A stretch of DNA of 64,000 nucleotides from Strigamia acuminata. Taxonomy: Eukaryota; Arthropoda; Chilopoda; Geophilomorpha; Linotaeniidae. The position numbers and the translations under genes were made by a program. The notes beneath the pieces were generated by a model. The model saw nothing but the letters and a program-made list of their open reading frames with translations, did not search any database and was not told the DNA's origin. The stretch covers positions 7,847,601-7,911,600 of the forward strand of contig OX442324.1 in the NCBI GenBank assembly GCA_949358305.1, in the 5' to 3' direction. Of this stretch, positions 1-64,000 are shown piece after piece (position 1 is the stretch's first letter; each line of letters begins with the position of its first letter).

Positions 1-234
1 CAGGCGGCATCAACTGGTTGAGGATCCGGGCGAAGCCAGAGGGATACGGCTGACTTGCGGCATCGTCACAAATAGCGCTACGGAGACGTATTTGGTCCGC
101 AGCTCGATTATCTAAACATGTGAAGAGTCCTTCACATTAATCGGAATATTCGGCAGAATATTCCATATTTCAAATGAATAAAAGCAAGGTGATTAATGGA
201 ATATAACAAATGAATTGTTATATAAATATTAATT

Positions 235-512
235 GGGCGGGGACCGTCACGACAATTGAGAGAACGTCGCGGGAGTTGTTGAGACTCCATCCGCCAGCAT
301 GCCTTACGACGACAAGATCTCGTGATCAGGCGCCGAGTATTTAATTGTGTGCTTTAACTCGCTATCGGTGGTACCAACCACCAGGTAAACATTTCTATGG
401 ACTTACCGGTGTAAAAGATATTGCCAATACAGGATTACCAATGCCCGAGTAATTTGTTTAGCACAGTGTTCTTCAACTCCTGTTCATGGGTTACTAACCC
501 GGAGGGTACAAT
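235..512. repeat. Structured tandem unit, copy 1 (~278 bp)
   Basis: This is the first of two diverged copies spaced about 278 bp apart. Both begin GGGCGGGGACCGTCACGAC and share the run from the GGCGG/CCGCC closing stem to GCCAGCATGCCTTACGA. Copy 1 has an inner stem GGAGT/ACTCC (272-276 with 284-288) and a downstream stem GGTGGT/ACCACC (367-372 with 377-382). Strand and function are unknown. The exact end of the unit is approximate because similarity fades after about 450. Confidence 0.6.
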
Positions 513-790
513 GGGGCGGGGACCGTCACGACGGTTGAGAGAACCATCGCGGGAGGATTTGACTCCTCCATCCGCCAGCATGCCTTACGATGGCGGGATC
601 CAATGATCGAGCACCGGGTAAAATATTACTTGGCCACTGCCGTTGGATTACCATTATCCAGGTAGTTATTTTATCGCAACATCTGAAGATATTACTCACG
701 GGCTACCAACCCGGCGTGTTACCTGTACATTAGGCCTTTACCGACTTTTAACGAGCGGAAGGACCAATCGAGAAAAGACGGGAACCTGCG
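513..790. repeat. Structured tandem unit, copy 2 (~278 bp)
   Basis: This is the second copy of the unit starting at 235. Its inner stem is GGAGGA/TCCTCC where copy 1 has GGAGT/ACTCC, and its downstream stem is TGGAT/ATCCA (644-648 with 656-660) where copy 1 has GGTGGT/ACCACC. An extra stem GGTT/AACC is present where copy 1 has AATT/GAAC. Both arms of the stems changed together, so pairing is kept while sequence differs. The end coordinate is approximate. Confidence 0.55.
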
Positions 791-1514
791 AGGGCTGTTT
801 ACAACAGCCATCCTGCAGCGGACTGAGGCCAGTTAGCTGAGGGACCTACTTTCATTTAGCAAGGTCGTACTGTATACGACCGTTATATTAAGCCACCGTA
901 CGAACTCTAACTGTCCCGTAGAACAGCAAGCTAACGTTACGGGGCCATTTCATGCGAATGCATGTCTATTACCGGAGTTAGCCTTCCCGAAATAGCCCTA
1001 CAACAGCAATAACAAATAGTAATGAATACTAACTGTGGAGAGCTGAGGTGGCCTGATGTGTCGATAGAGAATAATGAAATCAAACGATAACAATTCAACT
1101 ACAGACAATATACGTGTTCAGTTATCAAGCCAGGGGGGCAGTGGGTGGAAAACTGATGCTTATATAGTTCTGTAGAACTACTAGATTGGCGATAGCCAAT
1201 CAGCATACGAATCGGCGGATTCGTGGGTCACTAGTCCGGACCTAATATAAGACTATGTCCAGATGGGCCCAGTTGGGGTCCGGAAGGGTCCGATTGGTTC
1301 CCTTCGTCAGGTAAGTAACGTGGGTATTGATTCGATAGAATCAATCATTGTCAATTAAATAATACTTGGTTTATATTGAATAAAATAGTTATATTTTATT
1401 CACCGTGTCTAAATAATTATTTATCACGCTTTTAGTTTTTATCGAGTTTGAATTACGCGCGTTTGGTAAACAGCGCCATCTATTGTGAACATTGATAAAT
1501 ACGGATTTGTAATC

Positions 1515-2284
1515 ATCACAAGCAGAACACAAAAGTGAAAGTTCCAATTGCGGCAGGATCAACGTTTAATCCAAATGCAAAAGAAGCTGATCCGAATTCA
1601 GAGTTTCCATATCGTTCACTGGTCGGAGGCTTGATGTTTCTTGCGTCCCGAACCAGGCCGGACATCCTTTACTCAATTATCTACATGTCCCAATTTAACA
1701 CGAATTTTACACAGAAACATGTTAAAGCTTTGTTACAAATTGCTCAATATGTTATAAATACCAAAAATTATTGTGTAAACTTATCCAAATGTGTTAATAC
1801 TGAATTGAAAATTTACACCGATGCTTCCTGGGCGACGGACCTCAGCCATTGCAAAAGTTTCGGAGGTTTTGCATTATTCATGGGGGATGCCCTAATAAGT
1901 TGGGGTTGTCGTAAACAAAGTTCCGTAGCTTGTAGCACGATGGAGGCGGAATACTTGGCTCTGGTCCATGCCGTCCAGGAAGGATACTGGTTATCAAGCA
2001 TATTTGAAAGCTGTGTCTTGTTCGATTATGTGAATATGCCCATTGTGTATTCAGATTCCTTGTCGTCCATACAATTTGTGGAAAACGACTTGGAAAATTC
2101 TAAAACAAAACACATTCGAATACGTTATTGTTTTTTGCGAGACTGGTTTGAAAAGGAATACTTTTCAATAGAGAAAATTCCAAGCAAATGGAATTTGGCA
2201 GACTTATTTACTAAGTGGCTGCCACAGGACCGGCTAAAAGAGTTGTGTTCAAATATGCTGGATACGTTAGAAGAGGAGATTTAA
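1515..2284 (+). pseudogene. Copia-A pol remnant: RT C-terminus and RNase H
   Basis: This is the 3' end of a Ty1/copia polyprotein. Visible motifs are FPYRSLVGGLMFLASRTRPD (end of RT / connection), the RNase H start IYTDASWA, CSTMEAEYLAL, SDSLSSIQF, and the copia C-terminal motifs KTKHIRIRY and NLADLFTKWL. The stop is at 2282-2284, followed by a purine tract (2310-2317) and the LTR at 2321. Homology begins at about 1515. Gag, protease, integrase and most of RT are missing, as is the 5' LTR, so the element was 5'-truncated by a deletion joining it to the hairpin region. The remaining frame is open, which suggests the truncation is not very old. Confidence 0.9.
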
Positions 2285-2320
2285 AATGATTAATACAATG
2301 TGTGACATTTAAGGGGGTGC

Positions 2321-3178
2321 TAGTTGGGAATTGCGTAAATGTCCCACGTTGACCTCATGTTAAAGCTACACGGCAATCGTATTTAATAAATTTGAATTCG
2401 AGATATTATGTTTGTTTTAGCCGAAATGTTGAAGGCACTCGAATATATATGATGTATTTTGTGTGTAACAATGATCTTATGTTCCAAAATGTATGTTGTT
2501 GTGATTATATATGAATTTCGGTGTGTTTGGCATAATGTCTGTGCAATTTGTTGATTGTTTGCTGCGTGAGGGCGCTATGTGTAAGTCCATAGCGCACTTG
2601 CGTTGCACTGGTTGAGATTGATGATGTCACAATGATGACATCATCAAACTAAGTGATTATTTCTTTATGTAATAATTGGCGAATTAACTGTATGATTTGT
2701 TCTTTGTAAATACGTTATATGACATCACATGAATAAAACTTCACTCTGTTTTGGTTTTCAATAAGGCAACATCGTGTTTTATTTGGTCTTACACCTAATT
2801 ATACATTCATCAAGTTAGGGCTACTTTTATGAACTTCACCTACTTTCCAGAGCATGTGAACAGTGTGTTTTCCAACATCACTTAGGCCCAACTACATTTA
2901 CTTGGACAGTTTTGTGAAAACATCATGATTGGATTGATTTTCACCAAGGATTAAGTGTGATAATAAGACTATTATCACACGTGAGTACTTTATTTATATT
3001 ATAACATTTATTTTCGTTAAATATTCCGACCCACGGACGTCGCAATTATACACACGTCGGGAATACGCAGCATCGTTGGACAGCCGAACCGCGCATTCAC
3101 TCAGGATAGGATACGCGTATAAAACGTTTCTTTTGACATTTCCACTGCGTTCTATAGAATTTATAGCGTGTTCCTACA
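2321..3178 (+). repeat. Copia-A 3' LTR
   Basis: The LTR directly follows the AAGGGGGTGC purine tract of Copia-A. It begins TAGTTGGGAATTGCG, where the related LTR at 35495 begins TGTTGGGAATTTCG, so the terminal TG has mutated. It ends TTCCTACA. A poly(A) signal AATAAA lies near 2731. Similarity to 35495-36379 runs along its whole length and supports both boundaries. No TSD partner can be found because the 5' half of the element is lost. Confidence 0.85.
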
Positions 3179-3181
3179 GAT

Positions 3182-3764
3182 TGTAGCACGTGTTGAACTT
3201 GTAGCAGAGGACGAAAAACAGGCACGAATTATCGTGCAAAACGACGAAAAACGGCCGAAAAGAAAGTTTCGGGATCGGTAGTGACGCCGTACGTGCGTAC
3301 GCACTTAACGGCAATGGAGCAACGTCTACACGACGTGCGTGGCCGTAAAATGATACCAAACGAAGCTGTGCACTTATATCAAACGTGCACAGTAATTAAA
3401 AATCATAAACAATTTAATTAACAAAATAAAACTTACAAAAAGAGCCATTACTTGATGGGAAACACAGTGGGAGCTTGCAAACCAAGCAAGCGGCCATGTT
3501 GAGTGAAAATACATAGGTAAACGCCAACTGGTGGCGGAATTAAACACTAATAATATCAGAAATGATACAAACAGCATTGTACCTAATGCTAATAAATACA
3601 GCATCGTGCTTTAAGCACGGAAATACAGAAAACACAATGGAATCACGATATAACGCGATTAAGAAACGAAATACATTTGAATAAAACAATGAAACATTGG
3701 ATAATATGATTAAATAATGATATACTAACGCATTCTGGAGTAAATGACGTTAACTACGTCAACA
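3182..3764 (-). repeat. Copia-C/D-type LTR at the Copia-C break
   Basis: The top strand starts TGTAGCACG and ends TACGTCAACA. It has the layout of the Copia-D LTRs (TGTAG start, GTAGCAGAGGA just inside, ACCAACA-type end), so the LTR itself reads on the minus strand. It sits immediately after Copia-C coding sequence that stops abruptly at 3765. The right flank is GAACT, but the left flank (CAGAT, next to the Copia-A LTR end) does not match, so there is no TSD. This suggests a deletion or recombination between the two elements after insertion. Confidence 0.75.
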
Positions 3765-6507
3765 GAACTGTGCTAGAGCGATGACGGAATATAGAATATC
3801 GAGACGAGTTCTCGAAGCCAGGAATAATAATGATCCAATTAAAGAACGGTAGGGAAAGTCCTCTAGATTTTCGGTTGACCCTCTGACGAGTGTGGTTCCA
3901 GGGGTCACTGGCACTTTGACGAGATTATTGGTCAACGTCCCGAACTTCTTAACGATCTTTGCGATGTAGGCACGTTGGGTGATGAACGTGCGTCCGGCAT
4001 CGCGGATGAATTCGACGCCTAGGAGCTTCGTGATCGGGCCAAGATTTACGATGTCGAATTTCGAACTGATGAGTTGAATCAGTTGCTTGAAGGCACTGTC
4101 GGATGCATAAAATAAAACTATATCGTCCACGTAAACCAGCATGACAGCGGTATTGCCGAATACGTAGACGCATTTGCATGCCGGCATCTTTCGAAATCCG
4201 AGGGCCCGAAGTGTTTCGTCGGGTTTTTCGAACCACTGTCTTCCGGACTGGTGGAGACCGTAGAGTGATTTGATGAGTAACCACACATTATTTGGATCAG
4301 AACATGTGGCACCTGCGGGAATCTTCATATAGACTTTATGCTTTAATTCCCCGTATAGGTACGCACATTTCACGTCGAGGTGTGCGTCCTTCCACCCACG
4401 TAACACAACCAGAAGACAGAAGAATAAACGAATTAAAATGAAGTTGACTACCGGACTAAACACTTCATCGAAGTCGACACCGAGGGTTTGACGAAAACCT
4501 TGCATTACTAAGCGTGCTCGATACCGGGTGACGGTTCCAGCTGCATCGGTCTTGAGTTTGAAAATCCACTTGCAGCCGAGTATCGTTGTGTTCGGTGGTT
4601 TCGGAACTTCGTCATAAATTTCTCTCTCTTTAAACGTGTCTAATTACTCTTGTATGGCTTCACGCCATTTCGGAGCGTCGTTGAATTTCGGAATCTCAGC
4701 GTATGAAGCTGGTTCAGTTCGGCATAAATGAGCCGCATGACGAACGCCCGTAAGAACTGGCAATTTGTGTTCTAGGTTTCCAAAGAAGAAAAGTTCCGGA
4801 TCGTAATCGATGTTGTTTAACATGCAATAATCCTCAATGTCCTTGTAGGATCTTAGACGAATTTTCGGTGATGGAAAATAATAAACGTCAATTGCTATTG
4901 ATCCCGGTTTCTGATCTTTACGTAAATGTTCTTCGCGTACCCAGTCTCTACAATCGCTATCTCCGCCAATAAGTCGCCATTTATGTGTCGTGTGACGAGC
5001 AGTTGCAGCAGGGACTTCTACTCCTAAAGTATGCACAGGTGACATGGGGTCGTAGGCTAACGGCTGCAAAATGTGCATTGTTGAATCATGACCACGCGGT
5101 TTGCGACGCGTTGTAACGAATCCTGGCGTTGTGCGTGGAGGAGGATGTGGCGCACGTTGAGGCGATGGTGGAGCTGATGGGAGCGGCGTTGAGGGAGGTG
5201 TCTAACGCGGTGACTGGTCTGGGGATGTACCAGTAAATTCGGATGTACCCGGATACATGGAAGCACTCTCAATGGGTTCAACATCATCTGCCGTGTCACC
5301 TCCTTCCTCTTCATATAATTTGGGATATGATTGAGAATATCGCAACGTTGCTGAACCTGGTGGTTGGGTTGCACATAGATCCAACAATAGTTGTTCCGGT
5401 GTCGTTGGAGGTGGCAAGAAAATATGCGGAAAAATTGGCGGCGTGTGCATTGTCACAGATGTGGAGGTCTGGTTGCCGTTGCTGTCATCGGAATCATTAT
5501 CGGAACGGTTTGATCCTTTGGAGTCAGATCCCCTCGGCCAAGCGTGATACCTGACATCATCACTGAATGAAACTGACTGTTGTCCAGGACTGACAAACGA
5601 TTCCTCAGGTCGCTGGGTCGAAACTTTAATGGATTTTCGATACGATTGTCTTTCGTCGACCTTAACATGAATGGATTCGTAAACTTTATTATCAGCCGGG
5701 TTCCAAATTCTGTATCCACGGGTCCCTGTGGCGTAGCCGACTAAATACCCCTCCCAGGCCCGCGGATCCAGTTTCTTGCGGCCTGGTGCGGTGAAATGCA
5801 CCCAGCATTTGGAGCCCAGTTTACGTAAGTGTCGTAATGACAATGCTCTCTGCCGCCAAAGGATGTAGGGGACTTGATTGTTGAGTCGTGAATGAGGACT
5901 CCGGTTCTTGATATAAGAAAACGAGACTGCGAGTTCGGTCCAGAGCGCTTCCGGCAATTTAGTTTCAGATAGAACTGCGCGAAAATTGTCGGCCATTGTT
6001 CGGTTTATGCGCTCGGCTGTGCCGTTCATTTGGGGCGATGATGGGTTCGTTCGCTGACCCTGAATCCCTTTGTCCTGAAGGTAGCGGAGAAATTCGTTTG
6101 ATAAAAATTCACCGCCTCGATCAGTACGTATGGCTTTGACGCTCGTTTCTTGTATTCGCTCCACTCTTGCAACAAAGTCTTTGAAAGATGCGAAAACTTG
6201 CGATTTCTGAGCCAATGGAATGATCCAACAATAACGGGTGGCGTCGTCTATGATAGTGAGAACAAAACGCGCCCCCCCAAAGGATGGGACGGGGGCCGGT
6301 CCCCAGACGTCCATGTGAAGGAGGTCCAATGGCTTAGAAGTAGAAGGATTTGGATCTGGTTTGTGCGATGCTCTCGTAGACTTTGCGATCCGGCAGTCAT
6401 TACAGGCTAATTCACGTTGAACTTCTCCCGGTTCCATCCCGTAGACTTGGTCATTGGCGGCCAATAGCTTCATTGCGTTAGTATGCAAATGGCCTAAACG
6501 ACTATGC
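3765..6507 (-). pseudogene. Copia-C remnant: integrase and RT
   Basis: This is part of a Ty1/copia polyprotein closely related to Copia-D. In reading order it has the GAG-pre-integrase motif SRLGHLHTNAM, a zinc-binding CNDCRIAK, the integrase core with LLHMDVWGPAPVPSFGGARF and IRTDRGGEF, and the C-terminal WEGYLVGYATGTRGYRIWNP. The RT follows, with DAHLDVKCAYLYGELKHKVY and LVYVDDIVLF. Two in-frame nonsense codons break it: TAG at 5202-5204 (Copia-D has CAG) and TAA at 4644-4646 (Copia-D has GAA). The frame is otherwise continuous. It ends at 3765 where the LTR interrupts the start of the RNase H region. The upstream half of the protein lies beyond the Copia-B insertion. Confidence 0.92.
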
Positions 6508-6826
6508 TGTTGAATAGTGTTGCAAACTTCTGCAAATAGTGACAAATGTAGTGGATTGGAAAAACACATCAGGTGAAAGAAAGAGACATCATGTTAACAG
6601 GTGAGAACCAAAACATCAAGTGATCTTTATTGATTGGTCACATGACCTCAATGCAATCAGCGCCACCTGTAGGCAGCATACAGACACTGTATGTAAACAA
6701 ACATTGCGATCACTCGCGTTGGCCAAACACATACACTAACACTTAGCTACATGATAATACGCAAAGATATATATATACACATGTTGTAAAAAGTGATTGC
6801 CTAACAATATACATTATATCTTAACA
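6508..6826 (-). repeat. Copia-B 3' LTR
   Basis: 319 bp, top strand TGTTGAATAG...CTTAACA. It matches 12120-12438 in length and, by eye, at every base. Adjacent internal sequence is GGCCCCCC on the top strand, which is the polypurine tract of the minus-strand element. Confidence 0.95.
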
Positions 6827-6852
6827 TTCGGCCCCCCGTATTATCTCATTCC

Positions 6853-9800
6853 TTATTGAGCCCGCAAAATGCTTAAATCAACTAAGAAGCGATCGCAAAA
6901 CTTCACCAGGTCAGCTTTGTCAACTGACTTTGTAAAAATGTCGGCATGATTGGACTTTGTGCCTACGTGAACGATTAGAAGATTATCTCTTTTAACAAGC
7001 TCTCTTATAAAATGGTAACGGATGTCAATGTGCTTTGTTTTTCTGTTCTCGACACAAGATTTTGTGAAATCCACTGCTGATATGTTGTCGCACATGACAT
7101 AATGAGAGAATCTTCCAGCCAATTCTGGGGATATTTCGTGCAGAACACGAACAATCCAAATATAGTCCTTAACAGTTTCTGTAAGGGCTACGTACTCCGC
7201 CTCCATTGTTGACAGTGTCACGTTCCGTTGTTTGAAGGTCCGCCAGTAGATGGGTGTGCTACCCAAAGTCACTAGTGTTCCTCCAACGGAAATTCGGTCA
7301 TCTCTGTTGTTCGCATAATCGGAGTCGCTGTATCCGATTACCTCGATCCGATCATTCGGGAACAACATTAATCCGTGGTTTCTTGTTGTTCTCAGATAAC
7401 TGAGTAAGTCCAGCAGCGCAATCCAGTGGTCCCACCCTGGATTCGATTGAAATTGGCTCAGGATGTTCACTGCATAAGTCATGTCGGGCCTTGTTCTCGA
7501 CGCGATGAATGCTAAACATCCAAGTAAGCTTCTATATGGAATTCCTTCCATGACTTTGAATTCATCAATTGTGTCCGGACAATCTCGTTTCGTGAGAACA
7601 GTTGCTTTCGTCATCGGTTGAGATCGAATCTTCACATGTTCCAAGTGATTTTTGAACTTCAACAACACTTTGTTCACGTACGATCTTTGATGTAGAACCA
7701 ATTGTTGTTTGTGCGAGTGAAATTCGACTCCTAGCAACTTCTTCGTTTGTCCGAGAATCACTAAATCGAATTGCGTTCCAATCATGTTGAGTATTTTCAT
7801 CGCATCTTCGTACTGCTTTCCGAAGACAACGATATCGTCAACGTAGACGATTAGATACGCAATGTCTCCGTATTTATAAACGCAATTGCACCAATTGACG
7901 TGTTCTAGTCCTAATTTCAATAAAGTCTCCTCCAGTTCTATTCCCCATTCTCTTCCAGACTGGTGCAGGCCATAGATAGCTCGGAGGAGCCTGCAGACAT
8001 AGTTCTCCTTGCCTTCAATGATGAAACCTTTTGGCTGGCGCATGTAGACTGTTTTATGCAATTTTGCATAAAGGTATGCACACTTGACGTCTGCCTGAAT
8101 GTATGACCATTTGAGCATACAGACGAGTAGCGTGAACATAAAGCGCACGATTGAAAAGTCTACCACGGGTGAGAATGTCTCCTCATAGGATTCGCCGTAG
8201 ACTTGGGAAAACCCTTGCGCGACAAGTCTCGCCTTATAACGTGCGATTTCTCCCTCTTCGTTCTGTTTGGTCGTATATATCCATCTGCAACCCACTATCT
8301 TAGTGTTGGGCGGCGGTGGAACAAGTTCCCAAACCTCGCGCTCATGCATGGTGTCAATTTCATCGTTCATCGCTTGGCGCCATTCATCCTTTTCGGGTAA
8401 AGTCGCAATTTCCTCATAACGTACGGGTACGTGGACCTCTAGATGATTGGCTTCGAAGTTGATATTGATATCGTCAAAGTCCACGTCAAGACTATCTGTC
8501 GTCGTGTTTGATTCTGAGGGCTTTTTCTTTCTTTTGTCCTCAAACAGATGCTCTGGTACGCGAAGATTGTGATCAGTACAGTAACGCTTCACGTCGGGTA
8601 TCGAGCGTAACTTGGGCTTGTCGTAGCCCTCGATCGTGTACTCGATATCTCTCTGTCCAGTTGGTCTGACTTTCTCCGTTTTCTTCCAAACTAATGCTGG
8701 AATGGTTGGAACTGGATTCAAAAGTCCTTGTCCGGGTTGTGGCGAAGTGCCCAGCAACTTCACTTCTGGCAAATTATGATGCAACTTGTCATCTGGCAGT
8801 CTAAATTTCAATTTAACTGGAGGCAATTCCAGTTGTGGATCTTCCTTCTTCTTAACTGGAACTGGCGGGGGTAGCGGCGGCCTGACATCTTCATCCGAAT
8901 AATATTGGCGATCACTGTCATTGTCCATATTATCGTCCAAATTATCGATGTAGGTCGTGTACTTTTCTGGTAGGCCCAGCACGCCTTCAACACCGCGCCT
9001 GCTCTCCACGAACTTCACGTCGCTGGTTTCAATTACTTTGGAAAACTCCGGCAGCCATACTCTATATCCTTTCGTGATTCTTGAATACCCGAGCATAATG
9101 CCATGCAGACTCTTGTTGTCGATTTTGCCATCTCGAATTCTTTTCTGCACAAAGCATAAACTCCCGAATTTTCTCAAATGTCTAAGTGATGGTTTCCGTC
9201 CGTAATACAATTCCATCGGCGTCTTGTCCGAATTCAGCTTTGCGATCCTGTTCCTGAGATAGTTGAAAGTCAGGATGGCCTCTCCCCAGAATCGATGTTC
9301 CAAGCCGGCATCGTACACAAGCGCTCGCATTCCATTTGCTAATGTCTGGTTAAGTCTCTCGGAAACGCCATTTTGGACTGGAGTGTACGCGTTAGTCCTC
9401 TCGTGAGCGATTCCTAGTCCTTGGAGGTACTCTCCAAACTTGTTTGAGCAGAACTCCATACCGTTATCCGTACGAATTGCGAGAACCGATTTCCCAAGCA
9501 ATCGTTCTATTCGTTTCACGTGTTTTTGGAAAATGTCAAATACTTCGTCCTTCTTCTTCATTAAGTACACTGTCGAATAACGAGAGAAGTCATCCGTGAT
9601 AGTTAAGAAGTATATGTTTCCCGAGAGTGTTGGTGTACTAAATGCTCCACATACATCCATGTGTAGCAATTGGAGTGGCTCTGTCGATCTAATTCCTGGC
9701 AACGACTTATGAGGAATCGCCTTCTTTTTGGCTAATGTGCAAACGTCGCATTGTGTAATTGGCACGTCCAAAACTGGCAACCCAATTACTGCACCTCCTT

Positions 9801-11325
9801 TGCTCATTGCTTGGACGCTTGGAAAATAGATATGGCCGAGCCGCTCATGCCAAAGTCTTGCTTCCTCAGGATTAGATGCACTCTTCGTTGTACTTTGTGT
9901 TGAAATAGTTGGCTCTTGTTTCTTCTGTTCGCCAACGTTCGCTCTGTTATTCGCTTTTTGTCGTAACTTCTCAAAGTCCGGCTTCTGGTCGCTTAGCTTG
10001 ATGTAGTACAAACGATCCTTCTTCACGCCTTCCATCAGCTGTCTCTTCCACTGAGGATCGTATATCTTCACCAAGCCCGAGCCAACGGCGACTTTGCATC
10101 GTGCTTCGTCGATGCACGGTCCCGACAACAAATTTCGTCGCATGTCCGGCGCATAATAAACCTTCTTCAATGTGATTGGAATTGTCTCACTTCCAACCAA
10201 ACACATCACGCAAACGTCCCCGACGCCTTGAATCTGAATTAAAGTCTTCTTATCCGCTTGACTTATTGTCCCTGTGGTTTCCTTGAAGTTGAAGAATTGA
10301 TTCCTGTCTTTGCAGAAATGTCCAGTGGCCCCGGTGTCGTAGATCCAACAGTTGTTGGCTGCGCTGCACTGTAACATCTCCTCTTCGCTCAACTCGGTGA
10401 GAAAACCGACATCGAACATGTTTGTGTCCAATTCTTCCGCTGTATTTGTGTTCTGGCTGTTATTCGACGGTAATTGTGCTGTGCAATCCCTTGCCCAGTG
10501 CCCTGGTTGATTGCACCGGAAACACGGCCCCCGTGGTGATGATCCGGTCGCATTTCCTCGGAAATTCCGCGAATTTTTGCCGCCTCGATAATTCGATTTG
10601 CCGCCCCTTTGTCCGCCTCGGTTGTTTTGGCTGCTATTCCCTTGCTGTTGTTGGGATTTAGACGAATTATCATTGCTCTTTGTGCTTGTTCCCATGTTGA
10701 AAGCGTCCGTAATTGGCGCTTGGCCCGAATCTCTGCGTTGTTGCGCGAGTCTGCCCTCCTCGGCGACCAATTCCGCTTCAACCTTTTCCAGTGTGAAATC
10801 CTTATCGTCCCATCGGTAAATACTCTGCACAATTGACTGGTATTCTTGTGGCAGGTATCGGATGAGCTGGAATGCCTGATACAAATTGTCCAAGTCGTGT
10901 TTGACGTCGGCTAATCGCTTTGCTGCATTGCGTATCTTCGCCGCGAATACCCCGATCGTCTCCGTCGCTGGATCGTATTTTAAATTGAAGAATTCGTCCA
11001 ACAGACGTATAATTCTCGCCCTCGAGACCGGTTCGAAGTTAGTTTTCAGCGTATCCCACGCTGTTTTCGCGTCCTCGGTCCCGCTGAGCAATTCGTGGTA
11101 TTGCTCCTCGATGGCGTAGTAAATTAGGCTGAAAGCTCGCCCCTTTCGCAGTTGAAAGTCCGAGCGATCTCGCCAAGACGCTCCCGGTGCCAGGGCTTCT
11201 TGTGTTCCATCGGTGAAGGCCCAACATCCGTGGTGCATCAACAGCACTTTGATTTGCTGCTTCCACGTATCGTAGTTCGTCCTATTCAAAAGTGTAATCT
11301 TCCGGTCGAGTTTTTCCGTGTCCAT
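6853..11325 (-). CDS. Copia-B Gag-Pol polyprotein
   Basis: This is an intact copia polyprotein of 1490 residues if it starts at the ATG at 11325-11323, where MDTEKLDRKITLLNRTNYDTW fits the family's N-terminus. The frame is open another 29 codons upstream to 11412. Counting from 11412, the zinc knuckle CFRCNQPGHWARDC is at residues 297-310 and the protease motif DTGA at 359-362. The GAG-pre-integrase motif LWHERLGHIYFPSV follows, then the integrase core (LLHMDVCGAF, IRTDNGMEF) and RT (QADVKCAYLYAKL and YVDDIVVFG). RNase H comes last (GYSDSDYANN, STMEAEYVAL, KTKHIDIRYHF, HADIFTKSV). The stop is 27 bp before the 3' LTR. No frameshift or nonsense codon is present. Expression would start from the right-hand LTR. 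Confidence 0.95.
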   Translation of the reverse strand: MDTEKLDRKITLLNRTNYDTWKQQIKVLLMHHGCWAFTDGTQEALAPGASWRDRSDFQLRKGRAFSLIYYAIEEQYHELLSGTEDAKTAWDTLKTNFEPVSRARIIRLLDEFFNLKYDPATETIGVFAAKIRNAAKRLADVKHDLDNLYQAFQLIRYLPQEYQSIVQSIYRWDDKDFTLEKVEAELVAEEGRLAQQRRDSGQAPITDAFNMGTSTKSNDNSSKSQQQQGNSSQNNRGGQRGGKSNYRGGKNSRNFRGNATGSSPRGPCFRCNQPGHWARDCTAQLPSNNSQNTNTAEELDTNMFDVGFLTELSEEEMLQCSAANNCWIYDTGATGHFCKDRNQFFNFKETTGTISQADKKTLIQIQGVGDVCVMCLVGSETIPITLKKVYYAPDMRRNLLSGPCIDEARCKVAVGSGLVKIYDPQWKRQLMEGVKKDRLYYIKLSDQKPDFEKLRQKANNRANVGEQKKQEPTISTQSTTKSASNPEEARLWHERLGHIYFPSVQAMSKGGAVIGLPVLDVPITQCDVCTLAKKKAIPHKSLPGIRSTEPLQLLHMDVCGAFSTPTLSGNIYFLTITDDFSRYSTVYLMKKKDEVFDIFQKHVKRIERLLGKSVLAIRTDNGMEFCSNKFGEYLQGLGIAHERTNAYTPVQNGVSERLNQTLANGMRALVYDAGLEHRFWGEAILTFNYLRNRIAKLNSDKTPMELYYGRKPSLRHLRKFGSLCFVQKRIRDGKIDNKSLHGIMLGYSRITKGYRVWLPEFSKVIETSDVKFVESRRGVEGVLGLPEKYTTYIDNLDDNMDNDSDRQYYSDEDVRPPLPPPVPVKKKEDPQLELPPVKLKFRLPDDKLHHNLPEVKLLGTSPQPGQGLLNPVPTIPALVWKKTEKVRPTGQRDIEYTIEGYDKPKLRSIPDVKRYCTDHNLRVPEHLFEDKRKKKPSESNTTTDSLDVDFDDININFEANHLEVHVPVRYEEIATLPEKDEWRQAMNDEIDTMHEREVWELVPPPPNTKIVGCRWIYTTKQNEEGEIARYKARLVAQGFSQVYGESYEETFSPVVDFSIVRFMFTLLVCMLKWSYIQADVKCAYLYAKLHKTVYMRQPKGFIIEGKENYVCRLLRAIYGLHQSGREWGIELEETLLKLGLEHVNWCNCVYKYGDIAYLIVYVDDIVVFGKQYEDAMKILNMIGTQFDLVILGQTKKLLGVEFHSHKQQLVLHQRSYVNKVLLKFKNHLEHVKIRSQPMTKATVLTKRDCPDTIDEFKVMEGIPYRSLLGCLAFIASRTRPDMTYAVNILSQFQSNPGWDHWIALLDLLSYLRTTRNHGLMLFPNDRIEVIGYSDSDYANNRDDRISVGGTLVTLGSTPIYWRTFKQRNVTLSTMEAEYVALTETVKDYIWIVRVLHEISPELAGRFSHYVMCDNISAVDFTKSCVENRKTKHIDIRYHFIRELVKRDNLLIVHVGTKSNHADIFTKSVDKADLVKFCDRFLVDLSILRAQ

Positions 11326-12107
11326 TGTGAATTTAGTGTCCAACGCTCCAGAAACACAGCAAAAACACACACAAGATTGCTCAAAAACACTTTGAAATAC
11401 TGGTAATCGCAACTGGGTGCAGTGTTGCGATGTTAGTTCGCTCTTAATACTATGTTAGTGTATCCTAGTAACAACACTAAGCTAATAATGGTATTCAACA
11501 ATATATTCGAAAATAAAACGAAATAAACGAAATAAAGAGTTCATATATGTTGGCTTCCTGCTGCAGACTATCCACTTGTTTCGTACTGACAGCTTTGAGT
11601 CACACTTCACGTGTGGTTGAGAAAAAAACGTCGTATTGTTGATTTTCCCTCGTTTTTCCGTCTTTTTCGCCTCGAAAAATTCAGTTCCTTCGAGAATTTT
11701 CTCGTTTTTGGCAATTCCCGTTCGTTTATTGCTCGTTCACACTTCCCGTGTGGTTGTCGAGCGTCGTCGTCCTTGCGTATTTGTCGTCGAGTTGTTTTCT
11801 CGGCGAAAATTAACGCCACGTCGACGTTACGTATCGCGCCTCGCGATATTCGGAAAATCGTCCGAAAATGGCCAAAATAAACGTATTAAATAAATGTTCT
11901 ATAATGTTCGAACCCAATTAATGATCCTGTGTCGCTTGATGACCAATAATCGCTTGTAGAACCGTGGATCCTTGGCATAAGCACAGGTTGATTCCATTCC
12001 TCATGGACGCCGCCATCTTGGATTTTGAGGAGAAACGCCCACTTTTTCACCTGTGGTTGCTTTGAAATGTTTTCAAACACTCTAGCTGTTTTTCCCACGT
12101 TGTTTGT
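11326..12107 (-). other. Copia-B 5' leader
   Basis: About 0.78 kb of untranslated leader lies between the primer site and the gag ATG. Short open stretches occur here but none resembles a known protein. The sequence is rich in TCG and TTTCG motifs, like the leaders of Copia-D and Copia-F. I see no further defined element. Confidence 0.6.
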
Positions 12108-12119
12108 GGCCCATAACCT
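12108..12119 (-). other. Copia-B primer-binding site, internal iMet type
   Basis: On the element strand the LTR end is followed by AGGTTATGGGCC. This complements the anticodon-arm stretch GGCCCATAACC of initiator tRNA-Met rather than its 3' CCA end. It is the half-tRNA priming arrangement known from Drosophila copia. The other copia elements in this window use the tRNA 3' end. Confidence 0.75.
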
Positions 12120-12438
12120 TGTTGAATAGTGTTGCAAACTTCTGCAAATAGTGACAAATGTAGTGGATTGGAAAAACACATCAGGTGAAAGAAAGAGACA
12201 TCATGTTAACAGGTGAGAACCAAAACATCAAGTGATCTTTATTGATTGGTCACATGACCTCAATGCAATCAGCGCCACCTGTAGGCAGCATACAGACACT
12301 GTATGTAAACAAACATTGCGATCACTCGCGTTGGCCAAACACATACACTAACACTTAGCTACATGATAATACGCAAAGATATATATATACACATGTTGTA
12401 AAAAGTGATTGCCTAACAATATACATTATATCTTAACA
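12120..12438 (-). repeat. Copia-B 5' LTR
   Basis: 319 bp, the partner of 6508-6826. On the element strand it starts TGTTAAGATATAATG and contains an alternating TATATATATA run (top strand about 12380-12389). It is followed outside by the TSD TATGC. Confidence 0.95.
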
Positions 12439-13246
12439 TATGCCACAAACCGGTGACATCCTTGACAGCAGTCGGATTGGCGATGATCTTCTTTTGTGAT
12501 CGGGAATTGCCACCAAGCGGAGGAAAGGCGTTCATGGGTGGGATGGATTGCAGTGTACTTGCATAGGATGGGAGGTTTGGTGGATGAGTGTTGATAGGAG
12601 CAGGAAGAGGGATTGGAGAAATCGGAGGAAGAGTTTGAGTAGCTGGGATAGGGACTTGTTTGGTAGGCTTCACGGGTTCAGTGGCCAGCATATTGATTCG
12701 AAAGTCCGTTATCTCTTTCTCCTTCTTCTGCTTTCCCTGCTTCGATTGAGGAATGATGGGAAAGTCCTGCTCTGTGGTAACAAGTGTCTGAGGAAGAGGA
12801 ACAGTTTGTTGCGGCGTTGGAGAAACGGTCGTCGCAAATGTCGGAGTCGAACACAAACCGTCCACATAATATAATCCACCTCTTTCCTTGGCACGGATAA
12901 GAGGACTGCGAATGTCTGATTGATATAAGTGGATCTCGCTATTAAAGATGTGAATATGATGGCGAGCCTTGTCTATTTTTGAGACTGAAACTAAGTTCGC
13001 TTCAAAATTCGACGCGTATAAGACATTTGTTAGGTTCACGGTACAGCGGGTCTTATCAATGGCTAACAGAAGTCGGACGGTTCCCTTACCTGTTACTTGG
13101 GACTTCCCCTGCCCGAATTCGATATTGAAGGGAATGCAATCGGCGAAATCGGTGAACCAGGCACGGACATGCGAAACATGGTCTGTGGCACCGCAGTCCA
13201 GTATCCACTCGTTGGATTGCATAAAATGGGCGACTGGACGGTGAAT
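12439..13246 (-). pseudogene. Copia-C remnant: protease and linker
   Basis: This is the middle portion of the Copia-C polyprotein. It contains the protease motif WILDCGATDHVSHV (DCGA, as in Copia-D), VTGKGTVRLL, the LVSVSKID segment and the long proline-rich linker before the integrase. It ends at VTGLWH exactly where Copia-B inserted, and resumes in sense at 6507. Upstream it is cut by the solo LTR at 13247. No stop occurs within this piece. Confidence 0.9.
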
Positions 13247-13795
13247 TGTAGCCGAGTAATAGCGCAGATTTGGTGTAAATACACCTGAATGAAGCGTGAA
13301 AACGTAAATTGGCGGGTCCGATTATCGGAATTAACCAGACGAAAATGCGCGCAACCTAATGTTGCTTATATGCGCCATAAACAAGTGGAAAGCACTTATA
13401 AACGCACTGAATAAGTTGCTAATCATGTAAAACAATAAAACGATATGTTTAATTAATATAATGCTTACAGAAAGTATCCTTTTCATAGGAAAATGAAGGC
13501 AATGCGCACATACACCCGTATGGCGCCATCTTGGATTTGGAGATAAGTGTAGTGTTGGCACTCTGGTGCCAATAATTAACATTAAAGTTAAAACATAGGA
13601 CAAATCATATCATAACAGGATAAATCATTTGAGAATAAAGCAAATGTATGGAATTACATACTGAACATCATAGAATTGAATACAATGATCGGATATGAAT
13701 AAATAATAACAAAATCAATTGTTTGATTGATAAATACAACATAAATAGACCGTAAATATTTGATATCGATTCTATACACGGTCTTTAGACCTACA
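13247..13795 (-). repeat. Solo LTR, Copia-D-related
   Basis: A 549-bp LTR, top strand TGTAGCCGAG...TTTAGACCTACA, flanked by the 5-bp TSD TGAAT (13242-13246 and 13796-13800). It aligns along its length with the Copia-D LTR (GCGCCAT, GGTGCCAATAATT and GGAATTACAT blocks) but is clearly diverged. It splits Copia-C between APQV and the PVAHFMQSNEW segment. The solo state indicates LTR-LTR recombination after insertion. Confidence 0.92.
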
Positions 13796-14262
13796 TGAAT
13801 AACTTGCGGTGCATTGACGAAAAATGTCCCCTCTCGATGCGGATGGGAACTTTCGCGGGGCCAGTTGGAATTCGATTTCGTAGCCGCGTTCTTGTTTCGT
13901 CGTCGACTCTTGCTGCGTGACGAGCGCTGCACTGAAACCATTGGCTGATTCGGATTTTGACTACGTGGGAGCGGGCAGCGATTGGCATAGTGCCCCAATT
14001 GGTCGCAATTGAAACACTTAATGGTCGAAATATCTCGAGGGCCAGATTTATTGCGTTGACGGAATTGTCCTTTAGCAGAAGCATGAGCCGTCGATTGAGT
14101 TGACCCGAGTAATCCAGTCGATTTTAAGCGTAAATGTTCGGAAATTAATTGCTCGGCCACTAATGTGGGTGTAAACTGTAGATCCGGCCAATGATAAATG
14201 GCAAATGTTGCCTGTGCGTATTCTGGCGGCAAACACTTCAAATACTGGTACGCTTGATGAAT
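13796..14262 (-). pseudogene. Copia-C remnant: gag C-terminal half
   Basis: Gag sequence reading AYQYLKCLPPEYAQATFAIY, then the zinc knuckle CFNCDQLGHYANRC, then an RSSRSKSRRR basic stretch, matching Copia-D residues from about 152 on. The N-terminal ~150 residues and the 5' LTR are missing. The right end at about 14262 abuts Gypsy-A coding sequence in the opposite orientation. The junction position is accurate to about 8 bp. Confidence 0.88.
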
Positions 14263-14269
14263 TTCTGAA

Positions 14270-14476
14270 GCAGAAAAGCAAGCAGAACTGGAGCATGATC
14301 CACCAATCGAACATCCTCCGTTCGAACTGTTGCCAACTGCTGCTGAAATCATCGCCGCGCAAAGACAGGACCCATGGTCGCGTGAGTTGATATTTTATTT
14401 AAATGCACAGATGCTCCCAGTCGTTCCTGACGAAGCAGCTAAAGTCGTAGCTGACGCGCAAGATTTTGGTATGTAC
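14270..14476 (+). pseudogene. Gypsy-A pol remnant, RNase H-integrase linker
   Basis: The plus-strand reading contains EIIAAQRQDPWSRELIFYL, the segment that lies between RNase H and the integrase zinc finger in Ty3/gypsy polyproteins. It is cut at 14476 by BEL1 and continues in frame from 20913, where the TSD TGTAC is repeated. Everything upstream (gag, protease, RT, RNase H) is absent, replaced by Copia-C in the opposite orientation. Confidence 0.8.
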
Positions 14477-15034
14477 TGTGAAAACCGACAAGTTTTTACG
14501 CGTTTTGATTATTATTGCCACTGTTTATTTGTTTTTCATGTTGATTATTGAATTTTAATTGTTTTTATAATAATGTGAGATTTTTGATATATTGCTGATT
14601 TTAATTGCTCATTAATGATTTGAATTGATGTGATGTTAGTTTGATTTTGACAAACTATTATTTTATTGTGTTTTATTTGAACCCTTTTGAAATTGTATTT
14701 GTTTAGTTAAAAATAGTTGTTTTTTCACCTTAAACCACTTATCTTTTCCATTCCAAGAATTCACCTACTTTTAAATGTGTAACCAATTATCTTGCGCTCC
14801 CCTTTTGGAGCGCGTCATCTTTTCTCTGTGCGCTTTACTTGTAGCACAGAAATATTAGTCATTTCCTTTTTGTATATTTAATTACCGTTGTTTAAAGAAA
14901 GAATAAAACCAGTCTTGAAGAAGTTTTGAACCAACAAGTCGACTTTTTTATTTCTCAAAGATCTACATTTTAATTTGAAATAGTTATTGTTATTCAGGGA
15001 ACTAATTATCCGCAATACCTTATTGCATTTCAAA
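14477..15034 (+). repeat. BEL1 5' LTR
   Basis: 558 bp beginning TGTGAAAACCGACAAG and ending near GCATTTCAA. An AATAAA signal occurs at about 14901. It differs from the right LTR at the start (ACAAG against ACACG) and near its end (CAAAGATC against CAAAAATC). Confidence 0.93.
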
Positions 15035-15036
15035 TT

Positions 15037-15054
15037 TGGTGCCGAAACCCGGGA
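15037..15054 (+). other. BEL1 primer-binding site (tRNA-Phe)
   Basis: TGGTGCCGAAACCCGGGA is the exact 18-nt complement of the 3' end of a standard eukaryotic tRNA-Phe, including CCA. It lies 2 bp inside the LTR. Confidence 0.9.
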
Positions 15055-15098
15055 AAACATCTAAGTAATTCCCTACATCATACGCTACATCATACAAA

Positions 15099-18000
15099 AT
15101 GGTGCGCGTATACGAGATAAAGAGACGAGCGCTCACGACGGCCATTACTGCTGCCAACGCCCTGATGACCACTATCACCACGGGAGTCAACAACGCAGCC
15201 CTATTGTCGAAGGACGAACTCGCCCTTTGGTCGCAACAACTCGACCAAAAAATGTTGAGAGCACAAAAGTCGTTTGAAGTCAGTTTGGAGCAAGCCAAGT
15301 CGGAACACGAGATCGATGAAACAATGGGCGATATGGATGCAGTGGAAGACAGAGCAGCCGCTACAAAGGCAACGATAGACAGGTACATTCGATTAAATTA
15401 CCCACCTGTTCCACCTGTAGTCGAGGCTCCGCTACCAGCACCCACGCCGATTGACCACGACGCGCTCGTCGCCGCCGTGACCGCCGCTGTGACCGCCACC
15501 GCTCGAGCCACTCCGCCGCCCGTAATCCACCAAAACGTAAGAAGAAAACCGCTAGAAATTCCGAGGTTCGACGGGAAACGACCCGAGGACTGGGGGGGTT
15601 TCTGGAAGACCTTTTGCGTGCAGGTTGCGGACGACGCGACGCTCGACGAGGAACAAAAACTGCTGCACTTGCGCGCTCACCTGCTCGGCGACGCAATGGA
15701 GGAAATTAGAACACTCGAAATAAACGCCGCTAACTACGCCGTGGCTGTAAACCGACTGACGAAAAAATACTGTGATCGGGCAGTGTTGGAAAACAGGTTT
15801 TTGTCTAACTTGTTAAATTTGCCAATTATTAGCAGTGAACGAGACATTGTTGGACTACAAAAGCTGCACCGACACGTGGAAATAAACGTGGAAAACCTGT
15901 CAAATATCGAGGTCCCGCTCGTAGAAATTCAGCGCATGCTGTTTCCCGTCTTAGCCGCAGCCATTCCAAGAACCGTGATGCGCAAATACGATGACGACTG
16001 CGACGGCGAACGATCGGTAATAAGATTAATGTCGTGGGTACGAGAATTTTTGTTGAAGGAAAATCGCTACGAAATGATGATAAGCCAACAGAAAACGATC
16101 AAAACACCCACGCCAACTGATCTACACAAAAGCAGCGGAGATTCGAAGGGGAAGCCACATCGACGCAGAAGAGGAGCCAAGGAGAGTTCCGTCAACTCAC
16201 TCTCAGTGGTAACAAATAAATGTCAATTTTGTTCTTCCAATGAACACAGCAGAAAAACGTGCCCACTCACGGTGGAAGAGCGGAGGAAGAAAATTCAATC
16301 TCAAGGAACCTGCATGAGATGTTTAGGCAGAACGCCCCATAAAACAGAGGATTGCCGCACCACCATGAAGTGTTTCCGATGCGACGGGCTGCATCACACT
16401 CAAGTCTGCGATCAACCACGAGTCAACCCAATCGACAACACTGCGTCAAAAACACACGCTTCTGCCGTCGTGAGTAGAAACAATCGAAAATACGAGTTTT
16501 TAATGGTGATGATGGTGAACGTGATTGGTGAAAAAATGACAAAACCAGCCGTGTGCTACGTCGATGGCGGAGCACAACGGACATTTATAAGAACTGACCT
16601 GTCGAGAAAACTAAATCTAAAAATTATAGGAACCGAGCAAATGACTTTATCCGTGTTTGGTCGCGAGCCGACGACTGGAGTCCACAACAAGATGGAATTG
16701 ACTCTCACTCCAACACACGCCGAGACACCTCGCATCACAATCGAAGCCGTAGAGATCTCACACGTGACGTCAACACCCTGCGAAGTCCCAAATGAATACT
16801 TGAACAGGAAATTGGAAGAGAAAGGAGTCCAAGTGGCGTGCAAACAAGTGGCCCTACATTCCGACGAAGTGGATCTGCTGATCGGTGTCGACAATTACTG
16901 GAAAATTACAACAAAAAGAACAGAATTCATCGAAGACAACCTGATAGCGGTCAACACAAATTTTGGGTGGACACTGCATGGGCAAACGACCAATGGCGTC
17001 CACATCTTGGCGTCAACAGTAAGAACAAATCGAATAACTCTCGTACGATCCACAGACGACATCATGAGGAAACTCTGGGAATTGGAGGCCATCGGAATCC
17101 AACACGAGTCAATGGCGGACACGGACGAAGCTGAAGTTCTGCGCAAATTTGACGAATCAATTCGATGGACAGGAAAGAATTATTCAGTGGCGCTGCCGTG
17201 GATCGTCGACAGCAACGAACTCGAAGACAATTTTGCAATTGCCGAACAACGCTTCTTAAACCTGCTCAGAAAATTCCGACGACAGCCCAACTTATATTTG
17301 GAGTATAAGAAGGTCATCGAGGAACAGCTAGAACAAGGCATCGTTGAAGAAGTGACTGGAGACACGTCCAACCCAATTTATTACATGCCACACAGGCCAA
17401 TAATAAAAGAAGAGCGAGTTACAACAAAACTGAGGATTGTGTTCGACGCGTCAGCCCATCGAAAGGGGCAGCTATTGCCTGTCCAAAGGTATAAACTTTT
17501 TGCCGTCCCTAATCGTTGTATTGATGAAATTTAGACTCCGAAAAATCGCTGAGACGTCGGATATTCGCAAGGCGTTCCACATGATCGAAATTGAAGTAAA
17601 GGATTGAGACGTAACACGTTTTCTGTGGGTTTGCGCAGACTGGGACGGAACGGGACGAGCCAAAATTCGAGTACTACGCCAAACACGCGTTCTCTTCGGC
17701 GCAGCGCCCAGCCCTTTCCTTTTAAATGCGACCATCAAACGCCACATCAAGATCTACCAAGACAAATATCCCGCCACATACGAATTACTTTGTCGATTCT
17801 TATACGTGGACGATTTGATCACGTCGGTGGACGACATTGACCAGGCAGTGAGGACATTCGAACAAGCTCGTGAAATGCTCTCATCAGCCGGCATGCAACT
17901 GGTAAAATGGCAGACTAATTCTCCTGAACTACGCGAAATATTCAGAAAAGAAGATCCTGCAGATGCAAAGGTGACATCAAATGAAGAATCCAAAGTGCTG

Positions 18001-20359
18001 GGACTGAAATGGGATCCAACTTCAGACAAGCTGAGTCTACAAATCGAAAATATATCGAGCGTGGACAGCACAACAGTGACGAAAAGAGAAGTAGTCCAAA
18101 TCTCCGCCCAGATATTTGACCCACTCGGATTCGTCACGCCATTCACTGTCACTGCAAGAATCTTTTTCCAATCACTTTGGCTGAGAAAATTGGAATGGGA
18201 TGAAAAATTGGATGATGTTCTTAGACTCAACTGGCTTAAATGGCCAGAACAAATTCCAAAATTAAGTGAATTCCAAATTCCAAGATGGCTGGGAGTGAAA
18301 AATGAAATGAATTGCGAGATCCATATATTTTCCGATGCAAGCCCCAAGGCGTACGGTGCTGTCGCCTACATTCAAGACACCACGGAAGACTTAATCAATT
18401 CCTTTTTTATTTTTTCTAAATGTAGGGTGGCACCAGTCAAGCCATTAACATTGCCAAAATTGGAACTAATGGGAGCTTTGGTAGCAGTCCGCATGGCCGA
18501 CCAAATTAAAGAAGTGACAAGATGCCGTGAAATTCATTACTGGACCGACTCCCAAATATGCATACATTGGATCCGCAACACAGCTAAAAGGCCGCCAACA
18601 TTTATACAGAACAGAGTGCTGGAGATCCGAGAAAAGTCAAAAATCGACAATTGGCGTCACGTACCGGGCATCGACAATCCTGCTGACCGCTTGACACGCG
18701 GCCTGATGGTCGACGAATTGATGACCGACCAGCTGTGGTGGAACGGACCGGATTGGATGCGAGGTCCTCGTGACGATTGGCCGAATTCGAACGTGGAAAT
18801 TGCAGACGAGTCGGACGAGGACGACATCGAGACTCACATCGAATCCCTCCAAATCATTAATACTGAATTTATTTTCTCCAAATTTAGCTCGTTCAGTCGA
18901 TTACGACGGGTCACGGCTTGGATGCTGAGATTCGCCGCCAATACACGAACTGTCGACGTCTCAAATAAGATTCGAGGACCATTGACCGTCGTCGAACTCA
19001 AACAGGCCGAGACGACGCTGATCCGAGCTGCACAAAGAGAATGTTACGGGATCGAGATGACACGACTACAAAACGAAAGGCCGTTGACCGACTCGAAACT
19101 GCAAAACTTAAACGTTTATCTAGACGTTTCTGGCGTGCTCAAATTGGACACTCGACTCAGGAACTCCAAAGACACCATCACTGCAAACTCCCCCGTGCTT
19201 CTCCCGTCCGATCATGCACTCACTAAATTGATTTTGTCGTTTTCACATTCTCAGGTTTTCCATTGCGGTTTGACAGCTACCTTGGCATATTTCCGTCAGA
19301 ATTACTGGACGCCAGCCGCAAGGAGAACTTTGAAAACGATTCTAAGTAAATGTGTGACTTGCAAGAGAATAAATGGACGATTGATGAGAGAAGTGCCCGG
19401 ACAACTACCTTTTGATCGAGTATCACAGTGCAGCCCATTCGCCATTACCGGAGTCGATTTCGCAGGCCCAATCATCGTACGTGGAAGGAAGACCAAAGCA
19501 TACATCGCCCTCTTCACTTGCGCCAATGTCCGAGCAGTACACTTGGAACTGATTCCGTCACTTACCACCTCGGATTTCGTAGGCGTGCTGGAACGCTTCA
19601 TCAGCCGACGAGGGATGCCTAGGACCATCTACAGTGACAACGGGACGACGTTCCATCGTACAAACCGCGAACTGAACGCTCTGCTGCAAAATACGAAAGA
19701 CGATTCCGTGCGTAATTTTCTAACTCAAAAGGGAATTGAGTGGAAATTTATTGTTGAGAATGCTCCTTGGTGGGGGGGATTTTGGGAGAGGATGATTCAA
19801 ACTGTCAAATCTTGTTTAAAAAAAACGATAGGATCAGCCTCTCTCAACTTCTTTCAATTGGAAACTTTACTCACTCAGGTAGAAGCAATCATCAACAAAA
19901 GACCTATCACTTACATCTATGACGCGCCAAAACGAACCCGAAGCGCTCACACCGGCCCATTTTTTGACGGGGACCAACCTTACAAGTTTGCCATCTGCTG
20001 AAGACGCTGCCTCGAACGAACCGACTCAGCAGTCATTTATCCACCAATGGAAGAGACGCCAAAGCATCTTGATGGACTTTTGGCGACGATGGTCTCGTGA
20101 GTATTTGGTCGACTTAAAGAGACAAGTGGGAAAACCAAATACTTGCCAACTTCAAGCGGGAGATGTAGTGTTGGTGGAAGATTTACTAAAATCTAGAATC
20201 AATTGGAAAATGGCACGCGTCGTCAGCATACACCCCAGTAAGGATGGTGTGGCACGTTCATGCGAACTTTTAATGCCTAATGGTAATAAATTTAGGCGAC
20301 CTATTCAACGTTTGATAAAAATGGAGATTCACCCCAGTCCTGTGCCGCCGGCAGTGTGA
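15099..20359 (+). pseudogene. BEL1 Gag-Pol, frame-broken
   Basis: A BEL/Pao polyprotein starting at ATG 15099 (MVRVYEIKRRAL). Seen in order are the DUF1759-type gag core (LEIPRFDGKRPEDWGGFWKT), three zinc knuckles (CQFCSSNEHSRKTC, CMRCLGRTPHKTEDC, CFRCDGLHHTQVC), the protease with VDGGAQRTFI, RT with FLYVDDLITS, and RNase H / Pao domain ([14 protein letters not shown]). The integrase zinc finger (CGLTATLAYF...CVTCKR), its core (GVDFAGPIIV, YSDNGTTF, WWGGFWERM) and a DUF5641-like end (WRRWSREYL) follow. A ~10-nt deletion near 17468-17475 shifts frame, TGA at 17605-17607 is nonsense, and one extra base near 19930 shifts frame again. The stop (20357-20359) lies inside the 3' LTR. Confidence 0.92.
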
Positions 20360-20912
20360 AAACCGACACGTTTTTACGCGTTTTGATTATTATTGCCACT
20401 GTTTATTTGTTTTTCATGTTGATTATTGAATTTTAATTGTTTTTATAATAATGTGAGATTTTTGATATATTGCTGATTTTAATTGCTCATTAATGATTTG
20501 AATTGATGTGATGTTAGTTTGATTTTGACAAACTATTATTTTATTGTGTTTTATTTGAACCCTTTTGAAATTGTATTTGTTTAGTTAAAAATAGTTGTTT
20601 TTTCACCTTAAACCACTTATCTTTTCCATTCCAAGAATTCACCTACTTTTAAATGTGTAACCAATTATCTTGCGCTCCCCTTTTGGAGCGCGTCATCTTT
20701 TCTCTGTGCGCTTTACTTGTAGCACAGAAATATTAGTCATTTCCTTTTTGTATATTTAATTACCGTTGTTTAAAGAAAGAATAAAACCAGTCTTGAAGAA
20801 GTTTTGAACCAACAAGTCGACTTTTTTATTTCTCAAAAATCTACATTTTAATTTGAAATAGTTATTGTTATTCAGGGAACTAATTATCCGCAATACCTTA
20901 TTGCATTTCAAA
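20355..20912 (+). repeat. BEL1 3' LTR
   Basis: Partner of 14477-15034. It is preceded by GCCGCCGGCAG rather than a purine tract. The polyprotein stop codon TGA is formed within its first five bases. Confidence 0.93.
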
Positions 20913-20917
20913 TGTAC

Positions 20918-21248
20918 AAAGATATGTTATGTCGCTTCCCTCCAGTCCATATTAACGAAATTCGAAAGAGGCGCCAAATATATCTCCCATTTGAACTAAG
21001 AGAAAGATATTTCCGCGCAATACACTATCCTCCAGTAGTGGGACATATGGGACAAGAAAGAACGCTTTATCGCATTAAATCGCGCGTGTTTTGGCCAAAA
21101 ATGCGCGAAGATATTAGAACATGGATACAGGTTTGCGAACCATGTCAAAGAGCTAAGCCCCTTAACAGACTCCCATATGGAAAAATGATAATGTCCAGAT
21201 CGCGCCATCTTTTTTCTGCCATCTACATCGACTACTACGGCAAAAAAC
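20918..21248 (+). pseudogene. Gypsy-A pol remnant, integrase zinc finger
   Basis: Continues Gypsy-A after BEL1. HYPPVVGHMGQERTLYRIK and CEPCQRAKP form the H2C2 integrase zinc-binding domain, followed by the start of the integrase core at YIDYYG. It stops at 21248, where a solo LTR interrupts after the TSD AAAAC. The core resumes at 35238. The frame is open throughout this piece. Confidence 0.88.
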
Positions 21249-21329
21249 TGTTGGTATTTGGAGCAGGCATATGGTGTCGGTCAGCTAAAGTCGCGTGTTT
21301 TCGGTTAAATGCGACTGCGATACATCAAC
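21249..21329 (+). repeat. Solo LTR X, left part
   Basis: First 81 bp of an LTR starting TGTTGGTATTTGG, with TSD AAAAC at 21244-21248. The remaining 396 bp lie at 34837-35232, beyond Gypsy-B. The TGTTGG start and 5-bp TSD fit copia, and the AATAAA signals in the distal part indicate plus orientation. No internal sequence of this element is present. Confidence 0.8.
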
Positions 21330-22348
21330 TGTCGCGCTCAACTCTAACCGTCGCTAACTCGTGGGTTGATTACTTAATTCGACTAACTCACTACCGCTTT
21401 GCTCAAGCGGTTTACCCAAAGAAATGATTACACAGATATAAAAGGTAAAATATAATATAGATTTATTCTGTGGGACAATGTACAGATATATCTTATATAT
21501 ATATATATATAAAAGGTAGGTAAAAGGTAAATCGGAATGGGTGAAGGGAAATGGAAAGGTAAAGGTATGATGAAAGCTGGCTGGAATCGGCGAGGTCGTC
21601 TGTTGTCTCGGTCGTGTCCAAGATGGCGTCCTCGTTGTGGCAACGTGGTGTCGTCTTGGGCCGGCGTGGCAATATGGCGTCCTCGGCTCGTCTCTGGCTG
21701 GTCCTTCGGGCTCACGCTGGTCGGGCGCGAGTGAATGCTTAGTTAAAAGGCTTACTTCGGGCTGTTGTCTAGGTTTTTGTGTGGTGTCCGGCGATCACAC
21801 AGCGGCGGACTCTTCTGGCTCCCGGCGGTCACACAGCGGCGGGAACGCTCGTCGTGGTTTTACTGCAGTTTAGGCTTGTGCGACCGTTTGTCTGCACAAC
21901 TCGCTAAACTGGAGTGGTTTTTACTATTTCTAGCTGGTGTGCTAAAATAGTGTGGTAATCTTATCTCGCAGGTTACTCTGCGGAGTTTGACACTGACCAA
22001 ACGTACTCACGGTAAATTGTCCTTTGTCCTTGGTCAATCCCAGTATATTTACTTGGGCCTGATCTTGTAGGACGACGGGTTTACGTGTGTTTCTCGTTTG
22101 ATGGTTGTGTTGGTTCTGCCCGCTCAGTGCAAGGCACATTCCTTTGCACAAAGCGGGGTTGACAGGTGACCGGAATCACCCAATGGTGGGGTGGACGAGC
22201 CATCCCCACTCCCTCAGGGCAGACGCCTGTCCATTGACTAGATGTCAATGCACTGAGGGAAGGGAGACGCGCTTGCGGCTCCCCTTACACCCGAAACGAG
22301 GTCACGAGAGAAACTCTTCGTTGACCCCGGTCCAGTCGGGTCACAACA
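21330..22348 (-). repeat. Gypsy-B 3' LTR
   Basis: 1019 bp, top strand TGTCGCGCTC...GGTCACAACA. It contains a (TA)n run at about 21493-21512. Several ORFs of 60-95 codons in it are repeated in the other LTR simply because the LTRs match. Confidence 0.95.
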
Positions 22349-22384
22349 CTTCCCCCTCCGAGCTCAGACCGTGGGGCTGAGCGA

Positions 22385-25150
22385 TCACTTCTTTCCTGGG
22401 GGACCCGACACTGAGTCCGTCACCTGGGCGTAACTCACTCCAGGGACAGGCGGTTGAGTGCCGGGTGGCGCGGGTAGATCGCCTACTAACGCCGAGGACC
22501 GATCTCGGGGGTCCTCATGCTCCGTAATGAAGCATAATGCATGGCCGTCAACTGGCTCATGCGGGGCACGCGTCCTCTCGTGTAACCAAACGCTCGGGAT
22601 GTAGGCGGAGAAGCCGGTGTTCGTATGCCGGATGGCATTGGCTTCCGCTGGCGTCACTGGCACACGGTGGGCTCTCAGCAACCTCTGGTGGAAGATGAGG
22701 TCTCTAGTCTTCCGGATCTGGTTGTGAAGCCAGATGAAGACTGATTTGCCTTTGTCCCGCTGCGCGAGGATAAACCTCCTGGTCGCCGTCGTCATCGAGA
22801 GATGGGGAAACTCTTCGATGATTCGCCCGTAATAGTCTGGCGGAGGCGGTGCCGGCTTCGGCTTCTGGGTGGCCGCGGGAATAGCGGCTTGCGTCGTTGT
22901 CGCCGCTCGGGCCGGTGAGGTCCCGGGCGGTGTCGGCTTCGTTTGCTCGACGGACCTGACGGGTGGCGTTCGGCACAGCAAGCGCTTTGGTTTACCCGCC
23001 ACTTCGAACAGGGCGGGTCCTTGCGGGGATATCTCCGCAGGCATCGGTGGCGGAATCGGAACTCCGCTCGTCGGCGAGATCACCATTTCTACATCCTCTG
23101 CCGATTCTTCCGTCTGGATGGTCAAGGCGCGCAGTTGTTGGGTAGGCGCCGCTGTCCAGGTGGCGGAGGTATAACGAAACGCCGTGCTTCGCAACTTGTA
23201 CCCCTCAAATTCGGGGTTTACCACATCCCTGGTTAGCTCGTACCGAGTCAACACAGGGTCGGGCAGAATGGAGCTCCACTCTGCGAGGAGTGCACGGGGA
23301 ACCTGTACACCCTCTCTGTCCACGACAGACCATGCGGCCATCGCCTGACGCCCTTCTCCGAAGAGTGCTGGGGTTAGCAGCTGCATCATGACCTTGGTCA
23401 ATGATAGCTGTAGGCTGCGACGATTCACTGGATTCGATCGCTCCGAATCCGCAGTGAAGGCACACGAGAGCTTACTCATCATCGCCGTTGCCCATTCGAT
23501 GAAATATCGCTGGGCCTGATCCACACCTCGCAAGGCGGGCGCGGAGACTCTTGGGTCTTCCATCACGAAGCGAAACGCTGAGAGCTCGGAGATAGTCGGA
23601 TTGGCGGCTTCTCTCGCGAGTCGCGCTTCTTCGTCTCGCCTCTCGAAAAACAGGGCCGAGGAACCGGATCGGGGTTGGCTCGGCCTGTAAATGCCGGTCA
23701 AATTGGCTCGACATTCCTGCGCAATGCTCTGCCCAACGGGGAGAGGGACTGAGCGGTCGGTGGGTAAATCCGGCGGATCGCTCGAATTCAACAACGACGG
23801 CGGCGGCAGGTTCGGAGGCGGCTGCGTCTTGGTCGGCAGCGTCGGCGTCGGCAGCGGTGGTGTTGGCTGCGTCGGCGGTGGTGGCGTCTCCGTCGTCTGC
23901 ACTCCAGTCATTGCGACTTGGAGCGCCGGGAGATGTTGTCCGGAGCCTGAAGGCTGCACGATGGCGGTTGGCATGCCATCGGGTCGTGGTCGCGAATTAA
24001 TGTAGTCTGCGAGCCACCTTGCCACCTCGTGTGGGGTCACCTTCCCGTCGGTGACAACACCCATCTTCCTGGCGTGTTTCATCGCGGGATCGAAACGTGT
24101 CAGTTTCGTCCGCTTCATCTGAGTCAGAATCTCGCGAAGGTCCCGCGTATCTGCCGCTGGGACGTTTCGCTCACCTGACTGGCTACCACCTCGTCGACCC
24201 GCTCTCTTGGAGGCGTAGGCGGGTTCGGGGATGGGACGGCCCCGAGCTTCGCACCTCGCGAAGTATCGCTCTTTGCGATCTTTTTTCCGCTGCTCGCGAT
24301 GAGTCAGCGGACGTCTAGAAGTGCTGGGACGAGAGACTCGCTCTTCGTCACCAGACATCCAAACCTCCTTGCACTCCTTACCGTCTTTAATCTGACGGTT
24401 TATGAAAATTCGCGGTCGGGAATACTGCGAAGGGTCACGCACCGTACTAGTGGATGGCCCAGCTTCGTTGCCTTCAGTCGTGTTTTGAGCGACACGCTGC
24501 TTCTTGGTTGTCGCTGGGGAACGCGACTGGCTGTCCCCGGCGCCTTTGGAGCGCTTGCGCTTCCGCGGGTAGCTGCTCTTGGGCCCCAAAATCCCCAGGT
24601 AGTGGAGCTGCCACATCTCGGCTTGGGACGTCAAAATTCCCATCCGAGGTCTCCACTGGGGCGTACTCTCTCCCAATCGCAGCCTCTCAAACCACAGATG
24701 AATATCATCCGCGGTCATCCCCTCGTTTTGGAGGATGCGCTCGGCCACTGCCGTAGCGGTATCCACCAGCTGTTGTCTATAATGCTGGTAGATGGCCTCA
24801 CGGGCCTCTTCTGTCTCGGCTGCTCGCCACGCATGCAGCACGTGTTCCTCCGCCGGGTTGCCAGTGTACTGACTTGACAATCCGGGGTGGAAAATCGGCG
24901 ATTTCGGGTCATCGTCACGAGCTAACTCTGTGGCGATGCCTTCGCGCATTCCCTCCGGGAACGTATCCAGGAGCGTGCAGTCTCGTACCCAACGTCGGGC
25001 GATGCATCGGGAATGTAGTATTCGCAGGCGCCAAGGGTCGGCGTCTTCGCCGAAACATCGTCGGTAAAAATCGGGCAGCGCGCCTCGAAATATCCCGCCA
25101 CGAGTGATGCAAGCGGGGTCTAATGGTCCCCATGTTTTACGTAGTGCCAT
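22385..25150 (-). CDS. Gypsy-B ORF3, unknown protein in the env position
   Basis: A 921-residue protein from the ATG at 25150-25148 (MALRKTWGPLDPACITRGG), downstream of pol where errantiviruses carry env. I recognise no family. The N-terminal ~200 residues are mixed helical sequence (YFRRCF-like and IHLWFERLRLG segments). A basic cluster PRKRKRSKG near residue 205 looks like a nuclear localisation signal. A charged, serine-rich stretch follows, then a long proline/threonine-rich linker, then a C-terminal region with folded-looking segments (FRFVMEDPRV, FIEWATAMMSKL, SVFIWLHNQIRKTRDLIF). There is no signal peptide, furin site or membrane segment, so it is not an envelope protein. The ATG immediately follows a polypyrimidine tract plus CAG, a strong splice acceptor, which suggests translation from a spliced RNA. 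The frame is open 8 codons further upstream, without an ATG. Confidence 0.85.
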   Translation of the reverse strand: MALRKTWGPLDPACITRGGIFRGALPDFYRRCFGEDADPWRLRILHSRCIARRWVRDCTLLDTFPEGMREGIATELARDDDPKSPIFHPGLSSQYTGNPAEEHVLHAWRAAETEEAREAIYQHYRQQLVDTATAVAERILQNEGMTADDIHLWFERLRLGESTPQWRPRMGILTSQAEMWQLHYLGILGPKSSYPRKRKRSKGAGDSQSRSPATTKKQRVAQNTTEGNEAGPSTSTVRDPSQYSRPRIFINRQIKDGKECKEVWMSGDEERVSRPSTSRRPLTHREQRKKDRKERYFARCEARGRPIPEPAYASKRAGRRGGSQSGERNVPAADTRDLREILTQMKRTKLTRFDPAMKHARKMGVVTDGKVTPHEVARWLADYINSRPRPDGMPTAIVQPSGSGQHLPALQVAMTGVQTTETPPPPTQPTPPLPTPTLPTKTQPPPNLPPPSLLNSSDPPDLPTDRSVPLPVGQSIAQECRANLTGIYRPSQPRSGSSALFFERRDEEARLAREAANPTISELSAFRFVMEDPRVSAPALRGVDQAQRYFIEWATAMMSKLSCAFTADSERSNPVNRRSLQLSLTKVMMQLLTPALFGEGRQAMAAWSVVDREGVQVPRALLAEWSSILPDPVLTRYELTRDVVNPEFEGYKLRSTAFRYTSATWTAAPTQQLRALTIQTEESAEDVEMVISPTSGVPIPPPMPAEISPQGPALFEVAGKPKRLLCRTPPVRSVEQTKPTPPGTSPARAATTTQAAIPAATQKPKPAPPPPDYYGRIIEEFPHLSMTTATRRFILAQRDKGKSVFIWLHNQIRKTRDLIFHQRLLRAHRVPVTPAEANAIRHTNTGFSAYIPSVWLHERTRAPHEPVDGHALCFITEHEDPRDRSSALVGDLPAPPGTQPPVPGVSYAQVTDSVSGPPGKK

Positions 25151-25191
25151 CTGGAAGGATGGAGAAATAAACAATTAATAACAAGTTAATA
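25151..25191 (-). promoter_or_regulatory. Predicted 3' splice site for ORF3
   Basis: On the element strand TTTATTTCTCCATCCTTCCAG ends exactly before the ORF3 ATG. A branch-point-like TATTAAC lies about 34 nt upstream (complement of 25185-25191). Errantivirus env is made from a spliced RNA with a similar acceptor. I could not identify the donor. Confidence 0.6.
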
Positions 25192-26563
25192 TTTAAATAC
25201 GTAGATAAATGGTTGGTTTCGAGGGACGTTGCCAGTACGTGCAGCCGTCCGTCGAGACCGATTCCTGTCTATCGGTGCAAACGTAGGACGAATTGTCCCT
25301 CGTCGGATAGAAAAAGAGAAGTCATCACGTGAAAAATCTGTCTCATGTCCAAAACGCACAGCGAGACGGAATCGAGCCTTTAATCTGGATTCTTATCATC
25401 AGATTTTACTTCAAATTAATTCTAACATTAATTAGAACATTACTAATAATTAAATTAATAATTATCAGTCATTCGTAAAAAGAATTCGTCGGGTGTAAAT
25501 TATTACTAAAATCGCACAATAAATGTGCTTGTCGAAATGTTATTAAATAAATAAACCTAATAAAGAATTATTCCGAAGTCGGACTTTGTCTAATTTTTAA
25601 AAAAGTTAAAGTCAAATTAAATTTATCCAACACACCGAAAAATTCATCGTACGAATGTTAAGTTGCATCAATTTGATGCGTCAAATTACTTGTGGAGAAA
25701 AAATATTCTTTTACAGAATATTCTCCCCTTGTCATAAAATTATCTATGGCTCGAGCCCATTGTCTCGCTCGTGACTCAAGTCATGAGGAATTTTCGAGAC
25801 GCGAGGCGACGTGAAGTCTGCGCTCGCACCTCGAAAACAAATTAACAAGGAAAAAAAATACGATCGTGTGAGCGATCGCGGTTAATAATTAATTATACGC
25901 TATTTCGAGTGCAAAGCACTCATGTCAGGTATTAGTCAACAAAATTTCTTCTTCAGCAGCACGGAACTAGTTCTCATGTGCCGATGCCGACTTCTACCTG
26001 ATCGGGCTGGACTTGGTTTACATCGCGGTCCCAGTTTTCCTCGTCCTCGTGCTCGATGGCCAGCACGTCGTTCTCTTCCTCGTCCATGGCGAGGAGCGCG
26101 CACAAAAATCTCAATCACGATTTAAAAAGGATGATAAAACTATCTCAAAAACTCGGTGAAAAACTCGGTAAAACGTTAAAAACGAGGATCACGCACGAAT
26201 GCAGCGATCAGCTGTGAAAAGCGGAAGTCTGTGTGAACACGAGGTAATCGCGATGGATTCTGGGTAATATACTCCAGAACCCGGGTGTTTGAGACTAGTG
26301 CGCACCTACCCGTGCGCATGTTACGCTACGGGTCTCCTTTGTTCTCACTCCCGTGCGCGATTGCTGCTACGGGGTCTTTTGCACGCGGTATCCGACCCGT
26401 GCCGATAATTTTGCTACGGGTCCCGCGTTTCCACGCCATCTCGTGACGCGAATTCGACCGATATCCGCTTTGTTGGACTTAGCGAAATTTTCTGCGACGT
26501 GATGGCTTGCACTATCGGTCGATTACATTTATTTTTAGTGCCGCCATCGACTCGTAATTTATT
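25192..26563 (-). other. Gypsy-B pol-ORF3 intergenic region
   Basis: About 1.37 kb without a supported gene. The ORF3-proximal half (25400-25900) is AT-rich. The pol-proximal part is GC-richer and holds three tandem stem-loops (26308-26421). It resembles no other part of the window. Confidence 0.6.
26308..26421 (-). repeat. Three tandem stem-loops after Gypsy-B pol
   Basis: Three successive units spaced 42-45 bp pair a CCCGT arm with an ACGGG arm: 26308-26313 with 26328-26333, 26350-26354 with 26369-26373, and 26395-26400 with 26416-26421. Arms and spacing are kept while loops differ (GCGCATGTTACGCT, GCGCGATTGCTGCT, GCCGATAATTTTGCT). They would form RNA hairpins in the genomic transcript. 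Confidence 0.6.
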
Positions 26564-29500
26564 TTACTTCTTTCCTACGACCTTTCCGCCTTTTATGAAC
26601 GGATTATCTCTTTTTGGTCGCAGGTTACGGATCGAGGCAGGTACGATATTTTTTGTTGTTTTTTGTGTCTGTACCTCCTCATTATTGTTTTCTTTTTTAT
26701 CCGTGTTTTTTGTGTTTGTTTCAGGAGTTTCTCCTGTTTCCCCCCCGACCAAAATTGGATCCGGAACGGATTCAACTATCTCGTTTACCGGAGGTGAAGG
26801 GGCGTCGAAATACTCCTCGTTGTCACTTGGCGGTGCTTTTTCCGACTCGCCAGCGAACATATCGACGATTTGGCCGTCAGTTTTAGACTTGACTTGGCCT
26901 TTGGTCCACATTTCTTGCGGGAATTCCGGAATGTACGGAGTTAACTCTCGTACTTGTATCGACTTATGCTCGGTGTTGTCCTCGAGCTTGCGTAATTTAT
27001 ACGCGTTACCGCCATGCTTGCCGATGATCACATACGGACCATCTCTCTTGTCGGCCAAGCTGGCGGTGATTCCTCTCGCTGCATTTGAGAGGATGTGTGT
27101 GTCCTTCCACACTAAATCATTGTTCTCGAAATTCACAAATTTTCCACCGCTTTTATCTTGTAAAATGCGGTCGCGCATGTTAAAAATGTGCGCCATCATA
27201 TGTTTGTATGTGCTCGAAATTGTTTGCTCCAATTTATATACATACTCATGTGGTTTCTCTGGGTCCACCACATTTACCGACTCTGCCACTCGTGGGTCCC
27301 AAGGCACTCGTAGCTCTCGGGCGAAGTTGAGGTAGGCCGGAGAAAAATCTCTCGTCCTCGAGACTGTTGTTCGTATGCTGAACGCGATCTCCCTCAAGTA
27401 TTCATCCCACCTATTGTGGATGTCAGTGAATATGCTTAGTGCATATTTAATGTCCCTGTTGAGTCGCTCAACGGGATTTGTTCTGGGATTGTAGGTCGAA
27501 GTATGTGACGCCACAATCCCGAATTTCTCACAAAACTTACCCCAAATTTTCGAGATAAATTGGGGTCCGTTATCGGATATAATTTTACGTGGAAATCCGT
27601 AACGTAACGCCACGTCGTAGATACATTCAACGATTTTCTCTGCTGAAGGTCTAGCGACGGCGTACAACTCGGGCCAACGAGTTGCCACGTCCATTATAAC
27701 GATAATGTACGCATTTTTATTTCCCGTAACGGGTTTTGGGCCCATCACATCGACACTTAAACAATCAAAAGGCGCGTAAGGCCCTAAGAAAATAGTTTCG
27801 AATGGTGATTTACTCCTCGGCTTGCACGCTTGACATCGCTGACATTGGTGGACAAAAAGAGCAATATCTTTTTTCATCCCTGTCCAGTGAAAAAGCTGTG
27901 TAGCACGATAGAGTGTTCTGCTTACTCCCGCATGGCTCGCAAGCGGGTGCCCGTGTAACAACCACAGCACGCGACCGATTAAGGAAGCAGGTATTACTAC
28001 CTTTACTGCGGTGTCCGATTCACTCAAGTCATCTTGGTGATTTGGGTGATGTTTCACTAAAAGGCCGTCATCCAATAGGTAATCTATGGATTCGTGTGCA
28101 TAACGACGCTTCTGCCTTCTGGTTAGATTGGGCGGATATTTTCCTGTCAGTACGAATCTAGCTCTGTCCTGACATTTCTTGTCTAATTTTTGTTGCACAA
28201 TTATTTCCTCCCTTGTCGGGGGACTGCTTTGCATCTGCTCGCCGACATGAGCGTGGAAGGCGCTTAGAAGCGGGTCATTTATTCTCCGCTCTAGCTTAAA
28301 TTCCTTCCTTGCATTTGGGTAATTGTCAGCAGCTGGTTGGTATAACCGCGTCCAAAATCCACAGAATTTTACATCTGCCGGAGACGCGGTGGGAATTTCA
28401 TTCATCTTCCTTAAATCCCAACGGTGACAACTCGTAGGGCAATAAATGATGCGGGAGTCATCCTCGCCATCATCGTCAGCGTCGATTGGATCTGACACTG
28501 GTGCCCGTGACAGAGCGTCAGCCACGACGTTATATTTGCCGGGCTTGTATTGAATGGTCAAGTCGCATGCCATCAGTTCTAACTGCCATCTGGCTAGTCG
28601 ACCGGCTGGCTCTTTTAATTTCATCAGCCATTGTAACGCTTGATGATCTGTGTGGACCACAAATTTGGTATATTCGAGATAATCTCTGAATTTCCTTATG
28701 GCCCACACAACGGCCAAACACTCCAACTCGGTGGCATTGTAATTCTTTTCAGCGCCTTGGAGTTTGCGACTTATAAACATGCACGGCAGGTCTTGTTCGA
28801 CTCCGTCGCGCACGTGTGTTTGGAGCAACGCCGCTCCTAACCCAACTCTGCTGGCGTCCGTGTGTAATATGAACGGCCGGTTTAAGTCGGGTAGAGGCAT
28901 TACGCCGACTTCCGTCAGCATCCTCTTTATTGCATTAAATGCGATGTTGCACTCATTTGACCATACAAATTCGTTTTCATTCTTCAGGAGGTCGGTAACT
29001 GGGGCTGCCACTTCAGCTAGACCCGGTAGCAACCTGCCGAAGAAGTTTATCATTCCCATAAACCGTTGGACACCTTTAACGTCCTCGGGTGGTGGGAAAC
29101 GATTAATCGCATCGATTTTTTCGGGGCCAATAGCTAAACCATTGACTCCAATGCGATAACCCAGGAAGGCAAGCTCCTTTCGACAGAACTTGCTTTTGCC
29201 CGGATGCACGTGTAACCCAGCTTTTGCCAGCCGGGTGAGCACTTGGTCGATGTGCTCAATGTGCTCTTCGAATGTTTTAGAGGCAATAACTATGTCATCT
29301 AGGTATGCCCACACAAACTGATGCAGGATATCACCCAATACGCTTTCGATTAGTCTCTGAAAGGTACTGGGAGCATTCACTAAACCAAATGGCATGACGT
29401 TGAACATCAACCGTCCAATTGGCGAGTAAAATGCTGTTTTTAACTTATCCTCTGGCCTCATCTCAACTTGCCAGTATCCCTTCGACAGATCCATCGTCGT

Positions 29501-30634
29501 AACCCAAGAAAAGGGGCTAAGCTCTCTCAAAATGGATTCGATAGACGGCATCTGTATGGGATCTATTTCTGTCACCGCGTTTAATGGGCGGTAATCAATG
29601 CATAGGCGTGGGTCCGAGCCCGGGCGCATCACGAGCACAACTCGCGTCGCGTATTCTCCCTGGGCCTCGGAGACAATGCCACTGTCTAGCATTTCTTGGC
29701 ACATTTTTTGCACTATTTCACGTTTTTGCGGGTTCATTCCCTTATACGCAACTCGTATAGGTTTATTATCCGTCAATTTAATTTCGTGAATAGCCCTATT
29801 CGTTCGGCCCGGTTTTTTCGACAGGATCCCCTCATATTTAAGTAGGACCCTTCGTAGGGCTGCCGCTTCGTTTAATTCTAAAGCGGCGTCGGCGACAAGC
29901 GTTTCCACTACATTGTCCCGTTGCAATTCTGTTACGAATGCTTTAAAATCGTAATCTTGAACGAATTTCTTTAGGCCTTTCTCCCACTGTGTCTTGTCGG
30001 CCGCTTCTTTTACAAGAGCTGGTGGCACGACAATTGCGGGTCTTTCCTTATCATTTCTGATATAATTCCAAGATTTCGTTATTGGATTGGGTTGTATTTC
30101 CATTGACGCCATGAGGTCTAAGCCCAACAGAAAAATTCTGTCGCATGTGGGCAGGACCAGGAAAGGGTGCTGTTCTACTCCTCCGAGCCACTCCATGGTC
30201 AATAATATAACTCCTTTTGGACGCGCCATTCCGTTGGCGGTTTTTAGACGTATATTTTTATTAACGCCTTTTATCTTATCGGTGAGACCCAATGATGCTA
30301 CTATGTCTTCGGAAACGAACGAGCGATCTGCTCCCGAGTCTAGTAGTCCCATAATTTTTTCACGTTCTATTGTCATGGGCAACATACATAGGCGGTTGGT
30401 GTATTCGACCGCCACGTTGCACATGAAAACACGAAATTCTTCTGTGTCTTCGACTACTTGAGGTAATTCTTCAAGCAGTAGGTTCGGTTCTTCCGCCTCA
30501 GCCTCAGCGTTTGCGGTAATTACCTGCAAAGCGTTGTTGGCCCTGTCTTGAATTTGGGCGTTAGCTATGTCACTACCCATTTCTTTGACTGGTGGCGGCT
30601 TATCGAACCCTTTGTTAAACCCCTTCTTCTTCAT
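26564..30634 (-). CDS. Gypsy-B Pol polyprotein
   Basis: 1356 residues from the first ATG, in the -1 frame relative to gag. The frame is open upstream into gag past two slippery heptamers, so it is probably made as a Gag-Pol fusion and not from this ATG. Domains: protease with LLDSGADRSFV (D99); RT with VTTMDLSKGYWQV and YLDDIVIAS (YLDD 444-447); RNase H with ILHTDASRVGLGAALLQ (D593); integrase H2C2 finger (H896, H901, C931, C934); and the integrase core with SVDVMGP (D962), ISDNGPQF (D1021) and E1056 in NPVERLNRD. The C-terminal tail continues through a GPYVIIG segment and an acidic end (DNEEYFDAPSPP). No stop or frameshift interrupts it. It shares its orientation and probably its full-length transcript with gag. 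Confidence 0.95.
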   Translation of the reverse strand: MKKKGFNKGFDKPPPVKEMGSDIANAQIQDRANNALQVITANAEAEAEEPNLLLEELPQVVEDTEEFRVFMCNVAVEYTNRLCMLPMTIEREKIMGLLDSGADRSFVSEDIVASLGLTDKIKGVNKNIRLKTANGMARPKGVILLTMEWLGGVEQHPFLVLPTCDRIFLLGLDLMASMEIQPNPITKSWNYIRNDKERPAIVVPPALVKEAADKTQWEKGLKKFVQDYDFKAFVTELQRDNVVETLVADAALELNEAAALRRVLLKYEGILSKKPGRTNRAIHEIKLTDNKPIRVAYKGMNPQKREIVQKMCQEMLDSGIVSEAQGEYATRVVLVMRPGSDPRLCIDYRPLNAVTEIDPIQMPSIESILRELSPFSWVTTMDLSKGYWQVEMRPEDKLKTAFYSPIGRLMFNVMPFGLVNAPSTFQRLIESVLGDILHQFVWAYLDDIVIASKTFEEHIEHIDQVLTRLAKAGLHVHPGKSKFCRKELAFLGYRIGVNGLAIGPEKIDAINRFPPPEDVKGVQRFMGMINFFGRLLPGLAEVAAPVTDLLKNENEFVWSNECNIAFNAIKRMLTEVGVMPLPDLNRPFILHTDASRVGLGAALLQTHVRDGVEQDLPCMFISRKLQGAEKNYNATELECLAVVWAIRKFRDYLEYTKFVVHTDHQALQWLMKLKEPAGRLARWQLELMACDLTIQYKPGKYNVVADALSRAPVSDPIDADDDGEDDSRIIYCPTSCHRWDLRKMNEIPTASPADVKFCGFWTRLYQPAADNYPNARKEFKLERRINDPLLSAFHAHVGEQMQSSPPTREEIIVQQKLDKKCQDRARFVLTGKYPPNLTRRQKRRYAHESIDYLLDDGLLVKHHPNHQDDLSESDTAVKVVIPASLIGRVLWLLHGHPLASHAGVSRTLYRATQLFHWTGMKKDIALFVHQCQRCQACKPRSKSPFETIFLGPYAPFDCLSVDVMGPKPVTGNKNAYIIVIMDVATRWPELYAVARPSAEKIVECIYDVALRYGFPRKIISDNGPQFISKIWGKFCEKFGIVASHTSTYNPRTNPVERLNRDIKYALSIFTDIHNRWDEYLREIAFSIRTTVSRTRDFSPAYLNFARELRVPWDPRVAESVNVVDPEKPHEYVYKLEQTISSTYKHMMAHIFNMRDRILQDKSGGKFVNFENNDLVWKDTHILSNAARGITASLADKRDGPYVIIGKHGGNAYKLRKLEDNTEHKSIQVRELTPYIPEFPQEMWTKGQVKSKTDGQIVDMFAGESEKAPPSDNEEYFDAPSPPVNEIVESVPDPILVGGETGETPETNTKNTDKKENNNEEVQTQKTTKNIVPASIRNLRPKRDNPFIKGGKVVGKK

Positions 30635-30657
30635 GAATGGCGCAGACGGTCGAGAAG

Positions 30658-33600
30658 TTATTTCTTCGCCGCCTGCGCTGACTCGTTTTTTGACTCGTTT
30701 TTTGCCATGGCGAGTTTAATCTCTGCCATCTGCTTCATTATTGCGTCAAATTTAGCGTCTTCTTTCGCTGTTCTTGGGCACTCATTGGAATAGTGACCCG
30801 GTTGGTTACACTTGAAACAACGAATATTTGATTTGTCTCTTGGGGCTTCAGTCGATTTTTTCTTTTCAGGGTCTGCTTTCGACGGTGGCGTGTAATTTTT
30901 TCGAAAATACTTCGGAATTCGGCCGGCATTTGGTTTTAACCTGGCGCGAAATTCTTCTACCGCTCTATCTCGATGGATGAGATGTACTAGCGGTCCTTCC
31001 TCATCGCAACCCGTTGATAAGGTATCGCGATAGCTTCGTATTTCTTCGTCCGTCGAATAATCGTCTTTTTCTTCTTTTTTGTCTGATTTTCCGGCATCTT
31101 GTCCGGCTTCCTCCCCCTCCTTGACCTCCTCCAGTGTCGCTTGCATGGCTGACGCTGTCGGTGCCTTTTTAGGGGCGGCCAAAGGGTTGGAAGGCAGCGT
31201 GGATGTCAGTTTATTTTTTATTTGTAAACCAACGCTAGCTTCTGCCAGCTCCATTATACCGCTAAGATATTCAGTAGGGCGCATAATTTTATCTGTCGCC
31301 CCATATCTTTCCGCACTCAACTTGAGACGTTTAGCGGTTGCTGCTTTCTCCGCTTCTGGTAAAGCGGAATAATACCTCTTCTCGATATCTATCGTGTTCT
31401 CGAACAGGAAGGCGCTCATCTCCTCGTAGCTGCCTCCTGTCGGTGCCCTTTCTTCAAGTAACACCCGTTGCGAGTACTCCGACAAACCGCCGAGAAAGAA
31501 AAGGTTGAATCCCGTGGCATGAAATTCCATCGGGGCCTTTTCGAACAACAATCTGGCGCGAATGTCGTAATCCATTATGGTTTCACCAGGCATCTGGCGA
31601 AGACCTCGCATCTTTCGGCTCACCTCTTCGGGTGTCTCGCCGTAGCGCAGGTCGAATCTCATTAAAAAGTCGTCCCAATTGACGCCTTTCAATCCTTGGT
31701 ACCACTCACGTGCCGAGCCTGTCATTAGCTCGACAATACCGTGGGTGAGCATGTCTCCTACGGTGGCTTTGGTGGCAGTCTTAATTCGAATTACTTCGTC
31801 AAGGAAGCGATCTCCCGCTTTCCATGACCCGTCGAAACGGTTCTGAATATAAAATTGCCACCTAATATTCCCGGTAACACTCATGGTGTCACGTCGGGAG
31901 ACAGCGTATTTTTTCTTTACGCGGTCGCCAGTGCTACGATTACGATCGTTTCGTTTGCTCAGATCGATTCCCTCGGCCTTCAACGAGCCGAGTAGGGCTC
32001 TTCCAAGCTCTCCCATCGTATACTGCCGACCCGTCGAATCGGTAAACGCGCTTTGTCGGGGAAGGTCCTGAAACTCCTCCCGTCGGTGGTCGCTATTTTC
32101 CGATCGACGTCGTTTCTCTCTATCGCGCGGAGAGTTGGATCTCTTCCGGCGATTACTTGATTTTTCCTTTCGTCTGTCGTCGTTGGATGAGGGGTCGGAG
32201 CTGGGGTCGGGAGACGGTGAGCGGCGTGGCGGGTTGCGCCGTGAAGAGTTTGACTCTTTCCGGCCCCTACGACGGTCGTCACGTTCCCTTTCTCTGCGTT
32301 CATCGCGTTCTCTTTCCCTTCGTCTTTCTCCGGAACCTCTCTCCGAATCGTGATGACTGGGTGCATTTGACTCCAGTCCATCTGACGACGAATCACTATT
32401 TCCGTAGTGAAAATATTTCGGTCTTTCATCGCGTTTGCCTTCTTCTCGCGAAGAGGTGCGATCATGCGATTGTCTCCTTGACGACTCGTCGTCTTTAAGG
32501 ATGGGCACTGGTTGTTGCCACTCAGTCCCTTGTGGATTATCATGCTGTTGGCTTGTGAGAGCTTGCTCTTCATTTCGCCTAGCATTATTAGCGTTGATTA
32601 ATCGCGTTATCGCATTATTTGTGGCTGAATCGAGAGCTTGCATGCGGGGCCGAGTTTGTTGTTCTCTGGCCGACGCATCTCTCTTGCGCGGAGTAGCTGG
32701 TGTTGCTCTCTCCGGCTGGGGTTTGGGTTTGGCCTTCGGCGTGCGCTTTGGGTCTCCCTCTAGGCTCTCGTCGGACAGCTCGGATGAACTGACCTCTGGT
32801 TTGCGGACGGATTTCGGGTCATCTCGTCGCAATCTGGCCATAAATGCTCGCTCTGCTTCTTGTTGCGAGTGGAAAGCATATCGATGTGCTCTCAGGGCTC
32901 GGTCAACTATTTCTACCTCCTCGGGAGTAGTCGGATTGGGCTGGGTTCTGCCGTACTCGAGAGCTTGCGCTTCTCTTTCCGCCAGCTTCCTCCGTCTCTC
33001 GCGAATGGCTTGACGAGCCTCGTTCTCTGCATCCGCTTCAAATTGAGCGGAATCAACCAATTGTTGAGCGTGTGCACCTTCAACAATGGTGATTTGCGGG
33101 GATACACTGTGCGCTTTTAAAGCTGCACGTACGATCTGTAACGTTTCGTACACGGTAATTTTCCCCGTCGGAAGGGTGTATCTCACTCCTTCCGCCTGTG
33201 CCAATTGCATCGCATCAATCAAGGTGCCCGAGACGCTGTAAGGCTGGCTCGAAACACGCTTGACAGAGGATGAGTTGGACTTGTGTCCTTCGGACCTGAC
33301 CGAAGCTGGGCGGCTTTGCGTAATTGGCGTGTTTAGTGCCGAATTAGCGGTCGTATTTGAGGCCGTCTTTTGTATCGGAGACGCTGCTTTCGGACTGCCC
33401 ACCTCGGTGTCGTGCGTTAGACGAGGCGATTGGTTACGGGATAAAACCTCGTTTCCGCTCGTCTCGCCGTCACGGTTAGAACGCGGCAGTTTGGAGTGAG
33501 ATTGCTCTTCACCCCGCTCTGTCTCGTCCAATCGCTGCCTCGTCTCGGTGCGAGACGGGTGCGATGCCTCGGATGCGCTTCTACGATCGGGTTTAGGCTT

Positions 33601-33741
33601 ACGCCGTTTTTGCCTCGCTTCGTGCGCTGAGGCTTTGGGTAAGGGACCTCCAGATCGCAAGTGATAGTCGGCGCCTTTACGACTGCCGGCTCTCTTGTTT
33701 GCGTCGGAGTCGGAATCTGTTACTCGGGTATTATCTGCCAT
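30658..33741 (-). CDS. Gypsy-B Gag
   Basis: A long Gag of 1027 residues from the ATG at 33741-33739 (MADNTRVTDSDSD); the frame is open 9 codons upstream. The N-terminal half is charged and disordered. A stretch of RERERDERRERERDDRR plus RSPSPDPSS and RSNSPRDREKRR resembles the RS domains of splicing factors. A retrotransposon capsid-type region follows (RWQFYIQNRF, GSAREWYQGLKGVNWDDFL, LRQMPGETIMDY). The zinc knuckle CFKCNQPGHYSNEC is near residues 975-988. The C-terminus encodes two repeats of KNES that create the frameshift heptamers. The stop is TAA at 30658-30660. The length is about double that of many gypsy gags, mainly because of the N-terminal RS and linker region. Confidence 0.93.
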   Translation of the reverse strand: MADNTRVTDSDSDANKRAGSRKGADYHLRSGGPLPKASAHEARQKRRKPKPDRRSASEASHPSRTETRQRLDETERGEEQSHSKLPRSNRDGETSGNEVLSRNQSPRLTHDTEVGSPKAASPIQKTASNTTANSALNTPITQSRPASVRSEGHKSNSSSVKRVSSQPYSVSGTLIDAMQLAQAEGVRYTLPTGKITVYETLQIVRAALKAHSVSPQITIVEGAHAQQLVDSAQFEADAENEARQAIRERRRKLAEREAQALEYGRTQPNPTTPEEVEIVDRALRAHRYAFHSQQEAERAFMARLRRDDPKSVRKPEVSSSELSDESLEGDPKRTPKAKPKPQPERATPATPRKRDASAREQQTRPRMQALDSATNNAITRLINANNARRNEEQALTSQQHDNPQGTEWQQPVPILKDDESSRRQSHDRTSSREEGKRDERPKYFHYGNSDSSSDGLESNAPSHHDSERGSGERRRERERDERRERERDDRRRGRKESNSSRRNPPRRSPSPDPSSDPSSNDDRRKEKSSNRRKRSNSPRDREKRRRSENSDHRREEFQDLPRQSAFTDSTGRQYTMGELGRALLGSLKAEGIDLSKRNDRNRSTGDRVKKKYAVSRRDTMSVTGNIRWQFYIQNRFDGSWKAGDRFLDEVIRIKTATKATVGDMLTHGIVELMTGSAREWYQGLKGVNWDDFLMRFDLRYGETPEEVSRKMRGLRQMPGETIMDYDIRARLLFEKAPMEFHATGFNLFFLGGLSEYSQRVLLEERAPTGGSYEEMSAFLFENTIDIEKRYYSALPEAEKAATAKRLKLSAERYGATDKIMRPTEYLSGIMELAEASVGLQIKNKLTSTLPSNPLAAPKKAPTASAMQATLEEVKEGEEAGQDAGKSDKKEEKDDYSTDEEIRSYRDTLSTGCDEEGPLVHLIHRDRAVEEFRARLKPNAGRIPKYFRKNYTPPSKADPEKKKSTEAPRDKSNIRCFKCNQPGHYSNECPRTAKEDAKFDAIMKQMAEIKLAMAKNESKNESAQAAKK
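30685..30703 (-). promoter_or_regulatory. Double A-AAA-AAC -1 frameshift site
   Basis: On the element strand the canonical slippery heptamer A_AAA_AAC occurs twice in the gag frame, at 30703-30697 and 30691-30685, separated by GAGTC. Slipping back one base at either joins gag to the open pol frame. The gag stop follows 24 nt after the second. Confidence 0.88.
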
Positions 33742-33793
33742 TTCTTGCTTTGGGTATGATGTAATCACAGGTTAGAATCAGTTATTCGACTTG

Positions 33794-33811
33794 ATCCCGG
33801 ACAGGCCCCCA
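33794..33811 (-). other. Gypsy-B primer-binding site (tRNA-Pro-like)
   Basis: On the element strand TGGGGGCCTGTCCGGGAT lies 2 bp inside the 5' LTR. It matches the complement of the tRNA-Pro 3' end except for two adjacent bases. The same primer class is used by murine leukaemia virus. Confidence 0.75.
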
Positions 33812-33813
33812 CG

Positions 33814-34832
33814 TGTCGCGCTCAACTCTAACCGTCGCTAACTCGTGGGTTGATTACTTAATTCGACTAACTCACTACCGCTTTGCTCAAGCGGTTTACC
33901 CAAAGAAATGATTACACAGATATAAAAGGTAAAATATAATATAGATTTATTCTGTGGGACAATGTACAGATATATCTTATATATATATATATATAAAAGG
34001 TAGGTAAAAGGTAAATCGGAATGGGTGAAGGGAAATGGAAAGGTAAAGGTATGATGAAAGCTGGCTGGAATCGGCGAGGTCGTCTGTTGTCTCGGTCGTG
34101 TCCAAGATGGCGTCCTCGTTGTGGCAACGTGGTGTCGTCTTGGGCCGGCGTGGCAATATGGCGTCCTCGGCTCGTCTCTGGCTGGTCCTTCGGGCTCACG
34201 CTGGTCGGGCGCGAGTGAATGCTTAGTTAAAAGGCTTACTTCGGGCTGTTGTCTAGGTTTTTGTGTGGTGTCCGGCGATCACACAGCGGCGGACTCTTCT
34301 GGCTCCCGGCGGTCACACAGCGGCGGGAACGCTCGTCGTGGTTTTACTGCAGTTTAGGCTTGTGCGACCGTTTGTCTGCACAACTCGCTAAACTGGAGTG
34401 GTTTTTACTATTTCTAGCTGGTGTGCTAAAATAGTGTGGTAATCTTATCTCGCAGGTTACTCTGCGGAGTTTGACACTGACCAAACGTACTCACGGTAAA
34501 TTGTCCTTTGTCCTTGGTCAATCCCAGTATATTTACTTGGGCCTGATCTTGTAGGACGACGGGTTTACGTGTGTTTCTCGTTTGATGGTTGTGTTGGTTC
34601 TGCCCGCTCAGTGCAAGGCACATTCCTTTGCACAAAGCGGGGTTGACAGGTGACCGGAATCACCCAATGGTGGGGTGGACGAGCCATCCCCACTCCCTCA
34701 GGGCAGACGCCTGTCCATTGACTAGATGTCAATGCACTGAGGGAAGGGAGACGCGCTTGCGGCTCCCCTTACACCCGAAACGAGGTCACGAGAGAAACTC
34801 TTCGTTGACCCCGGTCCAGTCGGGTCACAACA
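33814..34832 (-). repeat. Gypsy-B 5' LTR
   Basis: 1019 bp, partner of 21330-22348. It would drive transcription leftwards. The TSD CAAC follows at 34833-34836. Confidence 0.95.
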
Positions 34833-34836
34833 CAAC

Positions 34837-35232
34837 TGTTTAACCGTATTTTGTCTCGAGGTCGAGAGTTGCTTGATTCTGGTTTTTATCTCGCGTGTTT
34901 GTATATCGCAAGCGGCTCATGTAACGCGGTGATCAATTGTTGTGTCGTCGGCTCGAAAGAGCTTATTGTTTAGTCTGTTTTGGTGTATTATCACTAGATA
35001 ATACAAGGTTTTACCTTTATTTATGTAAAGGACAAATCAATGATGCTAATCCATTGATTTGTTCTCATGTTTTATGTATTACACACTTGAGAAGAACAAA
35101 TCTCAAGCTGTGCCACTTGTCTTTATGTTTTTGGTCGAATAAAATGGCTGCCGACGGTTTGTCAGCAATGTCAGCACATTTTAACTATGGCTGCATTTTT
35201 CCAACTCACTACACATTTAGTAAACCCCAATA
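34837..35232 (+). repeat. Solo LTR X, right part
   Basis: The remaining 396 bp of the LTR begun at 21249 (477 bp in total). AATAAA signals occur at about 35139 and 35229. It ends near CCCCAATA and is followed by the TSD AAAAC at 35233-35237. The terminal dinucleotide is TA rather than CA, so the boundary carries 1-2 bp of doubt. Confidence 0.78.
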
Positions 35233-35237
35233 AAAAC

Positions 35238-35494
35238 CTCGTTCCACAGAAGGGCATTGTTACGCTTTTGTAATGGTGGACTCTGCCAGTCGATGGCTTG
35301 ATGTGCGCTTAACTGAAAACTCTAATATAAAGACTACGGTCGAACAAATTCAAAAATTCTGCAAAAGGTGGGGTTTTCCCAAAATAATTATCAGTGATAA
35401 CGCGCCTGCTTTTCGCTCACCAGAATTTCGTAGCCAGATTCAGCAACTTGGCGCGATTAACCGATATACCGCCGCGTATCATCCGCAAGGAAAC
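35238..35494 (+). pseudogene. Gypsy-A pol remnant, integrase core
   Basis: The Gypsy-A integrase core continues here with GHCYAFVMVDSASRWLDV, then IIISDNAPAFRSPEF (the second catalytic Asp) and YTAAYHPQGN. It is interrupted at 35495 by a solo LTR and resumes at 36380 with the catalytic Glu region. Confidence 0.9.
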
Positions 35495-36379
35495 TGTTGG
35501 GAATTTCGTAAATGTCCCACGTTGACCTCATTTTGAAGCTATACGGCAATCGTGTTTAATAAGTGTGAATACGTGATATTGTGTTATTGAGCCGAAATGT
35601 AGAAGGCAATTTATTATATATAATGTAATTTGTGTGTAACAATGATCTAGTGTGTGAAAATGAATATTGTAGTGATAATATATTGATTGTCGGTGTGTTT
35701 GACATAATATCTATGCGAATTGTTGTTTGTGTGTAACGTGAGGGCGCTGCACGTATTTTGCTAGCGTACTTGCATTGCACCAGTGGATATTGATGATGTC
35801 ACAGTGATGACATCATCGAATGTTGTGATTATTTCTTTGTGTAATAATTGGCGAATTAAGTGTATGATTTGTTCTATGTACATACGTTATACAGTATGAC
35901 ATCATGTGAATAAAACTTCACTCTGTTTTTGTTTTCCAAAAGGCAACATCGCTTTTTATTTTGTCCCACACCTAATTATACATTCATAAAGTTAGGCTTA
36001 TTCTTATGAACTTCACCTACTTTTCTGAAGCAGTGAACAGTGTGTTTTCCAACATCACTTCAGGCCACTTGTTTTTACATGGATAGTTTGGAGAAAACAG
36101 CATGATTGGACTAAATTACAACAAGGATAAAGTGTGATAATAAGACTATTATCACACGTGAGTACTTTATTTATACATTATCAATATTATTTTTCGTTTA
36201 ATTTCCGGGTCACATCGTCGTACGTCGCGAATATATAAGCGTAACGTTGTGTGAACGCACCGTTGGACAGCCGAACCGCGCACGCTGCCCGACTTTCATT
36301 TCGGATAGGATATACGCATTTATCGTCAATTTTTGAGATTTCCACTGCGTATTTGTTGTATTATATGCGTATTCCTACA
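35495..36379 (+). repeat. Solo LTR, Copia-A family
   Basis: An 885-bp LTR, TGTTGGGAATTTCG...GTATTCCTACA, with TSD GAAAC (35490-35494 and 36380-36384). It aligns with the Copia-A 3' LTR (2321-3178), sharing the GAATAAAACTTCACTCTG block and the TTCCACTGCG end. It splits the Gypsy-A integrase. Confidence 0.95.
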
Positions 36380-36384
36380 GAAAC

Positions 36385-36954
36385 ATCGCGGAAAGGCTTA
36401 ACCAATCGTTAAAGAACTTTATATTAGCATATATTGATGATGACCATACGAGATGGGATGTCAATATTGGCTATTTCGTGCTCGCAATTAACTCGGCGTA
36501 TCAAATTTCTTTAAAGTATTCACCCTTTAAAATGGTAACAGGCCAGGAAGCTCGATTCCCGGGCGACCTGGACAGCGACCCGGATGACGGAGAACCATTG
36601 CCGCCCGTGGAAGCCGAGAATTTGCACGAACAAATGCGTAGAATGCGAGAAAGCGCGATTAACAACTTGCGCGAGTCCCAAATTCGACACAAAAAATGGT
36701 TCGATTTAAAACGGCGCCCCCATGACTTCTGTCCTGGCGACTGGGTAACTTTGCGCAATCGGCAACCTTCATCAGCCGACAAACAATTTGCCGCAGGTTT
36801 ACGCCAGCGTACGGAAGGCGTTTATATAATTCACAGATTGGTGGGTCCCAATACTGTCATCCTAATGGATGAACATGGCCAAAAAACCCAACCCTACAAT
36901 GTAGTGGAATTACAACATTGGTTTTTTGCCGAAGCTAATTTTTTGAAGACGTAA
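36385..36954 (+). pseudogene. Gypsy-A pol remnant, integrase C-terminus
   Basis: The Gypsy-A frame resumes at AERLNQSLKNF (catalytic Glu), continues through INSAYQISLKYSPFKMVTG and ends with a GPY/F-like segment (EGVYIIHRLVGPNTVILMD). The stop TAA is at 36952-36954. No internal stop occurs in this piece. The four Gypsy-A pieces are collinear and in the same orientation. Confidence 0.9.
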
Positions 36955-37655
36955 TAATTATCGATAAGCATGTTGAGACTTTTACTGTCAACACTTTAGA
37001 TATTTTTACAGCCTATTTTCTTTCATTTAAATAAATTTCTTTTCCTTTCTAACAAAAAAAAAAAAGAAAAAATTCGAATGTAATCCGGTGTAAATCCATC
37101 TTTACTACCTATTAAAAATTATTTTCTTTTCATTTTAAATTTATTCATCCTAATTTTTATGTTATTTTATGTTTTCTTCATATTTTATGTTTTACGTTAC
37201 ATGTTTTATGTTATGTTTGGCTGCAACTGAAAATTACTAAGTCCATTTCAAGCAGGGACTATTTGTACCACCAGAGTGCGCAACGCCATTTAACCTCTAA
37301 CAATAGCACGTGGTTATTTCCACAATTCATTTAAATTATTCAATCAGTTTAATTTATGTGCGTATTATTTAAATTAATATTCAATGTTCATATTTATTAT
37401 CTGTTTGTGTCATCCGAATACTCTAATTAGTCTAAAACAGCGAATTTAAACGAGAACAACCTTTGTTAACTTCCTAATTCTAACACCGAACGTCGCTCTT
37501 CTATTATGATTAGTTACAACCTAATCTCGAACCCAACTTTATTACACATGTGCGAATTTCCAATTGCATTTCGAGTTTCTCGAAGCACTAGTCTACGACG
37601 GAGCACATTCTTGTACTTTTCCATTCGTGTGTAAATTATAACTATTCCTGTTGTC
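36955..37655. other. AT-rich region downstream of Gypsy-A pol
   Basis: Non-coding and AT-rich, with a poly(A)-like run at about 37052-37063. It may hold the Gypsy-A untranslated region and the start of its 3' LTR: TGTACCACCAGAGTGCG at about 37266 follows CAGGGACTATT and looks like a possible LTR start. No second copy exists in the window to confirm it. Confidence 0.4.
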
Positions 37656-37796
37656 GTGTTTCGTTACGCGTTCGTTGTTGTTGCGCCTGATAATTGTGAG
37701 TATCGTTTGTTGAACGTTTTATATGTGTTTTGTATTTATATAAACATTGCCTCCATCAACTTAGGCGCATATTACGGTTGTCGTATCGAAACCAAT

Positions 37797-38048
37797 ATGG
37801 CAGCCGGAGGCGAGGAGGATTATCCTGGCCGCAGATACCCGAAGAATTTTAAGACTCCGCCGCTTCACGCCATCGGACCACCGAAACACCCCAACTACCA
37901 TCCAGACGACCCCAGGGACGCAAGTTTCCCCAATTTTGAGATCTGTCCCGTGTGTTGCGGGTATGGTGTAGAAGTCGATCCGCCTAAAGCCGACACTAAA
38001 TGCCGAGCGTGTGATGGGCGCGGGGATCTGCGCCGATGTTTCTGTTAG
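37797..38048 (+). CDS. Small cysteine-motif protein, unrecognised
   Basis: An 83-residue ORF starting MAAGGEEDYPGRRYPKNFK and ending in a paired-cysteine module: CPVCCGYG, about 15 residues, then CRACDGRG, then CFC at the C-terminus. The CxxCxGxG spacing resembles one half of a DnaJ-type zinc finger. The same frame is open upstream to 37656. An intron-like GTGAGT (37696-37701) to TTAG (37761-37764) lies just before, so the ATG could belong to a second exon. It lies between the Gypsy-A pol stop and the Copia-E LTR. It could be a small host gene, an accessory ORF of Gypsy-A, or chance. I do not recognise a family. Confidence 0.45.
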   Translation: MAAGGEEDYPGRRYPKNFKTPPLHAIGPPKHPNYHPDDPRDASFPNFEICPVCCGYGVEVDPPKADTKCRACDGRGDLRRCFC

Positions 38049-38175
38049 GTCATGTGTCAATGTTGAGCGTTATCTAACAATAGTAGCAATTAAAATAATT
38101 GCGAATCCATGTTTAAAAATTTGTGAGTTCTGAATTACAATTTGTAATATTGGTTATGTCGGAATAATTGAACTA

Positions 38176-38252
38176 CCGGGTGGCCCACATAAAAGCGGCC
38201 CGAAAATGTGTGTATGTAATATTATGGGGCCGCTTTTATGTGGGCCACCCGG
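38176..38252. mobile_element. 77-bp palindromic MITE (TA target, mariner-like)
   Basis: Perfect 26-bp terminal inverted repeats (38176-38201 and 38227-38252, starting CCGGGTGGCCCACATAAAAG) surround a 25-bp centre. TA flanks both sides (38174-38175 and 38253-38254), as for Tc1/mariner derivatives. The flanking sequence joins cleanly as Copia-E LTR once one TA is removed. Confidence 0.85.
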
Positions 38253-38952
38253 TATATTTGGATATTGTTGTGTAAAATGTCGTTTATTGAATCGATGATA
38301 TGTAGAGTAAATGTAGTGAAAGAATTCCGATGTATTAATGTGTTTTACGTTGTGTATCGGCGATGTGTTTGACATCACGTGCAATTTCGTGACGTTTTCA
38401 TATCGCCTAGACTTGTAATGATGATGTCAGATTGATGGCATCATCATGATTAACGATTGTTTCTGTTTTTATCATTTAACATGTAAATAACATGATTTGT
38501 TCACATTTTAACATGATTGGATTTGATGAGAATAAAACTTCACTTTTTCGTTATGTTTTCAACCGTGTGAGTGCTTATTATTTCCTCCATGCATCTAATT
38601 AAATATGCACAGAAGTAGGGTTAACTCGAAGCAACTTCACTAGTTTTTCTCCACTGGAACAAGAAGCTTTTGGCTACGAGTTGATAAGCTCAATCCACAT
38701 TCGACATTCGTTTTTCCGGAACAATTCGCATTTATTAAGGACAATAATGACTGTGTGATATACTCACACATGAGTACTAATATTTATTAAATACATTTAT
38801 TAAATATTACATTTATTTGTTTGAGCGGACGTCGTATCGAGCGGCGGACAAATACGTTTTACCTGCGTGCGCCTCGTATTGCCGTGTAGCCAACGACACG
38901 GACGCGTGTTCGGGAATTGGATAGGACTTTCACCATACGGTTTTTCGACAAT

Positions 38953-39499
38953 AGTGAGTTTGCGGTTGCCAATTGTTCCTTATAATTATGAGTTACAAGC
39001 TCATAATTATAAAATTGGACTTATAACATAACGTAACTCCTCAATTTTTACACTATTTTGTAAAATAAGGGAGCCAATCAGATCGCTTAACACTATTTTA
39101 AGCTCCTCCCACTATTGCAAATGGCGCTGATGGTGCTAATAGAAATTCAAAATGGCTGCCTGACCTGTTTCAACAATCAGCCTCAATCACAATTTCTTTC
39201 TGCCATCGAAGGATAGAAACAACTAAAATCATTCCAGGTAAGCAAATAAATGAACTGGAAGACAATTTCATGTCTGAAAACTGTCAAATTAGTAAAACTA
39301 CAGATTTTCATTTTCTTTTGCATATGGATTTGTTCTACCATTACATGCAAGAGATTTGTACTGTTCACATGGTATTTATAAGTATAATTTATAAAATATT
39401 TATTGTACCGCAAGTGCCTATTTCAAGAAGGAATTATAATTATAATTATGAGCTTGTAACTCATAATTATAAGGAACAATTGGCAACCGCAAACTCACT
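38953..39499. mobile_element. 547-bp MITE with 60-bp perfect TIRs
   Basis: The terminal inverted repeats at 38953-39012 and 39440-39499 start AGTGAGTTTGCGGTTGCC and are identical over 60 bp. The inner half of each is itself a 12-bp-stem hairpin (TATAATTATGAG...CTCATAATTATA). The 3-bp TSD is AAT (38950-38952 and 39500-39502). No transposase is encoded. The 3-bp target suggests a PIF/Harbinger-type element, but the TIR does not settle the superfamily. Confidence 0.87.
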
Positions 39500-39544
39500 A
39501 ATAACTCCACTGCGAAATACTTTGTTTTGTGTGATTGTCTTACA

Positions 39545-39562
39545 TGGTAGCAGAGGATGGTT
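39545..39562 (+). other. Copia-E primer-binding site (tRNA-iMet 3' end)
   Basis: TGGTAGCAGAGGATGGTT matches the complement of the 3' end of eukaryotic initiator tRNA-Met over 18 nt. It starts immediately after the LTR. Confidence 0.88.
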
Positions 39563-39610
39563 CGCCTAAGACCCGACATCGACGGAAAATAGCGACGATA
39601 CAGCGGGAAA

Positions 39611-41004
39611 ATGGCGACCAAGATGAACACTGCGTCGGCGGCGGCAGGCATCGCGCCGCTTGATAAAACGAACTACGAAACGTGGAAAGTGGATATCCAA
39701 CTACTTCTTCAAGAATTGAACCTGTGGGGACTCCACGACGAATCGATAAAAGACCCAGACAAGGAAACGGCGGCGACGGAATTGGCAAAATTCGAAAAGC
39801 GCAAAGCCCGCGCGCGAGGAATTTTGTGCAACAGCGTTGCGACACGGCTGAAACCGTCGTTATTGAAGCTAAATACATCGAAAGAAGTGTGGGACCATTT
39901 AAAAAAACTGCACGAACCCACGTCTGTGGCAAGAAACGCCAAGATCCTAGAAGATTTCTACACGATACGCTGTGGCGACAAGGAAGAGGTTGACACGTTC
40001 ATAACACGCGTGGAATTGGCGGCGGACGAATTAAAATCGATTAAGCAGGAACCTAATGACAAAGTAAAAGCTTATACATTAATAAACAGAATCCGAAAAG
40101 ATTACGAGCACCAAGTGCAGGCCATATACCAGTGGAGCGACGGCGACTTTACATTTGACAAGGTTTCTGCAGCCCTGCTTGCAGAGAGCGCACGACGTCG
40201 ATACACGACGGGAATTAACGTAACATCGACGGAGTCAAGTGCGCTCAGTGTCAGTGCTTCTAATGTGCAACAAGGACAGAAAGCAAGACAACAAAGCAGG
40301 TAAAAACAATTTTTTAAACATTCTGTGTTATAATTGTCATGAGAAGGGACACATTGCTCGAAATTGCCCAACGCCTAATACCAAACAACAGGACAGCACA
40401 CGCGGACGTGGCAAAGGACGAGGACAGTCCCAACGTGGCAAGGGTTTGCGTGGAGCATTTTACGCATCATTTTTGGGGGAATGTGCATTAAAAACAAGTG
40501 AAAGTGTTTGTGATGAGGACGCTTGGTTCGTGGATTCGGGCGCATCGGACCACGTGTGTGGAAAAAGGGAATATTTTCAGAGTTTTAAGCAATTAGCCCC
40601 GACTAGATTACAATTAGGCCAAGGTTCAGCTAGTATTACTGGCTATGGTGCTGTATGCATAGGCACAGAAGCGAATGGAACCACGAACCATGTGGACTTA
40701 ATAAATGTGTATTTTGTTCAGGGTTTTAAGCGCAATTTGATTTCAAGTGGGAAAATCGATCAGGCAGGTTTTAATCAACACATTTACAATGGAGTGTTGA
40801 AGGTTTATTTTAAGAATAGTCAAGAGTGTTTGTTATTAGCGGACCGACAACCTGATGGCCTGTATCGTGTGAGAGGCGCGATTATTAAGAATGATAGTAC
40901 TTCAAATGTCGTTACACTGAATGGCAAAAATTCTGAATTGATTTTGGAGAGGGAGAAACCTGTAAGACGTATTGAGCAATTTCAAAACAAGAGCCCCACT
41001 TATG
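39611..41004 (+). pseudogene. Copia-E gag and protease, frameshifted
   Basis: Starts at ATG 39611 (MATKMNTASAAAGIAPLDK) with the copia gag core NYETWKVDIQLLLQELNLWG and IYQWSDGDFTFDKV. The frame then shifts by +1 near 40270-40300. It continues with the zinc knuckle CYNCHEKGHIARNC, an RGRGKGRGQ basic linker and the protease FVDSGASDHVCG. It is cut at 41004 by Copia-F after SPTY, resumes at 47914 and stops at 47957-47959. The single frameshift lies just upstream of the knuckle. It is probably a mutation, because the remaining copia elements here use one continuous frame. Confidence 0.88.
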
Positions 41005-41469
41005 TGAAGAGCGTATTTGGACCTGTAGCATGCGGAAATAACTTGCAAACCGATTATAAAGTGCGGTTAGTTCGCAACACGCGACCGCCATCTTTATTCA
41101 CCATGAAAGCATAAAATCCAGTGATCTGGGTTGAGGCTATTTGATCTCAACTCAGGTTACAAATCAAAAAGGGAGAATAAATCTATTATTACAATTGAAT
41201 AGATTTATTCTTTACAATGACAAAGTAAAGACTAAAGCAATTGATAAATAATGCCAAACATAACTAAGGAATCGCTGCTTAACAAGCAGACGACGGGACG
41301 CGCGTTATCACATCGACACAGCCAGTTGGAGTACGAAACAAGCGTAGTTTAAAAAGCAGAATCAACTGGCTGACCATTCGTAACAATACATGAAGTAACG
41401 CGCCTATTGTGCCTATTCGGAAATGCACAACAAATATGATTATCGCAAATAATTCATCGCAAACCAACA
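41005..41469 (-). repeat. Copia-F 3' LTR
   Basis: 465 bp. The top strand starts TGAAGAGCGTATTTGG and ends GCAAACCAACA, so the element strand starts TGTTGGTTTGCG. Confidence 0.93.
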
Positions 41470-41486
41470 AATCCCCCTTCGATGAA

Positions 41487-44400
41487 CTACTTTGCCGTTA
41501 CAAAAATATGCTCGCACAATGCATCTAATTTTGCGCGAGATAGCCACTTGGTCATAAGGTCGGCTACGTTAAGGGTTCCCGGGATATGTCTGATTCGAAA
41601 AACACCTTTTTCAAACCAGTCGCGCACGAAATGCAGCTTAACGTCAATATGTTTGTTTGCGCGATTTTCTATGCGATTCTTCGCATATTGGATCGCTGGC
41701 ATTGAATCAGCGTAAACACATGGTATTTCCCGGTTGAGCCCATCCATCATCACATCCGCACCAAATATGCGCTCCAACCAAATTATCTCCTTTACACCAT
41801 CGACCACCGCCAAAAATTCGCTTTCCATAATGGAAAGTGCTGTAATGGTCTGCTTATGGCAGTTCCATGAGATTGGGACACCTCCCAGGTAGATGATGTG
41901 CCCACCAAAGCTTCGGCGTTTGTCTTGGTCCAATGCGAAGGACGCATCCGTATAAACGGTCAAATTTTCGCTTTGGCAGTTTCCCAAGTTGATAGAGAAA
42001 TTTGGTGTGTTCCCTAAGTACCGCAAGATTTGGAGCAGCATGTTCACGTGTCGAGTCGAGTGAGTCTCGTTGTATTGAGACAACACTATCACCGAAAACA
42101 AAATATCGGGTCTTGTACGACTTGCGAACTGCCAACGAGAGACCGATACGGAAAACTCGAATTGACACGTTCCCCAGTCTGAACCTTTTGGATCATGGTG
42201 CCCGGGGTGCCAGGCACTCTAACTCGATGACAAGAGTCGATCCCATATTGCTTACACAACTTCGCGATATAAGCGCGTTGATGAATAAAGATATTCTCCC
42301 CGTCCCTACAAAACTCTATTCCTAACAAAAGGGTGACGGGGCCCAAATTGACAATCTCAAATGATTGTTGAATTCAATCCAAAACGCACTCCTCTGCTAT
42401 GTTGTCTTTTGAAAACAATACTATGTCATCGACATAGAAAATAAGTATAGCGTCGGAACCCAAGCTATACACGCAATTGAGACCCAAGACCGGTTCAAAT
42501 CCAATTTCAATCAGTTGGTCGTGGAGTCGCTGGTACCACATACAACCAGACTGATGAAGCCCGTAAAGAGACTTTCTCAGTTCCCAACATTTGTGTTGGT
42601 TTTCAGATGTTCGATATCCTTTTGGAATATGGATATATTGCACTTTGTCGAGGTCCCCATATAAATATGCGGCCTTAATATCGAGGTGTACGTCACGCCA
42701 GCCCCTCAGTACCACTAAGACACAGAAGAACATCATGACTAACACGAAATTGACTACTGGGGAAAATACCTCAGTAAAGTCAATGCCTGGCTTCTGCTTA
42801 AAGCCCTGTGCAACAAGACGAGCACGATATCTTCTAATCGTACCCGTGTGATCTCTTTTTAACTTGTAAATCCATTTTGATCCCAATAAGGTTTTGTCTT
42901 TCACCTGGTCTTTATCGACCTCGACATAAACCTCGCGCTCTTTGAAGATGTTTATTTCGTCTTCCATCGCGTTTTCCCAATCTGGTTTGCTGGCGCCTTT
43001 GACCGCTTCTTCGTACGTGTCCGGCTCGACAGAGCAGCAACCAGCAAAACCGATAGTCACATCTTTGAAATTAAACAAGTCTGATCTATATTCGTATCCC
43101 TCGGCTTTGCACCAACGGACAACCTCAACACGGCTGCGGAGCTTCTCGTGCTTTGGTGTAATATACCAAACATCAACTTTCCCAGCTGTTGCCCCGCTTT
43201 GACGTACAGTCTGCCGTCTTTGCCACAAAGTCATATCCAACGGCAATAACTCGCTAGTCGAAGTCGTGCGTTCGCCAGTGCCCTTTCCTTTTCTAGGCGG
43301 GTTACGGCGAGGGACTGTGGGTGACAATTGAGGTGATAATTGGGGACTTGCATCCGGATCTTCAACTTCCTCAATTCCCTCTTCGTCAATTTCCTCGTCG
43401 TCATCGGGATAAAGATTGAAGAAATCCCTATCATCCCCCTTCGCCCCACCGATTTCATCAAAATTTAAGCCATGTATATCTCCAATGATGTATTGCATGG
43501 CATCTACATAGTCGGGTCCCCCATATGGTCTGGCCTGGACGGGTCTCTCCACGAGTTTTTCAACCACTTTGACCTCTTCTTCAGGGATAGGTTCGCTATG
43601 AACACTGTCCGTGTCAGAGTCATTGCAAGACTCCTCGCCTGATAAATCTGAATCGTCAGTGGCAGGTGATGGGCCAGATTGGGGATTCTTAAGATTCTCG
43701 TACCAGAAATTCTGTTCCAAAATTTTAACGTGTTTTGAGAGAAAAACTTGGTTTTTGTTCGGATCCCAAATCCGATAACCACGGGTGGAAGAGGCATATC
43801 CAACTAAGGCCCCCGCCCATGCTCTCTCTTGTAACTTCCCAGCCCTTGTCTGCGAAGGGACATGCACATAAGTCAAAGTACCAATGCATTTGACATGTCG
43901 TAGGGATAATTTCTTGTTGAAAAATACATTATAAGGTGTTCTCCCACCCAATCCCGCATGTGGAAACCGATTCTTTAAATAAACGACAGAAACTGCGAGT
44001 TCTGCCCACAGGGATGAGGGAAGACTATTTTCAATCATCAAAGCTCTGATTCCACCAAGAATAGTCCGGTTCGTTCTTTCAGCGACTGAGTTCATCTCAG
44101 GGCTGTATGCGTTTGTTCGCATACACTTCAGTCCAATGCTACTGGCATATTCATCCCATTGTTTGGACACAAATTCCCCTCCATTGTCAGTTTTAATCGA
44201 CTTGACTTTCCTAGAAGTCGTTCTTTCAATTTCGGTTAACCACTTCTTAAAATGGTCCAAAACTTCGCTCTTTTTCTTCATAATCACGATCCACATCAAT
44301 CGTGAGAAGTCATCGACCATAATGAGATAGTAGAACGCCCCACCTATGCTCTTAACCGGTGAAGGGCCCCACACGTCTAAATGAACAATTTCTAAAATCC

Positions 44401-46330
44401 CTTTGGTCATAATGTTAGGAATGGGTGGAAAGCTGGCACGTGTGCTTTTTGCCCTCGAACAAGCATCACAACTCGACAATTCCGTGTTGGACAACTTCAA
44501 ACCAAACACTTCAGTAGATTTGTTTAACAATGCAATTCCCTTTGCATTAAGGTGTCCCATACGAGAGTGCCAGATGTCCATCGTTTGAGGTTTGTCTGGT
44601 TTAATGGAAGCATTCTTTCCATTTACAACCCCATTACCATTTGTTAAATTGTTTTGCACAATTGTTTTCAAAATTTTCGCATTCTTGGGCTTATTGCCCT
44701 TGCTGGCCACTAAGCTTGACTGTGTGTTGTTCAAAACACTCGATTGTTGATTCGAAATTTCCATACTCGCATTGTTTGCAACGATCGCTGGCGCATTATT
44801 CGCAGTTTTCGCTAGCCCCTTAATTGCAGGTACAGGTTTCCCTGATTTACTCAAATTTTGGGTTAATGCAGTCTTAAAATTTAAATGGGTTAGCACAGAA
44901 TCAACAATTTCTTCACCCTTTAAAGGTGGACTAGGTGCCACTGTTGCACTCTGTTGCGCAGATAATGCAACAGTGTTTACAAAATTCTTAGTATTAATCC
45001 GACAATTGACCTTGTACATTCTATCACTTGTACGTGTCGCAGTGATAGAAGGGTCGTTAATGTTCTGATCATAAATGAACATTTTCCCATTTTTGACCAT
45101 TGTCGTAGCCCCAGCTTCGTCCGTGCGACCTAAAGAAATCAAATTCTTTTTGAAGTTAAGTGCGTAGTAAACGTTTTTCAACGTTAGTTCACGTGTCTGT
45201 TGTCCATTAATCGATATCAATGTCACATTTCCAATGCCTTCGATTTTCGACTTTCCGTCGCCCTGTTGCACAGAATAACCAGTCAATGGTTTGAAGTCCG
45301 AAAACCAGGTTTTGTTGAATGAAAAATGGTCCGTCGCTCCTGTGTCGACGTACCATTGCGAATCGTAATTCGCATGTGACAACAATGATACTACAACAGG
45401 GGGTTGCTCTTGACAAATCGCCGCGGAGAAGTAAGACACCGGGGAACTGCTGAAAATGTCCATTTGCGTGGCATTGGCCGTCTGCTGGCTCTTCCCACGA
45501 CTCTTCCCTCGTTGACTGCCCCTGCTGAACTGTCCTGTCGGGTTTCCCCTCGTAGCACCTTGTTGCTGTTTAGGAGGAGAAGGGCATTCCCGGGCAAAGT
45601 GGTTCGTTCCACCACAGTTAAAACAGACACGTGGAGAACTGGGGACATTTCCACCCCGGCCACGTTGCCACCTGCCCTTGGTGAAATAGGCACCCGTATT
45701 CTCAATTGTGCCCAATGAAACACCAAATTCATCCGTTTGCTCGTAAAGGCGATTATATTCGCCTAATAAACGTTCTTTGACGGTCTTCGAGGTGAAGTCT
45801 GAGTCTCCCCAGTGGTAGACCGTCTGCTTGACTGTCTCGTATTGTTGTGGCAGCAGATCCAGGTACTGGAAGGCCAGGAATTCGTCGGAAATGTCTATTT
45901 TGACGTCTTTCAATTCCAGCGCCTTCCTGTCGACTCTGGCTAGGAAAACCATCATTTCCTCTTGCTCATGGAGTTTCAACATGAGAAATTTGCGACGAAG
46001 TCGGGCTTTGCGTGCCCTGGTAGTAGGCTGGTAAGCAGCTTTGAGCGCTTCCCAAACCTCTTTGGCCCCTTCGTGTGCCACAGCCACTACCTGTTGGGCT
46101 TTTCCACAAGCCAGACAAATGGTGGAGCGCGCTTTCTCCTCGCGCTTGTCAAACTCCCTGATTTCTTTCGCAGAAGCCGTGGCTGGCAAGGGCTTCTCCT
46201 TGCCAGTCACGTGGCCCCAAACTCCATATGATTGCAAATGGAGTTGGATTTGAACACTCCACGTCGAATAGTTCGTTCCATTCAATTTTTCGACGTCCTT
46301 ATAGTCGTCTCGGCGATCCCAACTTGCCAT
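41487..46330 (-). pseudogene. Copia-F Gag-Pol, two lesions in RT
   Basis: Starts at ATG 46330-46328 (MASWDRRDDYKDVEKLNGTNY). Gag core, then the zinc knuckle CFNCGGTNHFAREC (about residues 236-249), protease YVDTGATDHF, GAG-pre-integrase MDIWHSRMGHLNAKG, integrase core (IVHLDVWGPSPVKS, IKTDNGGEF) and RT with HLDIKAAYLYGDLDKV and FYVDDIVLFS. TGA at 42374-42376 is nonsense soon after YVDD. A deletion of about 7 nt near 42115-42125, in the FPYRSLVGS segment, shifts the frame. RNase H follows in the new frame (VYTDASFALD, IMESEFLAV, ANKHIDVKLHFV, NVADLMTKWL) to the stop at 41487. All domains are present, so the element was recently functional. Confidence 0.93.
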
Positions 46331-47432
46331 GTTGAGAAAATTCGACGAAAAACGACGCACAAATCACTAAATCACAAAATTTCCGAAGAAAAACACAAAT
46401 ATTCACAATACACGTGAATATGCCGCACGGAGAAGCAATTTGCCCCCAAAAATTGAAGGCGAAAGAAAATACAGTACTTCCCAAGGGGGATCTCAGTAAG
46501 TGAGATCGAGACTCGAATTTGGCAACCCTGCTAGCTTCCGACCGCCAACCTGGTGGCGCGGGACGGCTAACTTGTGCCACGGGTAAGCCCAGATCGAAAT
46601 AAGACTGTACGTGAGCGACTGCTCAAAGGGTACAGAATAATCTAAGTGGCCCAACACAAAAACCTTAACAAAGTTTCACGAGAAATATCAACTAAAACAC
46701 ACTTTTTGATGTTAAGTTGGCCAATTACGGGATCCTCACGTCGTAATTGGTTCCCACGTTGCATTAAACGTCGGCTTCACGTTGTCTTCGCACGGAACTG
46801 GGGCTGACGTGCAATCCGCGTACACACATCCGTGTAAGCGCGGAGAAAATCGACGTAGCGCCCGTCTGCGCCTTCGTACTCGCTTTCCTGGTGCGAGATA
46901 CGGAAACAATCGCCGACACACACGCTTATCGTGTGCAGGACTTCTCGGTGAGTCTGTTCGTGTCGAAACGCTGATTTTTCGTCTTTCTTCGACGAAAAAT
47001 GGCCGCCGTTGTGAAATCGTCGATTCCCGATGATTTCCGTGTCGATTTCACGGCAAAACGATCCGAAATTCAACGTCGTTTCGACGTATTTCCTCGTCGA
47101 ATCGATACGAGCGTGTATCAGCTCGTATACACGTATAGCGTGGGGCTTCACCGTCGTACGCGATGAAAATCCCAAAACAAAAATGGCGCCGCCGGAGAAA
47201 ATCCGTTATATCGGCAAAAACAGTTCAAATTATTCGAAAATAAACGTTCCTTACACCGTTGGAATCCTATTCCTTCGTAGAATCGTCCGCACACGTAATC
47301 CGGACGTTTGCAGCCCCGAAAATTCGTTTTCACGACGAATTGGGCGGGCGCGCACTTCGCGACTTCTTGGAGTCGAAAAATGTCCGTTTTCTCTTCAATT
47401 CTTCTAAAATTGGCCGGCGCTGGTCGTCGCCG
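46331..47432 (-). other. Copia-F 5' leader
   Basis: About 1.1 kb of non-coding leader between the primer site and gag ATG. It is rich in TCG and CGAAA motifs like the Copia-B and Copia-D leaders. No gene is supported. Confidence 0.6.
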
Positions 47433-47446
47433 ATCCTCTGCTACCA
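47433..47446 (-). other. Copia-F primer-binding site (iMet 3' end)
   Basis: On the element strand TGGTAGCAGAGGAT matches the initiator tRNA-Met 3' complement for 14 nt, then diverges. It lies 2 bp inside the LTR. Confidence 0.78.
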
Positions 47447-47448
47447 TT

Positions 47449-47913
47449 TGAAGAGCGTATTTGGACCTGTAGCATGCGGAAATAACTTGCAAACCGATTA
47501 TAAAGTGCGGTTAGTTTGCAACACGCGACCGCCATCTTTATTCACCATGAAAGCATAAAAACCAGTGATCTGGGTTGAGGCTATTTGATCTCAACTCAGG
47601 TTACAAATCAAAAAGGGAGAATAAATCTATTATTACAATTGAATAGATTTATTCTTTACAATGACAAAGTAAAGACTAAAGCAATTGATAAATAATGCCA
47701 AACATAACTAAGGAATCGCTGCTTAACAAGCAGACGACGGGACGCGCATTATCACATCGACACAGCCAGTTGGAGTACGAAACAAGCGTAGTTTAAAAAG
47801 CAGAATCAACTGGCTGACCATTCGTAACAATACATGAAGTAACGCGCCTATTGTGCCTATTCGGAAATGCACAACAAATATGATTATCGCAAATAATTCA
47901 TCGCAAACCAACA
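47449..47913 (-). repeat. Copia-F 5' LTR
   Basis: Partner of 41005-41469. Differences noticed are TTCGCAA/TTTGCAA, AAATCCAG/AAACCAG-type and GCGCGTT/GCGCATT. Confidence 0.93.
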
Positions 47914-47959
47914 TTATGCAGAAGTCATAAGCCAAGCACCCATTTTGAATTTTGAATAG

Positions 47960-48609
47960 AAATCAAAAAAGTCACTAATTCAAGAGACAATATAATAATT
48001 TCGTTTTCCAAAACTGGAATAATTGACAAGTCTAAATGACTCGGTAATTGAATTTTCCCTCAAATTTTCCGTCGAATTTTTCACTCGCCTTGACCTGCGC
48101 GCTCACGTGCGCGCTCGACCTGCACCCACCTGCGCCCCTCACTTTTAATTTAATTTTTTAACTTTGGTTATTAAATTTTAGTAATATCTTTGGTTTATTT
48201 TTTGTATTTTTAATATTGTTTACTATTGGCTGGAATTAGGTTTTGCTTTTGTGATAATTTCTGAATTTTGAAGTGTTTTATTACATAACTTGATCAAAAC
48301 TGCCGGTAAATTTCATATTTATTATTCAGTTTTAAAGATAATGATGTGATGATAATATGCATCTTTCCAAGTCCCATCGAATCCCCTCCGAATCCCATCC
48401 GAATCCCCAGAATCTATCCGAATCCTACGAATCCCATCCGTATAAAAAAAACAGAAACAAGTATTATCCTATAATATTCACAGCATTGTATCAGAACGTT
48501 TATTAGCAATATCAAAAAGAAAAAACAACACATTATATTTTTAATATTGTCGATCTAAACAAACTTAGTTTATTTAGCAGCTACAGAACATTTTTAATTT
48601 TATTATTAG
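47960..48609. other. AT-rich spacer with a short GAATCCC-type repeat
   Basis: No gene is seen. At about 48367-48440 a degenerate tandem repeat of GAATCCCATCC-like units occurs. The last five bases, ATTAG, are the BEL2 target duplication. This was probably contiguous with the ICMT downstream region before BEL2 inserted. Confidence 0.6.
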
Positions 48610-49293
48610 TGTGAAAATCGGGTGATTTTACAGGTTAAATGAACTGTTATTTAAATTACTAATTGTGTTTCATTATGATATTTTAGTTTGCCATTTTATA
48701 TTTCATTATATTGCTTTAAATTGTTGATTTGTGTGAATTTGATGTTGCTACTTTTACATTAATGTTTGTTAATTGCAATTGATTGAGTAATTTGTTATTG
48801 TAATTTTTATTCATAGTTGTAGTTTTATTTGCATTTTTATAACCCTTTATATATAGTTTAAATGATTGTCTATTTTTAGTGAATTTGGTATTTTTATTAC
48901 ATTTCTCATTTTTGTACTTCCTAATATTGCATTTGTTGTTGTAAATTTATATTGATGTCTTATTTGAGTGTATTGATCTGTTCCAGTTTTGACTGAGGTT
49001 TTTACCCCCACGTTAATCTCTTAATTGGTGGGGTTTTTCCTAACCTGTGAGCACGACTTTCATTGGTGCTCTGAACGTGTCATTCACATTCCTTTACCCA
49101 TTTCCCATTGTATTGAAATAGAATAAACTTTAGTGTACTTTTTACCTCTAAAACGTGTGGTCGTGTCTCTTCTTCACTCCGACGCCATTTGCAATTTTCA
49201 TCAAAACCCTCAAGTAACTACATCCATTTGTATCCAGGACTTTGGAAATTTATTGCTAAGTTTGTACTACATTTATCTTGTGCAAATTTAACA
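48610..49293 (+). repeat. BEL2 5' LTR
   Basis: 684 bp, TGTGAAAATCGGG...AAATTTAACA. AATAAA occurs near 49123. It contains a TTACCCCCACG...GGTGGGG hairpin-like segment (about 49005-49035), possibly at the RNA 3' end. Confidence 0.94.
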
Positions 49294-49294
49294 T

Positions 49295-49312
49295 TGGTGC
49301 CGAAACCCGGGA
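49295..49312 (+). other. BEL2 primer-binding site (tRNA-Phe)
   Basis: TGGTGCCGAAACCCGGGA, identical to the BEL1 site and to the complement of the tRNA-Phe 3' end. It lies 1 bp inside the LTR. Confidence 0.9.
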
Positions 49313-49348
49313 GCTACTTAATTTCCCATCTAATCCAATTTATTCAAA

Positions 49349-52300
49349 ATGGTGAGAAGCTTCGAGTTGAAGAACAGAGCCTTCCAGGCCGCCATGTTGG
49401 TCACCGACACACTGGTAACCACGGTTACTACCGCGCTGAACGGGCGAGCTGCGATTCCGCAAGCCACAATCGAATTATGGCTGCAACAGCTCGACCAAAA
49501 GCAGAAACGAGCGCAACTGTCATTTGACGCCACCCTGGACTTAGCAAAAAGCGACCAGGAAATCGACGACACCGTGCAGGCACTCGACGCACTGGAGGAC
49601 CGTTTGGCAGCATCAAGAGCAAGTTTGAACAGGTATAATCAAATAAATTATCCACCCGTTCCGCCCCAGAATTTACGACCGAGCGCGGACGCTCAACCGG
49701 CGGCGAACATCGACGCACTTGCGGCGGCCATTACCGCAGCAGTGACGGCAGCGACGCCACGTGTAACACCGACGAATGGACACACGTACATCAAACGTAA
49801 ACCGCTGGAAATACCCAAATTCGACGGGCGTAAACCAGAGGAGTGGGGAGGATTCTGGAAAACATTTTCCATCCAAGTTGGCGACGACGAACAACTGGAT
49901 GCGACACATAAACTGTTACATTTACGAACATATTTGGTTGGAGAGGCGTTGGATGACATCAAGGCGTTGGAGATTACAGCTGGCAATTATATTATCGCGA
50001 TTACGCGCCTACAGAAAAAATATGGCGACAAGATCGTTCTTGAGAATAAATATTTGTCAAATTTAATCAACCTACCTTTAGTCAACAGCGACCGAGACAG
50101 GATTGGACTCCAGAAGCTGCACAGACACGTGGAGATCAACATCGAAAATTTGGCGAACATCGAGGTGCCCCTAGCAGAAATTCAGCGTACCATTTTTCCT
50201 GTACTGTCGTCTGCTGTACCGCGCAGCATCATCATGGAATATGACAAGGACTGCGACGGGGAGAGATCGATAACGAGATTGATGGACTGGTTAAGCAATT
50301 ACCTCGCCAAACACGCCAAATACGACATGTTGAAAACTCAAACAAAGCCTGATGCGACGACAAACAAATCGTCACCCACAGATAACAATCACAACAATAA
50401 AGGGAAATTTAAACGAAAAGAAAAGGAGCCTCGATCTGGATCAGCGTCACAATTGTCGGTAATAATAATAAAATGCCAATTTTGTGACTCCACAGAACAC
50501 AACCGAAAACGATGTCCACTCTCGATGGAAGAGAGACGCAAAAAACTGCAAAAGAAGGGAATCTGCCTGCGATGCTTGGGAAAGGTGCCCCATAAAACAG
50601 AGGACTGCAGGACCCGAATGAAATGTTACAGTTGTGAAGGGACACATCACACCCACATATGCGACACTCCAAAACCTACGGAAGTCACCGAGGAGATCGT
50701 CCATTCCAACTCAGTGGTCACCACTTGCCCAGCCAAGTCCGAATTTTTGATGGTGCAGATGGTAAAAATGGCCGGACCAAAACTGTCAACGTTGGGAGTG
50801 TGTTACATTGATGGAGGAGCTCAGCGCACCTTCATACGGTCCGAATTGGTAAAAAAATTGAACTTAAAAATTCTAGGAACAGAGACAATCAATTTGGCTG
50901 TGTTTGGACAAGAGCCGAGGTCGGAAATACGCAACAGAGTCGAATTAGTCCTCAGCCCCGCCAATTCGAAGTCACCAACTGTCACGATCGAGGCCATTGA
51001 GACTGCACACGTCACATCCACGCCCGGAGAGCAACCAAATGGACAACTTAGAGCAGAGTTGCAACGAAGAAAAATCGAGGTGGCCTGTAAACAAGTGGCG
51101 TTGCATTCAAAAGAAGTGGATTTGCTGATTGGAGTGGATCATTACTGGCGTGTAATGACAGGTCAAACTGAATATTTAGAAGAAAATCTAATTGCAGTGA
51201 AAACGAAATTTGGCTGGACCTTACATGGACAGACCACAAATGGAACAAGAGTTATTGCTGCACCGGTAAGAATAAACAAAATTACACTTACCCCATCGAC
51301 AGATGACCTTTTGCGCCGGATGTGGGAACTGGAACCGATTGGAGTACGCCACGAGTCCGTCGAGAACAACGACGACGCTGAAACGTTACAAAAATTTGAG
51401 AAAACCATCAAATGGACGGGTTCGAAATATTCCGTGGAACTGCCGTGGATAGTGGACACCAACCAGTTGGATGACAACTACAGAGGAGCTGAACAACGCA
51501 TCATGTCGCTAATTCGTCGTTTTTGAAAGCAGCCAAACCTTTACTTGGAATACAAGAAAGTCATTGATGAGCAGTTGAAAATGGGCATTGTTGAAGAAAT
51601 ACCGAACCAAACTTCAACAGGACCAGTCTACTACATGCCTCACAGTCCAGTGATCAAAGAGGAACGCGTCACCACAAAATTACGAGTCGTATTTGATGCA
51701 TCATCACATCGAAAGGGCTATCTTTCCTTGAACGATTGCCTATCAAAAGGTATAAACTTTCTACCTTCACTGATATTTATATTGCTAGGATTTCGTCTCG
51801 GGAGAGTGGCAATGATAGGTGACATCAAAAAGGCGTTTCACATGATTGAAATCGCTTTAAAGGACCGCGACGCAACAAGATTTTTCTGGATCGATGAGTG
51901 CTGGGACGGCATAGGAAAGGCATTGTTGAAAGTACTGCGCCAGACTCGAGTGTTATTTGGCGCTACACCAAGCCCATTCTTGCTGAGTGCAACAATCCGA
52001 CATCATCTGCGCAAATACGAGAAGAAATATCCCGAGACTGTAAAGTTGTTGTTGCGATGTCTATATGTGGACGACTTCATCTCATCACTCAAAGCCGTCG
52101 CTGAAGCACTGGTAACATTTCGCCAGTCTAACCTGATTTTTGCAGCAGCCGGCATGGAACTCGCCAAGTGGCAAACCAATTCACCAGAACTGAGAGCCAA
52201 ATTTCGCGAAGAATGCCCCTCTGACACGCTGCTGACGTCGGATGAAGAAACCAAAGTGCTGGGAATCAAATGGAATCCAAACTCAGACGAATTGGGACTG

Positions 52301-53779
52301 GCGGTTGAAGAAAATTGCTCACCTTGCAAAAAAATAACGAAAAGGGAAGTAATCAGAATAACCGCTCAAATTTTTGACCCCTTAGGATTTGCAACGCCAT
52401 TCACAGTGACAGCACGCATGTTTTTCCAGTCCCTATGGCTCAGGAATCTGCCGTGGGACGACGAACTGGACACCGAATTGCGCACTGTTTGGAAGAAGTG
52501 GACCGACCAAATTCCCACTCTGAGAAGAATTGGAATTCCACGATGGTTGGGACTGGACAAATTTGACCAATGTGAAGTGCACATATTCTGCGACGCGAGT
52601 CCGAAGGCATATGGAGCCGTGGCATACATCCAGAACTCTAACGGTGAATTGATTGAAACATTTTTTATTTTGTCTAAGTGTCGTGTGGCCCCAGTCAAGC
52701 CACTCACTTTACCACGACTGGAGCTCATGGGAGCCATGATTGCCGTACGCCTGTTCGACCAAATCAAGGAATTGGTGACGCCAAGTGAGGTATTTTTTTG
52801 GACAGACTCGCAGATTTGTCTGCACTGGATCAAAAATACGTCCAAACGACCGCCAACCTTCGTCCATAATCGAGTCTTAGAAATAAGAGAGAAGTCGAAA
52901 ATTGACGAGTGGAAACATGTGCCGGGCGTGGAAAATCCTGCCGACCGCCTAACGAGAGGAATGGACGCAGAAGCGATGATTGCCGAGCGACTTTGGTGGC
53001 AAGGACCAGACTGGCTGCGCGGAAGTCGTCGGGATTGGCCAAACCTACCGACAGAGCCGGTCGAAGAGCAAGACGAAATAGCTGAAATCCACGTCGAGGC
53101 GGTGCAGACAGTAACAATTAATATTTTTCCGTTTGCCAGGTTTGGGTCGCTGTCAAAAGCAATCCGAACGCTGGCATGGGTTTTCAGATTTGCTGACAAT
53201 GCTGGAAGGCGACAGACAGATGCCAGCCAACGCGGTCGAGGTCCATTGACGGCCACCGAGTTGAAACGCGCAAGATTCGGTTTAATTCGAATTGCGCAAT
53301 CGGAAGTTTATGGCCAGGAAATCGAAAGAATGAAGGATGGCAGACAGGTTCATGGGGAGTCAAAGCTGCGAAATTTGAATCCACGGCTGAACGAAAATGG
53401 ATTGATTGAGCTGCAAAATAGACTACATGAGTCGCGAGATGTGCCCACTGCTATACAACCCTTGATTTTGCCTCCTAAACATCAACTGACAAATCTAATT
53501 TTACAATTTTCGCATTTACAGGTCCTCCATTGCGGATTGACAGCCACGCTGTCCAAGTTTCGAGAAATTTACTGGACCCCATCCGCAGGGAGGACCTTGA
53601 AGTCGATGTTGGATCGATGCACCATCTGCAAGAAAATTAATGGAAGACTAATGCGAGAGGTGCCAGGCGCTCTGCCAGCCGACAGGACGTCCCAATGTCA
53701 ACCGTTCGCCGTCACCGGAGTCGATTTTGCAGGTCCGGTGATAGTAAAGGGACGAAAAACCAAAGCCTACGTAGCGGTT
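49349..53779 (+). pseudogene. BEL2 Gag-Pol, 5' part
   Basis: Starts at ATG 49349 (MVRSFELKNRAFQ). The gag core LEIPKFDGRKPEEWGGFWKT is near residue 153. Three zinc knuckles follow at about residues 376-389, 406-420 and 426-438, then the protease with YIDGGAQRTFI (DGGA 488-491) and LLIGVDHYW. TGA at 51524-51526 is the only nonsense codon; BEL1 has an Arg codon at that place, and the frame continues unchanged after it. RT has [12 protein letters not shown] and LYVDDFISS, RNase H/Pao [14 protein letters not shown] and [12 protein letters not shown], then the integrase zinc finger ([21 protein letters not shown]) and first catalytic Asp ([10 protein letters not shown]). Copia-D interrupts at 53779 in KAYVAV. 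Confidence 0.94.
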
Positions 53780-54329
53780 TGTAGGTAACTGGTAGCAGAG
53801 GAGCGCGCAGTGGTCGGCGAAATGCCGACGAGAAGCGTGAAATGATAAGCCAAAACAAAATGGCGTCGTGCTTCGTGCACGACGTCGTCGATACGTTCAC
53901 CGTATCGTTTACCAAATGCGCGCGTCTTAAGGACGCTTATGTGCGCGTGAAAAACAGCACTGAATGTGCTTTAATGCAAAGACAATGTGTAAAAACAATA
54001 AAACAATTTAATAAGAAAATGATACATTACATTTGTGGTGAAACCATGGCTAAGCTGTGCAAAACCCATGCATGGCGCCATGTTGGAAAAAGAAGAAGAG
54101 TGAGAACACACTCTGGTGGCAATAATTGACATTAGATGTCAAAACAAAAGAACAAATCATACTGAAAAACATTATGCAGGTATGGAATTACATACGGGAC
54201 AGCACACAATGTGTGCAAAAGCGAAATATAACGAATAAGACATCAAACATCGAAATAACTGATTTGAAATTGAATTATATAAAGTATGAACATTTGATAT
54301 CGATAATAAATTTGGTCTTAGGACCAACA
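53780..54329 (-). repeat. Copia-D 3' LTR
   Basis: 550 bp, top strand TGTAGGTAACTGG...AGGACCAACA. A 95-codon top-strand ORF in it recurs in the other LTR only because the LTRs match. Confidence 0.95.
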
Positions 54330-54535
54330 AATCCCCCCTTCGATCTTAAATGTTCAGGGGAAATATAAACGCATACTGGAATTACAGTGTAAACATTAAA
54401 CAAAATGGAAATCATTAAGTCGAATCACCGAGCCGGGTACTATAAATGTAAAACTCTACGGAAGCCCGACTATTCCCTCTGATCTCGATGACTCTCATAA
54501 TCGGGAAAAACTAACACAGGAATGTCACGATAAAG

Positions 54536-57500
54536 TCACAATCGGAAAATCCGAGAAATCAACGATTGTAAACGCTCCGATCCGAGCCACTTCGTGAAGA
54601 TGTCAGCGACGTTCAGGTCGCCGGGCACTTTTCGGAGTTCAAAGCGTCCCGCCGTATACCACTCCCTGAGCCAATGATAACGTACACGAATATGTCGAGT
54701 TTTCGAAGTTTCGACATCGTTGGAAGTAAACTGTATGGCCGAGAGAGCGTCGGAATAAATGACGGGTCGCGATAATCGGTTGAGGATCGGAAACTGAAGA
54801 TAAACGTGGTCCAACCAGTAAAGCTCCTTGACACACTCAACAAGGGCGATAAATTCTGCTTCCATTGTTGAGCATGCCACGGTCGACTGTTTACGACAGG
54901 ACCAGCCGATTGGAATGTTGCCGATGAAAGTAATATAGCCGCCGAAACTTAATGATGTCTCCGGATCGCATGCCCACGACGCGTCGGTGTAAGCCCACAA
55001 TTGTGAAGATGTACAGCCGGATAATTCGATGCAAAAGTGCGCGGTGTTAGCGACGTACTGTAGAACTTGAAGTAATGCTCGAATGTGGGTCTTATTATAG
55101 CAGGTGTTGTATTGCGATAAATGGATAACGGAGTAAAGTATATCGGGGCGTGTCCTCGAAGCCAGGAATAACAGCGATCCGATCAGCGAGCGGTATGGAA
55201 AATCTTCCAAATTCTCGGTCGATCCTCTGACGAGTGTCGTCCCGGGTGTCACGGGAACTTTCACGAGCTTGTTGGTCGAGGTACCGAACTTTTTGATGAT
55301 CTTCGCAATATAAGCACGTTGGGAAATGAATGTGCGTCCCATATCACGGATAAACTCGACACCTAACAATTTCGTAATCGGACCGAGATTGACGATTTGG
55401 AATTTCGAACTGATGAGTCGGATCAATTGGTCGAAAACACTGTCGGATGCGTAGAATAAAATAATATCGTCCACGTAGACTAACATGATAGCGGAATTTC
55501 CGAAGACGTAAACACAATTACACGCGGGCATTCTTCGGAATCCGAGGTCTCGAAGCGTTTCGTCCAATTTTTCGAACCATTGTCTTCCCGACTGGTGGAG
55601 TCCGTATAGTGACTTGATGAGGAGCCACACATTGTTGGGGTTGGAACATGTGGCACCTGCAGGGATCCGCATGTAGACTTTGTGTTTAAGTTCGCCATAC
55701 AGGTACGCACATTTCACATCTAAGTGTGCATCCTTCCAACCACGCAACACTACGAGAAGACAGAAGAATAAACGGATTAAGACAAAATTCACCACCGGAC
55801 TAAAAACTTCATCGTAGTCGACTCCGAGAGTTTGACGAAAACCCTGGGCGACTAAACGAGCTCGATATCTGGTGATCGTCCCTGCTGCATCGGTCTTAAG
55901 CTTAAAAAGCCATTTGCAGCCAAGAATCGTAGTATCCGGTGGTCTTGGAACTTCGAGATAAACTTCCCTTTCGGTAAATGTGTCGAGCTCTTCCTTAATG
56001 GCTTCCCGCCACTTCGGAGCATCGGAAAATTTCGGGATTTCAGCATAGGAAGCTGGTTCCGTTCTACAAAGATGAGCCGCATGGCGAGCACCCGGAATCG
56101 TAGGCAATGTGTACTCGATGTTGCTCCAAATAAATAAACCGGGATCATAATCGATGTTGTTGAGCATACAGTATTCATCAACATCCCTCTGAGATCTGAG
56201 TCGAATGCCCGGCATCGGAAAATAGTAAACGTCCGTTTTAATCGATCCCGGAACTTGATCCTTCCGAAGGTGTTCCTCGCGTCTCCAATCACTGCACTCG
56301 GAATCTCCCCCAATGGGTCGCCAAATATATGCAGTATGGCGATCCGTAGCAGGCAAGACTTCAGTCCCGACTATGTGCTGAATTGGAGCAGGAGACATTG
56401 GAGTATCGTCAAATACCGACACTGTATGAGAAAGATCTGCTCCACGGGTTTTCCGGCGATATGTGATGTATCTCGCTGGAGAACCAGGCGGTGATTGGCG
56501 AGGAGACTGCTCTGCAGATGTCCCAGTGAAATCAGATGTTCTTGGAAGAATGGCTTGGTCATCAAAGTCAGCAATATCGTCATCTGTATCTCCTTCCTGA
56601 TAGAGGATGGGATACGATTGTGAATGTCCTAGACTTGCCGAACTCGGTAATTGCAGTGCACACGCATCCAACAGTAACTGCTCTGGCGTTGTCGGAGGCG
56701 GCAATTGGATGACCGGTGTATGAACAGAGTGAGATGTCGATACGCCGCTGGCGTGGCTTGCTCCACCATTATCGGAGTCGTCGTCGGAATGGTCAGAATG
56801 TTCGGAATCGGATCCTCTTGGCCAGTCATGGAACTGGACGTTGTCGTTAAACGAAACCGATTGCTGTCCGACATCAGAAAAAGTTTCTTCGGGCCGTTGA
56901 GATGCGCCACGAAGAGATTTCCGATATGATTGGCGTTCATCGATCTTGACGTGAACCGTTTCGTAAACTCGATCTTCTACCGGATTCCAAACTCTATATC
57001 CGCGGGTACCAGTCGCGTAACCAACGAGATATCCCTCCCATGCACGCGGATCTAGTTTCTTGCGGCCTGGCGCGGTGTAATGCACCCAGCATTTGGACCC
57101 CATTTTGCGTAGGTGTCGTAAAGACAATGCTCGTTGTCGCCATAGGATATACGGAATTTGGTTATTCAATCTCGAATGCGGACTTCGGTTCTTCACATAC
57201 GCAAATGTGACGGCGAGTTCCGCCCAAAGGTCATCCGGGAGTCGAGTTTCGGAGATAAGTGATCGGACACTGTCGGCCATTGTTCGATTTATGCGTTCTG
57301 CAGTCCCGTTCATTTGAGGTGATGCGGGATTGGTCCTCTGCCCTTGGATGCCCTTTTCTTTGAGATAGTTCAAGAATTCATTTGACATGAATTCGCCTCC
57401 GCGGTCGGATCTAATCGCTTTCACACGCGTATTCTGAATTCGTTCAACGCGGGCGACGAAGTCTTTGAATGCCCCAAAGGTTTGCGACTTCTGGGCCAAC

Positions 57501-59488
57501 GGGATAATCCACGTGTAACGTGTGGCATCGTCGATGATGGTGAAAACATAATCCGAGCCGCCCAGTGACGTGAGCGGGGCTGGTCCCCACAAATCCATGT
57601 GCAGAAGGTCCAATGGTTTCGATGTACAGGGATTCGGGTCCGGTTTATGCGAAGCTCTGGTCGATTTAGCAATTCTGCAGTCGTTACACGACAATTCTTG
57701 TCGGACTTCAGCTGGTTGCAAACCATAAACCTGGTCGTTAGCTGCCAGAAGCTTCATCGCATTAGTATGCAGGTGACCGAGACGACTGTGCCATAGACCG
57801 GTGGCATCTTTAACCGAAGCAGGATTAGCAATTACCTTTTTCTGTGACGGAGGTAAATTGCCAGGAGGAGGGGAAATCGGTAGACATTGCAGAGCATTGG
57901 AATAGGATTGTGTGGTCGGATTGACAATGACCGGTGGGGGAACAGGAGTAAGGACGGGAAAATGTGTAGGATCGGTCAGGTTTGGAATTGGTTGGGTGGG
58001 AATTGCCTTCACACTCTCAACCGCTGGCAGATCAAAACGATAGTCTGTAATTTCCCGTTGCTTTTGTTTTCCTTTAACCGGTTTCGGAACATTGTCAAAG
58101 TCCACTTCTGTCGTGACCAGTGTTTTGACAGGTTGAATTGTCGGTGGAGTGGCCGTCGAAACCGTTGTCGAACTGATAGGGGCCGAACACAAACCGTCCA
58201 AATAATACAAGCCACCACGTTCCTTTGCACGAATGATTGGTAAACGATAGTCCGATTCATAAACATTAACTTCTCCGTTGAAAATGTGGATATGATGTCG
58301 CGTTTTATCGATTTTCGACACCGAAATCAAATTGGCTTCGAAATTCGGTGCATATAGAACGTTGGTCAAATCCAAAACGCAATCTGCATCATCAACTGAC
58401 GTGAGAAGTTGAACCGTTCCTCGTCCAGTAACTTGCGATTTGCCTTGCCCCAATTCGATATCGAAAGGCGGAATGTTCGTGAAATCGGTGAATAACGCTC
58501 GCACATGGGTCACGTGGTCGGTAGCGCCGCAGTCAACAATCCACTCATTGGATTGCATAAAGTGGGCAACTGGGCGCTCAACGACTTGCGGTGCACTGCA
58601 GAAAAATGTCCCTTTCCGAATTGGACGTGAGCTCCCTCGAGGACGAGTGTCTTCGACCTTGGCGACGGCGTTCTTATTCCGTCTTCGACTCTTACTTCTC
58701 GATGAGCGTTGTACGGAAACCGTCGGCTGATTCGGATTTTCACGTCGAGGGTGGGGGCACTTATTCGCGTAGTGGCCCATCTGTTCGCAATTAAAACACC
58801 GAATAGTTGACAAATCACGAGCACCAGATTTATTACGCGGGCGAAACTGTCCTTTTGCAGAAGTATGAGCCGTCGGTGGAGTTGTTCGAAGCAGACCCGC
58901 TGATCTTAAACGAGATTGTTCGGATATCAACTGTTCGGCAACCAAAGTCGGTGTAAATTTGTCATCCGGCCAATGGTAAATTGCGAACGTTGCCTGGGCA
59001 TACTCAGGTGGCAATCCCTTAAGATACTGATATGCGTGGTGGTCGGGCGAAGTTTCCTCTTTAACGTCCTTTAATTGCCTAACATAGTGATCGACTCTGG
59101 CAATAAAATCCGGCATATCCTCGTTGGGTCCAATCTGGAGATTTAAAAACTCCCAACGCATGGCTGCTCTTCTGGCCCGTGAGCTTGGCGCATAAATCTT
59201 AGCCAGCGCGTCCCACGCTTCTTTCGGCGTGTTGCACGTGTCCAACACTGATCGTTTGGGCTCGCTGACTTGGATATAGATGTGACCGAGGGCTTTATCT
59301 TTCTTGGTCATGTACCGGTCTTTCTCCTTTTCCGTCAAGGTAGCTAAATGTTCGGCTTCCTTCTCCTCGGTAACATGCCTCCAAAGGCCCTCGGACTTTA
59401 AGAGCATCCGCATCGATCGTTGCCACTGCTCGTAGTTTCCAACTCCGAGTACGGGAATTTTGCTCGATGAATCTCCGGATTTGTGCAT
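54536..59488 (-). CDS. Copia-D Gag-Pol polyprotein
   Basis: Intact 1650-residue copia polyprotein starting MHKSGDSSSKIPVLGVGNYE. Gag core WQRSMRMLLKSEGLWRHV and YIYHW-type IYHWPDDKFTP; zinc knuckle CFNCEQMGHYANKC (231-244); RS-like RSSRSKSRRRNK (261-272); protease IVDCGATDHV (D319-C-G-A322). The motif is DCGA rather than the usual DSGA or DTGA, and Copia-C shares it. A proline-rich linker leads to GLWHSRLGHLHTN, the integrase core (LLHMDLWGPAPLTS, IRSDRGGEF, NGTAERINR) and RT (HLDVKCAYLYGELKHKVY, LVYVDDIILFY). RNase H is last (AYTDASWACD, CSTMEAEFIAL, KTRHIRVRYHW, NVADIFTKWL). No lesion is present. The leader from the 5' LTR is about 1.06 kb. Confidence 0.96.
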   Translation of the reverse strand: MHKSGDSSSKIPVLGVGNYEQWQRSMRMLLKSEGLWRHVTEEKEAEHLATLTEKEKDRYMTKKDKALGHIYIQVSEPKRSVLDTCNTPKEAWDALAKIYAPSSRARRAAMRWEFLNLQIGPNEDMPDFIARVDHYVRQLKDVKEETSPDHHAYQYLKGLPPEYAQATFAIYHWPDDKFTPTLVAEQLISEQSRLRSAGLLRTTPPTAHTSAKGQFRPRNKSGARDLSTIRCFNCEQMGHYANKCPHPRRENPNQPTVSVQRSSRSKSRRRNKNAVAKVEDTRPRGSSRPIRKGTFFCSAPQVVERPVAHFMQSNEWIVDCGATDHVTHVRALFTDFTNIPPFDIELGQGKSQVTGRGTVQLLTSVDDADCVLDLTNVLYAPNFEANLISVSKIDKTRHHIHIFNGEVNVYESDYRLPIIRAKERGGLYYLDGLCSAPISSTTVSTATPPTIQPVKTLVTTEVDFDNVPKPVKGKQKQREITDYRFDLPAVESVKAIPTQPIPNLTDPTHFPVLTPVPPPVIVNPTTQSYSNALQCLPISPPPGNLPPSQKKVIANPASVKDATGLWHSRLGHLHTNAMKLLAANDQVYGLQPAEVRQELSCNDCRIAKSTRASHKPDPNPCTSKPLDLLHMDLWGPAPLTSLGGSDYVFTIIDDATRYTWIIPLAQKSQTFGAFKDFVARVERIQNTRVKAIRSDRGGEFMSNEFLNYLKEKGIQGQRTNPASPQMNGTAERINRTMADSVRSLISETRLPDDLWAELAVTFAYVKNRSPHSRLNNQIPYILWRQRALSLRHLRKMGSKCWVHYTAPGRKKLDPRAWEGYLVGYATGTRGYRVWNPVEDRVYETVHVKIDERQSYRKSLRGASQRPEETFSDVGQQSVSFNDNVQFHDWPRGSDSEHSDHSDDDSDNGGASHASGVSTSHSVHTPVIQLPPPTTPEQLLLDACALQLPSSASLGHSQSYPILYQEGDTDDDIADFDDQAILPRTSDFTGTSAEQSPRQSPPGSPARYITYRRKTRGADLSHTVSVFDDTPMSPAPIQHIVGTEVLPATDRHTAYIWRPIGGDSECSDWRREEHLRKDQVPGSIKTDVYYFPMPGIRLRSQRDVDEYCMLNNIDYDPGLFIWSNIEYTLPTIPGARHAAHLCRTEPASYAEIPKFSDAPKWREAIKEELDTFTEREVYLEVPRPPDTTILGCKWLFKLKTDAAGTITRYRARLVAQGFRQTLGVDYDEVFSPVVNFVLIRLFFCLLVVLRGWKDAHLDVKCAYLYGELKHKVYMRIPAGATCSNPNNVWLLIKSLYGLHQSGRQWFEKLDETLRDLGFRRMPACNCVYVFGNSAIMLVYVDDIILFYASDSVFDQLIRLISSKFQIVNLGPITKLLGVEFIRDMGRTFISQRAYIAKIIKKFGTSTNKLVKVPVTPGTTLVRGSTENLEDFPYRSLIGSLLFLASRTRPDILYSVIHLSQYNTCYNKTHIRALLQVLQYVANTAHFCIELSGCTSSQLWAYTDASWACDPETSLSFGGYITFIGNIPIGWSCRKQSTVACSTMEAEFIALVECVKELYWLDHVYLQFPILNRLSRPVIYSDALSAIQFTSNDVETSKTRHIRVRYHWLREWYTAGRFELRKVPGDLNVADIFTKWLGSERLQSLISRIFRL

Positions 59489-60146
59489 CGTGGCGTGGAA
59501 AACTCGACACTCCGCGACGAAAACACAGGCTCAGAGAAATAGTACACACGAGACACCGTAGCACTGCACGAAAACGAAGCACAACACTCGATGCGAAGCA
59601 CTTTCGAGGCGGAAACCGTCAAATTGGGCAATTCCTTCTGAAGGAATTCAAAAACCTCCGGTAGCCAGTCTGAGAGGGTCCGATCGGTGCACCTGGGCCC
59701 GCGGGAAACCTCACTTGTGCCACGACAAGCACTACCGGAGAATACGTAATCGCTTGATCGGATTCGATCGAAGGGCGAATACGATGCTAAATGTCCCCCA
59801 AAAGCCTTAAATTCTACCTTAAAGTTAACAATGTAAATCGACAAGAAGGAGAAATAGATGAATCGGTCGCGGGTGCAACTCTCGTGCAAATGAAGGCACG
59901 GCGCAGCTTTCTCGAAAAGCTGGAGAAAACGCAAATTCGGATTTAAAACCCGAATTCTTCTCGAAAAAAATTCGAGGCTCTTCGTGACAATGTTCTAAAG
60001 ATCGGTGATTACGACCGTTCACCGGGGAACTAAGCCGCCAATAATCTAGTATTGGATTCTCGTTGTATCCGCCGCAACGTGCTAAGCGGAGAAGTGAATC
60101 CAGATTGACGAAAAACCTGAAAATAAATTTAAATTCGCCGAAATTC

Positions 60147-60500
60147 GCGAATCCCGCGTGATTTCGGACGAAAATTAGACGAATTGGTGGAAATATAGAC
60201 AGCCCTGGCTGTCTTGAACGTCGGCGATACGTTGTGGACGTACGGCGGACGAAAATCGGGCCGAAAATCGATGATACCTGCAAAAATAAAGGAATTTGCC
60301 TAGAAATTTGCGAATCCCGCGTGATTTCTGGCAAAATTAGTCGGCGAATCGTGAGGAAAACGTTGCAGACTCTTGTGGAACGTCGGCGATGCGTATCTGA
60401 CGTCTCCAGTACGAAAATCGGCTCGAAAATCGTCGTTTTCTGCAAATAAAAGATTTCGGCGCAAAAATCGCGAATTTCGCGAATATTGCGTCGAAAATTA
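60147..60500 (-). repeat. Tandem ~162-bp repeats in the Copia-D leader
   Basis: A block centred on GCGAATCCCGCGTGATTTC recurs at 60147, 60310 and, more diverged, 60470, together with CGAAAATC-rich surroundings and a CGTCGGCGAT block at about 60220 and 60384. The period is 160-163 bp, giving about 2.3 copies, all in the untranslated leader near the primer site. Confidence 0.7.
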
Positions 60501-60526
60501 ACGAAATAAATGGCCAACTAGCAAGG

Positions 60527-60544
60527 AACCACCCTCTGCTACCA
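60527..60544 (-). other. Copia-D primer-binding site (tRNA-iMet 3' end)
   Basis: On the element strand TGGTAGCAGAGGGTGGTT matches the complement of the initiator tRNA-Met 3' end with a single mismatch (G for A at position 13). It lies 2 bp inside the LTR. Confidence 0.85.
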
Positions 60545-60546
60545 AT

Positions 60547-61096
60547 TGTAGGTAACTGGTAGCAGAGGAGCGCGCAGTGGTCGGCGAAATGCCGACGAGA
60601 AGCGTGAAATGATAAGCCAAAACAAAATGGCGTCGTGCTTCGTGCACGACGTCGTCGATACGTTCACCGTATCGTTTACCAAATGCGCGCGTCTTAAGGA
60701 CGCTTATGTGCGCGTGAAAAACAGCACTGAATGTGCTTTAATGCAAAGACAATGTGTAAAAACAATAAAACAATTTAATAAGAAAATGATACATTACATT
60801 TGTGGTGAAACCATGGCTAAGCTGTGCAAAACCCATGCATGGCGCCATGTTGGAAAAAGAAGAAGAGTGAGAACACACTCTGGTGGCAATAATTGACATT
60901 AGATGTCAAAACAAAAGAACAAATCATACTGAAAAACATTATGCAGGTATGGAATTACATACGGGACAGCACACAATGTGTGCAAAAGCGAAATATAACG
61001 AATAAGACATCAAACATCGAAATAACTGATTTGAAATTGAATTATATAAAGTATGAACATTTGATATCGATAATAAATTTGGTCTTAGGACCAACA
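60547..61096 (-). repeat. Copia-D 5' LTR
   Basis: 550 bp, partner of 53780-54329, with no differences seen by eye. Confidence 0.95.
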
Positions 61097-61101
61097 CGGT
61101 T

Positions 61102-61959
61102 TTCACGTGCGCAACCATCCGGGCAGTTCATCTGGAGTTGGTTCCCTCACTAGCGACGACAGACTTTTTGGGCGCATTCGAACGATTCATTAGCCGCAGA
61201 GGGCTCCCAAAGACGATGTACAGTGATAACGGGACCACTTTCCACCGTGCCCACTTAGAACTCGCTTCACTGCTGAACCACACCAAAGACGAGACATTTC
61301 AAAACTATTTGGCACAAAAGGGTGTCGAATGGAAATTTATTGTCGAAAATGGACCTTGGTGGGGTGGGTTCTGGGAGAGGATGGTTCAGACTGTTAAAAG
61401 GTGTTTAAGAAAAGCCATTGGATCAGCACATCTAAATTTTTACCAACTTGGAACTTTTCTGGCGCAAACGGAAGCTGTGATAAATCGTAGGCCAATTACC
61501 TACGTCTACGACAAACCAGGTGAAATCGAACCACTCACACCAGCACATTTTCTGACGGGTGTTATGCTGACCCATCTGCCTGATTCGGGAGCAACAGATG
61601 ACCGCGAGCCAACGCAAAGGGAGTTCATTCGTCAATGGCGTTATCAGCAACGTGTGTTGCTTTCCTTTTGGACTCGCTGGTCGCGTGAATATCTGACCGA
61701 CCTCAAAATTCAGACAGGCAGATCCAATACGCAGGAACTCCAGCTCGACGACGTCGTCATAGTGGAGGAACCATTCAAGCCACGTTTGAACAGGAAGATG
61801 GGCAGAGTGGTCGAAGTTAGACGGGGTCGAGACGATAAAGTCAGATCGTGTGAGCTTGTGCTTGCCAATGGAGGGAAATTAAGACGACCCATTCAACGTC
61901 TTGTACGCTTGGAAGTGGGTTCTGAGGCTCCCCCGGCCGGCAGTGTGAAAATCGGGTGA
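61102..61959 (+). pseudogene. BEL2 Gag-Pol, 3' part (integrase end)
   Basis: Resumes the BEL2 integrase in frame after Copia-D: TCATIRAVHLELVPSL, FISRRGLPKTMYSDNGTTF (second catalytic Asp), ENGPWWGGFWERMVQTV, and a DUF5641-like C-terminus (PLTPAHFLTG, FWTRWSREYLTDLK, GRVVEVRRG). The stop TGA (61957-61959) lies 14 bp inside the 3' LTR, so the last residues are LTR-encoded. No lesion is seen in this part. Confidence 0.93.
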
Positions 61960-62627
61960 TTTTACAGGTTAAATGAACTGTTATTTAAATTACTAATTGT
62001 GTTTCATTATGATATTTTAGTTTGCCATTTTATATTTCATTATATTGCTTTAAATTGTTGATTTGTGTGAATTTGATGTTGCTACTTTTACATTAATGTT
62101 TGTTAATTGCAATTGATTGAGTAATTTGTTATTGTAATTTTTATTCATAGTTGTAGTTTTATTTGCATTTTTATAACCCTTTATATATAGTTTAAATGAT
62201 TGTCTATTTTTAGTGAATTTGGTATTTTTATTACATTTCTCATTTTTGTACTTCCTAATATTGCATTTGTTGTTGTAAATTTATATTGATGTCTTATTTG
62301 AGTGTATTGATCTGTTCCAGTTTTGACTGAGGTTTTTACCCCCACGTTAATCTCTTAATTGGTGGGGTTTTTCCTAACCTGTGAGCACGACTTTCATTGG
62401 TGCTCTGAACGTGTCATTCACATTCCTTTACCCATTTCCCATTGTATTGAAATAGAATAAACTTTAGTGTACTTTTTACCTCTAAAACGTGTGGTCGTGT
62501 CTCTTCTTCACTCCGACGCCATTTGCAATTTTCATCAAAACCCTCAAGTAACTACATCCATTTGTATCCAGGACTTTGGAAATTTATTGCTAAGTTTGTA
62601 CTACATTTATCTTGTGCAAATTTAACA
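61944..62627 (+). repeat. BEL2 3' LTR
   Basis: 684 bp, partner of 48610-49293. It is preceded by CCCCCGGCCGGCAG, not by a purine tract. Confidence 0.94.
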
Positions 62628-62974
62628 ATTAGTGGTGCTCTTTATTTATTTAGAAAAATTTAAATGTCAATGAAAAAAAAATATTTTTGTACATTATTTT
62701 GTAAATTACATCTGCCTTGTGGCAGCACTGTTTTTAGAATATTTTACAGTAGTTTAATTTTATAATAATGAGAAATAAAAGCATTTTCACACGAATTTAA
62801 TCGAATCCGATGTTTTTTCATTTGTCGAAAGAAAAAGTAGAAAAATAGGTTTGATTCTGCATGTTTGCGACTCCAATGATGAAATTAAAGTTTGAAATTA
62901 AATTACACAATTTTTATTTATTTGTTTGTTTATTAAAAAAAGAAATTGAATTGAAAATAAAGATTTTTGTCCGC
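62628..62974 (-). other. Probable ICMT 3' untranslated region
   Basis: AT-rich sequence downstream of the ICMT stop on the minus strand. Several AATAAA-type signals occur on that strand (complement of TTTATT near 62643 and 62911-62935). No other feature is seen. Confidence 0.5.
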
Positions 62975-63160
62975 TTATTGGTACTCTACCCTGAATCCCG
63001 ATATAAAAGATAATCCAGTAGGCACGTTCTTCTGATATTTCACGTAATCTTTACCGAAAAAATTTAAAAGAATGAATTCTTCTTCGTGTATCCGCTCGTT
63101 AAAGAAATTCCATGATGCGATAGTGTAACCGATTAAACAGATCGGATTGCACAATACAAT
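62975..63160 (-). CDS. Last exon of isoprenylcysteine carboxyl methyltransferase (host gene)
   Basis: The 61-residue C-terminal part of ICMT (Ste14 family), the ER membrane enzyme that methylates the prenylated cysteine of CaaX proteins using S-adenosylmethionine. IVLCNPICLIGYTIASWNFF corresponds to the last membrane segment. The conserved RIHEEEFILLNFFGKDYVKY and VPTGLSFISG carry the family's catalytic-domain signature (R-x-x-x-E-E-x-x-L-x-x-x-F-G-x-x-Y-x-x-Y-x-x-x-V-P-x-x-x-P; here the last P is S). The exon starts in phase 0 after the acceptor TTCTAATTGCAG (AG at 63162-63161). The stop TAA is at 62975-62977. Upstream exons would lie to the right, beyond inserted sequence or outside the window. 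The exon looks intact. This is the only recognisable host gene. Confidence 0.9.
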   Translation of the reverse strand: MVLCNPICLIGYTIASWNFFNERIHEEEFILLNFFGKDYVKYQKNVPTGLSFISGFRVEYQ

Positions 63161-63162
63161 CT

Positions 63163-63404
63163 GCAATTAGAAATAAACTTTTAGTGAGTAAATGCTATAA
63201 AGAAGACTGCAAAAGTAGATTATTTGCTTCTAAAAAATGCTTATTCAAGAAACACAATTCCAGCAATTTCCATTAAAAAATATAGTGTTGGATTGAACAA
63301 TACACATTAGTCCTGTCATGTATACAATACGTGTCATCGTCACGTATATAATGCGTGACATTATTTGGGGTATATAAACCCCCAACCATTGTTGAAGTCA
63401 AAAA
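63163..63404 (-). other. ICMT intron sequence (part)
   Basis: AT-rich, with no ORF. It ends near an imperfect repeat TCATGTATACAATACGTG / TCACGTATATAATGCGTG (about 63316-63357) and GGGGTATATAAACCCCC (63368-63384), a TATA-like palindrome just before the minisatellite. Confidence 0.5.
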
Positions 63405-63618
63405 ATGTCCGGTCGAAAAAAATCCTGGTTGAGATGAATCCTGGTCGAAAATTTTCCTGGTCGAAAATTATCCTGTTTGAGTCGAAAAAATTCCTAGTCG
63501 AAAATTTTCCTGGTCGAAAATTTTCCTGGTCGAAAATAATCCCAGTCGAAAAAAAGCGCACTTTACCTCGAGTCGAAAAGAATCCCGGTCGCAAAGAATC
63601 CGGGTCGAAAATATTCCT
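63405..63618. repeat. Minisatellite, ~17-bp unit
   Basis: About 12 degenerate units of roughly 17 bp with consensus TCCTGGTCGAAAATTTT. Units vary between 15 and 21 bp. On the minus strand it reads as repeating FxTRxFFDQENF-like peptides, which are a by-product of the repeat. Confidence 0.85.
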
Positions 63619-63645
63619 CCTCGCCGTTTTCCTGCCCTCCGCAGG

Positions 63646-64000
63646 TCAGACGTGACGCTCAAGGCGTACGCAGGCGCACCGATTGCCGTGTTTGGTGAGG
63701 TGTCGTTGGCTGTGAGTTATCTGGGATTCGAGGGGGAGGTGGATTTTTTAGTAGTTGAGGGCGAGGGGCCCAATTTGTTGGGTAGGGACCTCATAGGACG
63801 TTTGGGCGTGAAAGTGGAAGAGCAAGTGGTGGACTCAGCACCAGTTGGTCAAGAGTTTGTGGAAGTGCATCAATCAATTGATGCAAGTGCCGAAACACAG
63901 ATGGCAGCCTTGTTGGAAAAATTTGCAGAAATTTTTGAGGTTGGGTTGGGGGCATTTGATGGGCCCCCAATTGATTTAAGAATGCGGGCAGATGTTACGC
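63646..64000 (+). pseudogene. Gypsy-G pol fragment, protease to RT start (runs off edge)
   Basis: The plus-strand frame is open to the window end. It reads through the second half of a retroviral-type protease (AVFGEVSLAVSYLGF, FLVVEGEGPNLLGRDLIG) into the pre-RT segment (ALLEKFAEIFEVGLGAF, the position where gypsy RTs begin). The protease catalytic Asp is absent, so the left end is truncated near 63640, directly after the minisatellite. Its relation to Gypsy-A is unknown because the two fragments do not overlap. It may be a complete element beyond the window only if the frame began elsewhere. Confidence 0.82.

Follow-up and report, generated by a model that had tools for sequence, protein, structure and literature searches.

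It is common to find extra open reading frames (ORFs) in the env position, and most of them are unexplained. Examples of third ORFs that have no envelope features have been described before (PMC5408684, PMC10309623 and PMC11952523). CERV, the third ORF of the Caenorhabditis Ty3/gypsy element Cer1, encodes a non-envelope nuclear protein with a KRKK signal, is expressed from a spliced mRNA and is required for the nuclear export of unspliced Cer1 genomic RNA; the protein, of 517 amino acids, is encoded by five exons, of which three are in the gag frame, its structured domains are joined by linkers, its C-terminal half shares a reading frame with the end of the Gag-Pol polyprotein, and it is reported to have no homologues outside its clade (PMC10309623). 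In errantiviruses the env exon is joined to a short exon upstream of gag, to an AU dinucleotide or to a site within gag, and the env-F protein has a signal peptide, a furin site, a fusion peptide and a membrane anchor (PMC12992720). Bdelloid LTR elements carry family-specific extra ORF3s that are common to several elements and typically come from spliced messages, the non-envelope ones of known fold being GDSL esterases or DEDDy exonucleases (PMC5408684). The accessory ORFs of the insect MDG1 group of gypsy elements, sORF1 and sORF2, are of ~70–110 amino acids and mostly lie upstream of gag, with sORF1 found in a subnuclear compartment and sORF2 being a membrane protein (PMC11952523).

The third ORF (ORF3) of a Ty3/gypsy element in the window, the whole stretch of 64,000 nucleotides that was analysed, has CERV as its closest analogue, and appears similar to it in overall plan, with a different arrangement of exons, the two being compared by description rather than by sequence or fold. 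As with CERV, it is in the env position, is unlike an Env protein, has a spliced mRNA as judged from one genomic copy, and has a nuclear localisation signal (NLS)-like motif and domains separated by linkers. Unlike CERV, its 951 amino acids would come from a local exon and a large exon between pol and the LTR, with no N-terminal exons in common with gag; the large exon gave no match to gag at E ≤ 1. Like errantivirus env-F it follows pol as the third ORF of a gypsy-type element and has a splice acceptor at its main exon, but none of the env-F features was seen in our scans and the one donor found is neither within nor upstream of gag. The earlier note on this DNA had likened the splicing to that of errantivirus env; the one junction found does not bear this out, as its donor belongs to a coding exon situated between pol and ORF3, though a further splice upstream is conceivable. 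Neither of the bdelloid folds is matched by ORF3 in Pfam, and while sORF1 and sORF2 are likewise accessory ORFs of gypsy elements, ORF3 is far larger and lies downstream of pol.

The element and its third gene

The element is a Ty3/gypsy LTR retrotransposon, with paired LTRs, a 4-bp target-site duplication, a primer site, a polypurine tract, a gag with a CCHC motif and the order protease, reverse transcriptase, RNase H, integrase in pol (Table 1). Its LTRs are 100% identical over 1020 positions in the BLAST alignment (the 1019-bp LTR and one common flanking base), consistent with the young age suggested for it in the earlier note. The gag and pol frames are both open; pol is in the −1 frame relative to gag, and the overlap of the two contains a pair of A AAA AAC heptamers, at 30703 and 30691. 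The primer site begins with TGGGGGCC, a likeness to Cer1, for whose family TGGGGGCCG is the predicted tRNA-Pro primer site (PMC10309623).

Table 1. Positions in the window of the element, its genes and its noncoding features.
Feature	Position	Strand	Remarks
Ty3/gypsy element	21330-34832	-	Basis: LTRs, target-site duplication, gag, pol
Target-site duplication GTTG	34833-34836 and 21326-21329		4 bp; flanks of both LTRs
5' LTR	33814..34832	-	TG...CA; self-BLAST against 3' LTR; flanks inspected
Primer-binding-site-like TGGGGGCCTGTCCGGGAT	33794..33811	-	2 nt downstream of 5' LTR; from sequence
gag	30658..33741	-	1027 codons; Retrotrans_gag and CCHC zinc knuckle
pol	26564..30634	-	Protease, RT, RNase H, integrase; Pfam matches and ORF list
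Array of three bulged inverted repeats, CCCGTAGC-N-GCACGGG	26309..26420	-	Downstream of pol; DNA palindrome or RNA hairpin
Sites of the array	26420-26396, 26373-26350, 26332-26309	-	Starts 47 and 41 nt apart
Most conserved noncoding stretch	26251..26300	-	TATA-like TATATTA at 26271-26265; possible internal core promoter
Acceptor-like CTTCCGCTTTTCACAG	26212..26227	-	Alternative route to exon 1; not specially conserved
ORF3 coding exon 1	25998..26087	-	30 codons; GCCATGG start context; phase 0; joined to exon 2 in L028
ORF3 intron	25151..25997	-	847 nt; GTAGAAG...CTTCCAG; missing from L028
More conserved intron block	25601..25800	-	Possible RNA element
ORF3 exon 2	22385..25150	-	921 codons and stop; no internal stop
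Polypurine tract GGAGGGGGAAG	22349..22359	-	Adjoins 3' LTR; from sequence
3' LTR	21330..22348	-	Self-BLAST against 5' LTR; flanks inspected

An uninterrupted frame of more than 900 codons with its own splice acceptor had been described at this position, and both are present. The longest stop-free run in any of the six frames of 1000 dinucleotide shuffles of the window was 381 codons, CTCCATCCTTCCAG directly precedes the ATG at 25150 as polypyrimidine tract and CAG, and the branch-like TATTAAC is found at 25191-25185. The extent given to the gene fell short, however, as a further, acidic coding exon at 26087-25998 brings the whole gene to 22385-26087 and its product to 951 amino acids. This exon and its donor were predicted by reading the 1.4 kb between pol and ORF3, and the junction was searched for afterwards. 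Allowing up to three mismatches genome-wide, the exact exon 1/exon 2 junction was found at one place, with no mismatches, and the reversed-pattern control gave none. This copy, L028, agrees with the window on both sides of the junction and is without 25997-25151; it is flanked by AGTT at both ends, its LTRs are identical at 1018 of 1019 sites, and the spacing to its 5' LTR is that of a full-length element minus the intron, as judged from its two ends. A long RNA spliced at the ORF3 intron was therefore very probably packaged, reverse-transcribed and inserted once, and the acceptor at 25150, proposed to be functional, is joined to exon 1 in this one genomic copy. As the junction rests on a single copy and CAG is present at both ends of the stretch missing from L028, a chance deletion between the two occurrences of this 3-nt repeat is a remote alternative, and the position of the join is certain to within 3 nt.

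With three mismatches allowed, the start of ORF3 was found at 181 places in the genome, the acceptor together with the start at 180 and the start of exon 1 at 182, giving a family of the window type with ~180 ORF3 start sites. Since the acceptor is retained at 180 of ~181 sites, inserted copies would normally derive from unspliced RNA. Of the 51 alignment rows, in which the window is counted twice (as itself and as L018), 49 have exon 1 in frame and with the same donor, the exceptions being L020, which is cut before exon 1, and the spliced L028; in six rows there is a 3-nt deletion inside the exon. No copy with a junction at 26212 was found, the sole exceptional place having a point change, although this is a weak test as an RNA spliced there would be without the primer site.

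Selection on ORF3 and its relatives in the genome

ORF3 is under purifying selection. The frame is intact in 44 of the 50 aligned copies, so that ORF3 is not broken in all other copies; stops are absent from all 49 scored full-length matches, and 133 of 150 N-terminal matches among those listed sit in an open frame of at least 900 amino acids by our own tally, the lists behind these last two counts being biased towards good copies. For 20 diverged copies, differing from the window at 12 to 117 positions each, dN/dS was 0.20–0.37, far below 1, which bears out the suggestion in the earlier note that the protein is selected. These copies (L034–L053) are 20 of the 22 lowest rows in the N-terminal match list, while L001–L030 are the best protein scorers and hence poor in nonsynonymous changes; a mixed set of 47 copies gave a ratio of 0.34, in the same direction. 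The alleles of the 20 copies comprise 99 nonsynonymous, 125 synonymous and 2 stop changes, where 149.2, 69.4 and 7.4 would be expected with the same base changes placed randomly, and the synonymous count was reached in none of 1000 simulations. Alleles are not independent events, which makes the simulated probabilities optimistic, but there is no doubt that the effect is large. In eight old copies the tail of pol gave 0.07–0.32.

Constraint falls mainly on four blocks of exon 2. With all alleles counted the ratios were 0.30 for residues 1–195, 0.29 for 341–410, 0.26 for 491–700 and 0.14, the lowest, for 786–890, as against 0.52, 0.74 and 0.38 for the intervening residues 196–340, 411–490 and 701–785, such that dN/dS is lowest in the blocks predicted to be folded. 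When only alleles common to at least three copies were taken the linkers 196–340 and 411–490 rose to 0.84 and 0.90, the remaining blocks having 0.18–0.36. The linkers are basic or proline-rich, and internal repeats were not found in exon 2. The PRKRKRSKG cluster pointed out in the earlier note is unchanged in 50 of 50 aligned copies, the window included, and as motif evidence ORF3 has five NLS-like K-K/R-x-K/R motifs, two of them overlapping, against 0.6 in shuffles. The predicted structure of the N-terminal part is poor, with a mean pLDDT of 50.

More diverged relatives were found with patterns that exclude the common codons. One of these, L073, is 78% identical in frame to residues 774–892 of the window's ORF3, with a saturated pS of 0.774 and a pN of 0.119. 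In a search with L073, in which the best 150 of 1160 candidates were scored and split by our own tally, at least 109 rows at 92–100% identity form a second family, and 41 rows at 79–81% belong to the window's family. Open frames of at least 900 amino acids are present in 85 of those 109 rows, the commonest sizes being 1091 and 1093, with a TAG inside the match in two of the 85. L074, from another place, is a frameshifted relative. On contig C5 a mosaic with an open frame of 949 amino acids has an N-terminal block that is 100% the window's and a C-terminal block that is 97% that of L073.

In two further copies, L065 and L071, the region from near the end of pol through approximately residue 258 of ORF3 is absent and the pol frame continues as that of ORF3, giving Pol-ORF3 fusion frames of 1377 and 2041 amino acids that contain residues ~259–921, with no stop in the ORF3 part. 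The junction is identical in both, at a short similarity between pol and ORF3, and because of this the fusion, seen in at least two places, is probably one event. It may be compared with the reading frame that the C-terminal half of CERV shares with the end of the Cer1 polyprotein. The ORF3 parts of L065 and L071 differ by 21 synonymous and 9 nonsynonymous changes, and either of the two is as close to the unfused L070 as to the other; recombination is therefore likely, and separate selection on the fusion is not claimed.

Noncoding elements upstream of ORF3

The array of three bulged inverted repeats (Table 1) diverges by 2.3% in eight old copies, compared with 7.4% just upstream, and as RNA the stretch has a fold z of −3.32, with none of 200 shuffles as good. 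There are nine distinct arrays among 41 rows. In L057 a C-G pair is changed to G-C by a double change in one stem and one pair is broken in the middle site; another middle-site pair is broken in L028, and L054 seemingly has an extra middle site. Sites of this type were found 850 times in the genome, with none for the reversed pattern. The stretch 26300-26251, with its TATA-like box, diverges by 0.22% over 18 old copies, and 26250-26201, which holds the acceptor-like site, by 3.4%; the contrast between the two leans towards an internal promoter over a leader splice as the source of the ORF3 mRNA.

The array is not confined to the window's family. By our own tally of the listed sites, two or three lie ~3.5 kb upstream of the C-terminal block in nine of the ten second-family rows located below 36.9 Mb on contig C1; in the tenth row the sites are 16 kb distant. 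Markers at 26211 and in exon 1 were found at 182 places each, about the size of the window's family, and among the rows listed neither was at those C1 places. An array almost letter-for-letter common to two families in which the C-terminal block of ORF3 is saturated would imply either exchange of a cassette, with a boundary within 26309-26211, or extreme constraint on the array, and cassette exchange is favoured because the loop letters are also common to both.

Possible roles of the protein

The reading that we prefer, at a probability of roughly 0.4, is that ORF3 is an accessory gene of the Ty3/gypsy element whose product would, by analogy with CERV, be a nuclear regulator of the element's own RNA. 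The mRNA, as read from exons, junction and selection at the level of DNA, would join the acidic 30-codon exon to the exon of 921 codons; it may start from an internal promoter near 26240, or be made by splicing to the acceptor-like site at 26212. The 951-residue protein would then enter the nucleus and act on the element's RNA, most likely by exporting the intron-bearing full-length RNA or by keeping it unspliced, as CERV does for Cer1, with the three hairpins located 5' of exon 1, and contained in the full-length RNA, as its candidate response element. The intron is retained in nearly all copies, so that the RNA packaged would normally be unspliced, and the element would have to export intron-bearing RNA and also splice it for ORF3. 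Against this reading, the array may act as a DNA site, and pairs of the middle site are broken in L057 and L028; a strict leucine-rich export signal was not found in ORF3, which has seven loose matches, and the Pol fusion could point to a function within the particle.

It is more doubtful, though conceivable, that ORF3 represents a new and unrelated family of retrotransposon RNA export or regulatory factors, with its own bulged-hairpin array, a swappable cassette, recombination within the gene and a Pol fusion. Were this so, regulation of the Rev or CERV type would be a repeated invention in Ty3/gypsy elements. ORF3 is a two-exon gene under selection in a young family with ~180 start sites, beside a second family of at least 109 rows, and its conserved cis-array and natural rearrangements should help in dissecting it. 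It offers a direct way to ask whether complex, Rev-like control of RNA arose more than once outside retroviruses, and its element a route to asking how a genome that retains an intron is exported.

A different use of the same array, which we consider unlikely, is as DNA. Foamy virus Tas is a transactivator that binds DNA and acts at an internal promoter. A Tas-like ORF3, expressed from an internal promoter, would bind the three palindromes and drive its own transcription, for which foamy virus with its internal promoter and tas gives a precedent (PMC7828637); both would be accessory genes near the 3' end, the promoter here being a putative one. The palindromes are spaced as in Table 1 and lie ~40 nt upstream of the TATA-like box, array and box are conserved where the acceptor-like stretch just downstream is not, and the NLS motifs would suit such a protein. 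However, sites of the array type are missing from the element's LTRs, ORF3 has no known DNA-binding domain, and all three window sites have an identical one-base asymmetry, which is simpler as an RNA bulge.

Slightly less likely again is a function in the particle or in integration, where the C-terminal half of ORF3 would act in the capsid or intasome and the free protein would serve as a second route of delivery. That residues ~259–921 follow in frame from the end of pol in at least two places would fit this, as would the selection ratio of 786–890; the two places with their one junction are nevertheless probably a single event, and in Cer1 the same linkage coexists with the export role (PMC10309623).

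It is improbable that ORF3 was captured from a host or a virus and permitted a burst by countering silencing, although a GC3 of 0.647 for ORF3, against 0.507 for gag and 0.492 for pol, hints at a foreign origin and an arms race would fit the exchange, on one backbone, of ORF3 alleles that are highly diverged. An excess of nonsynonymous change is seen in no block of ORF3, and a homologue was not found in the collections searched. The best E values were 0.26 in Pfam, 0.12 in NCBIfam, 0.26 in PHROGs and 0.7 against PDB sequences, where a two-sequence profile gave none; a set of 5.8 billion proteins, searched with the whole of ORF3, 1–195 and 491–895, gave none at E ≤ 1 among the candidates listed; viral contigs (including a scan with pol) and prokaryote genomes held no relative; and the best E of exon 2 was 0.29 in a comparison with gag, pol and a further 320 frames from the window. 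The profile searches called for in the earlier note thus gave no clear match to a host gene or classical env in these libraries, but a missing homologue is weak evidence because the collections may hold few insect sequences and there was no positive control. The 119-residue block of L073 gave E 0.012 to a PHROG of unknown function. Titles and abstract openings in the open literature, most subscription papers being outside this scope, named no insect element with such a gene.

An envelope or fusogen with an unrecognised fold is highly improbable and, from its sequence, close to refuted, in agreement with the view in the earlier note that ORF3 is not envelope-like: the protein starts with an acidic, hydrophilic stretch, its Kyte-Doolittle mean over 19 residues peaks at 1.07, neither a membrane-like segment nor an R-x-K/R-R furin site was found in a scan of hydropathy and motifs (rather than with SignalP or TMHMM), and there are three glycosylation motifs and basic nuclear motifs.

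Returning to the preferred reading of an RNA regulator, the intron may hold a further RNA element. Rfam gave a single chance-level match, below the gathering score, and no compensatory pair was found in the block 25601..25800. Variable sites make up 5.5% of this block compared with 11.7% and 10.0% in the flanking parts of the intron, and it has a fold z of −2.32, with 4 of 200 shuffles as good.

ORF3 composition and rearranged copies

At third codon positions, ORF3 (window 22385-25150) has a GC content of 0.647, whereas gag, pol and the remaining element frames that were measured lie near 0.5, a hint that ORF3 may be of foreign origin. In L065 and L071, two related copies elsewhere in the genome, the end of pol is joined in frame to ORF3 from around residue 259, and exon 1, the intron and the N-terminal block of ORF3 are absent from these Pol-ORF3 fusions. 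A mosaic ORF3 with an open frame of 949 aa (G000:C5:12054490-12057300) combines the N-terminal block of the window's family with the C-terminal block of the second, diverged family.

Candidate cis-elements

Within the ORF3 intron, a more conserved, structured stretch (window 25601-25800) may act as an RNA retention or export element. The hairpin array upstream of exon 1 has four sites, rather than three, in the copies at G000:C1:2608944-2609097 and C1:3818028-3818181. Two A AAA AAC heptamers, spaced by 12 nt, lie in the gag/pol overlap (window 30685-30703) and could form a doubled -1 frameshift site.

Surrounding LTR elements

Young LTR elements are nested across the window (1-64000), some within others.

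BEL/Pao and Copia LTR pairs in the window (LTR identity 99-100%)
First LTR start	Second LTR start
6508	12120
14477	20355
41002	47446
48608	61942
53779	60546
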